Positions 1 through 46,645 of a stretch of DNA of 46,645 bases are shown here, in pieces. This stretch comes from Candidatus Gastranaerophilales bacterium (GTDB lineage Bacteria > Cyanobacteriota > Vampirovibrionia > Gastranaerophilales > Gastranaerophilaceae). The notes below the pieces were generated by a model. That model was given only the letters and a program-made list of their open reading frames with translations. It made no database searches and was not told the origin of the DNA. The position numbers and the translations under genes are program-made. Where the stretch lies: assembly GCA_944324365.1 (NCBI GenBank), contig CALUWA010000012.1:1-46645 (forward strand). Reading direction: 5' to 3'. The number at the start of each line of letters is the position of its first letter. The first letter of the stretch is position 1.

Positions 1-167
1 CACTTAGACTGCTTCGCTTTTATCGTATATATGAAATTGTCAATCTTGCGTTTGAAAAGCTTGGCAAAAAACTTTATTATGCCACCAGCCACTTAGACTG
101 CTTCACTTTTATCGTATATATGAAATTGTCAACCCTGCGTTTGAAAAGCTTGGCAAAAACTTTATTA
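1..167. repeat. Tandem direct repeat, about 1.9 copies of an 89-bp unit
   Basis: The block at 2-79 recurs at 91-167 with only a few substitutions and one A lost from an A-run. Both copies begin ACTTAGACTGCTTC and end near CTTTATTA. The period is 89 bp and the first copy reaches the window edge, so more copies may lie outside. No reading frame is evident. It sits just downstream of the tRNA-Cys gene on that gene's strand. Confidence 0.85.
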
Positions 168-190
168 ACCTTGTTTTTTGCATTAAAAAA

Positions 191-261
191 GGCGACACCC
201 AGATTCGAACTGGGGGATAAGAGCTTTGCAGGCTCCTGCCTTACCACTTGGCCATGTCGCC
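191..261 (-). tRNA. tRNA-Cys (GCA)
   Basis: The reverse complement folds as a 71-nt cloverleaf. The acceptor arms are GGCGACA and TGTCGCC, the anticodon loop is CTGCAAA with anticodon GCA, and the T arm is CCCAG-TTCGAAT-CTGGG. The 3' CCA is not encoded; the gene runs directly into TTTTTT, which can serve as its terminator. A consensus promoter lies 11 bases upstream. Confidence 0.97.
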
Positions 262-271
262 TTGTTTCTTT

Positions 272-300
272 ATAATACGAAACACATAGCTTATTGTCAA
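272..300 (-). promoter_or_regulatory. Promoter of tRNA-Cys
   Basis: On the minus strand TTGACA (295-300), a 17-base spacer and TATTAT (272-277) form a near-consensus sigma-70 promoter. It lies between the stop of the glycosyltransferase gene and the 5' end of the tRNA, so the tRNA is transcribed on its own. Confidence 0.85.
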
Positions 301-311
301 TAGTTGACAGG

Positions 312-1307
312 CTATTCCATAACTTTTGCAGCTATATCTTCTGCCGTGATTTTTAAGCAGTCAATAGTATCGCAGGTCGTAAGCCGTCTTTCCCACAGGC
401 ATGGTTTTAACGGACATTTGTCGTTTGCTTTTATCGGGATTACCATGTCTGATTGCGGAATTAATTTTTTGTCATCAGTAGGCCCGAATATTACGTAAGT
501 TTTTGTTTTTAATGCTACCGCAACATGTAATGGTGCGGAATCCGAACATAGAAATTTTTCCGCGCTTGATATCAATTCGCCCAAATCTCTCATTGAACGG
601 GTTTTGCCGTAATAGTTTTCAAAGTTTTCAGACTCTTTGCAGCTTATGTTGTTCAAAATTGTTTCAATGCAATCCTTATCATCAGGGCCGCCGGCAAGGA
701 TTACGTGTTTGCCGTTTTTAACAAGTAATTCGACAGTTTGTGCCCAAACCTCTGCTCCGACCGTTTTTATACATCCTTTTTGAACACTCACTTTGCTTAC
801 GCCGGGATGTATTAATACTGTATTCGGACGCTTAGGCTGAGGAACTATGTTTACTTCCGGCAAATGTGTTCTATGGTTTGTTAACGGAGTAACTAAATCA
901 TGATACATCGCACACGCATATTGGTTCTTGTTAAGCGGAACGACTTTTGTCAAAAGTTTTCGGCTTAAGTTTCCGGTATCATAGCCGTAACGTTTTTTTA
1001 TTCCCGTAAGCCATAACAATATACTTATAAATTTATTCCCGCCGGAAGAGATTGCAATATCAAACTTTCCTTTTCTTGCGAGAAAAATAAGTTTCAAAAG
1101 TTCTAAATATTTATTCTTCCCCTTAATATCAATTAAAAATAAATCGTCTATTATGTCTGTTAAATCCTTAACGCTTTTGCTTCTCGGTTCAAGCGCAAGG
1201 GTTATTTTTGAATTTGGAAATTCTTTCTTTAATGAAATTAATGCAGGCAAAAAGAAAATCTCATCGCCTATTCCGCCAAAATTTATTGCTAAAATATTCT
1301 TATCCAT
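312..1307 (-). CDS. Glycosyltransferase family 9 (heptosyltransferase-like)
   Basis: The protein resembles the ADP-heptose:LPS heptosyltransferase family (GT9), which transfers sugars during lipopolysaccharide or other glycan assembly at the inner face of the cytoplasmic membrane. Visible hallmarks are the N-terminal NFGGIGDEIFFLPAL segment, the middle VLIHPGVS stretch, and the C-terminal SAEKFLCSDSAPLHVA and FGPTD segments that form the nucleotide-sugar site. An in-frame ATG exists at 1346, but that start would run across the comM promoter and add 13 residues before the usual family N-terminus. The ATG at 1307 is preferred; TATAAA lies just upstream of it and no Shine-Dalgarno site is visible, so the mRNA may be leaderless. 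The gene is divergent from comM. The exact sugar substrate cannot be told. Confidence 0.85.
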   Translation of the reverse strand: MDKNILAINFGGIGDEIFFLPALISLKKEFPNSKITLALEPRSKSVKDLTDIIDDLFLIDIKGKNKYLELLKLIFLARKGKFDIAISSGGNKFISILLWLTGIKKRYGYDTGNLSRKLLTKVVPLNKNQYACAMYHDLVTPLTNHRTHLPEVNIVPQPKRPNTVLIHPGVSKVSVQKGCIKTVGAEVWAQTVELLVKNGKHVILAGGPDDKDCIETILNNISCKESENFENYYGKTRSMRDLGELISSAEKFLCSDSAPLHVAVALKTKTYVIFGPTDDKKLIPQSDMVIPIKANDKCPLKPCLWERRLTTCDTIDCLKITAEDIAAKVME

Positions 1308-1347
1308 AACGTAATTTATATTATCAAAAAAATAATTTATTTTCATG

Positions 1348-1353
1348 TATAAT
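1348..1353 (+). promoter_or_regulatory. -10 box of comM, six bases before the ATG
   Basis: TATAAT is followed by exactly six bases and then the comM ATG at 1360. Transcription would begin at or next to the start codon. No convincing -35 is seen, although TG directly precedes the hexamer. Confidence 0.6.
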
Positions 1354-1359
1354 TAACGT

Positions 1360-2898
1360 ATGGTAAATAAGGTTACAACAGCGGCAGTTATCGGCTTGGA
1401 TGCATATAAAGTTGATGTGGAAGTAGATGTTACAAATTCACTTCCGGGAATGGCTATCGTGGGGCTTCCGGATGCGGCTGTTAATGAAGCACGCGACAGG
1501 GTGCGTTCTGCAACAAGAAACTCAAATTTAACCTTTCCGGACAGAAAAATTGTTGTCAATCTTGCGCCGGCTGACTTAAAAAAAGAGGGAACTAACTTTG
1601 ATCTGCCTATTGCAATTGGAGTTCAGGTTGAAGAAGGTGTTGTAGAACCTGAGGCGGTTAAAGATTATGCTTTTATCGGGGAACTTTCGCTGGACGGAAG
1701 CCTGAGGGGTGTAAGCGGTGTTTTGCCTCTTGTAATAGGGCTTAAGTCTTTTGGTGTGAAAAATGTCATAGTTCCTGCAGTAAATGCCAAAGAAGCTGCA
1801 CTTGTTGACGGGATTAATGTTTACGGTGCCGCATCTTTAAGCGAAGTTGTAGAACATTTTTCTGAAAATCCTATACAGCCGCTTGCGATTGATATTAAAC
1901 AGTATCTTGCGCAAAATGATATGGAAGAATTTGTTTATGATTTTAAAGATGTAAAAGGCCAGCAAAAGGCAAAACGAGCACTGGAAATTGCTGCTGCCGG
2001 TGGACATAATATTTTGATGATTGGTGCGCCGGGTTCGGGAAAAAGTCTTATGGCAAAATGTTTCCCTTCAATTCTGCCGCCTCTTGAGTTTTCGGAAGCG
2101 TTGGAACTTACAAAAATATACAGTATTTGCGGGCTTCTCTCTTCGGACAAGCCTTTAATGACAAAACGTCCTTTTCGAATGGTTCATCATACCGCTTCTG
2201 CAAACGGAATTATCGGCGGCGGTGCTAACCCTAAGCCCGGAGAAATTACACTTGCACACAGAGGAGTTCTTTTTCTTGATGAAATGGTTGAATTTCCGCG
2301 TGTGGTTTTGGAAGTTCTGCGCCAGCCGCTTGAAGACGGCGAGATTGTTATTTCACGAACAAAACATTCGGTTAAATATCCGGCTAAATTTTTGCTGTTA
2401 GGTGCTATGAACCCTTGTCCATGCGGATATTTGGGCGACAAAGAAAAACAATGCACCTGCAGTGAATTTCAAATTCAAAGATATCTGGCACGTTTGTCCG
2501 GGCCGCTTTTGGACAGGATTGATTTGCAAATAGATGTTCCGCGTTTGTCTGCGCAAGAATTATTGAATTATAACGTTAAAGAAGAATCTTCTGCACAAAT
2601 ACGCCAAAGGGTAATAAAAGCCAGAAACATTCAGCTTGAAAGATATAAAAATGACGGGATATTGACAAATTCCGAACTGACTCCGAAACTAATCAAAAAA
2701 TACTGTCAAATTGATGAAAAATCCGGAGAACTTTTCCGGGCTGCTATTGTTAAGTACCAGCTTTCCGGCAGACGGTACGACAGAATATTAAAACTTGCAA
2801 GAACGATTGCGGATTTGGACGGTTCGGAAAATATTCAGCAAAATCATTTGATGCAGGCGCTTCAATACCGTGTATTTTCTTCTGAGCAGCTTGCGTAA
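1360..2898 (+). CDS. comM: YifB/ComM family AAA+ ATPase (Mg-chelatase-like)
   Basis: At 512 residues the length is typical of ComM (YifB), a hexameric helicase that promotes branch migration when incoming DNA recombines during natural transformation. The order is usual for the family: an N-terminal Lon-protease-like domain (from VTTAAVIGLDAYKVDVEVD), a central Mg-chelatase/AAA+ module with Walker A GAPGSGKS at residues 223-230, a LFLDEMVEF Walker B segment, the NPCPCGY cysteine motif, and a C-terminal helical lid (LSGRRYDRILKLARTIADL). It is divergent from the glycosyltransferase gene. TATAAT sits six bases before the ATG and there is no Shine-Dalgarno site, so the mRNA is probably leaderless. 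Its presence, with a prepilin-like gene elsewhere in the window, is compatible with DNA uptake. Confidence 0.95.
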   Translation: MVNKVTTAAVIGLDAYKVDVEVDVTNSLPGMAIVGLPDAAVNEARDRVRSATRNSNLTFPDRKIVVNLAPADLKKEGTNFDLPIAIGVQVEEGVVEPEAVKDYAFIGELSLDGSLRGVSGVLPLVIGLKSFGVKNVIVPAVNAKEAALVDGINVYGAASLSEVVEHFSENPIQPLAIDIKQYLAQNDMEEFVYDFKDVKGQQKAKRALEIAAAGGHNILMIGAPGSGKSLMAKCFPSILPPLEFSEALELTKIYSICGLLSSDKPLMTKRPFRMVHHTASANGIIGGGANPKPGEITLAHRGVLFLDEMVEFPRVVLEVLRQPLEDGEIVISRTKHSVKYPAKFLLLGAMNPCPCGYLGDKEKQCTCSEFQIQRYLARLSGPLLDRIDLQIDVPRLSAQELLNYNVKEESSAQIRQRVIKARNIQLERYKNDGILTNSELTPKLIKKYCQIDEKSGELFRAAIVKYQLSGRRYDRILKLARTIADLDGSENIQQNHLMQALQYRVFSSEQLA

Positions 2899-2919
2899 TA
2901 TTGAAAAAAGAATTATAAT
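2891..2919 (+). promoter_or_regulatory. Promoter of the U32 gene (leaderless)
   Basis: TTGCGT (2891-2896), a 17-base spacer and TATAAT (2914-2919) are followed by six bases and the ATG at 2926. The -35 lies inside the last codons of comM. Confidence 0.65.
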
Positions 2920-2925
2920 GCTTTT

Positions 2926-4599
2926 ATGAAAGAGATTAAAATTGTAGCTCCGGTTAAAAAGCCGGAGGATATCGGGACTTTTGCTGCATCTACTTCTTGC
3001 AGGGATTACTATGTTTATTATAAGCGATTTCTTAATAATAACTTTGATTATGTGACGGATTTTGTTAATGCTGCTAAGGCTAACAAATGCGCCATTTATA
3101 TAAATTTTAAACACGATATAACGGAAGAAAATTTGCCTGAAATTAAGAAGATGCTGAAGTTTTTAAAAACAGCCGGTATTGACGGTATTTTTATTAACAG
3201 TTTCGCTATTTTAGAGGCTATCAAAGTTTTTAATCTGCCTTTTAAAGTTATTGTTGATTCCTACTTTGATATCCATAATCTTGCGGGAATAGATTTTTTA
3301 AACAGCTTCCATAAGGTTGATGAAATTATTATCACGGAAGAAATCTATATGAAAAATATAGAAAAAATTAAAAAATATACTAAACTTCCGCTTGCAATAG
3401 ATACAGATAATCTGCCTTACTGCGCCGAAGAAATTAAAAAATCCGGTGCTATTGATAAAGTTGTTATTAAGGGAAAATTTGCTAATTCAGAAGAAATTCT
3501 TGAGGGAATTGAGCTTATTCAAAAAATACTTGATAAGCCAAAACTTTTTAAAAAGCAAAAATTGCCTTTTAAACATGTCAGAAAGAGCATTTATCAAACA
3601 AATCACTTTTCCGGCGAAATGATTTGTGCAGAAGGCAAAGACTTCAAGTTCAGTCGTAATATTCAGAATTTTGAGTGGAATATTAAGCGTACCAGAATTA
3701 ATAAAGAAATTGAGTATAAAAAAACTGATGAATTTAGAATAAATTTGAGGCTGTCTGAACTTGCACAGCTGAAAGAACTGGAAAAATACATAAAAAAAAT
3801 CGGAAGTAATCCTGTTTATTCAATAGAATACGGCGAAATTTTATCTACCTGCGATCTTTCAACCAGCAGTTTCAGCGAAATCATCACTAAAGTTAAAAAG
3901 TTTTGTGCAAAGCATGATATAAAATTTCAACTGTCTACGCCGCGTATTCTTATAGAACGTGATTTTGACAGGGTTTTTGAATACGGCAAGCAGCTTATGC
4001 TTTCAGAACCGCTGCCGGATAGTGTTATTATCAACAATATAGGGTATTTTTGGGCATTCATAAATGACAATGAAATAAATCATATTCCGATAGAAATCGG
4101 GCAGGGTATAAATTTGTTAAACAGTTTATCTGTAAAGTGTCTGAATAATCTTGCGCAAATTGATACAATTGATTTTACATCCTTTACGGATATGGATAGT
4201 GCGATTTTGACTGCCAAAAAATTGAAAAATATTATTCCTAATAAGAAATATACCATTGCAGGCAATATTCGCGTTCCTAGTTTGGGATTGTGTCCTTTGA
4301 ATAATGACAGCGCCATTATTTCAAGACTCTCCTGTAAAGCTCCTTGCCATAAGGGTGGTTTTGCCCTCAGGGACCCGTCTTTGGATAAAATTTTCCCGTT
4401 TACTTGTGACGGTTTTTGCCGGATGCATATGTTTGAGGACAGGGTTTTGGAAGATTTTGAGGATGTGAATAAACTGCATAAGGCCGGATTTAATGAGTTT
4501 GTCTTTGACTTTTCGGCTCTTAACTCAAAGTATGTACCTATTCTGCTGGATAAGTTTTTAAAAGCAGAAAGTGCTATTCTGGTAGTGTCCGGAAAATAG
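2926..4599 (+). CDS. Peptidase U32 family (collagenase-like) protein
   Basis: This 557-residue protein looks like a U32-family protein. Members include YegQ/RlhA and UbiU/UbiV, which carry an iron-sulfur cluster and act in RNA or quinone hydroxylation; some others are annotated as collagenases. The C-terminal half has the expected cysteine pattern: GLCPLN, SCKAPCHKGGFALRD, then FPFTCDGFCRMHMFEDR. The first 200 residues also read like a TIM-barrel half (DGIFINSFAILEA, VIVDSYFDIHNL), so the protein may contain two U32-like halves. The start is fixed by a promoter ending six bases before the ATG. Its stop abuts the stop of the convergent ctpA gene. The substrate is unknown. Confidence 0.75.
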   Translation: MKEIKIVAPVKKPEDIGTFAASTSCRDYYVYYKRFLNNNFDYVTDFVNAAKANKCAIYINFKHDITEENLPEIKKMLKFLKTAGIDGIFINSFAILEAIKVFNLPFKVIVDSYFDIHNLAGIDFLNSFHKVDEIIITEEIYMKNIEKIKKYTKLPLAIDTDNLPYCAEEIKKSGAIDKVVIKGKFANSEEILEGIELIQKILDKPKLFKKQKLPFKHVRKSIYQTNHFSGEMICAEGKDFKFSRNIQNFEWNIKRTRINKEIEYKKTDEFRINLRLSELAQLKELEKYIKKIGSNPVYSIEYGEILSTCDLSTSSFSEIITKVKKFCAKHDIKFQLSTPRILIERDFDRVFEYGKQLMLSEPLPDSVIINNIGYFWAFINDNEINHIPIEIGQGINLLNSLSVKCLNNLAQIDTIDFTSFTDMDSAILTAKKLKNIIPNKKYTIAGNIRVPSLGLCPLNNDSAIISRLSCKAPCHKGGFALRDPSLDKIFPFTCDGFCRMHMFEDRVLEDFEDVNKLHKAGFNEFVFDFSALNSKYVPILLDKFLKAESAILVVSGK

Positions 4600-5829
4600 T
4601 TACTTGCTTTGGCTTATCATTTTTGAAAGTGTATTTTTTGCGACTTGGAGCTGAACATCTTCGCGATTTCTGATATTTTTTTCGGTAAACTGTACTTCAA
4701 TATCAGGTTTTATGCCCTTTTTATTAATATCGGTTCCGGAAGGTGTAAGATATTTTGCAACAGTCAGGTTCAATCCGGTTTCATTTTCAAGCGGGATTAT
4801 TTTTTGTACCATTCCTTTTCCGAAAGTTTTTGTGCCGATAAGTTTTGCGCGGTGGTAATCTTTTAAGGCACCTGATAAAATTTCGCTTGCGCTTGCGCTG
4901 CCGCCGTCAATCAATACTACTACTGGTTTTGTTATCATAAAATCTGTTTCTTGCGCCTGAATGTCGTATTTGTAGCCGTTTCTGCCGACGATACTCACAA
5001 TTTTACCTTCAGGTATGAATAAATTTGCAATGAATATTGCATTTGGCAGCAGTCCGCCGGTGTTTCCGCGAAGGTCGATTACAAGTCCTTCCGCTTTTTT
5101 GGTTTTTTCTACTGCTTCAAGAAATTCGTTAGGGGTTGTTGAACCGATAAAACTTGTTATCTGGATATAACCAATGTTGTTTTCAACATTACTCTTAACT
5201 GTTTTGATTTTTATTTCTTTTCTTAAAACTTTTTTGGTAAACTTGTCGTTATTCCGAAGAATAGTTAATTGTACGGTAGTGTTTTCCGGGCCTCTTACAA
5301 GGTTTGCGACTTCTGCAACGGAAAGGCCGTTTGCGTCTTTTCCGTCAATATCGAGAATTATATCGCCTGCCTGAAGATTTGCACTTTGAGCCGGAGTGCC
5401 CTCGATTACATTGATGATATGGACTTTTCCCGCGATGCTTGATATATTTACGCCTATGCCTGTAATTTTTGAATCTATAGATGTGTTTTGGTCGTTATAT
5501 TCCATCTTATCCATAAATCTTGAATAAGGATCGTTTAAACTGGCAAGCATGGAATCTATTGCAACTTTTGCATCCGCATCGGTTTTGATTTTACCTTCGT
5601 AGTGCTCTTTCCATCTGCTCCATACCTGCTGGTTCATTGAGGCATCATAATAATTTGTTTTGGCAATATTCCAAACATTTTCAAAAAGTTTTTGGGAGGA
5701 TATATAATCATGGTTAACCATCTCCTCATTTGTAGTGTAGATAGGATTGTTGGCTGTCATAAAGACTTTGTTCAAGCCGAATAACGCCAAAACCATGACT
5801 ATAAAAATGTATATTTCTTTTCTCTTCAT
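4600..5829 (-). CDS. ctpA: C-terminal processing peptidase, S41 family (CtpA-like)
   Basis: This is a periplasmic serine protease with an N-terminal hydrophobic anchor (IYIFIVMVLALFGLNKVF), a helical region, a PDZ domain (GIGVNISS to LRKEIKIKTVKS) and an S41 catalytic domain. The nucleophile is the serine in GGSASASE and the lysine base lies in GTKTFGKG, the Ser-Lys dyad of the family. CtpA-type enzymes trim the C-termini of exported proteins. The open frame continues upstream to a TTG at 5847, but the ATG at 5829 gives the normal short cytoplasmic N-terminus. A weak -10-like TTAAAT lies six bases before that ATG. The gene converges on the U32 gene with no gap. Confidence 0.93.
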   Translation of the reverse strand: MKRKEIYIFIVMVLALFGLNKVFMTANNPIYTTNEEMVNHDYISSQKLFENVWNIAKTNYYDASMNQQVWSRWKEHYEGKIKTDADAKVAIDSMLASLNDPYSRFMDKMEYNDQNTSIDSKITGIGVNISSIAGKVHIINVIEGTPAQSANLQAGDIILDIDGKDANGLSVAEVANLVRGPENTTVQLTILRNNDKFTKKVLRKEIKIKTVKSNVENNIGYIQITSFIGSTTPNEFLEAVEKTKKAEGLVIDLRGNTGGLLPNAIFIANLFIPEGKIVSIVGRNGYKYDIQAQETDFMITKPVVVLIDGGSASASEILSGALKDYHRAKLIGTKTFGKGMVQKIIPLENETGLNLTVAKYLTPSGTDINKKGIKPDIEVQFTEKNIRNREDVQLQVAKNTLSKMISQSK

Positions 5830-5942
5830 ACAAATATTTAACACCAAGTGTTATTTATAATCAATATACTTTTTTAGTAGTCTGAAGGGATATACGATTA
5901 AATTTAAAGTTTTGAAAATTTGTTTGTACATCTCAAAACTAG

Positions 5943-6044
5943 TTACATAACCCATATTATGTACATCTATCGGCCACATACATAAGTTATGTAATTTATT
6001 TGTTCATTTTTTCTTCTTTGGCATCAAAGAAGAAAAAAAGGAAC
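5943..6044 (-). repeat. Composite repeat element, copy A (52-bp palindromic block plus hairpin)
   Basis: A 52-bp block at 5943-5994 has 9-bp ends TTACATAAC and GTTATGTAA and occurs again at 19916-19967 and 43439-43490, and in truncated form at 6796-6840. It is followed by a hairpin at 6002-6044 starting GTTCATTTTTTCTTCTTTG with a GCAT loop and a nearly complementary right arm ending GGAAC. Copy A faces copy B, so the pair bounds a gene-free segment of about 0.9 kb. Confidence 0.85.
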
Positions 6045-6585
6045 CTTTCACGACCAAATGAAAGAGTGAAGCCATTTTGCACGTTTCGAGCAAAGCTCTC
6101 AACTGCAAAAGAAGGCAAGAAAAGAAAACACGCAAACGTTCCCTGCATTTCGCTGACGCTCAATGCCTAAATATTATTTGAGCTTTCAGCTCAAATTCTT
6201 TTAGGGCTCACTATCGCACTTCGTGCACGTTCGCCTGATACAATTCTACCAGACGTCATTGCGAGCGTTAGCGAAGCAATCCAGGAAATTTTCTATGGGT
6301 TTATGGATTGCTTCGTCGCGTTGCTCCTCGCAATGACGCCTCATGTCATCCTTACAAAGCGAACCGCCGCAACGAAGTGAGGACGAGTGAGCCTGTATGC
6401 AGAGCTGAGCGTAGCGAAGGATCTCTGTTTAATGAGATTCTTCGGGCTGCGCCCTCAGAATGACGCATGGTGTCATCCTGAACTTGGTTGACTACTTTTT
6501 CAAAAATCTTTGATTTTTTGAAAAATGTCCGGTTTCCCGCAGGATCTTATTTCTTCGCAATTTACGGATATATAGTAACTCTTTT
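6045..6585. repeat. Gene-free region with REP-like palindromes
   Basis: No coding frame is supported here. The stretch is packed with palindromes built from two recurring words. One, seen at 6254-6285 and inverted at 6304-6338, contains CGTCATTGCGAGCG and AGCGAAGCAATCCA; the pair can fold as one long hairpin. The other, at 6434-6465, is GAGATTCTTCGGGCTGCG followed by CCCTCAGAATGACG. A related unit lies near 6402-6427. The same words recur at 6586 and 19629-19734, which is typical of REP/BIME-type interspersed repeats. Confidence 0.8.
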
Positions 6586-6840
6586 CCTGGATTGCTTCGC
6601 TTCGCTCGCAATGACGTGAAATGCGCTGCGTTGTCCTTAGCAGCGCTTAACGATTTCGTTTGCGTAGCAAACGGAACGTACGTCCATTCGATCAAAGCGA
6701 TGCCGCAGGCAGCGCAGATATCTTTTGCGTGTTTTTCTCTTTTGGTTCATTTTCTCTTTTTACTTCGCAAATAAAAAGAGAAAATGAACAATAATTTACA
6801 TAACTTATGTATGTGGTCGATAGATGCACATAAAGTTAAA
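6586..6840 (+). repeat. Composite repeat element, copy B (REP unit, conserved spacer, hairpin, palindromic block)
   Basis: The order is a REP-like unit (6586-6615), about 130 bp of conserved sequence rich in small hairpins, a perfect 17-bp-stem hairpin (6745-6761 with 6773-6789, 11-nt loop), and the left part of the 52-bp palindromic block from 6796. It matches 19668-19967 over its whole length, apart from an extra REP unit there. It ends 4 bp from the stop codon of the minus-strand gene at 6845, so the hairpin may act as its terminator. Confidence 0.85.
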
Positions 6841-6844
6841 ACAA

Positions 6845-7525
6845 TTACAAATCCTCAAAACCCGGCGATGTTGCAGGAAGATTTCTGTACCCCTTATTTG
6901 AATGTACTGTCTTTTTAATATATTTATTGGAATAATTACCTTTTTCAAACAGTTTTTTTAAGGTGTTTTCTCTGGTTACAAGCGGATGGAGATTTTCGTC
7001 ACTTTCCGGGTATATTCTTAAAATCTCGCACCAGACAGCTGCTTCCATTGTCCAGGCATACGTTTCTTCTGCAAGCGAGTTGTACTCATCCTGATGAAGT
7101 GCTTCGTGTGCAAGGAGTGCTGCAATTGCTCCAGGAGGGGCATCCTTATGGCGCGGATTTATATATATAAATAAATTTTTACCCTTTTTCCAGCCTAAGG
7201 CGTCAAATGATTTGTATTCGGGGTTGATTTCGGATAAATCCTTAAATTCTATTTTTACTGCTCTTTGAGAAAGATTATTCCCTAAAATGGCGTTCCTGGA
7301 AAATTCACCGTTAGTGCCTTTTAGCATATCAAGCGCAACATATATCAAAGGATCTTTGCCGGTTGATTTATATACCGGGATAATTCCTTCTATGTATTCT
7401 TTAGTGTATTTTTTTGGAAAATTTGCAGGTATTGTGTAGTCATCCAGTTTACCCTTAGAATATGCCGGCATAATCAGAATTGCTTGCGCTAATGCCAGTG
7501 TGCACAGTATCTTTTTCAAATCCAT
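6845..7525 (-). CDS. Secreted putative zinc metallopeptidase (HExxH)
   Basis: The 226-residue product starts with a signal peptide (MDLKKILCTLALAQ... with a likely cut after AYS). Its middle contains LLAHEALHQDEYNSLAEETYAW: HEALH fits the HExxH zinc motif, and the glutamates 10-12 residues later could give the third ligand. This suggests a periplasmic or surface metallopeptidase, but the rest resembles no family I recognise. GAGGAG lies about 8 bases before the ATG, and TATAAT is visible further upstream, so this gene has a normal leader. Its signal peptide end (PAYSK) is nearly identical to that of the outer-membrane-like protein at 9711-10628. Proteolytic activity is inferred from the motif only. 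Confidence 0.6.
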   Translation of the reverse strand: MDLKKILCTLALAQAILIMPAYSKGKLDDYTIPANFPKKYTKEYIEGIIPVYKSTGKDPLIYVALDMLKGTNGEFSRNAILGNNLSQRAVKIEFKDLSEINPEYKSFDALGWKKGKNLFIYINPRHKDAPPGAIAALLAHEALHQDEYNSLAEETYAWTMEAAVWCEILRIYPESDENLHPLVTRENTLKKLFEKGNYSNKYIKKTVHSNKGYRNLPATSPGFEDL

Positions 7526-7573
7526 ATAGGTTATCTCCTCTTAATCCCTAATATATTCATATTATACTTATAT

Positions 7574-9166
7574 TTATTTGCAAGGCAAATTTTTTCGGTT
7601 TAGGGCAGCATATTCTTTATACAATATTTTATACTCTTCCGAATCACTTATGCTCTCGGCTTCTTTTACATAGTTAAATGCAGTTTTAATATCTCCTGCG
7701 GATTTATATATTTCAGCCATTTTTGCGTAATATTCGGCATTTGTAACATCATATGTTATTGCGCGTTTCATACATTCAACTGCTTCTTCGTAATCTTTTT
7801 CTTCTGCTCTTACCTGTGCAAGATAGTAATAGCCTTCAGCACAATTTATATCCGTGGATATAGCTGATTGGGCAAAGCTTTTTGCGGTTTGCAAGTCTTT
7901 ATCCAAAAACGCAGCTTTTGCACCGAGAATATATCCGTAGATATAATTTTCATTTTCATCAGTAACTTTGTCTGCTATTTCTACAGCTTCTTTGTACTTT
8001 TTTTCTTTGATGCAGATATCCCCAAGCTCGCAGAGATATCCCATATTATCGGGGTTTCTTGACAGAACCTCATTAATATGTTTTTCGGCTTTGTCAAATT
8101 TTCCAAGCTCAAGTTCAATTTTTGCAAGAGATGTTAATGTAAAATCATCTGATACTCCTTCATCAACGTTGGAAAGCAATAGTTTCTCAGCTTCCAGGTA
8201 ATTTTTTGATTCATACAGCAGCAGTGCTTTTATTACTCGTGCCGGATAGTATTTGCCGTCACGTTCTAATATAAAATCAATCTCTTTTTGGGACTTATCG
8301 TAATTTTTGTATTTATGGTAAAGATATGCCAGCGAATATCTGTAATCAAGATTATCCGGCGCCAGCAGGATGGCATTTTGGTATGCGGTGACGGCTTCTT
8401 CATACCAACCGTTAAGAAAATATGCGTTCGCAAGGTTGTAGAAATATATCGGGTTCTTTGTGTCAATAGAAGCCGCTTTGGAAAAGTCCTTTATCGCATC
8501 AATAAATCTTGTTTCATCCATTGCAAAAAGTCCCTGGTAATTCAATATTTCCGGATTTTGTGAATTTTTGCCGAATTTCTCAAATATTTCTCTAGCTTTA
8601 TCAAATTCATTGTTGTCAAAGGCTATTTTTCCGGCTAAAATCAGAAAAGCCTCATTATCCGGATTGCTTTTTAACGCTTCTTTAATAATTTTTTCCGCAT
8701 CGGAGATTTTTTTATTCCTATATAAAACATCTGCATATTCGTATAAACATTTGTCATCAGATGTGATTTTGTCAAGATATTTCTCCAAATCCTCGACCAT
8801 ATACAGTTTCCCGTAGATGTTTATTACGGAAATAAGATTGTCTGCAGTTGGTTCAAGGGCATATATTTTCTCTGCCGTTTCTTTTGCTTGAATAAATTCT
8901 GTTTGTTTTACATAAATTTCTTTCAACAGTTTTAGTGACGGAATATGGTTTGGCACCTTTTCCAAAACCTGCTCGGTATATTGCATAGCTCTCGGATAAT
9001 TATGCAAAAATTTATATAGCTCTCCGAGCTGGTATATAATTTCTGTGTTATCAGGCTCTATCGCTAAAGCTTTATAAAACATTTCTATTGATTGTTTATA
9101 ACAGTCCTGAGATTTTAATTCAAAAGCTCTTTTGATATAGTTCAGAATTTCTGCATTTTCAGACAT
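7574..9166 (-). CDS. Tetratricopeptide repeat protein
   Basis: The 530-residue protein is made almost entirely of TPR units: repeated pairs of helices with the A-x-x-x-(Y/F)-x-x-A-(I/L) pattern, for example in YNLANAYFLNGWYEEAVTAY and YYYLAQVRAEEKDYEEAVEC. No signal peptide or membrane segment is seen, so it is probably a cytoplasmic scaffold for protein contacts. GGAG lies 5-6 bases before the ATG. It starts 11 bp after the stop of the FtsB/DivIC-like gene, so the two are probably co-transcribed and the pair may serve cell-envelope or division assembly. The specific role is unknown. Confidence 0.85.
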   Translation of the reverse strand: MSENAEILNYIKRAFELKSQDCYKQSIEMFYKALAIEPDNTEIIYQLGELYKFLHNYPRAMQYTEQVLEKVPNHIPSLKLLKEIYVKQTEFIQAKETAEKIYALEPTADNLISVINIYGKLYMVEDLEKYLDKITSDDKCLYEYADVLYRNKKISDAEKIIKEALKSNPDNEAFLILAGKIAFDNNEFDKAREIFEKFGKNSQNPEILNYQGLFAMDETRFIDAIKDFSKAASIDTKNPIYFYNLANAYFLNGWYEEAVTAYQNAILLAPDNLDYRYSLAYLYHKYKNYDKSQKEIDFILERDGKYYPARVIKALLLYESKNYLEAEKLLLSNVDEGVSDDFTLTSLAKIELELGKFDKAEKHINEVLSRNPDNMGYLCELGDICIKEKKYKEAVEIADKVTDENENYIYGYILGAKAAFLDKDLQTAKSFAQSAISTDINCAEGYYYLAQVRAEEKDYEEAVECMKRAITYDVTNAEYYAKMAEIYKSAGDIKTAFNYVKEAESISDSEEYKILYKEYAALNRKNLPCK

Positions 9167-9177
9167 AGTTTCTCCGT

Positions 9178-9642
9178 CTAGTTTTTATGCTGCTTTTTAG
9201 TTTTGTTTTTTGAATTCTTATTTTGAGGATTTCCGGAAGGCTGCGAGGTATTGTTTATTATAACCAGAACTTCTTTTTCTCCGGCCATTTTTAGGTTGTT
9301 TCTGGCAATTTCTTCAAGGCTTGATGTTTTTGAAAATAGTTTTATATCACTTTTCAAATCTTTATTAAGCTGTTCTGCTTCGTCGCGAACTCGCTCCATT
9401 GTATTAATTTTGCTTTTATATGCAATCGTTTTTGAAATATTGAGTATTACTCCAAACCCTACCTGAATAAGGCAGAATAACAAAACAATCGTCAGAAATG
9501 AGTAATAAAATCTTATTTTTTGTTTATGGCGTTTGGATTTTTTCCGGGATTTTTCAGCTAAAGTTTTCCCGCTCTTTCCTCCCGCCGTATTTTGTTTCGA
9601 CGGTTGGTGGATATATTCCTGATTTTCCTGATTGCTTTCCAT
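9178..9642 (-). CDS. Septum formation initiator family protein (FtsB/DivIC-like)
   Basis: The 154-residue product has a basic cytoplasmic tail, one membrane segment (YYSFLTIVLLFCLIQVGFGV, about residues 46-65) and a periplasmic coiled coil (ERVRDEAEQLNKDLKSDIKLF) followed by the short segment SLEEIARNNLKMAGEKEVLVII. This layout matches FtsB/DivIC, which with FtsL and FtsQ regulates septal peptidoglycan synthesis. The N-terminal tail is longer than usual and rich in K, Q and N, as is the C-terminus. TATAAT lies upstream; the nearest GGGAG is about 17 bases from the ATG, so the ribosome site is unclear. Confidence 0.8.
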   Translation of the reverse strand: MESNQENQEYIHQPSKQNTAGGKSGKTLAEKSRKKSKRHKQKIRFYYSFLTIVLLFCLIQVGFGVILNISKTIAYKSKINTMERVRDEAEQLNKDLKSDIKLFSKTSSLEEIARNNLKMAGEKEVLVIINNTSQPSGNPQNKNSKNKTKKQHKN

Positions 9643-9710
9643 TTTTAAGCTTTTTAGACTCCCAATTCTATTATATTAAAAATCAACACATATGTCTAGT
9701 TATGCGTGTG

Positions 9711-10628
9711 TTACCATTTGAATTGGGTTGAGAATTTTAATTCAGATTTAATCATATTCTTATTCTCGTCAAAAGTTTGTCCGGCTCCAAATTCAAATCT
9801 TACTCTGTCATCCTGGGTTGGTTTAATCGAAAGGATTAACGAATTTTGTTTTCTGTTCCTTGTAATATCGGAGGTTAATACATCTTTAATTGAAATATAT
9901 TTATTTAATTTTAATTCCGGAGTAAAAGAAAATTTATCAATTACAGTACTGTATGCAATACCGGATTCTTTATTATAAGCGGAACTTAAAGAAAAATGCT
10001 TTTGGTCATATTTTGTATAAAAGGATGTTGTAAAGCCAAGATCAGATGTATCTATACTTTCATTGTATGAAGTACCTATCGAAAAATTACCTTTTTTAGC
10101 TACGGCATTAGCATCTACAGGTGCTATACTATAAGCAAGATCGTCCGAGCGTGTGTAAACATTCTTTGCAAAAGTTGTCATAGGCAATTTTACGCTGCTG
10201 GCGCTGACCGATTCTAATTTTTGCGGGACTCTGAGATTCAACACTAAATTTTGATCTTCATCTTTCAGATATATTGCATCGGCATCTTCAATGTATTCTA
10301 CATATCCTTTTATTGGGATATTGTCCAGAGCAAGCGGTATTTCTTCCTCTTCAATACCATTTTCATCAGAAGTGATTTCATCGGTATTTTCATTGTCATA
10401 AACTGCTTCTTCTTCAGAAATATTTTTCGGTGGTGTATAATCGGGAATTTGCCATATAAAAATGGATCGCAGCTCGGAAGTTTGATTTTCAGCATTAGTT
10501 TCATCAGAAATTTTTGCAGTATCGCCCTGAGTGGATGCACTATCTAAAGCTGGCTTTATCTCTTTTGAATATGCCGGAAGAATTATGCTTATTCCCAAGA
10601 TGAAAAATATTGATAAAAATTTTTTCAT
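9711..10628 (-). CDS. Predicted outer-membrane beta-barrel protein, function unknown
   Basis: The 305-residue product has a clear signal peptide (MKKFLSIFFILGISIILPAYS), an acidic low-complexity linker (about residues 25-110), then a segment of alternating polar and hydrophobic residues that ends LKFSTQFKW. A terminal aromatic residue after a final amphipathic strand is the usual BAM recognition signature, so the C-terminal half probably forms a barrel in the outer membrane. No family is recognised. The promoter TTGACG-17-TAAAAT ends six bases before the ATG, so this mRNA is predicted to be leaderless. The signal peptide ending resembles that of the metallopeptidase-like protein at 6845-7525. 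Confidence 0.65.
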   Translation of the reverse strand: MKKFLSIFFILGISIILPAYSKEIKPALDSASTQGDTAKISDETNAENQTSELRSIFIWQIPDYTPPKNISEEEAVYDNENTDEITSDENGIEEEEIPLALDNIPIKGYVEYIEDADAIYLKDEDQNLVLNLRVPQKLESVSASSVKLPMTTFAKNVYTRSDDLAYSIAPVDANAVAKKGNFSIGTSYNESIDTSDLGFTTSFYTKYDQKHFSLSSAYNKESGIAYSTVIDKFSFTPELKLNKYISIKDVLTSDITRNRKQNSLILSIKPTQDDRVRFEFGAGQTFDENKNMIKSELKFSTQFKW

Positions 10629-10634
10629 AATTTT

Positions 10635-10663
10635 ATTTTACATCTTTACGGTAGTTTCGTCAA
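10635..10663 (-). promoter_or_regulatory. Leaderless promoter of the outer-membrane-like gene
   Basis: On the minus strand TTGACG (10658-10663), a 17-base spacer and TAAAAT (10635-10640) are followed by six bases and the ATG at 10628. The +1 position would coincide with the start codon. Confidence 0.7.
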
Positions 10664-10690
10664 ATGGCTGTATGTTCGGCATAGACTGGT

Positions 10691-12676
10691 TTATAATACT
10701 AAATCGCCGTCATCTTCGTCCTCTTCGGTTTTTTCTTTGAGGATATCTTCATATTTTTTAAGAGTCTTTAAAAGAGGTGCCATCTCACGGTTTAAACTGT
10801 TTCTGTTCAAAACCGTATCATCTGGATTTTGTACGCCATCTTGTACTACTTCCAAATCCATTTTTGCTTGTACGGCATGTCTTAATATTTCAGGCATATT
10901 TAATGCTGTCGGATTGTCGCTTTCCAAATTTTTGTAATATGTGTCTTCATAGTTTTTGTTTAAGCGGAGTTTCCAGTTTTCTTTTAACGCTTTCCCGCCC
11001 ATATTGTAGGTTTCACTGATTCCGAAAAAGTCCGCAAAAGATATTTGAATATTTTTGGATGTTGTAAATAATTCTATGAATTTCGCTTTTACCTGTTCTG
11101 CAGGATTTTTAATAATTTTTTGCTTAAACTCTTCTCTTTCTTTCGCACGTGCAGGGTCACAGTTCAAATAGCCGGCAAGATAATCAATGTTCCAGGCATT
11201 GTGGTTTCTTACCCAGTCTTTTTGTATCATTTTTATTGCCGGTTCAGAATCATGAGAGCCTACAAGTGCAGTGTTATTTCTTGGAGAGCGTTCTCCTCTT
11301 GCCCACTCAAGCTGTGTAATACCCGGCAATTTTAGTTTGTTATAATAAATTCTGCTAAAGGTATCGGTGGATGTTCCTAGATCCTCCCATACTGCAGAAT
11401 TCGGGTTAATATTGTGCCTTTTTAATATCGGCAGTAAAATTTTCTCTAAAATTTTCTGATAATTGCCGTTCGGATCCATATTAGGGATTTTTGAAATATT
11501 GTTTGCATAAAATCTGCCTCTGTCAAGATAGCCGTTTGAAATAAATACAGAACTTTTCTTGTAAATATAAGGATCTACTAAACCGAGAGCATGGTCTATT
11601 CTTATATTTTCGCCTGTGTCAAATGATGATTCGATTTTTTTCTCAAGAAGTTTTCCGGCCGGACCGAGAGAACCGTCTTCATTAAACAATTTGTTCGGAT
11701 CAAGTACAGGAATTTCCCATAATTGCGGGCCGTTTCCTACTCCGCCGTTTGGACAGCCAAGTTTGTAATCCGGCAGAAATGCATCTCTGTATATCCATTC
11801 TTCACTCGGTGAAAATCCTACCAGTAAATCATTTATGTATTTAAAGTTTTCTTTTGCGCGGAGTTGTTTGTTTTCTTTGATTTGTTTATCAGCAATAAAT
11901 TGTCCGAATATAAACGCATTTATTTCATCTCCAGAACGGCTGAGAAGATGGTTAAATCTGTCAATAGCTTCCGGATCACGTGATTTCAGACGGGATATCA
12001 AGTTTTGATCAACTTCTTTTTCCCAAACGCTTGTATCCATTGTTCCGTATGTGTGCGTCAATAGCTGGAACAATGCTTCTTCAAGGGCTTCTGTTCCCTT
12101 TTGCTTTTTAAATTCCTCGTATTCACGGTTAAGATCAATTGCCCTAAGGTTTCCTAAGTAAACTTGTGATTTGAAGTTTCGGTATGCTTCTCTTAGTGCG
12201 ATATCATATATTTCAAACGCTTCAAAAAATTCTGAATGGCTGTAGTTTCTTCCCGTTTCCGGATGATTTATTACAAGTCTGTCAAAGGTTCTTCCGGATA
12301 AAATTTTGCCGTATTTATCAGTTGTAAGTTCTGCTAAGTCAATAAATAAATGATTCCTTGCAAAAACAGTACCGGAATATGGTGATATTGAACCTCTCGT
12401 TACTTCGCCGTTTGGCCCAAGCTGATTTGCATTAAAACCATGAAGCTTTTCAAATTTTATAATTTCAAGGGCATCTTTAGAAAAAGGAGTCCCTATTCCT
12501 GTATTATACTCTCCAGCCGGATAACAGGAACCGTGGAGTATCATGGACATATTCTCAATTCCGAGATACTCTTTTGCATCATTGATGGCTGCGTTATATT
12601 CAGCTTTTTCATTTTCTCGCAGACGGCGCGTGAAATGTGGTCTGTAACTATACGAATTAATTTTACCTACTAGCAT
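10691..12676 (-). CDS. malQ: Divergent 4-alpha-glucanotransferase (GH77, MalQ/DPE1-like)
   Basis: The 661-residue protein keeps the landmarks of GH77, which moves alpha-1,4-glucan chains between acceptors in glycogen and maltodextrin metabolism. These are an N-terminal substrate-site segment with SPYSGTVFARNHLFIDL (residues 98-114), GNGPQLWEIPVLD (314-326), the nucleophile aspartate in RIDHALG (D361), the acid/base glutamate in VWEDLG (E431), and the third acid in VGSHDSE (D476). Between these, identity to standard MalQ is low. The C-terminus ends in an acidic tail (EKTEEDEDDGD). TAAAAT lies four bases before the ATG and no Shine-Dalgarno site is visible. The neighbours give no metabolic context. 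Confidence 0.82.
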   Translation of the reverse strand: MLVGKINSYSYRPHFTRRLRENEKAEYNAAINDAKEYLGIENMSMILHGSCYPAGEYNTGIGTPFSKDALEIIKFEKLHGFNANQLGPNGEVTRGSISPYSGTVFARNHLFIDLAELTTDKYGKILSGRTFDRLVINHPETGRNYSHSEFFEAFEIYDIALREAYRNFKSQVYLGNLRAIDLNREYEEFKKQKGTEALEEALFQLLTHTYGTMDTSVWEKEVDQNLISRLKSRDPEAIDRFNHLLSRSGDEINAFIFGQFIADKQIKENKQLRAKENFKYINDLLVGFSPSEEWIYRDAFLPDYKLGCPNGGVGNGPQLWEIPVLDPNKLFNEDGSLGPAGKLLEKKIESSFDTGENIRIDHALGLVDPYIYKKSSVFISNGYLDRGRFYANNISKIPNMDPNGNYQKILEKILLPILKRHNINPNSAVWEDLGTSTDTFSRIYYNKLKLPGITQLEWARGERSPRNNTALVGSHDSEPAIKMIQKDWVRNHNAWNIDYLAGYLNCDPARAKEREEFKQKIIKNPAEQVKAKFIELFTTSKNIQISFADFFGISETYNMGGKALKENWKLRLNKNYEDTYYKNLESDNPTALNMPEILRHAVQAKMDLEVVQDGVQNPDDTVLNRNSLNREMAPLLKTLKKYEDILKEKTEEDEDDGDLVL

Positions 12677-12709
12677 GTCTATTTTAAACCCCGAACAAAA
12701 ATTTTTTTG

Positions 12710-14188
12710 CTATATGTTTGCTATAATTTCTATCGGATAATGACATCCGATTTCTTCTCTGGAAAGTACTGTTATATCGTTCATATAATGTGATAGTAGC
12801 GTAAATAAGAGATGTCTGTATTCTATCGGAACCAAGACTTTTGGGCTATCTACATTATATTGAGCTGATTTTTTTATTATTTTTTTTGCCAATTTTTCGG
12901 CAAATGTGCCGTCAACTTTTATTATAAAATCTTCCTCATCATTAAAACTTGGAATTAGTTCATCTATGGTTTTATCTGAGATTTCAAATACGCTTATGCT
13001 TCCATCCGGATTTACATATTGTTTTACGATTTGGCGAGCGAGTGCAAGACGTAATTTTTTTAACAAATCGGATTTTGGGCAATCGTCTGCGTAATCGTTA
13101 AGTTTCTCAAAAATATAAATAATATTTTTAACGGATACTCGTTCTCTGATTAAGCCGGTTAATATGAACTTTAAGTCTGCCGGAGATACAAAATCCGGAA
13201 CAATATTTTCAAATAAAAACGGGTTTGTTTGTTCGACTATATTGATATACTTGTCTATATCCGAGTAATCAAGCAAATCATCTACATGTTTTACTGCAAA
13301 AAATTCAAGAAGTCTTGAAATGTATTCGGCTCCGGAAATTCCTTTTTCCCAAAAGTCTTTTGTTTGTGAGTTTTCAAGCCAAATGATTTTTTTGCCGTTG
13401 ACTAAATCTACATCGGTTATAGAATTTTTCGGTTTTTTCTCTAAATGCAGTTCATCCGAATAAAATACTGAATATCCCGGATATGCACATGCCCGGCATA
13501 CTTCAAGCCCGTGAATTTTTATAGAAAATTCGTAAGGGTTAAGGTTTTCGTCGTCTTTAAAAATAATTTTTGGAATTACATAACCAAGTTCATCTGTTAA
13601 TTTTAATCGAGTTTTTACTGTTGCTGCGACCAAATCTTCCTGAGCTGAAACTTTTTCCGGGCTGACATAATCCAAAAGCTCTTCGCTTAGATTGATTGAC
13701 AGTTTATCTTCATGTAATCTTGAATACATAACGTCAGGTGACGTTGCTTTTGAAAGTTTATGTTTTAACTCATCCAGTTCTTTCAATCCTGCCGAAATTT
13801 TATCGTTTAATTTCTTCCTGCCGACAGATGCGGGAGCCTCTGAATCAAGTTCTGTCTTAATTTTGGATATTTTTTTTTGCTGTGAGATTATTTTTGCCTG
13901 GATATCAAGGCATGTTTCGTAAGGGTTCATTTCCGGAGATAACATTTTTTCCATCTGGCTTTTGAAAGATGATATGTTAACGATATCGGAACTGCCGTTA
14001 TCTTCCGTTGTTTTAAGCTCGGACATAAATATACAATTATATTTAAAACCGTCGTCAGTTTCTATCTCATTCATACTGTATAATTCCCAGCCGTTCATCG
14101 ACATTTCATTTAAAAGGTTTTGTAATTCCTGAACGTTTTCGCTGGAGCAGGTTTTGATAATATACTGCATTCTGTTGTTTTTAAACAT
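12710..14188 (-). CDS. Soluble FlhA/SctV-type (FHIPEP) cytoplasmic domain protein with DUF4177-like N-terminus
   Basis: Residues about 160-492 match the cytoplasmic domain of FlhA/SctV, the export gate of flagellar and type III secretion systems. The order of landmarks fits: a TDELGYVIPKI segment, NPYEFSIKIHGLEV then YPGYSVFYSD, KIIWLE, the RERVSVKNIIYIFEKLNDYA then LRLALARQIV helices, and the final subdomain PKVLVPIEYRHLLFTLL to SREEIG. The eight-helix membrane domain of FlhA is absent. Instead there is a small N-terminal domain (residues 7-57, with the NGWELYSM signature of DUF4177-type proteins) and a coiled coil (about 95-150). AAGG lies upstream of the ATG. It follows the deoA gene by 17 bp. 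It may be an adaptor derived from an export gate; no flagellar gene is nearby. Confidence 0.8.
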   Translation of the reverse strand: MFKNNRMQYIIKTCSSENVQELQNLLNEMSMNGWELYSMNEIETDDGFKYNCIFMSELKTTEDNGSSDIVNISSFKSQMEKMLSPEMNPYETCLDIQAKIISQQKKISKIKTELDSEAPASVGRKKLNDKISAGLKELDELKHKLSKATSPDVMYSRLHEDKLSINLSEELLDYVSPEKVSAQEDLVAATVKTRLKLTDELGYVIPKIIFKDDENLNPYEFSIKIHGLEVCRACAYPGYSVFYSDELHLEKKPKNSITDVDLVNGKKIIWLENSQTKDFWEKGISGAEYISRLLEFFAVKHVDDLLDYSDIDKYINIVEQTNPFLFENIVPDFVSPADLKFILTGLIRERVSVKNIIYIFEKLNDYADDCPKSDLLKKLRLALARQIVKQYVNPDGSISVFEISDKTIDELIPSFNDEEDFIIKVDGTFAEKLAKKIIKKSAQYNVDSPKVLVPIEYRHLLFTLLSHYMNDITVLSREEIGCHYPIEIIANI

Positions 14189-14205
14189 ATTGATATCCCT
14201 TATTT

Positions 14206-15513
14206 TTATTTTATTATTGCATAAATTTGCTTATTTGATGCAGGCTGTCCGGTTGTAAATTTGTATGCTTTATTACAATATTTTTTGCATTCTTCAGCTT
14301 TTTCGCCGTCATTTGCATAAATTGTATACAAAATATCTCCGGAAGTTACTTTCTCGCCGGTTTTTTTGTTTAAATAAACTCCTACACTATAGTCAATGCT
14401 GTCCGTTTTCTTTTCTCTTCCCGCGCCTAAAAGTTTGCATCCGTATGCAACCTTATATGCATCTATATTTTCTACGTAACCGTCGGTTTCTGCCTTAACT
14501 TCAATTTTATGATTTGCCTGCGGGAGTTTTGAATAATCATTTATGACAGATGAATCTCCGCCTTGAGCTTCTATAAGTTCTTTGAACTTTTCAATTGCCT
14601 TTCCGGAATGGATAAGTTCTTTCAAATAATCTCTGGCTGTATCTTTATCTATAAATCTTCCGGTCTGCAGCAGTGCAATAACTCCAAAATCATACGTAAG
14701 CTCTGCAATGTCACCTGTAACAATGTTACCTTTCAAAAATTCCATAGATTCAATAATTTCCAATGCATTTCCTACAGCACGTCCAAGCGGTTCTTCCATT
14801 GAGGTAACTACGGCAGTAATGGATTTGTTAAGTATTTTACCTATGTTTACCATTAACTGTGCCAGCTTTTCTGCGTCCTCAGGAGTTTTCATAAATGCTC
14901 CGGAACCGTATTTTACATCCAAAATTATGTTGTCGGCGCCTGATGCAATTTTTTTTGATACTACGGAAGATGCTATTAACGGCATAGAATCTATTGTTGC
15001 AGTTACATCACGCAAGGCATATAACATCCCGTCTGCAGGAGTCAGGTTTTGTGTTTGCTGGCCTATGGCAACTCCTATTTCCTCAACTTGCTTGTGCATA
15101 TCATCAAGAGTGAGTGTTGTTGAAAATCCAGGAATAGATTCAAGTTTATCAATTGTTCCGCCGGTATGCCCAAGCCCTTTGCCGGAAAGCTTTGCGATTG
15201 GTATTCCTGCAGCCGCCAATAGCGGTATAAGTGTGATTGTAACCTTATCTCCGACACCGCCGGTTGAATGTTTATCAACAATCTTCTTTGAAAGAGCACC
15301 AAAATGGATGGTTTCTCCGGAATTGATAATTGCTTCGGTTAGGTTTGCCGTTTCTTCCTCACTCATTCCCTGAAACCAAACCGCCATCAGCCAAGCACTT
15401 GCCTGATAATCCGGCATTGATTTGTCTGTCAAAGAAGAAATAAAATAATTTATTTCTTCTTTCGACAATTCTTTTCCTTGTTTTTTTTTATCGATAATAT
15501 CGACTATCCGCAT
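14206..15513 (-). CDS. Pyrimidine-nucleoside phosphorylase / thymidine phosphorylase
   Basis: The enzyme splits pyrimidine (deoxy)nucleosides with phosphate to give base and (deoxy)ribose-1-phosphate for salvage. The family signature is visible in DKHSTGGVGDKVT and KLSGKGLGHTGGTIDKLES, plus KIASGADNIILDVKYGSGAF, which together form the phosphate and nucleoside site. The length of about 435 residues is normal for DeoA/Pdp. Upstream GTG codons are in frame to 15528, but the ATG at 15513 fits the family start MRIVDIIDKK and follows the skp stop codon by one base (TAA-T-ATG), so translation is probably coupled. Whether it prefers thymidine or also uridine cannot be decided. Confidence 0.93.
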   Translation of the reverse strand: MRIVDIIDKKKQGKELSKEEINYFISSLTDKSMPDYQASAWLMAVWFQGMSEEETANLTEAIINSGETIHFGALSKKIVDKHSTGGVGDKVTITLIPLLAAAGIPIAKLSGKGLGHTGGTIDKLESIPGFSTTLTLDDMHKQVEEIGVAIGQQTQNLTPADGMLYALRDVTATIDSMPLIASSVVSKKIASGADNIILDVKYGSGAFMKTPEDAEKLAQLMVNIGKILNKSITAVVTSMEEPLGRAVGNALEIIESMEFLKGNIVTGDIAELTYDFGVIALLQTGRFIDKDTARDYLKELIHSGKAIEKFKELIEAQGGDSSVINDYSKLPQANHKIEVKAETDGYVENIDAYKVAYGCKLLGAGREKKTDSIDYSVGVYLNKKTGEKVTSGDILYTIYANDGEKAEECKKYCNKAYKFTTGQPASNKQIYAIIK

Positions 15514-15514
15514 A

Positions 15515-15976
15515 TTATTGAGCACCACCGGTTTTTAATTTTTGAATAACCAGGTCAGTTATATCTACTCCGCCTACAAATACGACTCTGAAATCAACAA
15601 TTGCGTCTAAGTGCTGTTCAACAAGTACTTTTTTAGCTGCAGCCTGAATATTATTGAAGATTAATTCTTCTTTCTGGCTTCTTAGTTTTGCATAAGCATC
15701 TTGTTTTGCATCAAGTTCTCTTGCTGTGGCTTCTTCAAAGTTTTGTTTCTTTAAAGGTGTGTCAAGTGCTTTATACTGTTTTTCTTTATCTACCATAAAC
15801 TGTTGAAGTTCAAGTGCTTTTGCATCAACTTCTTTTATGGCTTGCTGAGCAAGAGGATATCCTGCCTGAACCTTCTGGTAGTCAATGTATCCTACTCCCG
15901 CAGCATTCGCCTGGCTTGCGCATGATAAGAGCAGTCCACATCCTAATACTGCCATTGCTAATTTGAATTTTTTCAT
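15515..15976 (-). CDS. skp: OmpH/Skp-like periplasmic chaperone
   Basis: The 153-residue protein has a signal peptide followed by a short beta segment (VGYIDYQKVQAGYP) and a long helical hairpin rich in K, E, Q and A, then a closing hydrophobic segment (VDFRVVFVGGVDITDLVIQKL). This matches Skp/OmpH, which holds unfolded outer-membrane proteins in the periplasm. The signal peptide region contains LLLSC, so a lipoprotein form cannot be excluded; the alternative cut is after ANA. AGGAGG lies 5-6 bases before the ATG. It follows bamA directly, the usual bamA-skp pairing of diderm bacteria. Confidence 0.88.
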   Translation of the reverse strand: MKKFKLAMAVLGCGLLLSCASQANAAGVGYIDYQKVQAGYPLAQQAIKEVDAKALELQQFMVDKEKQYKALDTPLKKQNFEEATARELDAKQDAYAKLRSQKEELIFNNIQAAAKKVLVEQHLDAIVDFRVVFVGGVDITDLVIQKLKTGGAQ

Positions 15977-16014
15977 AAAACCTCCTGTATGTTTATTTTT
16001 TATCTAAGTCTGTA

Positions 16015-17967
16015 TTAATATAATAAATCACCTACACCAAAAGTAAAGTAACCGTTTTCTGCACCATGTTCGCCGACAGGTGTGAATGGAATACCGTAAT
16101 CAATTGATAACGGTCCCATGCCCGGAATGTACAACTTCAAACCTACACCGGCAGATACCGCATAAAGCGGTCTGTCATATAATGTTGAGGATAAAGTTGG
16201 ATCAAATATTTTACCGGCATCAACAAAGGCAGTTAATCTTATGTTGTTAAGAAATGGAATTTTCCTTGATAGTTTTGTTCTATCTAGGAACGGAATTGGC
16301 GTTGCAAACTCAACAGAACCCATTACAAAAGCATCCCCGGTACCAACTCCGCTCATTTTGAACCCTCTGACAGAATAAGGACCGCCTAAACGGTATGCCA
16401 TAACTTCAGGCATATCGTCCCCATGTATCCTTCCGCCTGCTCTTGCCATAAATGACAATGAAGACTTCTTTCCGATAGGTACGTAATGTTTTATGGATCC
16501 TGATAACTTACCATGAGTTTTGTCAAAATCAATTAAGCCAAGTTCTTCATCAAATCTAATATTTGCTAAAGTTCCTTTCCTTGTTACTATCGATGAATCT
16601 CTTGTATCATAAACAAGGGCAGGGCTTAATGACAGGAACAGACCGCCATCCAGCTGTTTTGCACGTTCGCTTATCGGAACTCCGTATCTTGCATACATGC
16701 TTGCAATTTTGTTAAAGTCGCCTTCACTTACATCAACATTTTCAACACCTAAAGAGAAGGTTGATGTCAAATGTTTGTTTTTCTTCATTCTGTGTGCAAC
16801 TGTAACTTCTCCGCCAAATCTTCTTTCTATTGCCAGCGGAACCTGGTATGAACCGAAATCTCTGTAATAAAGTTTTGACATCAAAGATGTATCTGCATTT
16901 AAGAAGTGTGGTTCAAAAAAGCTTAATTCAATCTGCATATTCATTCTTCGTTTTATTGAAGAATCGTTCAAGATTACACCGGTACCAACTAAGCCGTTTA
17001 AGGCTAATCTCTGGTTCATACCCCTGAAATTGTTATCAGCAATACCAACAGAACCGAAAACACCTGTTACGGAATCAATACCGCCGCCGACAGAAATACT
17101 TGCAGTTCTTTGTTCTTGTACATTAATTGTGATGTCATATTTATCAGGGTCGTCTTCACAAGGCTCAATTTCTCGGGTAACATCTTTAAAGGATTGGGTT
17201 GCAAATAATCTGACCAAATCTTGTTTTACCTGGTTTTCGTTATAGACCATGCCCGGCTCTACAAGAATGTTTCTGGCAATAATGTAATCTTTGGTCTTTT
17301 CATTTCCGGCTATTGCTATTGAATTGATTGTTCCTTCTTTTATTTTAATGTTAACGGTTCCGTCCGGATCGTCACTTACAGACTCAATTCTCGCAAGAAT
17401 ATATCCTTTTGAGCTGTATATTGATTGAATTCTTTCAATAGCTTCATTTAATTGCGTAATGTTTTGAGGTTTGCCCTTCATAGGAAGCAGCGGTTCTAAT
17501 ATCTCTTCGGTAGGAATAACGGAATTTCCTTCTATTGTAAAATCTGTTATCGGGGCGTTTTCTTCAAGTATAATTTTTAAAGTAACCGAGCCATCAGGGT
17601 TATTAACCGGAATTGCACGCATTTTTTCCGTAAAATACCCCATCATATAGACATTTTTAAGACCGTTTTGGATAGATTCCCGCTTATAAGCATCTCCTTT
17701 ATGCAGGTTTAATTTTGATAATACTTCTTCTTCTGAAATTACATTTAAACCATGGATTTCTATATCTTTAATTTTTTTTATGTTTTCTTCTGCAGGTGGA
17801 TTTGCCGGCTGCACTTGTTCAGCGGTAGGTGTCGAAGCCGCAACTTCAGCCAGGCTCGGAAAATAATCGTCTGCAGCAAAACCGGCTATAGGGCATGTTG
17901 CTACAAGCACTAATGCTGCTATTAATTTATATATTTTAGGAGTCCTCAACATCCAATCCTTAATCAT
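16015..17967 (-). CDS. bamA: Outer membrane protein assembly factor BamA (Omp85)
   Basis: BamA inserts beta-barrel proteins into the outer membrane. After a signal peptide and a proline-rich linker, three POTRA domains are visible: IKDIEIHGLNVISEEEV..., ITDFTIEGNSVIPTEEI..., and INSIAIAGNEKTKDYII.... Three POTRAs is the number typical of cyanobacterial Omp85, against five in proteobacteria. The C-terminal half is the 16-strand barrel, with the conserved GPYSVRGF loop and a barrel end at YFTFGVGDLLY. TGATATAAT lies just upstream, giving a leader of about 10 nt. A second in-frame ATG at 17952 would give a shorter n-region with AAGGA four bases away and may be the true start. It heads the bamA-skp-deoA-FHIPEP cluster. 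Confidence 0.95.
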   Translation of the reverse strand: MIKDWMLRTPKIYKLIAALVLVATCPIAGFAADDYFPSLAEVAASTPTAEQVQPANPPAEENIKKIKDIEIHGLNVISEEEVLSKLNLHKGDAYKRESIQNGLKNVYMMGYFTEKMRAIPVNNPDGSVTLKIILEENAPITDFTIEGNSVIPTEEILEPLLPMKGKPQNITQLNEAIERIQSIYSSKGYILARIESVSDDPDGTVNIKIKEGTINSIAIAGNEKTKDYIIARNILVEPGMVYNENQVKQDLVRLFATQSFKDVTREIEPCEDDPDKYDITINVQEQRTASISVGGGIDSVTGVFGSVGIADNNFRGMNQRLALNGLVGTGVILNDSSIKRRMNMQIELSFFEPHFLNADTSLMSKLYYRDFGSYQVPLAIERRFGGEVTVAHRMKKNKHLTSTFSLGVENVDVSEGDFNKIASMYARYGVPISERAKQLDGGLFLSLSPALVYDTRDSSIVTRKGTLANIRFDEELGLIDFDKTHGKLSGSIKHYVPIGKKSSLSFMARAGGRIHGDDMPEVMAYRLGGPYSVRGFKMSGVGTGDAFVMGSVEFATPIPFLDRTKLSRKIPFLNNIRLTAFVDAGKIFDPTLSSTLYDRPLYAVSAGVGLKLYIPGMGPLSIDYGIPFTPVGEHGAENGYFTFGVGDLLY

Positions 17968-18040
17968 GTCCTACCCAATAAATATTATATCATAAATTAT
18001 TAAAAAGGAAAATTTTAATATTTAGATACATTTATCCCTG

Positions 18041-18868
18041 TTAATTATCGTCCTGTTTGGTATTCAAGAGATATGAATAAACTTTGTTTTTGTTAATATT
18101 ATATAAAGAAGATATAATTATTGAAATATCTTTTGCTGAATATCCTTTTTGTTTTAATATATTTATTTGCTCTATATATTGTTCTGTGTCGCCATTTAGT
18201 GTGCCGGCATGAACCATTGCGACAATTTCTCCTTTTAATGGATTTTTTTTAAAATGTTCAATTATGTTGCCAACCTTATCGGTTATAACTTCTTCAAAAA
18301 CTTTTGTTAATTCTCTGCCGACTGAAACTACTGATTCACTTGAGTTTTGTGAAATGATTTCTAAGGTTGATAAGAGTCTGTTCGGGGATTCATAAAAAAC
18401 AAGGTTGCAATATTTATATTTGTTTAACAGTTCAAGAATTTGCTTTTCAGACTTTGGTAAAAATCCTGCAAAAACAAATTCTTCGCTATCTCTTGGAATT
18501 TGCGACAAAAAGGTTGCTACAGCATTTGCACCCGGCAATGCAGTTACTTTAAAGTCATGTTCTTTTAACGCTTTGATAAGAATAGAACCCGGGTCGCAAA
18601 ACAGCGGAGTACCCGCATCGGACACAAGTGCCATTTTTTTTCCGCTATTCAATATTTCAAGTACTTTTGCTACTTGTTCTTTTTCATTAAATTTGTGATA
18701 CGAGATACATTTTGTTCCGATTTGAAAGTGGTTCAAAAGTTTTTGAGTAACCCGCATGTCCTCGCAGGCAATAACATCAACACTTTTTAATACATCTATG
18801 GCTCTTTGTGTTATGTCACCTAAATTTCCTATAGGTGTCGGAACTATGTAAAAATCGTATTCTTTCAT
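18041..18868 (-). CDS. rsmI: 16S rRNA (cytidine1402-2'-O)-methyltransferase
   Basis: RsmI methylates the 2'-OH of C1402 in the decoding centre of 16S rRNA using SAM. The sequence shows the tetrapyrrole-methylase fold: the N-terminal YIVPTPIGNLGDITQRA, then CEDMRVTQKLLNHF, the SDAGTPLFCDPGSILI loop, LPGANAVATFLSQIP, and the FYESPNRLLSTLE and GRELTKVFEE segments. The 275-residue length is normal. An extended -10 (TGCTAAAAT) ends six bases before the ATG and no Shine-Dalgarno site is seen, so it is predicted to be leaderless. Confidence 0.96.
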   Translation of the reverse strand: MKEYDFYIVPTPIGNLGDITQRAIDVLKSVDVIACEDMRVTQKLLNHFQIGTKCISYHKFNEKEQVAKVLEILNSGKKMALVSDAGTPLFCDPGSILIKALKEHDFKVTALPGANAVATFLSQIPRDSEEFVFAGFLPKSEKQILELLNKYKYCNLVFYESPNRLLSTLEIISQNSSESVVSVGRELTKVFEEVITDKVGNIIEHFKKNPLKGEIVAMVHAGTLNGDTEQYIEQINILKQKGYSAKDISIIISSLYNINKNKVYSYLLNTKQDDN

Positions 18869-18874
18869 AATTCC

Positions 18875-18883
18875 ATTTTAGCA
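18875..18883 (-). promoter_or_regulatory. Extended -10 of rsmI
   Basis: TGCTAAAAT on the minus strand is followed by six bases and the rsmI ATG. The TGn extension may compensate for the missing -35. Confidence 0.6.
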
Positions 18884-18925
18884 TGAATTATTTATATATG
18901 ACGCGGGAATATGCCGGAATTGTTC

Positions 18926-19603
18926 CTATCTCCACGGATAGTCATCTTTGAACTGCCAGCCGTCATAGACAAAGAGTGTGAAGCACCTGTTAGGAAACCC
19001 GCCGCCGTAATTAGCTCCTTTACAGTTGTTTATTAAAGCTTCTCTTGTCTCATTTTTACCCTTAGGTAACGGTGGTTCAAGTTTAAAAGTTTGACGTCCG
19101 GTATCCCGTACTGTGGCAATATCAAAAATATCATGACCAACAATATTTGGACGTTTTTCGCAATTTAAATCGGCAGTAAATACGACAAATTGATTGTTGC
19201 TCCATCCGGTAACGCAACTTTCATCAAACTGCCTGAAGAATACTTTAGACGCAGCGCCACTTCCCCATTTAGCATTTACGCCATTATAATTATAAACTTC
19301 ATAGTCTCTAAAACTGGTTCTTTCTCTTGCTCCGGAGGTTTTAAAATAAGGTTCATAGTATCTTTTAAAGAAATCGCTATTAGAAATTGTAGGTGGTGTA
19401 TATGGGTTTTTCCCTGTAACAGGGTAATCCCAGTGTTTACGGTCTCCATAATCATTTATGGCAAGCATTTCTACATTTGATAATATAGAATATAATCTCT
19501 TTAATTGAGTAGTTGCAACATGTTTCTGGTATTTAGCGACAAGCATAGGCAGAGTCATAGCTGCGACAATGCCTATTACGCCAAGGGTGATGAGCACTTC
19601 CAC
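18926..19603 (-). CDS. Type IV prepilin-like protein; true 5' end unresolved
   Basis: The product carries the class III prepilin signature: KKAA then FTLVEVLITLGVIGIVAAMT, with the cleavage site between A and F, the glutamate at +5 and the hydrophobic helix, followed by a globular domain with cysteines near the C-terminus (INNCKGANYGG, NRCFTLFVYDGWQF). It is therefore a pilin or pseudopilin exported to the membrane. The coordinates start at GTG 19603, which falls inside the signature and cannot be the real start. The open frame continues to a stop at 19682-19684, but that part has no ATG, GTG or TTG, and its codons lie in REP-like repeats (19629-19698). Either the start codon was lost by repeat insertion or a rare start codon is used. 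ATA at 19630 is the only near-cognate start in the right place. Confidence 0.7.
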   Translation of the reverse strand: MEVLITLGVIGIVAAMTLPMLVAKYQKHVATTQLKRLYSILSNVEMLAINDYGDRKHWDYPVTGKNPYTPPTISNSDFFKRYYEPYFKTSGARERTSFRDYEVYNYNGVNAKWGSGAASKVFFRQFDESCVTGWSNNQFVVFTADLNCEKRPNIVGHDIFDIATVRDTGRQTFKLEPPLPKGKNETREALINNCKGANYGGGFPNRCFTLFVYDGWQFKDDYPWR

Positions 19604-19628
19604 AAGCGTGAATGCGGCTTTCTTCGCT

Positions 19629-19967
19629 ATGTCATTCTGAGGATGAAATCCGAAGAATCTCTTTTTTCCTGGATTGCTTCGCTACGCTCGCAATGACGAA
19701 ATGAGATTCTTCGGGCTGCGCCCTCTGAATGACGTGAAACGCGCTGCGTTGTCCTTAGCAGCGCCTAAAGATTTCGTTTGCGAAGCAAACGGAACGTACG
19801 TCCATTCGGTCAAAGCGATGCCGCAGGCAGCGCAGAAATCTTTTGCGTGTTTTTTCTTTTTCGGTTCACTTTTTCTTTTTGCACCGCAATTAAAAAGAAA
19901 AAGTGAACAAATAAATTACATAACTTATGTATGTGGTCGATAGATGCACATAACAAGGGTTATGTAA
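19629..19967 (+). repeat. REP units plus composite repeat element, copy C
   Basis: Three REP-like units (19629-19660, 19668-19698, 19703-19734) lead into a spacer shared with copy B, a perfect 17-bp hairpin (19864-19880 with 19892-19908) and the full 52-bp palindromic block (19916-19967). Compared with copy B, the second unit is followed by an extra REP unit of about 35 bp, evidence of nested insertion. The left end runs into the 5' part of the prepilin frame. Confidence 0.85.
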
Positions 19968-20058
19968 ATAGTTATTTGACACGTACAGCAATGACGGTAA
20001 GTTATCTATGTAACAGTTTAATTGCTTTTATAAAAGCAGATAGCATGGGGTTTTTAAC

Positions 20059-20115
20059 AAAAAAAAGAGCCTTAAACAGGCTCGTTGGAATTAAGAATAG
20101 CTGGAAGTATGAAAA
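20059..20115 (-). ncRNA. Candidate small RNA with intrinsic terminator
   Basis: On the minus strand GAGCC-TTGTTAA-type hairpin arms (20067-20071 with 20079-20083) are followed by eight U residues, a good intrinsic terminator with no minus-strand gene in front of it. TATAAT lies at 20122-20127 on the same strand, predicting an RNA of roughly 57 nt. The body contains two UUCC words that could pair with ribosome-binding sites. Expression is inferred, not shown. Confidence 0.4.
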
Positions 20116-20363
20116 AGATTAATTATATTAAACACATTAAGTGTAAAAATTACAATTACCCAACTGGGTATATTTTATTTTTATGAAAAATTTATTTAAT
20201 TTTTAGTCTAATATAAAAAATTTCATATGCATGCCCAAATCGGTATATACAAAAGTATGAGAAATATTCTAAAAACTCTCGAATAAGTGTATTTTGAGCA
20301 CTTTATTAAAAACTCTTATGGGGAGCGAATTTTGAGCTTCTTAATAAAACTTTATAAGAGGGG

Positions 20364-20392
20364 TTGACAAATAATTTTTTATCTAGTATAGT
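20364..20392 (+). promoter_or_regulatory. Consensus promoter for the small gene at 20454
   Basis: TTGACA (20364-20369), a 17-base spacer and TATAGT (20387-20392) form one of the best promoters in the window. The leader of about 55 nt contains a hairpin (AAGTGTT/AACACTT). Just upstream, two imperfect direct repeats beginning TTTTGAGC (near 20292 and 20330) end next to the -35 and could be operator sites. Confidence 0.8.
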
Positions 20393-20453
20393 AAAAGTGT
20401 TAGATGAAGTGTTAAGGAAACACTTAATAAGAACTCCAGAGAGGAGGAAGCAA

Positions 20454-20729
20454 ATGATAACAATAAATCCTGTAAAATTTAACAGTACAAAAAAATACAT
20501 TTCTTTCGGTGATGGAAGTAATGCTAATAATATGACAACTAATATGGCGATTTTGGCTTTGCAAAATCCAACTGCTCGTCGTGAATTTGAAGGGAATTTG
20601 AATAATGCATTGCCATCTAACCCTATAATTTCAACAATTAAAAAAATTGCAAGAACTTATAAATATGTTGTAGCATCTGGTTCTTCTTCAAACAAAACCC
20701 CTGATCAGCATATTTCCTTTCTCGGCTAA
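20454..20729 (+). CDS. Small protein of unknown function
   Basis: The 91-residue product starts MITINPVKFNSTKKYISFG and has no signal peptide, membrane segment or motif I recognise. The open frame extends upstream, but GAGGAGG six to seven bases before the ATG at 20454 and a strong promoter at 20364 fix this start. The N-terminal pattern (a short strand with FNS then ISFG) resembles the start of other small proteins in this lineage. The middle is polar, with N- and A-rich stretches, then a basic helix (ISTIKKIARTYKYVV). The strong promoter and ribosome site suggest it is well expressed. Confidence 0.7.
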   Translation: MITINPVKFNSTKKYISFGDGSNANNMTTNMAILALQNPTARREFEGNLNNALPSNPIISTIKKIARTYKYVVASGSSSNKTPDQHISFLG

Positions 20730-20836
20730 TCGGTTCTGTTTGATTGAACTAACTATGCTAATTATTTCATTTACCCCCAATTGATACTTTTGTAATGTAG
20801 ACATGTTACTGAGTAGTTATATCATAATTTGATTTA

Positions 20837-20863
20837 TCCTTTTCCTTAATCGGAAAAGGAGGT
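20837..20863 (+). promoter_or_regulatory. Hairpin covering the Shine-Dalgarno of the rhodanese gene
   Basis: TCCTTTTCC (20837-20845) and GGAAAAGGA (20852-20860) form a perfect 9-bp stem with a 6-nt loop. The right arm contains AAGGA of the AAGGAGGT ribosome site, which ends six bases before the ATG. Half of the site would be paired, so translation may respond to temperature or to a binding factor. Confidence 0.6.
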
Positions 20864-20869
20864 CAGATT

Positions 20870-21262
20870 ATGAATCTTAAAATTAATGAACTACGTAAAA
20901 ATTCGGAAAAAGCGGCATGTTATTTTATGAATTGTCTTGCTTATACGCTCGGGCCTGTAGAATTAAAAAATATGATGGAGCAGGAAAAGGCCGTTGTTGT
21001 TGATGTAAGAGCGCATGAAGATTATATTACATCACATATCCCGGGTGCTGTATCTATTCCGAAAGCGGAACTTGCAGACAGGCTGCAGGAACTTTCAAAA
21101 GATAAAATTACGGTTGTATATTGTTATAACCAGCAGTGCCATTTGGGTGCTTCTGCCTGCTTAATCCTTGCTGATTACGAATACCCATGCATGCTTATGG
21201 AAGGCGGATTTGATGTTTGGGTTAATAATTTCAGGTTCGCGACGGTTAGCGGTGAAAACTAA
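20870..21262 (+). CDS. Rhodanese-like domain protein
   Basis: This is a single rhodanese domain of 130 residues, a sulfur-carrier or sulfurtransferase fold. The core is recognisable as VVVDVRAHEDYITSHIPGAVSIP, then VVYCYNQQCHLGAS with the catalytic cysteine first in the active loop CYNQQC, then MLMEGGFDVW. A second cysteine inside the loop is unusual. The N-terminal 30 residues are a helical extension. A very strong Shine-Dalgarno (AAGGAGGT) precedes the ATG but is half buried in a hairpin. The gene stands alone between oppositely oriented or independent units, so its sulfur partner is unknown. Confidence 0.9.
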   Translation: MNLKINELRKNSEKAACYFMNCLAYTLGPVELKNMMEQEKAVVVDVRAHEDYITSHIPGAVSIPKAELADRLQELSKDKITVVYCYNQQCHLGASACLILADYEYPCMLMEGGFDVWVNNFRFATVSGEN

Positions 21263-21287
21263 AAAACGGGAGATTTATTCTCCCGTT
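21261..21287 (-). terminator. Intrinsic terminator of the EF-hand-like gene
   Basis: On the minus strand a 9-bp stem (AACGGGAGA at 21265-21273 complementary to 21279-21287) is followed by a T-run (21261-21266). The gene's stop codon lies in the loop region. The A-run abuts the stop of the convergent rhodanese gene. Confidence 0.8.
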
Positions 21288-22186
21288 CCGTCTATAATTT
21301 CTGATATTTTAGCTTTATCATCCCAAAGTATAACTTCATCGCCTTTTACAAATACTCCGGTAATTTCGCCGTCAACCATTTTGGTTGTTGAAGTATAACC
21401 TTTTGCTTTCATTGCATTTGCTATTTCATCGTTATTTTGGGCTTTGTCGGTTTTATCGGCACTGGCTGTTAACTTTGCTTCAAGTTTTTCTGCAGAGATA
21501 CTGTTTGAATCTCCCATAACAGCTTTATAAAACGCTGTTAATTCTTTTTTGCTAATGCTGCCGTCTATGATAGACTGACTGTTGCTTGCGTCAGCCGCAA
21601 TTGCTACAGCTTCTGCCTTATCAAATCCAAGATTTGTCATATAATTGATAAATTGTTCTTGGGTTACAGTATCTCCTTTTGCATTCATATGTGCAAACTC
21701 TGCATTAACAAAGTCATTTAAGTTATCTACAGTAAATTCTCCGCCGTTTTGGAGTGCTGCCTGATAATTGTTGACCATTTGCTGCTGGGTTTCTGTAGGT
21801 CCATTGCCTGCAGCTGCTCCGCCTGCTTCTGCCTTAGAGGATTTTCCAATGTTAAGCAGCCCTGAAATCATGTCTGTAACGGCTTGTCCGAGAGACATGC
21901 CCGTTTGCATTTGAACCATAGGGTCAGATGCTATCATGTTATTTTGCTGCAATGTCTGCATAAATTGTATTTGCGACATAGGTGTTTGGCCTGTTGCCAG
22001 GCACTGCTGGTAATACATCTGATACTGCTGCATCAACGCTTGCTGAGGGTTGCGCTGTGTCATATCAATATATTGAGGGGCATTCGGATTTCCTTTAGGT
22101 GTGGAAATTCGCTGCTGCCAGTTACTGTATGCGCGATCCAATATTTTATTTGGATCTTGTTTGGTTCTTAAGTACGGATCAGTCAT
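21275..22186 (-). CDS. Unknown Q/M-rich protein with EF-hand-like segments
   Basis: No known family is recognised in this 303-residue protein. The N-terminal third is unusually rich in Q, M, N and Y. There is one mildly hydrophobic stretch (MSLGQAVTDMISGLLNIG) and an A/G-rich linker. The C-terminal half has two segments that resemble degenerate EF-hands: AKGDTVTQEQFINYMTNLG and a longer loop, DASNSQSIIDGSISKKELTAFY, with acidic and polar residues at calcium-ligand positions. Calcium binding is only a suggestion. No signal peptide is present. AGAGG precedes the ATG, and a terminator overlaps the stop. Confidence 0.6.
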   Translation of the reverse strand: MTDPYLRTKQDPNKILDRAYSNWQQRISTPKGNPNAPQYIDMTQRNPQQALMQQYQMYYQQCLATGQTPMSQIQFMQTLQQNNMIASDPMVQMQTGMSLGQAVTDMISGLLNIGKSSKAEAGGAAAGNGPTETQQQMVNNYQAALQNGGEFTVDNLNDFVNAEFAHMNAKGDTVTQEQFINYMTNLGFDKAEAVAIAADASNSQSIIDGSISKKELTAFYKAVMGDSNSISAEKLEAKLTASADKTDKAQNNDEIANAMKAKGYTSTTKMVDGEITGVFVKGDEVILWDDKAKISEIIDGTGE

Positions 22187-22285
22187 AATCAGCCTCTCTC
22201 ATTCTTTTGTCTTATATATATAAAAACAAACGAATTTGCCGGATTTCACTTTTGGTAAAAAAGTTTACAATTGTAACATTTAAAA

Positions 22286-22313
22286 TAAAAAACTCGCGGC
22301 GATTACCGCGAGT
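22286..22313 (-). terminator. Intrinsic terminator of leuS
   Basis: On the minus strand the stem ACTCGCGG/CCGCGAGT (22306-22313 with 22292-22299) is followed by TTTTTTATTTT, 23 bp after the leuS stop. Confidence 0.88.
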
Positions 22314-22335
22314 CTTTAAATTGATTTTTTATTTT

Positions 22336-24819
22336 TTATTTAACTACAATGTTGACAAGCTTTTTCGGTACAACAATGGTTTTGACGATTGTTTTGCCGT
22401 TTGTAAGTTCTTTAATTTTCGGACTGTTTAGAGCCAGTTCTTTCATTTCTTCCTGTGAAAGCGCTTCGTCAGCTTCAATTTTGTCCTTAACTTTTCCGTT
22501 AACTTGTACTACAAGCGTTATAGAACTCATTTTAGCAAGGTTTTCGTCCCATGTGCACCAAGGCTCATCATGTATTGATTTTTCCCCGCCAAGTTCATGC
22601 CATGCTTCCTCTGTTAAGTGAACCGCAACAGGCGACATTAATTTGATTAATGTTATAATCGCAAAACTCAAGACATTCTTGTCTTCGTCATCAAGTTCTG
22701 TTTTAGCACCACGCCAGTCATAGATGGCATTTGTGAGTTCTCTGTACTTTGAAATTACCGTGTTAAATTGGAAATCATTTGAAATATCGTTGGTAATTCC
22801 TTTTATAGCCATGTGAACAGTGCGTACAAGGTTGTCGTTTTCTTTTTTGAGTTTATCAGATTTTATTTCAGCATTATTGATATCAATATCTTTGGCGTTT
22901 GTTGAAATTAATCTCCAAACTCTGTTTAAGAACTTGTAACAGCCTTCAACACCGGCATCTGACCAGTCAAAATCTCTTGCCGGCGGTGAATCCGAGAGAA
23001 TAAACAATCTTGCGGTATCTGCTCCGTAGTTTTCAAATATTTCATCCGGATCTACGGTATTGCCTTTGGATTTTGACATTTTAGAACCGTCTTTAAGCAC
23101 CATGCCTTGTGTTAACAGATTTTTAAACGGTTCGTCAAAATCCAACAGTCCTAAATCTCTTAAGGCTTTAGTGAAAAATCTTGAATATAACAAGTGCAGA
23201 ATTGCATGCTCAATCCCGCCTACGTATTGGTCAACAGGCAGCCATTTGTTCACCAGATCTCTGTCAAACGGTTTTTTGTCATTTTTTGCATCTGCATAAC
23301 GAAGGTAATACCAGCTTGAACAAATAAATGTATCCATTGTATCGGTTTCACGTCTTGCAGGCCCTCCGCATACAGGGCATTTTGTTTCTACAAATGTTTT
23401 TGACGTTGTAATCGGTGATTTGCCGACAACTGAAAAGTCTACATCTTTTGGCAGTAAAACAGGTAAATCTTCTTCTTTTACCGGCTGTATTCCGCATTTG
23501 TCGCAATATACAACAGGAATTGGCGCTCCCCAGTATCTTTGGCGGGAAATTAACCAATCACGCAGCCTGTATTGGGTCTTGAATTCACCGAACCCTTCTT
23601 TTACGGCTTTTTCTGTAATTGCTTTCTTAGCTTCATCATTTTTCATCCCGTTAAATTCTTCGGAATTTACAAGTACTCCGGGTTCTACGTAGGCTGCATC
23701 TTTGCAGTCGCTAGGGTTTTCAGGATTTTGAATAACAACTTTTAGCGGAAGATTGTATTTTTTTGCAAAATCAAAATCTCTCGTATCGTGTGTCGGAACA
23801 GCCATTACAGCCCCGGTTCCGTATTCAACAAGCGCATAATCTGCTGTCCAAAGCGGGAATTCTTCGCCGTTAAACGGATTTATGCAGTGTGTGCCCAAAG
23901 GTACTCCGGTTTTGACACGGTCTGTTGAAAGCCTTTCAATCTCTGTCATTTTACGCGCGTTTGCACGATAAGCTTCTACGGCTTCTTTATTTTCTGGAGT
24001 TGTAAGTTTTTCTATATCCTTGTATTCCGGTGCAACTACAAGATAAGTTATACCGTACACGGTATCCGGTCTTGTTGTATATACAGGAACTTCAAGGCCG
24101 GGAATTTCTTTTACTTTAAATTTAAAGATTGCACCCTGCGATTTTCCTATCCAGTTTGCCTGCATAGTTTTTACGTTGTCGCCCCAGCCGTCAAGTTTGT
24201 CTAAGTCTTTTAACAGAACTTCCGCATAGTCGGTAATTTTTAAGAACCACTGTGAAAGATATTTTTTCTCAACTACACTGTCGCATCTCCAGCATTTGCC
24301 GTCTATTACCTGCTCGTTTGCAAGAACCGTTCCGCACTCGTTACACCAGTTTACTGCAGCTTCTTTTTTATATGCCAGGCCTTTTTTATATAATTGTAAA
24401 AATAGCCATTGAGTCCATTTGTAATAATCAGGTTTGCAGGTCGCAACTTCTCTGTCCCAGTCATAAGAAAGTCCAAGCATTTTAAGTTGTTTTGTCATAT
24501 AAGCAATATTTTCATCAGTCCATTTTGCAGGATCGGCACCGTGTTTCATCGCCGCATTTTCTGCGGGAAGGCCGAAACTGTCCCAGCCCATCGGATGAAG
24601 TACATTATATCCTTGAGCTTTTTTGAAACGGGCTATTACATCGGTAATTGTATAATTTCTGACATGCCCCATATGAAGCTTGCCTGAAGGATAAGGAAAC
24701 ATCGATAACGCGTAATATTTCGGTTTATCAACATCATCTCTTGTCTTAAAGGCTCCGGATTCTTCCCATTTCTTCTGCCACTTTTTTTCAATTTCCTGCG
24801 GAAAATATGCTTCTTTCAT
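22336..24819 (-). CDS. leuS: Leucine--tRNA ligase
   Basis: Class I aminoacyl-tRNA synthetase charging tRNA-Leu. At 827 residues it is of normal bacterial length. It has the HIGH-type motif in YPSGKLHMGHVRNY, a zinc-like cysteine cluster (WCNECGTVLA, KCWRCDSVV), the CP1 editing domain (TTRPDTVYGITY and VPTHDTRDFDFAKKY), a second cysteine cluster (YCDKCG, CPVCGG), KMSKSKGN for ATP, and the C-terminal tRNA-binding domain. GGAGAG precedes the ATG. The leader contains two small hairpins (GAATAG-region and AGGGCGAATTTACCCT), but no T-box signature was found. Confidence 0.98.
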   Translation of the reverse strand: MKEAYFPQEIEKKWQKKWEESGAFKTRDDVDKPKYYALSMFPYPSGKLHMGHVRNYTITDVIARFKKAQGYNVLHPMGWDSFGLPAENAAMKHGADPAKWTDENIAYMTKQLKMLGLSYDWDREVATCKPDYYKWTQWLFLQLYKKGLAYKKEAAVNWCNECGTVLANEQVIDGKCWRCDSVVEKKYLSQWFLKITDYAEVLLKDLDKLDGWGDNVKTMQANWIGKSQGAIFKFKVKEIPGLEVPVYTTRPDTVYGITYLVVAPEYKDIEKLTTPENKEAVEAYRANARKMTEIERLSTDRVKTGVPLGTHCINPFNGEEFPLWTADYALVEYGTGAVMAVPTHDTRDFDFAKKYNLPLKVVIQNPENPSDCKDAAYVEPGVLVNSEEFNGMKNDEAKKAITEKAVKEGFGEFKTQYRLRDWLISRQRYWGAPIPVVYCDKCGIQPVKEEDLPVLLPKDVDFSVVGKSPITTSKTFVETKCPVCGGPARRETDTMDTFICSSWYYLRYADAKNDKKPFDRDLVNKWLPVDQYVGGIEHAILHLLYSRFFTKALRDLGLLDFDEPFKNLLTQGMVLKDGSKMSKSKGNTVDPDEIFENYGADTARLFILSDSPPARDFDWSDAGVEGCYKFLNRVWRLISTNAKDIDINNAEIKSDKLKKENDNLVRTVHMAIKGITNDISNDFQFNTVISKYRELTNAIYDWRGAKTELDDEDKNVLSFAIITLIKLMSPVAVHLTEEAWHELGGEKSIHDEPWCTWDENLAKMSSITLVVQVNGKVKDKIEADEALSQEEMKELALNSPKIKELTNGKTIVKTIVVPKKLVNIVVK

Positions 24820-24918
24820 CTTTTTCTCTCCATATATATTTCACTACGGATAAGGGTAAATTCGCCCTAATCATTACTCTATTCAGAGTAGCACAAAGAT
24901 AAATCGAAGTACAATATA

Positions 24919-25476
24919 TTAATCTTCCAGTGTTCGTATTACTTTACATGGATTGCCGACAACAACAACATTTGAAGGAATATTTTTTGTGACAACGCTT
25001 CCGGCGCCTATTACCACATTGGAACCTATTGTCACTCCGGGAAGGACTGTCACGTTACCGCCAAACCAAACGTCATTGCCGACAGTGATAGGTTTTGCGG
25101 ATTCTAAGAGTGTACTTCTTTCTTCTGCATCTATAGGATGAATTGCTGTATAAAACCCGCAGCCCGGACCTATGAGGACATTATCCCCGAATTTTACCGG
25201 AGCGCAGTCTAATATTACGCAATTATAGTTTGCAAAGAAATTCTTCCCGACAGAAATATTATAGCCGTAGTCGCAGAAGAAGTTTGATTCTATAATTGTT
25301 TCTTCTCCGCATTTCCCGAGAAGTTTTTGTAGTATAGCGTTTCGTTCTTCGGATTTTGACGGCGGTGTATTATTGAGCTCAAAACATAAATCTTTTGCAT
25401 ATTTTCTGTCATTCAGAAGGTTTTCTTCATTCGGAAAATACATTTCTCCGGCAATCATCTTTTCTTTTTCGCTCAT
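24919..25476 (-). CDS. Maltose/galactoside O-acetyltransferase family (left-handed beta-helix)
   Basis: This 185-residue enzyme has the N-terminal helical domain (MIAGEMYFPNEENLL...RKYAKDLCFELNNT) and hexapeptide repeats ending with GNDVWFGGNVTVLPGVTIG and NIPSNVVVVGNPCKVIR, the layout of Maa/LacA/NodL acetyl-CoA:sugar O-acetyltransferases. The catalytic histidine is the one in YTAIHPIDAEER. It probably acetylates a cytoplasmic sugar or sugar derivative. AAGGAG lies about 5 bases from the ATG. It follows lepB by 17 bp and ends the ispB-lepB-maa run. Confidence 0.92.
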   Translation of the reverse strand: MSEKEKMIAGEMYFPNEENLLNDRKYAKDLCFELNNTPPSKSEERNAILQKLLGKCGEETIIESNFFCDYGYNISVGKNFFANYNCVILDCAPVKFGDNVLIGPGCGFYTAIHPIDAEERSTLLESAKPITVGNDVWFGGNVTVLPGVTIGSNVVIGAGSVVTKNIPSNVVVVGNPCKVIRTLED

Positions 25477-25493
25477 ATTTTCTCCTTAAATTT

Positions 25494-26138
25494 TTAATGC
25501 AGAATTTTTGCTCTTGTAAAAGGCCAGAATACAAATACAGCTCTTCCGATAAACCGGTCTTGCGGCAGCAAGCCCCAATATCTGCCGTCTTGTGAATTTC
25601 CTCTGTTATCACCGAGCATAAGATAGTGTTTTGCAGGAATTATAACAGGCCCGCACATCATTGCCTCAGTGCACGGCGTGTAATCATAAGGACTCTGTAT
25701 ATATGGCTCATTCAAAGGTTTATCGTTAATATATACGGTATATTTGCCGGTGTTGTCGGCTTTTAGTTCAAATTTATCGCCGGGCATTCCCACAACGCGC
25801 TTAATATAGGCTATATCCTTGCAGAAAAATCCGGTTAGTCTTGAGAAAACTTTCCAAGGGGTGTTTTTTAATTTTTCAAACGGCGGATAAAATACCATTA
25901 TATCGCCGCGTTTTGGGGTTGTGTAAAATCTTGAGTACCTTTCCACAAATATTCTGTCACCTTCCAGTAATGTCGGGTGCATTGAACCTGACGGTATCCA
26001 GCGGATTTCTCCGATAAAAAATCTGATTATGATAACCATTACCACAACAAATACAACGGTTTCCACTGTTTCTTTTATTGCCGGTTTGTGTATTTTATAC
26101 CATTCCTGTATTTTTTCTGTTATCTCTTCTTTAGTCAT
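25494..26138 (-). CDS. lepB: Signal peptidase I
   Basis: This is the membrane protease that removes signal peptides from exported proteins. It has one N-terminal membrane segment (ETVVFVVVMVIIIRFFIG, about residues 25-42), the nucleophile serine in WIPSGSMHPTLLEGD, the lysine base in IAYIKRVVGMPGD, and box E LGDNRGNSQDGR. The 214-residue length is normal. Its start overlaps the last codons of the polyprenyl synthase gene by 8 bp, so the two are translated from one mRNA. It should serve the many secreted proteins in this window. Confidence 0.96.
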   Translation of the reverse strand: MTKEEITEKIQEWYKIHKPAIKETVETVVFVVVMVIIIRFFIGEIRWIPSGSMHPTLLEGDRIFVERYSRFYTTPKRGDIMVFYPPFEKLKNTPWKVFSRLTGFFCKDIAYIKRVVGMPGDKFELKADNTGKYTVYINDKPLNEPYIQSPYDYTPCTEAMMCGPVIIPAKHYLMLGDNRGNSQDGRYWGLLPQDRFIGRAVFVFWPFTRAKILH

Positions 26139-26982
26139 TATTTAAAAGTTCCACAAGTTCTATTAGTGCATTCTTATAAATGTTTTCAGGTAAAAATTTT
26201 AAATTATTTTTAGCTTCGCTTACATAATTATTCAACAAACTTTTTGCTTTTTCAATACCTGTAAGCGGGTTTTGAGGATTGCCGGAATATATTACGGGGG
26301 CTGTGTATATCCCGTTTTTTAAGTCGCTGTCCGGAGAATTTTTATAAATATTTTTTATATCATCGCGAATTTGAAACGCTATTCCGAAATTTTTTGCAAA
26401 ATCAGCAGAGCCGTGTTGTTCATCTTCTGCTATTAACAATGCGCTTTTCAGGGATGTTTCAAAAAGAGAACCTGTTTTGTTATAGGTTTTTTCAATGTAT
26501 TGCTCTATTGACGGAATTTTAAACTTCATTGAATGCTGGCTTATTTCACCTGAGCACATGTTATTTAGCGTTTTTGCAAAAAGTTCCAGAAGTTTTATCG
26601 AATTCAATTCCACAAGTTTTGTTAGAGCAATCGACAGTATAAAGTCCCCGGCTACTACTGCCATGTGATTGCCTTCAATTTTGTTAAAAGAATCTTTGTT
26701 GCGACGGGTTGCGCTGTTATCAATTACATCATCGTGAAGCAAAGACGCATTATGTATAAGCTCTGTGATTGCCTGAAGTTTTATCTGTTCTTTGGTTATT
26801 TCGGTATTACAGGCTTTTAAAAATAAAAATGTAAGAACGGGTCTTATATGTTTTGACGGCACAGAAACATATTCTTCCAATTTCGAATAGTTTTCAAGCC
26901 CTTTAACCATTTCAGCTTCTAATTGATGTAATTCATTATTCACAATTTGTTTGATTGGTTCATATTTTATGCTAAAGCTCAT
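26131..26982 (-). CDS. Polyprenyl diphosphate synthase
   Basis: This trans-isoprenyl diphosphate synthase condenses isopentenyl diphosphate with an allylic primer. The first aspartate-rich motif LLHDDVIDNSATRR and the second QIRDDIKN are both present, with SKHIRP replacing the usual GKRIRP substrate-binding motif. The length of 283 residues suits IspB/HepT-type long-chain synthases making quinone side chains, or an IspA-type enzyme; chain length cannot be read reliably. An extended -10 (TGCTAATAT) ends six bases before the ATG, predicting a leaderless mRNA. It heads the run with lepB and the acetyltransferase. Confidence 0.9.
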   Translation of the reverse strand: MSFSIKYEPIKQIVNNELHQLEAEMVKGLENYSKLEEYVSVPSKHIRPVLTFLFLKACNTEITKEQIKLQAITELIHNASLLHDDVIDNSATRRNKDSFNKIEGNHMAVVAGDFILSIALTKLVELNSIKLLELFAKTLNNMCSGEISQHSMKFKIPSIEQYIEKTYNKTGSLFETSLKSALLIAEDEQHGSADFAKNFGIAFQIRDDIKNIYKNSPDSDLKNGIYTAPVIYSGNPQNPLTGIEKAKSLLNNYVSEAKNNLKFLPENIYKNALIELVELLNND

Positions 26983-26988
26983 ATTGCT

Positions 26989-26997
26989 ATATTAGCA
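26989..26997 (-). promoter_or_regulatory. Extended -10 of the polyprenyl synthase operon
   Basis: TGCTAATAT is followed by six bases and the ATG at 26982, the same geometry as rsmI and prfA. Confidence 0.6.
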
Positions 26998-27011
26998 TAA
27001 AAGTATAAAGA

Positions 27012-27043
27012 TAAAAAAAACGACTAGCATAATGTTAGTCGTT
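27012..27043 (-). terminator. Intrinsic terminator of the first M-G-x-A-S-Q-A gene
   Basis: On the minus strand AACGACTA and TAGTCGTT pair around a 9-nt loop and run into eight T residues, about 47 bp after the stop of the gene at 27090. It lies directly upstream of the polyprenyl synthase promoter. Confidence 0.88.
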
Positions 27044-27089
27044 GGAAAATTAATAGGAAAAAGGAAAAAGGGAAAGGAAAATCTTTTTC

Positions 27090-28130
27090 TTAACCGAATG
27101 TTTTGAATGAACTTTCGGTATTTTTTTCTATTACCTTTGATACTGCGTCAACTTCGTTTGAAATTGCATCTTGTTCAGTATCAAGTTGTTTTAGTCTTAA
27201 TTCTAAGTTTTTATCTTCTGCCTGAATAATTTCAATTTTAGAGTTAATATCTTCAATTGCTTGATCATATAATTGTTTTTGATATTCGTATTCATTCATT
27301 GCATCGTTATATGCATCCTGATCTGTTGTTGTTTCTGTTGTAAGAGCATATTCTGTGTAGATTGGATTTCCTGCTTCATCTAATACAGGATCGCCGTTTG
27401 CATCAACATCCGGGATGCTGATTGAAATAAATCTGCCAGAAGAATCTTTTTCAACTTTACAGTGTTCAATTGCAAGATGTTCTTCAATCTTTTGTTCGCT
27501 GCCTATTGTATAGCATTTGATGTTTGATAAAGAGTTCCCGGTTTTGTCATCATATTGTGCAGTGTCCAAGTCATCTTTGCTGTAAAAATATGGAACTTCT
27601 GCACCGGTTGTAGTGTTTGTTACATATCTTATAACCCAATCGGTTTTGCCGTATTTTTGTTCAAGCAAAGTTGCCCAGGCTTGTTCTTCTCTTTGTCTGT
27701 CAGCTTGTTTGTCTGCATCTTCAATATTCGGATCTAGTGTTCCCAATTCTCTTAAATCTGTAGAACCAATTGAGTAGGTATAATCAGGTGCTGTACCTGT
27801 TCTAGTTACAATACTTGTAGAAGCTGCAACTGCGGAGTAGTCATCCTGCCATTTTGATAAATAGCTTATAGTGTATTGTCCGTTTGGTTCTGCAATTAAT
27901 GCAGTTACAGTATTTGTTAGTGCACCATCATCAAATGAATAAACTGTTTTTGTATAGTTGTCAACTGATGGAGGGGTTGGAACAGTCATACCGAGAAGGT
28001 CGTTGTAGTAGTTGGCTGACTGATTAGACAACACGGTACGTTGTTGGTTAATCTGTTGGCCTTCGAACTCAACGTTATTTTTTCGAGCTGTCAAACCCAA
28101 AAATCTAGCTTGTGAAGCAGCCATACCCAT
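27090..28130 (-). CDS. Lineage-specific M-G-x-A-S-Q-A family protein, member 1
   Basis: The product shares its first 35 residues (MGMAASQARFLGLTARK...) and its last 40 (KQLDTEQDAISNEVDAVSKVIEKN...) with proteins at 31197-32819 and 43825-45588, while the middle differs in sequence and length. Both ends are predicted amphipathic helices or coiled coils; the middle is polar, rich in T, D, Y and N, like a surface domain. No signal peptide is present. An ATG four codons upstream (28142) is in frame, but comparison with member 3, where the matching ATG is out of frame, supports the start at 28130. The leader word GAAAGGAATG-ATAC is shared with member 3. It ends with a good terminator. Function is unknown. 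Confidence 0.75.
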   Translation of the reverse strand: MGMAASQARFLGLTARKNNVEFEGQQINQQRTVLSNQSANYYNDLLGMTVPTPPSVDNYTKTVYSFDDGALTNTVTALIAEPNGQYTISYLSKWQDDYSAVAASTSIVTRTGTAPDYTYSIGSTDLRELGTLDPNIEDADKQADRQREEQAWATLLEQKYGKTDWVIRYVTNTTTGAEVPYFYSKDDLDTAQYDDKTGNSLSNIKCYTIGSEQKIEEHLAIEHCKVEKDSSGRFISISIPDVDANGDPVLDEAGNPIYTEYALTTETTTDQDAYNDAMNEYEYQKQLYDQAIEDINSKIEIIQAEDKNLELRLKQLDTEQDAISNEVDAVSKVIEKNTESSFKTFG

Positions 28131-28279
28131 AACGGTATCCATTCCTTTCTTGTTCTTAGTACATTCGTACTCATGTTATCGACTGCCATGGCTGAAAACT
28201 TTAATTTTTGGTTTCGTTTTGTTAAGAAATTGTAACATATTCTGTATATATTTTATACATATAAGAGTTGTAACGCTTG

Positions 28280-28789
28280 CTATGACTGTTTCCTGAACCT
28301 ATCAGAGATGTAGCTTAATATAGCTCCACCAATCTCTTCATTTGGGTCGAAAACCATGTCAGGACATGGGTTTAGGGAATTTTGTATGAGCATTTTTACT
28401 AAAGGTCCGAATGCATCCGGAATTTGGGTCTTTCTGTAAATTCCGGCAAGAAAAGTCTGAATATTAGGAGAATTTGTATTATTAAACCGTGAAAGCGCCG
28501 GATACATTTTGTCTACTCCTTTTGTTCCGTTTTCAATCATTCTGTCTAATATGTATAATGTTTCTGTTATTTGGGCTTCGTTATATGAATGCAGCAAAAT
28601 TTCATTGAGATACGGCAGAGCCTGTTCTTTTTGCTTTACAAAATAATCTACTCTATTTGGGTCAAATATAGCGTAATTCCGCCCTTGTACCGGCATTTGC
28701 ACGGAATTTCCGGCAGGCATGCTGACTGTGGTTCTATTACTGCCGAATGTGTTTCTGTTATATCTGATAGTATTAATTGGTGTAATCAT
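28280..28789 (-). CDS. Unknown alpha-helical protein, third gene of riboswitch operon
   Basis: This 169-residue protein has a polar N-terminus (MITPINTIRYNRNTFG...) and then regularly spaced helices (EQALPYLNEILLHS, ITETLYILDRMIENG, IQTFLAGIYRKTQ, AFGPLVKMLIQNS) that resemble HEAT/ARM-type repeats, often used for protein contacts. No enzyme motif, signal peptide or membrane segment is visible. GAGGG lies close to the ATG, and the start is 11 bp after the stop of the membrane protein gene at 28801, so it is probably the last gene of the operon that begins at 30995. Confidence 0.6.
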   Translation of the reverse strand: MITPINTIRYNRNTFGSNRTTVSMPAGNSVQMPVQGRNYAIFDPNRVDYFVKQKEQALPYLNEILLHSYNEAQITETLYILDRMIENGTKGVDKMYPALSRFNNTNSPNIQTFLAGIYRKTQIPDAFGPLVKMLIQNSLNPCPDMVFDPNEEIGGAILSYISDRFRKQS

Positions 28790-28800
28790 AATCCCTCATT

Positions 28801-30300
28801 TTATGAGTATACAAACGGCGGGCCGTTTTTGATTTCCAGCAGAATGTTTTCCGCCATTGTCTTAAGCTGTTCTTTTGGTTTCCCTTCGTCGACCTGTTTA
28901 TAAAATTCATCCACAAGCGGCTGTATTGCGGCATCTTTTTTAGATTTAAAATTGCGTAATTCTGTTGATACCAGGCGTTTTTGAAGATCAACCTCAGTTT
29001 GTGCATTAAGTTTTTTGACCTGAACCTCTTTAATTGCATCTCCTATTAATTTCCCGCCGTAGCTTACGCCGGCAAGTGCGGTCATTCCGATAAATAGCTG
29101 CTGGAATTGCGGGTTTTCAGGCTCTATTAAGAAGTTATAGAAAAATGCCCTGTAATCATCAACAAAAGATGACAATGACGGTTTCTGGGTTCCGTCCCCG
29201 CCTATATTAGGATTTACCTTGACTGTTGATGTTTCGATTTTTTGCACTGTTTTATTGATGAATTCTTCTTTTTCTGCTGCTTCCCAAGGGGTCTTGTTCA
29301 CAATTTCTTCTACAACTTCTTTTTTTGCATTAATAAATTGTAGCCCGTGTTCAAGATATTCTTTTATAAAATCTGTGTCTTTACCGGATTGTGCAATCAT
29401 TTCCAGGTCTTTTTTTGTTCTGTTGACAAATTTTGAAACCTCTTTTCCGCCTAATCGTAAGTTTTTCAAAGAATACAAAGATAGTCCGATTATTGAGGCG
29501 ATAGTTGCTCCGCCGAGCATAAAATACTGTAAGCCGCTTTTATGTGTTTTGTGGTCGGATTTCTCGGCTTTTTGCCCGAAGGATAATTCTTTTGCTGACT
29601 TGAACATTCCAAATGGCTGCAAGTGAGGTTCATTATCTTCAAGATATCTGGAAAACATCTTTGTTTTTTCGGATAAAGAATTTCTTATAATTTGTATTTT
29701 TCCGCTGAAAGATTGTGTTTCTATATCAATAAGCTGTTCCTGTAGGTTTTTTTGAATATCTGCTTCTTTTTTCTTTACCCAAACTTCTTTAAATCCGTCA
29801 AAGAAGGTTTTACCCATAAAAGCTGCAGCAGAAAGCGTTAATACCCCTAGCCCTGCTCTGATTGTTTTTCTGTTAGGATTCTGAACCATTTGTACAAGTG
29901 CCTGGTCGTTTTCATCATTTATAGAAATATTTCTGGTAAATGATGTTATCCATTTTTCGCGGGCTATTTCGTTTGTAATTTTTGCATTTCGCTTTACAAA
30001 CCAGGATAAACCGGCCATCAGACCCATTACGCCAACGGCAATGCCGCTTATCGGAAGCAGACTTTTTTCAGGTGTGGTTTGGTTTTCTCTTAATTGTTTA
30101 GGAAGTTTAGCTGTTTCTGATATTATTAACGAGTCTTTTGTATCATTCAGGTCAAACGCGAATGGTTCAGGTTCATTATCGCGAATGAAGTTATTTACAA
30201 TTACACCTTCCCTGGTTTTTGAGTTATTTCTTCTTTGTACTCCGGTTAAATTCCTTTGCCGGCGTTGAATTTCTCCATCATTGAACAGAGTCATTGTCAT
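28801..30300 (-). CDS. Unknown membrane protein with internal duplication, second gene of riboswitch operon
   Basis: This 499-residue protein has four predicted membrane segments (about 81-102, 148-168, 258-277, 402-420) and long charged helices. Residues about 141-198 and 396-451 look duplicated: each starts with N-P, continues with a membrane helix ending in G-K-x-(F/I)-x-D-x-(F/I)-K-E-V-x-V-K-K, and then D-(I/L)-Q-K-x-L and a conserved E...F. So the protein seems to be built from two copies of a two-helix module. The ATG overlaps the TGA of the gene at 30297 (ATGA), implying coupled translation. No family is recognised. Confidence 0.65.
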   Translation of the reverse strand: MTMTLFNDGEIQRRQRNLTGVQRRNNSKTREGVIVNNFIRDNEPEPFAFDLNDTKDSLIISETAKLPKQLRENQTTPEKSLLPISGIAVGVMGLMAGLSWFVKRNAKITNEIAREKWITSFTRNISINDENDQALVQMVQNPNRKTIRAGLGVLTLSAAAFMGKTFFDGFKEVWVKKKEADIQKNLQEQLIDIETQSFSGKIQIIRNSLSEKTKMFSRYLEDNEPHLQPFGMFKSAKELSFGQKAEKSDHKTHKSGLQYFMLGGATIASIIGLSLYSLKNLRLGGKEVSKFVNRTKKDLEMIAQSGKDTDFIKEYLEHGLQFINAKKEVVEEIVNKTPWEAAEKEEFINKTVQKIETSTVKVNPNIGGDGTQKPSLSSFVDDYRAFFYNFLIEPENPQFQQLFIGMTALAGVSYGGKLIGDAIKEVQVKKLNAQTEVDLQKRLVSTELRNFKSKKDAAIQPLVDEFYKQVDEGKPKEQLKTMAENILLEIKNGPPFVYS

Positions 30301-30995
30301 TTCTGTAATTCCTTTTGTGTTTCTTCTTCACCTGTGATTTTCTTGTATAAATCGTGGATGAATGTTCTTAGTTTAAATGCTTTTTTTGTTTCATCTACCT
30401 GCTTTTCATTATTATCCGTGTTTTCGGGATTAAATATGTTAAATAATGATTTGATTTTCTTTTTAAATTCGTTAAGTGGTTCCGATATTTTTTTTGCTAT
30501 TGCTGTCTTGATTTCGCCGTATACAGCTGCAACTTTATCGGAAATATCCGCAAATTTTTGCCCGATTGTTTGCGTGAAATTTTGTATTGCTGCCGGAAGA
30601 TTTTTTATTAAATTTAACGTTCCGCCGACTATTGTGTTCAGTACAAAATTTACCGGTTTTGCAATTGCCTGCGGCATAATGTTTGATATTGCATTTGTCA
30701 AAACTGCAATTCTTTGAGATGCATTCATCATTGCATTCTGAAATGCGATTGCTTGGCGTGCAAAGTTTTGGGCATCTTGTTCACGTGCAATTTTGGCATT
30801 TTGCTGCGCTTTTAGAAATGCTCCTATTGCCGCACATTCGTTCCAGCTCATTTCGCCCGGCTTCGCGGAAAAATCGGCTTTCTTCATTCCGCCTCCTCCG
30901 CCCATTCCGTTACATATCGGGCATGCTCCAAGCGGAAGCCCATGAGGACATGTTCCGGCTTTTACTATATTTGGCTGTACTGTTGCTAACTGCAA
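30297..30995 (-). CDS. Unknown protein with N-terminal C-x-H / C-x-x-C motif, first gene of riboswitch operon
   Basis: This 232-residue protein carries TCPHGLPLGACPICNGMGGGGG at residues 15-36. The C-x-H and C-x-x-C pairs could bind one zinc ion, and the glycine run would act as a linker. The rest is helical, with an amphipathic segment (VNFVLNTIVGGTLNLIKNL) and a K/E-rich C-terminus. No ATG or GTG precedes the motif; a TTG at 30993-30995 with AGAGGA nine bases upstream is the probable start. That ribosome site lies in the 3' arm of the terminator hairpin of the preceding riboswitch-like leader, so transcription and translation could both be gated. Function is unknown. Confidence 0.6.
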   Translation of the reverse strand: MQLATVQPNIVKAGTCPHGLPLGACPICNGMGGGGGMKKADFSAKPGEMSWNECAAIGAFLKAQQNAKIAREQDAQNFARQAIAFQNAMMNASQRIAVLTNAISNIMPQAIAKPVNFVLNTIVGGTLNLIKNLPAAIQNFTQTIGQKFADISDKVAAVYGEIKTAIAKKISEPLNEFKKKIKSLFNIFNPENTDNNEKQVDETKKAFKLRTFIHDLYKKITGEEETQKELQK

Positions 30996-30997
30996 TT

Positions 30998-31027
30998 AAA
31001 AAATCCTCTCAATACTTCTTAAGAGGA
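30998..31027 (-). terminator. Regulatory terminator downstream of the riboswitch-like leader
   Basis: On the minus strand TCCTCT (31022-31027) pairs with AGAGGA (31004-31009) and is followed by six T residues. An alternative pairing of AGGA (31039-31042) with TCCT would disrupt it, giving an antiterminator. The 3' arm also holds the Shine-Dalgarno of the gene at 30995. Confidence 0.7.
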
Positions 31028-31034
31028 CATCTAT

Positions 31035-31144
31035 GAAATCCTAAAAACATTTCCAAATTGCACGTGGATAATGTTTTCAATTTCGAGCATTCCGGCTTTT
31101 ACGGTTGCGGCTACAGCCGGGGATATTCACCCCGTTTCCTCTTA
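31035..31144 (-). promoter_or_regulatory. Cobalamin riboswitch-like leader
   Basis: Read on the minus strand, the leader shows the ordered core of B12 riboswitches in compact form: GGAAACGGGGTGAATATCC (L5-type hairpin, 31118-31134), a P6-type hairpin GGC-TGTA-GCC (31109-31118), CGCAACCGTAA in place of the usual CGCNACUGU, then a B12-box-like AGCCGGAATGCTC (31085-31097), and finally a hairpin with arms AAAACATT/AATGTTTT (31044-31077) where P13 is expected. A loop-loop pairing between GAAU and AUUU is possible. Several core positions deviate, so it may be a variant or respond to a related corrinoid. It precedes a terminator and a three-gene operon of unknown proteins. Confidence 0.7.
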
Positions 31145-31150
31145 TCAGCT

Positions 31151-31179
31151 ATAGTATGATAACCAATATTCCAAGTCAA
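31151..31179 (-). promoter_or_regulatory. Promoter of the riboswitch operon
   Basis: TTGACT (31174-31179), a 17-base spacer and TACTAT (31151-31156) on the minus strand place transcription start near 31144, just before the riboswitch-like core. Confidence 0.75.
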
Positions 31180-31196
31180 TAAAATGTAATGGAAAG

Positions 31197-32819
31197 TTAA
31201 GCTGAATACATTTTTAAGGTTCTATCCACATTCTTGTCGATTACTGATTTTACTGAATCATATTCGGACTGGAGTGCATCGTGTTCTGTGTCAAGTAAGG
31301 ATAAGATGTTATCGTAGTTTTTACCTTTTGCTTCAATAACTTTTTGGGCATTTTCATACTCAGCTTCGGCTTTTGCTTTTGTTTTTTCATTTGTTTCTTC
31401 CGAGATATCAAGGGCGCTGGTGTAAATAGTAGGTCTCCAGGTGGCATCTTCCAAACCGGTTCCTTCTTTGGTAGGGTCTGTAAATTCTACTTTTTCAAGC
31501 ATTATTGAGCCATGTTCAAGTGAATATTGGAGCCACTCTGCACTATTCATCAAGCCGTCTTCCAATATATCGTATTGACGACCCGGTGTTCTTCCTCCGA
31601 GGGATACAGGTGAATTGCTTCCTGATGTTGAGTCTGTTCTCTCTTGATTTTCTCCGTTCATTCTGTGCCATAGATTTACATACCATTGGGCTTTGTCACG
31701 GTCGCTGTATTCGTAGACTTTTTCTTCTATTGTTGCGGGAATATCCGGCATTTGCGGTTCTTCCCTATATTCATCAACGGCTTTTTGGTATGCATCATAA
31801 TCAATTTCGGTTTTTGTAACAGCCTGTTTTAAATCGTGTTCTACAAAATATAGGAATTTTGCCAGGTTTTGTTCTTTGGCCCGGCCGCCTGTCGCACTGC
31901 CGTCATAGTCATTATGAACTTCCCATAACAAATCAACTGCTCTTTGCCATAATGACATGTTCGGATCTGACACTGTGCCTCCGACAAGTTTTAATTCCGT
32001 TGTCCCGTTGTATTCAATTTCTTCATAGGCCATATTATCATATTCAACACCGTCAATAACTGCTGTTCCTTCAATAACATCTCCGGAACAGTGTCCTTCT
32101 TTAAGCATTTGTGTTATTTTTTCAAAATTTTCTACCCCATGTAATGCGGAGTTCCAATTCCAGCCTCCTGTCGTCACAATTGTGATTTCATGACCATCAG
32201 AGGTTTTATGAGTGCCCGGCCCGATTAAATCCGATAATACATGCATATAGCAGTTAAGTCCGTTCATCCCGTTACCAAAACAACCCCCGGAATTTCTTAC
32301 GGCGTTATAAATATCATTATTTACGTCAGGGACTTCCTTTGTATAATCTTCAATTTTTGGATAATTATCAACCCAATCCTGATGATCTTTTAACCATTTG
32401 TCATATTCGCCTTGATAAGCAGGATTTGTTACTGTAACTGTTTTTCCGGTGTCGATTTGTTTTACTCCGTATTTTTCCAGAAATTCATTTATATTATTAC
32501 TGCTTTCAAAATTTGCGGCATCAGTTTCTGACACAAGGATTTTTCCGCTGGAATTTATTAAACCGTATTGATTTTTTAGCGGCGCATATGTTGTCAGCTG
32601 ACTTCCTGTAAGAGCGGTATATGTTTGGTTGCCGTCAAGATCATATGTAAGATATGTTAAGTTTGTATCACGTAATGCGGCCAAATATCTTTCGTTTGCT
32701 TCATATGTCTGATTTGACAGCAAAGCCTTTTCCTGGGTTATCTCCTGTGAACGAAGTTCATTTGATGATAACCGGGAGGTTATACTAAGTAATTTCGCTT
32801 GTGATGCTGATAATCCCAT
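31197..32819 (-). CDS. Lineage-specific M-G-x-A-S-Q-A family protein, member 2
   Basis: This 540-residue family member starts MGLSASQAKLLSITSRLSS and ends with the shared helix LDTEHDALQSEYDSVKSVIDKN. The middle is longer than in member 1, with aromatic and acidic residues, a G/C/N-rich patch (NSGGCFGNGMNGLNCYMH) and a W-rich part, resembling an exposed domain. No signal peptide is visible. AAGGA lies seven to eight bases before the ATG. The leader differs from those of members 1 and 3. The gene has no clear terminator before the promoter of the next operon. Confidence 0.75.
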   Translation of the reverse strand: MGLSASQAKLLSITSRLSSNELRSQEITQEKALLSNQTYEANERYLAALRDTNLTYLTYDLDGNQTYTALTGSQLTTYAPLKNQYGLINSSGKILVSETDAANFESSNNINEFLEKYGVKQIDTGKTVTVTNPAYQGEYDKWLKDHQDWVDNYPKIEDYTKEVPDVNNDIYNAVRNSGGCFGNGMNGLNCYMHVLSDLIGPGTHKTSDGHEITIVTTGGWNWNSALHGVENFEKITQMLKEGHCSGDVIEGTAVIDGVEYDNMAYEEIEYNGTTELKLVGGTVSDPNMSLWQRAVDLLWEVHNDYDGSATGGRAKEQNLAKFLYFVEHDLKQAVTKTEIDYDAYQKAVDEYREEPQMPDIPATIEEKVYEYSDRDKAQWYVNLWHRMNGENQERTDSTSGSNSPVSLGGRTPGRQYDILEDGLMNSAEWLQYSLEHGSIMLEKVEFTDPTKEGTGLEDATWRPTIYTSALDISEETNEKTKAKAEAEYENAQKVIEAKGKNYDNILSLLDTEHDALQSEYDSVKSVIDKNVDRTLKMYSA

Positions 32820-32901
32820 ATTTTTTCCTTATTGCTTACTTTTAGGATTACGGATATTTTGTACAATTTCTTTAGCTTTATTTACAAAAATTTACATAAT
32901 A

Positions 32902-32931
32902 AAACTGCCGGCAATATTATACCGGCAGTTT
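32902..32931. terminator. Bidirectional-looking hairpin, terminator of the small gene at 32960
   Basis: AAACTGCCGG and CCGGCAGTTT form a perfect 10-bp stem with a 10-nt loop. On the minus strand it is followed by TTATTATG and lies 29 bp after the stop at 32960. Confidence 0.75.
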
Positions 32932-32959
32932 GTTAAATATTATATTCGAGGTTGTATAA

Positions 32960-33169
32960 TTACCAACATACATCAAGTTTTTGTGCTAAATGGGAAGTTC
33001 CGGCAGGAACACCATCAGAGTCATTTGCTCTCGGATGGCTTAAAGAGTATCCGCCAGTCATTGCAACAGTACCGGCTCCCATAAACGGGTTACGGCTTAC
33101 AGGCTGCGGTGCTTCTGTTTTCCTTAAATCAAATACATTTAACGCTCCAATTGCTGCTAATGGCTGCAT
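32960..33169 (-). CDS. Small protein of unknown function
   Basis: The 69-residue product (MQPLAAIGALNVFDLRKTE...) has no recognised domain. It contains PVSRNPFMGAGTVAMTGGYS, a glycine/proline-rich stretch, and ends with a cysteine-tryptophan pair. AAGGGG lies eight bases before the ATG and a strong hairpin follows the stop, so it reads as a genuine single-gene unit. The antisense frame overlapping it lacks such signals. Confidence 0.55.
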   Translation of the reverse strand: MQPLAAIGALNVFDLRKTEAPQPVSRNPFMGAGTVAMTGGYSLSHPRANDSDGVPAGTSHLAQKLDVCW

Positions 33170-33280
33170 AGTTTATACCCCTTAATTTTTCCTTACATAT
33201 ATATAAAAAATTTGCAGCACAAAAAATTGCTTAAATTTAAGCGGCTTGTTACAAAACTTAATAAATGATAGTGGACAGAT

Positions 33281-33484
33281 TTATCCCAATAAATCCAATG
33301 AACGTCCTAAAGTAGGACTGTTCTCAACGGAAGGATAATTCGGCGAATATGTTTTTCCGGTGAAAAAGTTTACACCCGCCAGCTGCTGTTGTTGATTATT
33401 CCTGTTATTTGATTTTTCATCCAAGCTTACAGGCTGCACTCTGTATATTTGTTGTGCCTGTATTGCTTTAACCGAATCCAACAT
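33281..33484 (-). CDS. Small Q/N-rich protein of unknown function
   Basis: The 67-residue product (MLDSVKAIQAQQIYRVQPVS...) has a central polar run of N and Q, then AGVNFFTGKTYSPNYPS. AGAGG lies six bases before the ATG. No signal peptide, membrane segment or known domain is seen. It forms a pair of small genes with 32960-33169, about 110 bp apart and on the same strand. Confidence 0.55.
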   Translation of the reverse strand: MLDSVKAIQAQQIYRVQPVSLDEKSNNRNNQQQQLAGVNFFTGKTYSPNYPSVENSPTLGRSLDLLG

Positions 33485-33679
33485 CTTGACCTCTTGATTT
33501 TGCTCTCTTCATCTATATTAAAAATTATTTTAATCTCTAATTTCAGATTTATAAAAAATCGTAACATTTGTAACATTTCGGGTAATAAAAAATATTTAAA
33601 ATTCTTCTTTCGGCTAATTTTTAATGCCAGGAAAAATTTTATAATATTAGAGGTCGGAATTAAGAAAGGTAGTGAAACG

Positions 33680-33910
33680 ATGGAACATGAAAAAGAAACC
33701 TTGAAAGAAAAAGCGGAACAGGCGGCTGAGAAAGTGAAAGAAAAAGCTGAAGATGTCAAAAAAGATGTTAAAGACGGAATGATAAAAGCAGAAGCAAAAG
33801 TTCATAACGTAAAAGAAGACATTAAAGAAAAAGCCGAAAAAATTCACGACAAGGCTCAGTTGAAAAAAGAAGAAATTAAAGACAAAATGCAGAAAAAGAA
33901 AACAGCTTAG
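33680..33910 (+). CDS. Small K/E-rich amphipathic helical protein (LEA/apolipoprotein-like)
   Basis: The 76-residue product is almost entirely K, E, A, D and V in heptad- or 11-residue-like spacing (EKAEQAAEKVKEKAEDVKKD...), predicting one long amphipathic helix similar to LEA-type or YtxH-type stress proteins. It has no signal peptide. AAAGG lies about 11 bases before the ATG, and TATAAT is found some 30 bases further upstream. A longer in-frame extension to 33449 exists but is of different composition and overlaps the promoter, so the ATG at 33680 is chosen. A role in membrane or protein protection is only a guess. Confidence 0.6.
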   Translation: MEHEKETLKEKAEQAAEKVKEKAEDVKKDVKDGMIKAEAKVHNVKEDIKEKAEKIHDKAQLKKEEIKDKMQKKKTA

Positions 33911-33937
33911 AAATTATTCTCATATGAGGAGAAAAAA

Positions 33938-33961
33938 GGGACGGACAAATTTGTCCGTCCC
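33938..33961 (-). terminator. Perfect 24-bp palindromic terminator
   Basis: GGGACGGACAAA pairs with TTTGTCCGTCCC with no unpaired base except the turn. On the minus strand it is followed by TTTTTT, which suits termination of the nuclease-family gene at 33994. It also lies 28 bp after the stop of the convergent gene at 33680. Confidence 0.85.
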
Positions 33962-33993
33962 GGTTTATTATTTTAAGATTTTTTAATTGCCTG

Positions 33994-34509
33994 TTATTGA
34001 TCGCTTTCGTGGTGATCGTTATCCTTCATTAATTTAGCAAAGTCAGAAGGCTTGATACTTTGAACAAACTTTTTAAACTCTTGTGCTTCTTCTTCGTCTT
34101 TTGCTGAATCTGTTGACACTGAGCCGTTGGAGATAACATTTGCAGTGACATAAATCGGCGCATCTACCCTTATTGCAAGCGCAATGGCATCTGATGGACG
34201 GGAATCTATTTCTATAACCTCGTCATTATCATTTTTCAGATAAAGAGTTGAATAATACGTATCTTTTTCTACGTCATTTATTTCTATTTTCTCAAGTTTG
34301 TACCCGGTCTTTTCTATAACATTAATAATTAAATCATGGGTCATCGGGCGTGCTACGGTTAAATTTTCAATTTTTCTTATAATAGCGCTTGCTTCTGCTG
34401 AGCCTATCCAAATCGGAAGCGCTTTTCTGTTTTCTTTATCGTGTAATACAACTATTGGGGAGCCTGTTCTTGTATCCAGTGCAATGCCCATAACTTTCAT
34501 CTCTATCAT
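33994..34509 (-). CDS. Bifunctional nuclease family protein (DUF151)
   Basis: The 171-residue protein contains the DUF151/BFN domain: VMGIALDTRTGSPIVVLHD, then ALPIWIGSAEASAI, the RPMTHDLI segment, and SRPSDAIALAIRVDAPIYV. BFN-domain proteins have been described with nuclease activity in plants, and are widely conserved in bacteria including Cyanobacteria, mostly without a known role. The C-terminal 40 residues are an acidic helical tail (AKDEEEAQEFKKFVQSIKPSDFAKLM). TATAAT and GAAAGG lie upstream of the ATG, so it has its own promoter apart from the translation operon. It ends in the 24-bp palindrome. Confidence 0.9.
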   Translation of the reverse strand: MIEMKVMGIALDTRTGSPIVVLHDKENRKALPIWIGSAEASAIIRKIENLTVARPMTHDLIINVIEKTGYKLEKIEINDVEKDTYYSTLYLKNDNDEVIEIDSRPSDAIALAIRVDAPIYVTANVISNGSVSTDSAKDEEEAQEFKKFVQSIKPSDFAKLMKDNDHHESDQ

Positions 34510-34553
34510 ATTGGTTTTTACCTTTCGTAATATTTATTATATCGTAAATAAAT

Positions 34554-34823
34554 TTAAGGGCAAAGATTTTCCCAATCCGGTTCTGTTTCAACTTCACCCG
34601 GTTCACGGATTGTTTCTCCGCTTTCAAGCATTACCATAAGTGACAGTTTTAATTGCTTCTTATAATTTTCTCTTGCTTTGTCGATTGTTTTGGCACAAAA
34701 ACAGAAACTCGGAATTTCTTCTATCATTATATAATGGTAGGGTTTACCTTCAAAGTCCAAATCCTCGCCTTCTATCAGTGTCCAATTCAGGTTGAGATAG
34801 TAATCTAAATCTTTCTGTGTCAT
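34554..34823 (-). CDS. HicB-like domain protein without a HicA partner
   Basis: The 89-residue product (DLDYYLNLNWTLIEGEDLD..., IMIEEIPSFCFCAKTIDKARENYKKQL) follows the pattern of the HicB antitoxin fold: short strands, then an E-A-type helix starting near TIDKA and ending SGETIREPGE. The helix-turn-helix or ribbon-helix-helix part of complete HicB antitoxins is missing, and no HicA toxin is encoded next to it. It starts two bases after the GerMN gene's stop (TAA-AT-ATG), so it is the last gene of the prfA operon. It may be a solitary regulator rather than an antitoxin. Confidence 0.6.
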   Translation of the reverse strand: MTQKDLDYYLNLNWTLIEGEDLDFEGKPYHYIMIEEIPSFCFCAKTIDKARENYKKQLKLSLMVMLESGETIREPGEVETEPDWENLCP

Positions 34824-34825
34824 AT

Positions 34826-35440
34826 TTATTCGCCGATAGAGTTCTCGCTTAAAGGTTGTGTTATCATTATGCCGTCACCGCCTATTACATCGGCTTGTTT
34901 GCCGTCAATATATAAATAAGCAGGTTTGTCAGTATTTCTGTTTATTGTTTTTATTAACTGATACAGTCTTTTGTATACGCTGTCCGTTCCGCCGCCGTAT
35001 ACAAAACCGGATGATAAATCTATTATAACTCTGTCTTCCTTATCATAAATATGAAGGATGGTTGTGCTAGTCGGAACTTCCGAATATATGCCTCCGACTT
35101 TTTCTGTCTGAACAGGTCCCATGATAAGTGATGTTAATGCAAATCTGAGCTTTGAGCCGTCTACATTCTGGTCATACTCGCGTTTTACAATTTTATATAC
35201 TTCTTCACCGTTTTCGTTTTTACCGATGAATACAACCGGAATATATTCTTTTGGAGTTTCAGGTTCGGCCGGAGTCTCCGGTTCCGGATTTTGTGCAGGA
35301 ACTTCCGTTGCAACACCAGGAGTTTCGCCGGGTTCTTCTACTGCCGGCATTAACACTTTTAGACCGATAGCGATTGATACTGCTATAATTATCAGACCGG
35401 TTATTACTAACAATGCTGTTTGATTTTTTTCTTTGCGCAT
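34826..35440 (-). CDS. GerMN-domain protein, membrane-anchored
   Basis: The 204-residue protein has an N-terminal membrane segment (ALLVITGLIIIAVSIAIGLKVL), a P/E/T-rich linker (about residues 33-63), and a GerMN domain with the marks LRFALTSLIMGP, SEVPTSTTILHI, VIIDLSSGFVYGGGTDSVYKRLYQL and the final QPLSEN. GerMN domains are found in spore-germination GerM and in envelope lipoproteins such as LpqB; here sporulation is not implied. It is expected in the periplasm. AGAGG lies about nine bases before the ATG, and it follows the DUF2993-like gene by 14 bp. Confidence 0.85.
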   Translation of the reverse strand: MRKEKNQTALLVITGLIIIAVSIAIGLKVLMPAVEEPGETPGVATEVPAQNPEPETPAEPETPKEYIPVVFIGKNENGEEVYKIVKREYDQNVDGSKLRFALTSLIMGPVQTEKVGGIYSEVPTSTTILHIYDKEDRVIIDLSSGFVYGGGTDSVYKRLYQLIKTINRNTDKPAYLYIDGKQADVIGGDGIMITQPLSENSIGE

Positions 35441-35454
35441 ACCTGAAAACCTCT

Positions 35455-36312
35455 TTACTGTTCGGTTACTACATCTTTATCTATTGTTATAAGACCTCGT
35501 ACATTAATTTTGTCGTCTTTTATTACAACATCTTTGACGTGCATATTTGCTTCTTTATTTTTCATCAGTTCAAGAGAAAAATCAAGTGGGTTTAAGTAGT
35601 TTATCAGGTTTGATAACTTATCCACATCAATTTTGAAATATTCTGTATTTAATTCGGCTTTGTCTATTACTATTTCTCCGTTGTGAGCCTTAAGACTGGT
35701 TTCTACTTCCAGCTCTTTTTTGATGTTTAATAAAGGAACCGCTACTTTTATTATATATACAAGTTTATTATCTTCTATTTTTATGGAAGATGATGAAATA
35801 TTAAACATTTTAGATGCGTTGCCGATATTATTAACTCTGCGTATCATTTCTTTATACGCTGAATTTTCCATTGTGTCGTTTAAGTCATCTTCGCTGAATT
35901 GTATAGCGAATGCCATTCCGAAAGCTTCTTTAAATGTTGCAGTATTTTCTTTGTTATTTATTTCTATATAGTTATAATCACACAATGTTTTAAATTTGAC
36001 GGAAGATGCGTATACACCGTTGGTAATTGTGTCGGTACCGGTAATCTCAAGAGATTTAAAAATACCGTCTTTTAATGCGGATACGTTATATGATTGCAGA
36101 TTGACTTTATATTTCCCTTGTGACTCTTTTAGTATTTGTTTTTTTATAAGCATGTTTGCAATTCGTTCAGCTAAAAAATTTGTTCCGGTAAAGTTACTGA
36201 TTGAGTAGCTGAATGCATATGGATTGCCGGGACACTCAAAATTGCATTGCGATGCAAATGTACTTCCTGCTGAAATAAGTATTGCTCCGATTAAAACTAA
36301 TATCTTTTTCAT
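35455..36312 (-). CDS. Secreted DUF2993/LmeA-like protein
   Basis: The 285-residue product has a signal peptide (MKKILVLIGAILISAGSTFA) and a mainly beta structure with paired strands such as ITNGVYASSVKFKTLCDYNYI and VKDVVIKDDKINVRGLITID, like DUF2993/LmeA proteins that bind lipids in the envelope. The similarity is in pattern rather than clear identity, so the family call is moderate. Two cysteines near the N-terminus (QCNFECPG) may form a disulfide. It overlaps truB by 4 bp (ATGA), so it is translated from the prfA-infB operon. Confidence 0.55.
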   Translation of the reverse strand: MKKILVLIGAILISAGSTFASQCNFECPGNPYAFSYSISNFTGTNFLAERIANMLIKKQILKESQGKYKVNLQSYNVSALKDGIFKSLEITGTDTITNGVYASSVKFKTLCDYNYIEINNKENTATFKEAFGMAFAIQFSEDDLNDTMENSAYKEMIRRVNNIGNASKMFNISSSSIKIEDNKLVYIIKVAVPLLNIKKELEVETSLKAHNGEIVIDKAELNTEYFKIDVDKLSNLINYLNPLDFSLELMKNKEANMHVKDVVIKDDKINVRGLITIDKDVVTEQ

Positions 36313-37160
36313 ATAAATACCTTTTTTACTTTTACCTTTTCACCATCAAAAATGCCTATTGCATCAATAGCATTATTATAAAACAAAATTAAAAAATCAC
36401 CACTTTTTATTTTATTGTTTGTTATATTTATAGGATTACCGTGCGAAATTTGTACGTGCTGGCTGTCGTTAACCTGTATAATTGGAAGTGATAGCGCATT
36501 TATTGGATTTTGCAGATGCTCCTGAATTTTTTCAGTATTAAGCTGGATACTTTCTTCAACTCTGAATTTTCCGGCCTGTGTGCGTATAAGCTTTATCAAA
36601 TGGCCGAAACATCCGAGATTTTCTCCTAAATCATTCGCTATAGAGCGGATATATGTCCCTTTTGAGCATTTTATTAAAATATCAGCCTGCTGAGATGTTT
36701 CATTAAAATCTTTAAGTTCAATTTTAAAAATATTTACCTTACGCGGTTCAATATTGATTTCTTTCCCTTCTCTTGCATATTCGTAAAGCTTTTTTCCGTT
36801 AACTTTAATTGCGGAATAAATCGGCGGGATTTGAGTGATTTCACCCTCAAAGTTTTTCAATGCATTTTGAATTTCTTCTCGGGTAACTTTTTTACTGCCG
36901 GTTTTTGTAATCTTCCCTTCAATATCATAAGTATCTGTAGCACAGCCAAACTGAATTGTTGCCAGATATTCTTTATCATCATCAAAATATTCAATAAGGC
37001 GTGTGGCTTTGCCTATACAAACCGGTAATACCCCTTCGGCAAAAGGATCCAGCGTTCCTGTATGTCCGACTTGCTTTATATTGAGTTTTTTCCTTAAAAC
37101 AGCAACAACATCATGAGATGTCATTCCTTTCGGTTTGTATATGTTTAGAACCCCAAACAT
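36309..37160 (-). CDS. truB: tRNA pseudouridine(55) synthase
   Basis: TruB converts U55 of tRNA to pseudouridine. Family marks are the N-terminal LNIYKPKGMTSHDVVAVLRK, the catalytic aspartate in GHTGTLDPFAEGVLP, ATRLIEYF, YSAIKVNGKKLYEYAREG, CSKGTYIRSIANDLG and the C-terminal PUA-like part. The length of 283 residues is normal. GGAG lies within the last rbfA codons about 13 bases before the ATG. The order infB-rbfA-truB is the classic one. Confidence 0.97.
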   Translation of the reverse strand: MFGVLNIYKPKGMTSHDVVAVLRKKLNIKQVGHTGTLDPFAEGVLPVCIGKATRLIEYFDDDKEYLATIQFGCATDTYDIEGKITKTGSKKVTREEIQNALKNFEGEITQIPPIYSAIKVNGKKLYEYAREGKEINIEPRKVNIFKIELKDFNETSQQADILIKCSKGTYIRSIANDLGENLGCFGHLIKLIRTQAGKFRVEESIQLNTEKIQEHLQNPINALSLPIIQVNDSQHVQISHGNPINITNNKIKSGDFLILFYNNAIDAIGIFDGEKVKVKKVFI

Positions 37161-37166
37161 AAAGGC

Positions 37167-37511
37167 TTAGATTTCTCCTCTTGAAATTTTGTTGATAATT
37201 TCATTTACCTTAGAGCCTTTTTCAAGTGAATCAGTGTAAATAAATTTAAGCTCAGGTGTAAGACGCAGACGAATGCGTTTGCCGACTTCATATCTGATTT
37301 TAGGGGTGCTTTTTTCGATTGTTTCTTTTGTATGGTTGATTTGTTCTTCTGAGCCAAGAACACTGTATATTATTTTGGCAAAAGAGTTATCATGTGAAAC
37401 TTCTACGTCAACAATTGATACCACGCCGGCCAGTCCTCTGATTTCTTTTCGTAATATTTCAGAGATATCGCGCATTAATTCTTTTCGAACTCTTTCATTT
37501 CGTAGTGTCAT
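37167..37511 (-). CDS. rbfA: 30S ribosome-binding factor A
   Basis: RbfA binds the 30S subunit and helps mature 16S rRNA, notably in the cold. The 114-residue product has the KH-type fold marks: RVRKELMRDISEILRKEI, the VSIVDVEVSHDNSFAKIIYSV strand pair, and IRLRLTPELKFIYTDS at the end. AAGGA lies upstream of the ATG. It sits 11 bp after infB and 6 bp before truB. Confidence 0.96.
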   Translation of the reverse strand: MTLRNERVRKELMRDISEILRKEIRGLAGVVSIVDVEVSHDNSFAKIIYSVLGSEEQINHTKETIEKSTPKIRYEVGKRIRLRLTPELKFIYTDSLEKGSKVNEIINKISRGEI

Positions 37512-37522
37512 ATATATTTTCC

Positions 37523-39991
37523 TTATAAACTCTGTCTTTCAACTTCTTCAGTCGTTGAAACTTCAATTATATCGCCGATTTCGATATCATTCCATTTTGC
37601 GAAAGAAATACCGCATTCAAAGCCTTGTGCAACTTCTTTAACATCATCCTTGAAACGTTTAAGCTGGTCAATTGCCCCTGTGAATATTTTTTCGCCGTTT
37701 CTGAAAATATTTGCGGTTTTAGAACGGACAATTTTGCCCTCGGTAACGTAGCAGCCGGCAATTCTTGTGGTTTTACCGATAGTAAAGACTTGCCGAACTT
37801 CAGCTTTCCCGAGTTCAACTTCCTTAATTTCCGGTTCGAGAAGTGACAACATTGTTTTTTCAATGTCTTCAAGAATTTGGTATATGATATCATATTTCTT
37901 GATAGTTACGCCTTCGCGTTCGGCTGCAGCCAGCGCATTTGAATCTTCTTTTACTGTAAAGCCGAGAATTAATGCGCCTGACGCTGATGCAAGCATTACA
38001 TCCGCTTCTGAAATGTCACCGACTCCGACGTGAATAATTTTTGTTTTGATTTCTTTTGAATCAAGCTGCGCAATCGCTTGGGATACGGCTTCCGCGGAAC
38101 CATGAGTATTTGCTTTGATAATTAGGTTCAACTGCGGAATATCGTCATCTCCTGCGGCAGCTTCTCTTCTGATATGAGCAGGAAGCATTGCCTCAAGACG
38201 TTTGTCGCGTTCTTTTTCTTTACGTTTTTCGACAATAGCTTTCATCTCTTTTTCGTTTTTAACAACTTCAAATTTGTCGCCTGCCTGCGGAACTTCTGTT
38301 AAACCTAAAATCTCTACAGGCGTTGAAGGTTCAGCCTTTTGTATCCTTTCGCCGCTGTCAGAAAGCAATGCTCTTACACGGCCGCAAGCTGTTCCGACAA
38401 CTACGCAATTCCCGACTCTTAACGTTCCGTTTTGTACAAGCAGGGTTGCAACAGGGCCTTTCCCTTTATCAAGGTTTGCTTCAATTACAACGCCTGATGC
38501 TTCTGCTTTAGGATTAGCTTTCAAATCCTGAACATCCGCTACCAGCAAAATGTATTCCAAAAGTTCGTCTATACCGGTTCCTTGGAGTGCTGAAACTTTC
38601 ACTGTAATAGTATCTCCGCCCCATTCTTCCGGTACCAGTCCGTGTTCTGTCAACTGTTGTAAGATTCTGTCAGGATTTGCACCCGGTTTATCAATCTTGT
38701 TTACGGCAACAATAATCGGCACATCTGCTGCTTTTGCGTGGTTAATGGCTTCAATTGTCTGCGGCATTATTCCGTCATCTGCTGCTACAACAAGAATTGC
38801 AATATCTGTTGCTTTGGCACCTCTGGCCCTCATTTCAGTGAATGCTTCGTGGCCCGGGGTATCTACAAATACAATTTTCTTTTCTTTGTTGTTATCCAAA
38901 TATACTGTATATGCACCAATTGACTGGGTTATACCGCCGACTTCTGTGGCTACAATTTTGTGCTTTGAAGCTCTGATGCTGTCAAGCAGGGTTGTTTTAC
39001 CGTGGTCTACGTGACCCATAATACTTACAACCGGAGCACGCTTTTTGAGGAGCTTTTTATCGACTTCTGTCAGAGCTTTCTTCTCCTCTTCTTTTTCCAT
39101 TTCTTCTTCTATATAGGCGTCTAAATCTTCTTCAAGAACTTCCAAATCGTATTCGGCGCAAATCTTTTTAATTACGTCCACATCTATAAGCTGGTTTACG
39201 GTAGCCATAATTCCGTTCATCATTAAAAATTTAACGATTTCTGCCGGAGTGTGCTGAATTTTTTCGGATAATTCGCTTATTGTCATTGCGTGGGTAACAA
39301 CAATTGATGTTACTTTTTCTACTTCTTCATCTTTATGTGTACGTTTTTTGTGTTTTTGAGCAGCGGCTTTTTCAAGCGAAATTCTTTCCTGCTCTTCTTT
39401 TTTGTTGAAATCTTTGTCTTTCTTTTTACTGTTGTCGGAACGTTTTTTTGATGTTCCTTTGTTTTCATATATTTCCTGCGAAATTATATGGCGTTGAATA
39501 GGTTTTTTGGAAGTTTCATGTTTTTCCGTATTTTTTGTTTTTTCATTAGACGGTTTCTGTGTTTTGTCTGCTGATTTAGAAGGTTTATTTTGTGTAGTTT
39601 CCGTTTTTTGTTTTACGATATTCGGAGTCGGAATGGTTTTCGGCACTCTTCTTACAATTTCTAATCTGCTTTTAGGCTTAACTATTTCGACTCTTGGTCT
39701 TTCCGGTTCAACTTTTTTTACAATCTCTTCAGGTTTTTTTTCTTCCTGCTTCGGTTCAACCTTTTCAACTTCTTTTGATTTTTTTACTATAAAAGCTTTT
39801 GGCTTTTGGGGTTTGACTTCTTTTTCCCCGTTTGCAATAAATTCTTTTATTCTTCTTACCTGATCAGGAGTAAGAGTGCTGGAATGAGTTTTCCCAACAA
39901 TAGAAATTTTTGATAATTTTTCTATCAATTCTTTGTTCGTCAAATTCAATTCTTTTGCTAATTCATTTATTCTTATTGTCTCATAACTCAT
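37523..39991 (-). CDS. infB: Translation initiation factor IF-2
   Basis: The 822-residue GTPase brings fMet-tRNA to the 30S subunit. It has an N-terminal IF2_N domain (IRINELAKELNLTNKELIEKL), a long charged K/E/P-rich linker (about residues 60-220), a second IF2_N-like domain, and the G domain with GHVDHGKTTLLD, DTPGHEAFTEM and NKID. Domains II-IV follow. The start lies inside the last codons of ylxR (11 bp overlap), so translation is coupled. Neighbours fit the conserved ylxR-infB-rbfA-truB order. Confidence 0.98.
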   Translation of the reverse strand: MSYETIRINELAKELNLTNKELIEKLSKISIVGKTHSSTLTPDQVRRIKEFIANGEKEVKPQKPKAFIVKKSKEVEKVEPKQEEKKPEEIVKKVEPERPRVEIVKPKSRLEIVRRVPKTIPTPNIVKQKTETTQNKPSKSADKTQKPSNEKTKNTEKHETSKKPIQRHIISQEIYENKGTSKKRSDNSKKKDKDFNKKEEQERISLEKAAAQKHKKRTHKDEEVEKVTSIVVTHAMTISELSEKIQHTPAEIVKFLMMNGIMATVNQLIDVDVIKKICAEYDLEVLEEDLDAYIEEEMEKEEEKKALTEVDKKLLKKRAPVVSIMGHVDHGKTTLLDSIRASKHKIVATEVGGITQSIGAYTVYLDNNKEKKIVFVDTPGHEAFTEMRARGAKATDIAILVVAADDGIMPQTIEAINHAKAADVPIIVAVNKIDKPGANPDRILQQLTEHGLVPEEWGGDTITVKVSALQGTGIDELLEYILLVADVQDLKANPKAEASGVVIEANLDKGKGPVATLLVQNGTLRVGNCVVVGTACGRVRALLSDSGERIQKAEPSTPVEILGLTEVPQAGDKFEVVKNEKEMKAIVEKRKEKERDKRLEAMLPAHIRREAAAGDDDIPQLNLIIKANTHGSAEAVSQAIAQLDSKEIKTKIIHVGVGDISEADVMLASASGALILGFTVKEDSNALAAAEREGVTIKKYDIIYQILEDIEKTMLSLLEPEIKEVELGKAEVRQVFTIGKTTRIAGCYVTEGKIVRSKTANIFRNGEKIFTGAIDQLKRFKDDVKEVAQGFECGISFAKWNDIEIGDIIEVSTTEEVERQSL

Positions 39992-40226
39992 TTATAATTT
40001 TCCCTTTCAGCTCCTCAGGTACGGGAGTTTTTAAAACTTTTTGTAAATACTTCTTTTTGAAAGCATTTTCAACACACGATTTATTATAGCAAAGATATGC
40101 CGATCTGCCAAATGTACTCGAATCCCCGTTCACAACAAGGGTATTGGCCTTATAATCTTTTGTGACTTTTATCATTTCGTCCCGATTTTTGATTTTACCG
40201 CAGCCAATACATTTTCTTTCAGGCAT
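39981..40226 (-). CDS. ylxR: YlxR family protein (DUF448)
   Basis: The 81-residue product has the YlxR marks RKCIGCGKIKNRDEMIKV, FGRSAYLCYNKSCVENA and a basic C-terminus. YlxR is a small RNA- or nucleoid-binding protein normally encoded between nusA and infB. Here nusA is absent and prfA stands in that position. AAGGA lies about seven bases before the ATG. Confidence 0.95.
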   Translation of the reverse strand: MPERKCIGCGKIKNRDEMIKVTKDYKANTLVVNGDSSTFGRSAYLCYNKSCVENAFKKKYLQKVLKTPVPEELKGKIINEL

Positions 40227-40244
40227 ATAATGTTCCTTTTAACT

Positions 40245-41327
40245 TTATTCGACCTCGGCGAGTTTTTCAAGTTTGAGCTTTTGGTCGTATTCCATAAGTA
40301 AATGGATTAATTCATCCAAATCACCATCTATGACTGTCCATACGTTAAGGTTATGGTTAAGTCTGTGGTCGGTAAGTCTGCCTTGCGGAAAGTTATATGT
40401 TCTGATACGCTCGCTGCGGTCGCCGGAGCCAACTTGAGAGCGGCGAAGGTCTGTTATTTCCTTCATCTGCTTTTGGACTTCCATATCATATAATTTTGCT
40501 TTTAAAATTTGCAGGGCACGTTCTTTATTTTGCAGCTGTGAACGTTCTTCCGTACAGAAAATCATAATCCCTGTAGGTTTGTGGAATACTCTTGCAGCGG
40601 TTTCAACCTTGTTTACGTTTTGTCCGCCGGCACCGCCTGAACGTGCTGTCGTAATTTCAACATCATTCATATTCAGGTTCACTTCTACATCATCAACTTC
40701 CGGCATAACTGCAACAGTTGCGGTTGAGGTGTGAACTCTGCCTTGTGATTCTGTTGCCGGAACTCTTTGTACGCGGTGTACGCCTGATTCGTATTTGAGC
40801 TGCGAATATACGGCATCACCTTTGATAGAGATAATAACTTCCGAAACTCCGCCGGCTTCACAATCTGTTTTGCTCAGAATTTGTGTTTGCCAGCCCTTTT
40901 TATCTGCATAGCGGAGATACATTCTCATTAAATCTCCCGCAAAAATATTTGCTTCGTCGCCGCCTGCGCTGCCGCGAATTTCAAGCATAATATCCTTATC
41001 GTCCATAGGGTCGCGCGGAAGCAGTAATACTTTCATTTTTTCTTCGTATTCAAGAATTTTTGCTTCATTTGCTTCCATATCAGCCTTGAGAAATGCTCTC
41101 ATTTCTTCATCGTTTTCGGAATGAAGCATTTCTTTTGCATCAGCTATGGCATCTGTTGCTTTTTTCCATTCATAATAAAGATGAACGGTTTCTTCCATTG
41201 ATTTTCTTTGTTTGGATAAATCTCTGAAACGGTTGTAATCCTGGATTACAGCGGGGTCTGAAAGAGTTTCTCCCAGTTCATTGTATTTTTTCTCTATTTG
41301 TAAAATTTTATCTAGCATATCTTTCAT
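40245..41327 (-). CDS. prfA: Peptide chain release factor 1
   Basis: RF1 reads UAA and UAG stop codons. The 360-residue protein has the GGQ loop in [19 protein letters not shown], the PAT codon-recognition motif in [15 protein letters not shown] (RF2 has SPF), and the N-terminal helical domain. An extended -10 (TGGTATACT) with TTGAAA at a 16-base spacing ends six bases before the ATG, predicting a leaderless mRNA. A second in-frame ATG three codons later lacks that geometry. It heads the operon prfA-ylxR-infB-rbfA-truB-DUF2993-GerMN-HicB. Confidence 0.97.
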
Positions 41328-41333
41328 ACTTTG

Positions 41334-41361
41334 AGTATACCAGGAACATGTTAATTTTCAA
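41334..41361 (-). promoter_or_regulatory. Promoter of the prfA-infB operon
   Basis: TTGAAA (41356-41361), 16 bases, then TATACT (41334-41339) with the TGG extension, and six bases to the prfA ATG at 41327. Confidence 0.7.
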
Positions 41362-41476
41362 TTGAATGTTAAATTTCGGTTTACATAATATATATTGTTA
41401 CTCTGTTTGCCAAATTTATTAAAACATGATTTAATAAAGCTTGTAATAATAGTTTTGTGGAAGAGGTTTTATAAAG

Positions 41477-42538
41477 ATGATACATTATTTTTTAAGTTCA
41501 TATATTATAACTATAGCCGGAATTATCGCTGCATATTTTTGGGGCAACCATGTCCATGCAGGCAGCGGATTACAGTGTGTCTTTATCGCGCTTGTATTGG
41601 GTGTTTTGGAAGTCAGCTTGTCATTTGATAACGCAGTTGTAAATGCGATGAAGCTTGAGAAAATGTCTGAAGTTTGGCGTCACAGATTTATTACCTGGGG
41701 TATTTTGATAGCTGTATTCGGTATGAGATTTTTATTCCCGATACTTGTTGTCGCTATATTTGCAAAACTCAGTATGCTGGATGTATTTAATATGGCGACA
41801 ACGAATGTTGACAAATATGCATATTATCTGCACCAGACTCATGCACCTATTGTTACATTTGGCGGTTTATTCCTTGTTATGCTGTTTCTTAACTATTTCT
41901 TTAATCACGAGAAAACAGTTCACTGGATTAAGCCGATTGAAGCTCCGCTTTCTCATTTAGATCATTTAAGAGGTATTGAAATTATAATTTCTTTGGGGTT
42001 ATTGTTGGCAATCCAGAATTTTGTGCCGGCAGAACAGAAGGTTCATGTACTAATTGCCGGTATAAGCGGTATTATAACCTATCTTTTAATCGACGGACTT
42101 GCACATTTTCTGGAAAAACACGAAGAACTCAGAGCTGCAAAATGTGATGTCCAATCAGTTGCCTGTTCGGGGTTTGTGAGTTTTATGTATCTTGAATTAA
42201 TAGATGCATCGTTCTCTTTAGATGGTGTATTAGGTGCATTTGCTTTAAGTAAAGATATTATTATTATTACTATAGGCCTTTCTATAGGTGCGATGTTTGT
42301 CAGATCTTTAACGATTATGCTTGTGGAAAAGAAAACTCTTGCTCAATTCCTTTATCTGGAGCATGGTGCGCATTGGGCAATCGGTGCCTTAGCTGTGTTG
42401 ATGTTAATTTCAACGGTAAGAGAAGTACCGGAAGTTATTACCGGGTTAATCGGGCTGGGCTTTATTCTTGCAGCATTTATATCATCAGTTGTGCATAATA
42501 AAAAAATTAAACAATCAGAAAGCTGTGAAAATGCTTAA
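41477..42538 (+). CDS. TerC/Alx-superfamily membrane protein (DUF475)
   Basis: The 353-residue protein has about nine membrane segments and the DUF475/TerC marks LEVSLSFDNAVVNAMKL and ELIDASFSLDGVLGAFALS, whose acidic residues are thought to bind metal. Proteins of this superfamily export Mn2+ or handle tellurite stress. GGAAGAGG lies about 11 bases before the ATG. Members are often under a manganese riboswitch; the short leader here shows no such structure. The last codons overlap the start of the glycosyltransferase gene. Confidence 0.88.
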   Translation: MIHYFLSSYIITIAGIIAAYFWGNHVHAGSGLQCVFIALVLGVLEVSLSFDNAVVNAMKLEKMSEVWRHRFITWGILIAVFGMRFLFPILVVAIFAKLSMLDVFNMATTNVDKYAYYLHQTHAPIVTFGGLFLVMLFLNYFFNHEKTVHWIKPIEAPLSHLDHLRGIEIIISLGLLLAIQNFVPAEQKVHVLIAGISGIITYLLIDGLAHFLEKHEELRAAKCDVQSVACSGFVSFMYLELIDASFSLDGVLGAFALSKDIIIITIGLSIGAMFVRSLTIMLVEKKTLAQFLYLEHGAHWAIGALAVLMLISTVREVPEVITGLIGLGFILAAFISSVVHNKKIKQSESCENA

Positions 42539-43436
42539 GATGCCTTTGATTACTTTTATTGTTACTTCTTATAATTATGAAAAATTTATTATAAAGACAC
42601 TTGAAAGTATAAGAAATCAGACTTACAAGAATTTTGAAATTGTAATTGTAGATGATTGTTCGTCTGATAATTCTATTGAAAAAATCGAGGAATTTATAAA
42701 TTTAAACCAGGATATCAGGATAACTCTTGTCAAACATGATAAAAACAAAGGGCAGCTGGCTGCAATGATATCCGGTCTGGGTATTGCTCAAGGGCAGTTT
42801 GTTTCATTTGTTGATTCTGATGATGTTATTGTGGAGGAATATGCAGCTGCACATTTAAGAGTGCATATGTCTACAAGTGTTGCATTTACTTCAAGTGAAA
42901 TTATTGAAATTGATGAAAATGATGAAATTCATACTACAAGGTCTTTGGCTTCGCCTCACGAGAAAGATGAGGGTGAAGCGAAAATGCTTGATGATCTGTT
43001 GAAAATAAACGTTGAAAAAATAGAATATAAGATTTTGCCCAAAAAACGTTTTGGGGGCTGGTATTGGTCGCCAAACAGTTCTGCAATGTTTAGAAAATCT
43101 GCTATAGAAATAGTTAAACATTATAAACATGCTGAAAAATGGAAGATTTGCCCTGATAAGTTTTTATTTAATTTGGCAAATTTAATAGGCGGGTCAGCGA
43201 TTATATATGCCCCTCTTGTTGGATATCGCCGTCATAAGCAGAATGCGGGCGGAAGTGATTATGTTTGCGGAAATGTGAAGTATCATTCTGATAGAACGAC
43301 TAAAGTTAATATATGTAATAATATAAAAATCCGTCCTGAAACATTGAAGTTTTTGTTTGAAAACAAAAAGGAATTTATAAATAAATTCGGAACAAGAGGC
43401 TTTGTGAAATTTGTTTGTTCTGTAATGTTTCTTTAA
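42531..43436 (+). CDS. Glycosyltransferase family 2
   Basis: The 301-residue protein has a GT-A fold: PLITFIVTSYNYEKFIIKTLES at the start, FEIVIVDDCSSDNS, and the DxD-type metal site in SFVDSDDVIVEEY. It transfers a sugar from a nucleotide donor, probably for surface glycans; donor and acceptor are unknown. The ATG at 42531 overlaps the TerC stop by 8 bp, and another ATG at 42540 directly follows the stop; either may be used. The frame extends further upstream inside the TerC gene and is not coding there. Its stop is 2 bp from repeat element copy D. Confidence 0.88.
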   Translation: MLKMPLITFIVTSYNYEKFIIKTLESIRNQTYKNFEIVIVDDCSSDNSIEKIEEFINLNQDIRITLVKHDKNKGQLAAMISGLGIAQGQFVSFVDSDDVIVEEYAAAHLRVHMSTSVAFTSSEIIEIDENDEIHTTRSLASPHEKDEGEAKMLDDLLKINVEKIEYKILPKKRFGGWYWSPNSSAMFRKSAIEIVKHYKHAEKWKICPDKFLFNLANLIGGSAIIYAPLVGYRRHKQNAGGSDYVCGNVKYHSDRTTKVNICNNIKIRPETLKFLFENKKEFINKFGTRGFVKFVCSVMFL

Positions 43437-43438
43437 GA

Positions 43439-43700
43439 TTACATAACCCATGTTATGTGCATCTATCGACCACATACATAAGTTATGTAATATATTTGTT
43501 CATTTCTTTCTCTGCTTGGTTGTTCGCGTATTACGAGTTCCAGAGCATTGCCCTTCGGCAACGCTCTTCACTCTACGCTCACAATCCGCTTTGCTTCGCA
43601 AATAAAGAGAAAGAAATGAACAATAAGAAGATTAATAGTGCATTCCATGAAGCGCAGCATCATGTTGATGTGCCTCAGGCACTAACATAAATTATGTAAT
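43439..43700 (-). repeat. Composite repeat element, copy D
   Basis: The 52-bp palindromic block (43439-43490) is followed by a hairpin with perfect 16-bp arms (43498-43513 with 43606-43621). The loop is 92 nt against 11 nt in copies B and C; the extra part itself folds (AGAGC-A-TTGCC around CTTC). The loop end TTCGCAAAT is shared with copy B. Beyond the hairpin lie GTGCCTCAGGCAC and another CATAAATTATGTAAT half-block. No coding frame is supported in 43437-43824. Confidence 0.85.
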
Positions 43701-43824
43701 TTTTAATTGTAAATATTTGTTACATTATACTGATTGTTTTTTAAAGTTTTAAACAAAATTTGCCGTAGATACGTGTAATAGGACACTAAGTTACTAAGAA
43801 TTTCGAAAGGAATGTATACTACAA

Positions 43825-45588
43825 ATGGGATTGGCAGCATCACAAGCGAGATTTTTAGCCATAACTGCAAGAAAAGCAAATTGTGAATATCAGTCACAGC
43901 AGATTGCACAGCAGCAGTTATCACTTTCCCGTGATATGGAAACGATATCACAGGAATATCAGGATGCTATTAACCAAACCCAACTTGTATGGGATCCGGA
44001 TGGTTATGGTACTTCATTGTATGACCTTTCATACGATATAATGATGACTCCTTCTGAATTGAATAATTATGAACCGTTTATGCTGAGCAGACGTGATGGT
44101 AAGATAGCTGTTAATTCACAGATGGCATCAGCACTTGAAGGTTTGGAAGCATATGGTCTTACTGCAGATGGCTTTACTGGTACAGATGATGAGAAATTCC
44201 AGGCATTTATTCAATTTATGGGAGCATTGCAGGAAAAGAAAATTGCATCTCCAATGAGTAATGTGACTTATATTACGGATGCTGGTCTTGGCGGAGAGTT
44301 GTACGGTCGTGAATATGGCGGTTCTATGAATATTACTTCAATGATAAGCTTTATTGATCAGGTAACGCAGGGAGCGGCCTCTGGAGCTTATCCGGAAGGT
44401 TCTGATTATTTTAATCTTGCAAATAACCTTACTTTTGCATGGGGCTACAATACAACGGATGCTTCGACAGGTACAAGTACCTGGACTTCTATTGATTTGG
44501 GCGGAAACTGGAAAGATGTAAAAAATAAAGGTGCCGGAATCCTTGTAAATGGTAATTATGATAATGACGCATTCAATCTTGCGGATTTATTAAATGAGGA
44601 TATCAGCTTACTTGTTGTTAATAAGAAAAATTATAATAAAATATTAGAATCTTTGCGTACAGTTTTGAAAAACAGTTCAGATAACGGTGCATTTGATACC
44701 CTGATTAACAATAGTGTTCAAGATTGGTATAATGCATTGAATGGTAGCGGAGCCTTTGAAACTCTGGATGCAAGTTCTCAAACTCTGTTAACTTTTGTTG
44801 ATACTTTGGCAAAGGGCATGTTTGATCTTCTTATGCCGGCAGATTATTCAAGTACAGACTTGAATGCTTTCTATATGGCAATGGATGATATTATAAACCG
44901 ATTATCAATGGATGATGTTGCAGATCTTGGCGGTAAAGGTACAACAGAATCTAATGGTAAAAATGCCGTAATTGGAGCTGAAGATTATAATACTTGGGTT
45001 AAAAAAGGTAACACTTATGCAATTAGTTTGTCTAACTTAACTGAAGCATTCCTGACAAACTTTGTAAACGGTATGGACAGTTATAGCGGTTCATATGGTA
45101 TATTTGACAAAGTTTCAGACAGTTATTATATAACAGATGATCCTGGATATATTTATCAGGTAAACAGCGGCGAAGTAATTGATACTGAATACTATGAATC
45201 AGAGTTCTACAGTATATTGTTTAATACAATTTGCCAAAACGGATGGTATGAAAACGAATTTGTCGATGATAAAGATTATCTGGATAACGCAATTAAAACG
45301 GGACAACTGTTTGTTGTTTCACGCGGTACGGATAATTACTATTATCAGGAACGTTATGTCATGATTAACGGCGGACATATTATGGAAAATACTGATGAAG
45401 ACGCAATTGCCCGCGCAGAACGAGAATATGCTGTTAAGAAGAGCAAGATAAATACAAAAGAAGAACAACTGGAAATAGAAATGAAGCAGCTCGATGCGGA
45501 AATTTCAGCATTGACTACAGAATATGATACTGTTAAGAGCATGATAAGTAAGAATGTGGAAAAAACATTCACGTTGTTTAACAGCTAA
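43825..45588 (+). CDS. Lineage-specific M-G-x-A-S-Q-A family protein, member 3
   Basis: At 587 residues this is the longest family member. It starts MGLAASQARFLAITARKANC and ends with the shared helix QLDAEISALTTEYDTVKSMISKNVEKTF. The middle is acidic and rich in N, D, G, S and Y, as in surface-exposed proteins, and is not alignable by eye with members 1 and 2. There is no signal peptide. The leader TACTAAGAA...GAAAGGAATG-ATAC matches that of member 1. A strong terminator follows. Function unknown; the conserved ends probably mediate assembly or export. Confidence 0.75.
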   Translation: MGLAASQARFLAITARKANCEYQSQQIAQQQLSLSRDMETISQEYQDAINQTQLVWDPDGYGTSLYDLSYDIMMTPSELNNYEPFMLSRRDGKIAVNSQMASALEGLEAYGLTADGFTGTDDEKFQAFIQFMGALQEKKIASPMSNVTYITDAGLGGELYGREYGGSMNITSMISFIDQVTQGAASGAYPEGSDYFNLANNLTFAWGYNTTDASTGTSTWTSIDLGGNWKDVKNKGAGILVNGNYDNDAFNLADLLNEDISLLVVNKKNYNKILESLRTVLKNSSDNGAFDTLINNSVQDWYNALNGSGAFETLDASSQTLLTFVDTLAKGMFDLLMPADYSSTDLNAFYMAMDDIINRLSMDDVADLGGKGTTESNGKNAVIGAEDYNTWVKKGNTYAISLSNLTEAFLTNFVNGMDSYSGSYGIFDKVSDSYYITDDPGYIYQVNSGEVIDTEYYESEFYSILFNTICQNGWYENEFVDDKDYLDNAIKTGQLFVVSRGTDNYYYQERYVMINGGHIMENTDEDAIARAEREYAVKKSKINTKEEQLEIEMKQLDAEISALTTEYDTVKSMISKNVEKTFTLFNS

Positions 45589-45609
45589 TTAGCGGAATTT
45601 TGACTTATG

Positions 45610-45655
45610 TATGCTGAGAAATATTAAGATTTCTTAGCATACTTTGTGTTTTTTG
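45610..45655 (+). terminator. Intrinsic terminator of family member 3
   Basis: TATGCTGAGAAAT (45610-45622) pairs with ATTTCTTAGCATA (45629-45641) around a 6-nt loop, with one G-T pair, and is followed by CTTTGTGTTTTTTG. Confidence 0.87.
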
Positions 45656-45748
45656 TAAAATGGTGATATAATATACATGCTATTTATATTTCGGCTAGTG
45701 TAAATCTTAACAGGGGGGGAATGAAATCACTTCCTGTTTTTTTTATAT

Positions 45749-45774
45749 ATAAAAAACAGAGCTTTTGCTCTGTT
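45749..45774 (-). terminator. Intrinsic terminator of the coiled-coil gene
   Basis: On the minus strand AACAGAGC-AAAA-GCTCTGTT is followed by a T-run (TTTTATATAT), only 3 bp after the stop at 45777. Confidence 0.9.
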
Positions 45775-45776
45775 TA

Positions 45777-46202
45777 TTACATCATGTTTTTTCTGATTTT
45801 TTCTTTAGCTTTATCAAGCTGTTTTATACGTTTTTCGGTCGCTTTTACCTGTTTAGCAAGATTAGATCTTTCTGTTTTAAGAGCATTGTATTGTGCGTCG
45901 ACCTCTGAATATTTTGTTTTGTAGTTTAAAAGTTCATTGCGAACTTCAACCTGCGCATTGTCCAGCTCGGATATAGCACTTTGCATCTTCTTATTTCCAG
46001 TAAGATCAACTGCCTGAACTGTTGATGAAGATGATGAGTTGTTTGTATTTGTAGAGGCAATTACCGTAGAAGATGTGTTGCTGCTTGAATATGTTGAATC
46101 ATTAAAATTCAAAGGCGTGAATTGTGTGCTTTCTGCAAAGGCGCTTCCGCCAACTGCAAACAAAATAGCAAGTGATATAGTTAAGACTTTTATTCTATCC
46201 AT
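45777..46202 (-). CDS. Secreted coiled-coil protein, unknown function
   Basis: The 141-residue protein has a signal peptide (MDRIKVLTISLAILFAVGGSAFA), a serine/threonine/asparagine-rich linker (about residues 25-65) and a C-terminal coiled coil (NAQVEVRNELLNYKTKYSEV..., then a basic end KRIKQLDKAKEKIRKNMM). It should be periplasmic or surface-located, perhaps as a structural or peptidoglycan-associated factor. AGGAG lies about seven bases before the ATG. No family is recognised. Confidence 0.75.
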   Translation of the reverse strand: MDRIKVLTISLAILFAVGGSAFAESTQFTPLNFNDSTYSSSNTSSTVIASTNTNNSSSSSTVQAVDLTGNKKMQSAISELDNAQVEVRNELLNYKTKYSEVDAQYNALKTERSNLAKQVKATEKRIKQLDKAKEKIRKNMM

Positions 46203-46458
46203 TTGTTGCTCCTTTCCTTATAATCATGGATTTCTCTAAGCATTATAATTTATATTGCATAAAAAAACTTCATACAAAAAAAGGAGAAAATAGCTTTACT
46301 CAGCGAAAATGTATTAAATATTGCAAAATGTTAACAAATTAGCAAAAAATAGTTGATTTTAAAAATTTAACATGTAGGATTAGAAATGTGCCTGAAAGCA
46401 CAATGTACTTTAAAAAATTATTACATTAAAATTTCTTAAAGATTTTCAAACAAATTAC

Positions 46459-46487
46459 TTGACAAATAAAATTTTTGTTTGTAAAAT
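46459..46487 (+). promoter_or_regulatory. Consensus promoter of the right-edge RNA
   Basis: TTGACA (46459-46464), a 17-base spacer and TAAAAT (46482-46487) form a strong promoter; transcription should start near 46494. The 200 bp before it (46260-46450) is very AT-rich, with one small hairpin (GTGC/GCAC near 46388) and no gene. Confidence 0.8.
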
Positions 46488-46493
46488 ACTAGA

Positions 46494-46645
46494 TGCGAGT
46501 CATACGCTAAGAATTAGTACTTATAACTAATAAATATGATGTGCTGTTATGGATGGCAGCAATTTTAAAACCTCTAAACCCCGCGACGGAAGAAAGTCAG
46601 GAGAACTGCGGATGCAGTTGGCGAGTGAAGGCTTGTCGGTTAAGA
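46494..46645 (+). ncRNA. Candidate structured RNA or long leader, cut by the window end
   Basis: Downstream of a strong promoter there is no open frame but there are successive hairpins: TTAGT/ACTAA, TGCTG/CAGCA around TTATGGATGG, GAC/GTC around GGAAGAAA, and AACTGC-GGAT-GCAGTT. The last 80 bases are more GC-rich than the surroundings, as in structural RNAs. GGAAGAAAGTC faintly recalls conserved region I of RNase P RNA, but the bases after it do not fit. It could be a stable RNA or a riboswitch leader. Confidence 0.5.

Follow-up and report, generated by a model that had tools for sequence, protein, structure and literature searches.

A putative B12-repressed AdoCbl-II riboswitch precedes a lineage-specific membrane operon, possibly for corrinoid acquisition, in Candidatus Gastranaerophilales

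In the gut, B12 is a contested vitamin, and a common gut order, Ca. Gastranaerophilales, seems to need it without recognizable means of synthesizing or, mostly, of importing it. How these bacteria obtain B12 is the question raised by a locus on contig CALUWA010000012.1 (assembly GCA_944324365.1), where a leader resembling a cobalamin riboswitch precedes three genes (orf1, orf2, and orf3) on the minus strand. The 46,645-nucleotide stretch of this contig that was analyzed, here termed the window, derives from a genome that belongs to the order. Our analysis suggests that a B12-repressed OFF switch gates a lineage-specific membrane operon, that most likely serves in corrinoid acquisition, although we give this overall reading only about an even chance of being correct. 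The elements of the locus are as follows.

31151..31179, minus strand: sigma-70-like promoter (TTGACT-17 nt-TACTAT), 9 of 12 consensus matches, directly 5' of the aptamer
31137..31144, minus strand: UAAGAGGA 5' aptamer strand, which holds the P3 5' strand and the alternative antiterminator strand; perfect complement of 31027-31020
31085..31141, minus strand: AdoCbl-II cobalamin riboswitch aptamer (P3, P4/P5, P6), from RF01689 (42.1 bits) and covarying pairs in 62 leaders
31035..31084, minus strand: P13-type hairpin with a conserved ACGUGC-like loop (putative L13 kissing partner of L5), from folding and the loop motif of relatives
30998..31028, minus strand: predicted intrinsic terminator with U-run, from folding; its 3' arm includes the Shine-Dalgarno sequence GAGAGGA (31010-31004)
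30297..30995, minus strand: orf1, 232 aa, TTG start; N-terminal CPHG-x5-CPIC, invariant C54, helical remainder, one weak hydrophobic segment
28801..30300, minus strand: orf2, 499 aa, four predicted transmembrane segments; 4-nt overlap with orf1
28280..28789, minus strand: orf3, 169 aa, soluble; conserved core 'IQTFLAGIYRKxQxPDAFGPL'

A preliminary description of the locus had proposed a compact B12 riboswitch in the minus-strand leader, to be checked with covariance models. A search of the whole window against Rfam bears this out: the AdoCbl-II model (RF01689) matched 31141-31085(-) at 42.1 bits, above its curated gathering score of 36.5 (E = 7.9e-7), and this was the sole non-tRNA Rfam match within the window. 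The long cobalamin model (RF00174) had no match in the source genome, which rules out the long aptamer as the identity of the leader. The short layout of P3, P4/P5, and P6 followed by a P13-type hairpin is shared with the AdoCbl-II class, and the hairpin that had been anticipated after the aptamer was placed at 31084-31035(-). In the putative L5-L13 loop-loop pairing, only five of the six positions are complementary as judged by eye. Pairing is also maintained in related genomes, with 0-5 breaks per aptamer pair across 62 non-redundant leaders, compensatory changes in P3 and P4/P5, and an almost invariant P6. Assignment of the leader as a genuine member of the known AdoCbl-II class is thus well supported, and we infer that the leader RNA would bind cobalamin. 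In a close relative, an insertion close to P6 of the orf1 leader (L012:1614-1754) is accompanied by a score exceeding the cut-off of RF00174, the long model, such that the two Rfam models blur within the lineage.

For the regulatory platform downstream of the aptamer, leaders were compared from related genomes and from 80 records, the majority of which carry the name Ca. Gastranaerophilales or Melainabacteria. The order promoter, aptamer, hairpin, and GTCCTCT..AGAGGATTTTTTAATG is common to nearly all, with the last of these, in the terminator region, kept in most related leaders; a promoter of the same layout (TTGACA-17-TANNNT) can also be seen in related leaders. Neither the count of the promoter pattern in the window nor that of the terminator consensus exceeded shuffles, and support for both elements therefore comes from conservation. 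A terminator after the P13-type hairpin had been predicted and is upheld by a 10-bp stem (31028-31003(-)) with a U-run tail after it, the arms of which pair better within than between leaders (0 of 2,000 shuffles reached the observed value). Its 3' arm does include the Shine-Dalgarno sequence of the first gene, as previously noted, with GAGAGGA (31010-31004(-)) positioned 8 nt ahead of the TTG at 30995.

The antiterminator, which had been suggested as a possibility, fared less uniformly. Its complementary strand is present and conserved, with UAAGAGGA (31144-31137) being the exact complement of UCCUCUUA (31027-31020) in the terminator 5' arm, yielding an 8-bp antiterminator candidate. In folding, a transcript without the terminator 3' arm adopted the antiterminator, whereas the full leader adopted the terminator. 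However, covariation between AAGAGGA and the terminator 5' arm was weak (30 of 2,000 shuffles reached the observed value) because the strand is almost invariant. A single multi-strand compensatory case was recognized by eye in L039, where changes in both P3 strands are matched by changes in the terminator arm and the Shine-Dalgarno sequence (TAAGGA/TCCTTA/AAGGA). It follows from this anatomy that the compact platform could act both on termination and, through sequestration of the Shine-Dalgarno sequence, on initiation, making it a candidate for dual control.

These features suggest a switching mechanism in which the AdoCbl-II leader would presumably act as a B12-repressed OFF switch. When corrinoid is scarce, AAGAGGA in the 5' aptamer strand would pair with UCCUCUU to form the antiterminator, allowing orf1-orf2-orf3 to be transcribed with the Shine-Dalgarno sequence exposed. 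When corrinoid is bound, P3 would keep the GAG of the AAGAGGA strand and UCCUCUU would be set free, such that the terminator could form over the Shine-Dalgarno sequence, halting transcription and masking the start site. The product of the gated operon would then be a lineage-specific membrane assembly for corrinoid acquisition, either uptake itself or an uptake step.

The proteins offer few clues of their own. The first gene encodes, as described previously, a TTG-started protein (start at 30995) with a cysteine/histidine motif (C-P-H-G-x5-C-P-I-C), and the reported four-helix membrane protein corresponds to orf2 with its four hydrophobic segments. None of the three proteins had a relative in Pfam or NCBIfam, and neither searches against PHROGs and PDB sequences nor tblastn searches of orf1 against plasmids and of orf2 against phages returned anything convincing. 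The absence of plasmid and phage matches, together with an order-wide distribution, speaks against a mobile or phage origin. Weak, scattered Pfam matches (SesA, EzrA, apolipoprotein, and, for two members, Cob_adeno_trans at E = 0.004) appear to reflect helical character in general and were disregarded. For orf1 and orf2, AlphaFold gave models of low confidence (mean pLDDT of 53 and 60, respectively) that were too poor to interpret, and a Foldseek search with the orf2 model gave no fold match at E<=0.001. Screening of orf1-3 for the components of a BtuCDF-type importer identified no FecCD permease, ABC ATPase, or periplasmic binding protein domain. The literature searched, coverage of which was incomplete, yielded no description of the operon or its riboswitch. 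The operon is flanked by two members of a lineage-specific protein family beginning MG(L/M)(S/A)ASQA(K/R) (31197-32819 and 27090-28142 of the window), which occurs in several copies in many related loci and for which no known family reaches its cut-off. The 540-aa upstream gene and the 350-aa downstream gene were excluded as operon members, as they belong to this separate family.

Homologs of orf1 were identified in 167 of 191 family genomes and RF01689 matches in 174. In a sample of the phylum, orf1 was detected in 163 of 386 genomes, and all matches listed fall in the order Gastranaerophilales. An RF01689 match was located 52-226 nt upstream of orf1 in 112 of 150 copies among the matches listed; of the remaining 38 listed copies, 20 were checked for such a match in the region upstream, and all 20 had one. 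Across 97 genomes, orf1 was present in 83 of 89 that bear the riboswitch and in none of eight that do not (no phylogenetic correction), with genus g26 accounting for several of the joint absences. Gene absences rest on single profile searches, and most of the genomes compared are probably metagenome-assembled. The association of the riboswitch with orf1 is a lineage-wide rule, with near-universal linkage. Gene order is also stable, in that orf1-orf2 are kept in all 80 named loci and orf3 in 78, while downstream content varies. Three orf1 copies contain in-frame stops, two in G043:C4:288511-289182 and one each in G099:C7:22421-23065 and G164:C5:78759-79400; these are possibly decaying copies or assembly errors.

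The other genes preceded by the same riboswitch class in the family provide context for the operon. Twenty loci were fetched for riboswitch matches that were not tied to a listed orf1. In approximately half, the riboswitch lies ahead of nrdDG. In five (L135, L139, L141, L145, and L148, from genera g18 and g38), it lies ahead of a TonB receptor-FecCD permease operon that, on contigs extending far enough, also comprises an ATPase and a periplasmic binding protein (btuB-btuC-btuD-btuF). Some of the others turned out to hold divergent orf1-3 behind the riboswitch, and L144 was not interpretable. Both nrdDG and btuBCDF are classical targets of B12-repressed riboswitches, which supports the designation of the leader as an OFF switch. 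In genus g18 (G064, G090, and G114), btuB-btuC is under riboswitch control and orf1 is missing, which gives the impression that one system has taken the place of the other. The source genome itself encodes a second AdoCbl-II element (C2:23248-23325; L002:1501-1578) ahead of NrdD/NrdG, which at 33.3 bits is below the Rfam cut-off. Ahead of the start, its leader lacks a terminator-like U-run and shows an ACCUC..AGGAGA arrangement, which by eye suggests translational control and a platform unlike that of the orf1 leader. Among the 80 named loci, nrdDG occurs within about 5 kb of the operon in eight and corrinoid iron-sulphur protein subunits occur directly upstream in five; in the latter (L052 and L054-L057), two CdhD/AcsC-type subunit genes precede the riboswitch.

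We then considered the B12 economy of the lineage. NrdJ, the adenosylcobalamin-dependent ribonucleotide reductase, was identified above cut-off in 126 of 191 family genomes, including the source genome. Profiles for CbiC (corrin ring), CobS (nucleotide loop), the CbiQ-type ECF T-component, and the MetH reactivation domain gave matches in control genomes but none in 97 family genomes; FecCD (BtuC-type) permeases were found in 10 of the 97. The importer survey comprised FecCD and the ECF T-component, and the survey of B12 synthesis and use comprised CbiC, CobS, NrdJ, and the MetH reactivation domain. Within this scope, the lineage appears unable to make B12 and to be mostly without BtuCDF or ECF importers. 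Of the 68 NrdJ-encoding genomes among the 97, 60 encode orf1 without FecCD, four encode both, none encodes FecCD only, and four, including the 99% complete G089, encode neither. NrdJ was detected in 64 of 83 genomes with orf1 versus 4 of 14 without (p = 0.0006, no phylogenetic correction). Strict mutual exclusion of orf1-3 and BtuC-type permeases is refuted by several genomes that carry both (e.g., G049 and G184). The main text describing the first published Melainabacteria genomes reports pathways for B2, B3, B5, B7, B9, and K and is silent on B12; a Gram-negative envelope was inferred for these organisms (PMC3787301).

What, then, does the operon do? We infer the function of its proteins from genomic context. 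The lineage apparently needs B12 but does not make it, known importers are mostly missing, and btuBCDF, where it exists, is under the same switch; taken together, these points favor corrinoid acquisition as the most likely function. In its most specific form, which we advance tentatively as somewhat short of an even proposition, orf1-3 would constitute a new kind of machinery for acquiring corrinoids, with no relation to BtuCDF, ECF, or BacA-like systems, repressed through AdoCbl-II and feeding NrdJ and other corrinoid enzymes across the order. Several observations weigh against uptake. The three proteins have neither an ATPase nor a beta-barrel and only four transmembrane segments, unlike known transporters; the structural models are of low confidence and orf2 lacks a fold match; and a Gram-negative envelope means that uptake through orf1-3 would still require an outer-membrane route. 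The four NrdJ genomes with neither orf1 nor FecCD, the co-occurrence of both systems in some genomes, and the 19 orf1 genomes in which NrdJ did not exceed its cut-off, coupled with the absence of the MetH reactivation domain throughout, point in the same direction.

The preliminary description had proposed that the operon encodes new members of the corrinoid response, and the near-universal riboswitch linkage, the nrdDG and btuBCDF co-targets, and the seeming inability of these bacteria to make B12 or, mostly, to import it by known routes support this. Of the two roles that it suggested, uptake appears to fit better and B12-independent replacement less well. In the latter case, orf1-3 would substitute or compensate for B12 rather than import it, being switched on together with nrdDG once B12 runs out. 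nrdDG, which encodes the class III ribonucleotide reductase, is the textbook B12-independent substitute, and its control by the same riboswitch class in the source genome and others, as well as its proximity to orf1 in some loci, are consistent with such a role. However, orf1-3 have no enzyme-like domain, orf2 is a predicted membrane protein, and the operon persists in genomes without NrdJ, the B12 enzyme for which nrdDG substitutes, making replacement unlikely.

It is also conceivable, if rather doubtful, that orf1-3 form an envelope, surface, or host-interaction structure for which B12 level is a cue to the gut environment, the link being purely regulatory. The lineage restriction of orf1, the adjoining lineage-specific 'MGxxASQAR' proteins, and the long helices beside transmembrane segments in the low-confidence orf2 model would accord with such a structure, but the other gene sets identified behind the riboswitch in the family are directly involved in B12 metabolism or uptake, and the riboswitch and orf1 are jointly absent in 8 of 97 genomes. 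That the RNA is no cobalamin sensor at all, through a coincidental aptamer match or a changed ligand, is highly improbable: the model is a short one, with the scores of many family members lying close to the RF01689 cut-off, yet the window match exceeds it, the pairs are conserved and covary in 62 leaders, and the same aptamer precedes nrdDG and btuB-C-D-F. Corrinoid acquisition, if true, would represent an undescribed way of obtaining B12 and would assign a role to proteins whose family has no Pfam, NCBIfam, or PDB relatives. By singling out one compact operon as the candidate, the riboswitch makes the question of how these bacteria get B12 directly testable.

Comparison with characterized systems delineates what would be new. 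The leader resembles other AdoCbl-II (RF01689) elements in its short aptamer and P13-type hairpin, and in the family this class precedes B12-related genes; it differs in a platform where the Shine-Dalgarno sequence serves as the terminator 3' arm and the aptamer's own 5' P3 strand as the candidate antiterminator, and in that the genes it regulates are undescribed. BtuB-BtuCDF operons of genera g18 and g38 share the riboswitch, the presumed OFF logic, and the physiological setting, whereas orf1-3 share no domain with a TonB receptor, FecCD permease, ATPase, or periplasmic binding protein. A precedent for B12 uptake unrelated to BtuCD-type systems, which Mycobacterium tuberculosis lacks, is its transporter Rv1819c (PMC3603451); this is a fused ABC exporter-type protein, whereas orf1-3 have no ABC domain. 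Closest at hand is the second AdoCbl-II element of the source genome, a presumably B12-repressed alternative to NrdJ, although it precedes genes for enzymes rather than membrane proteins and its leader has no comparable terminator. Near another riboswitch-nrdDG locus, that of G078, a tmRNA gene was identified (L133:2208-2604; RF00023, 114 bits).
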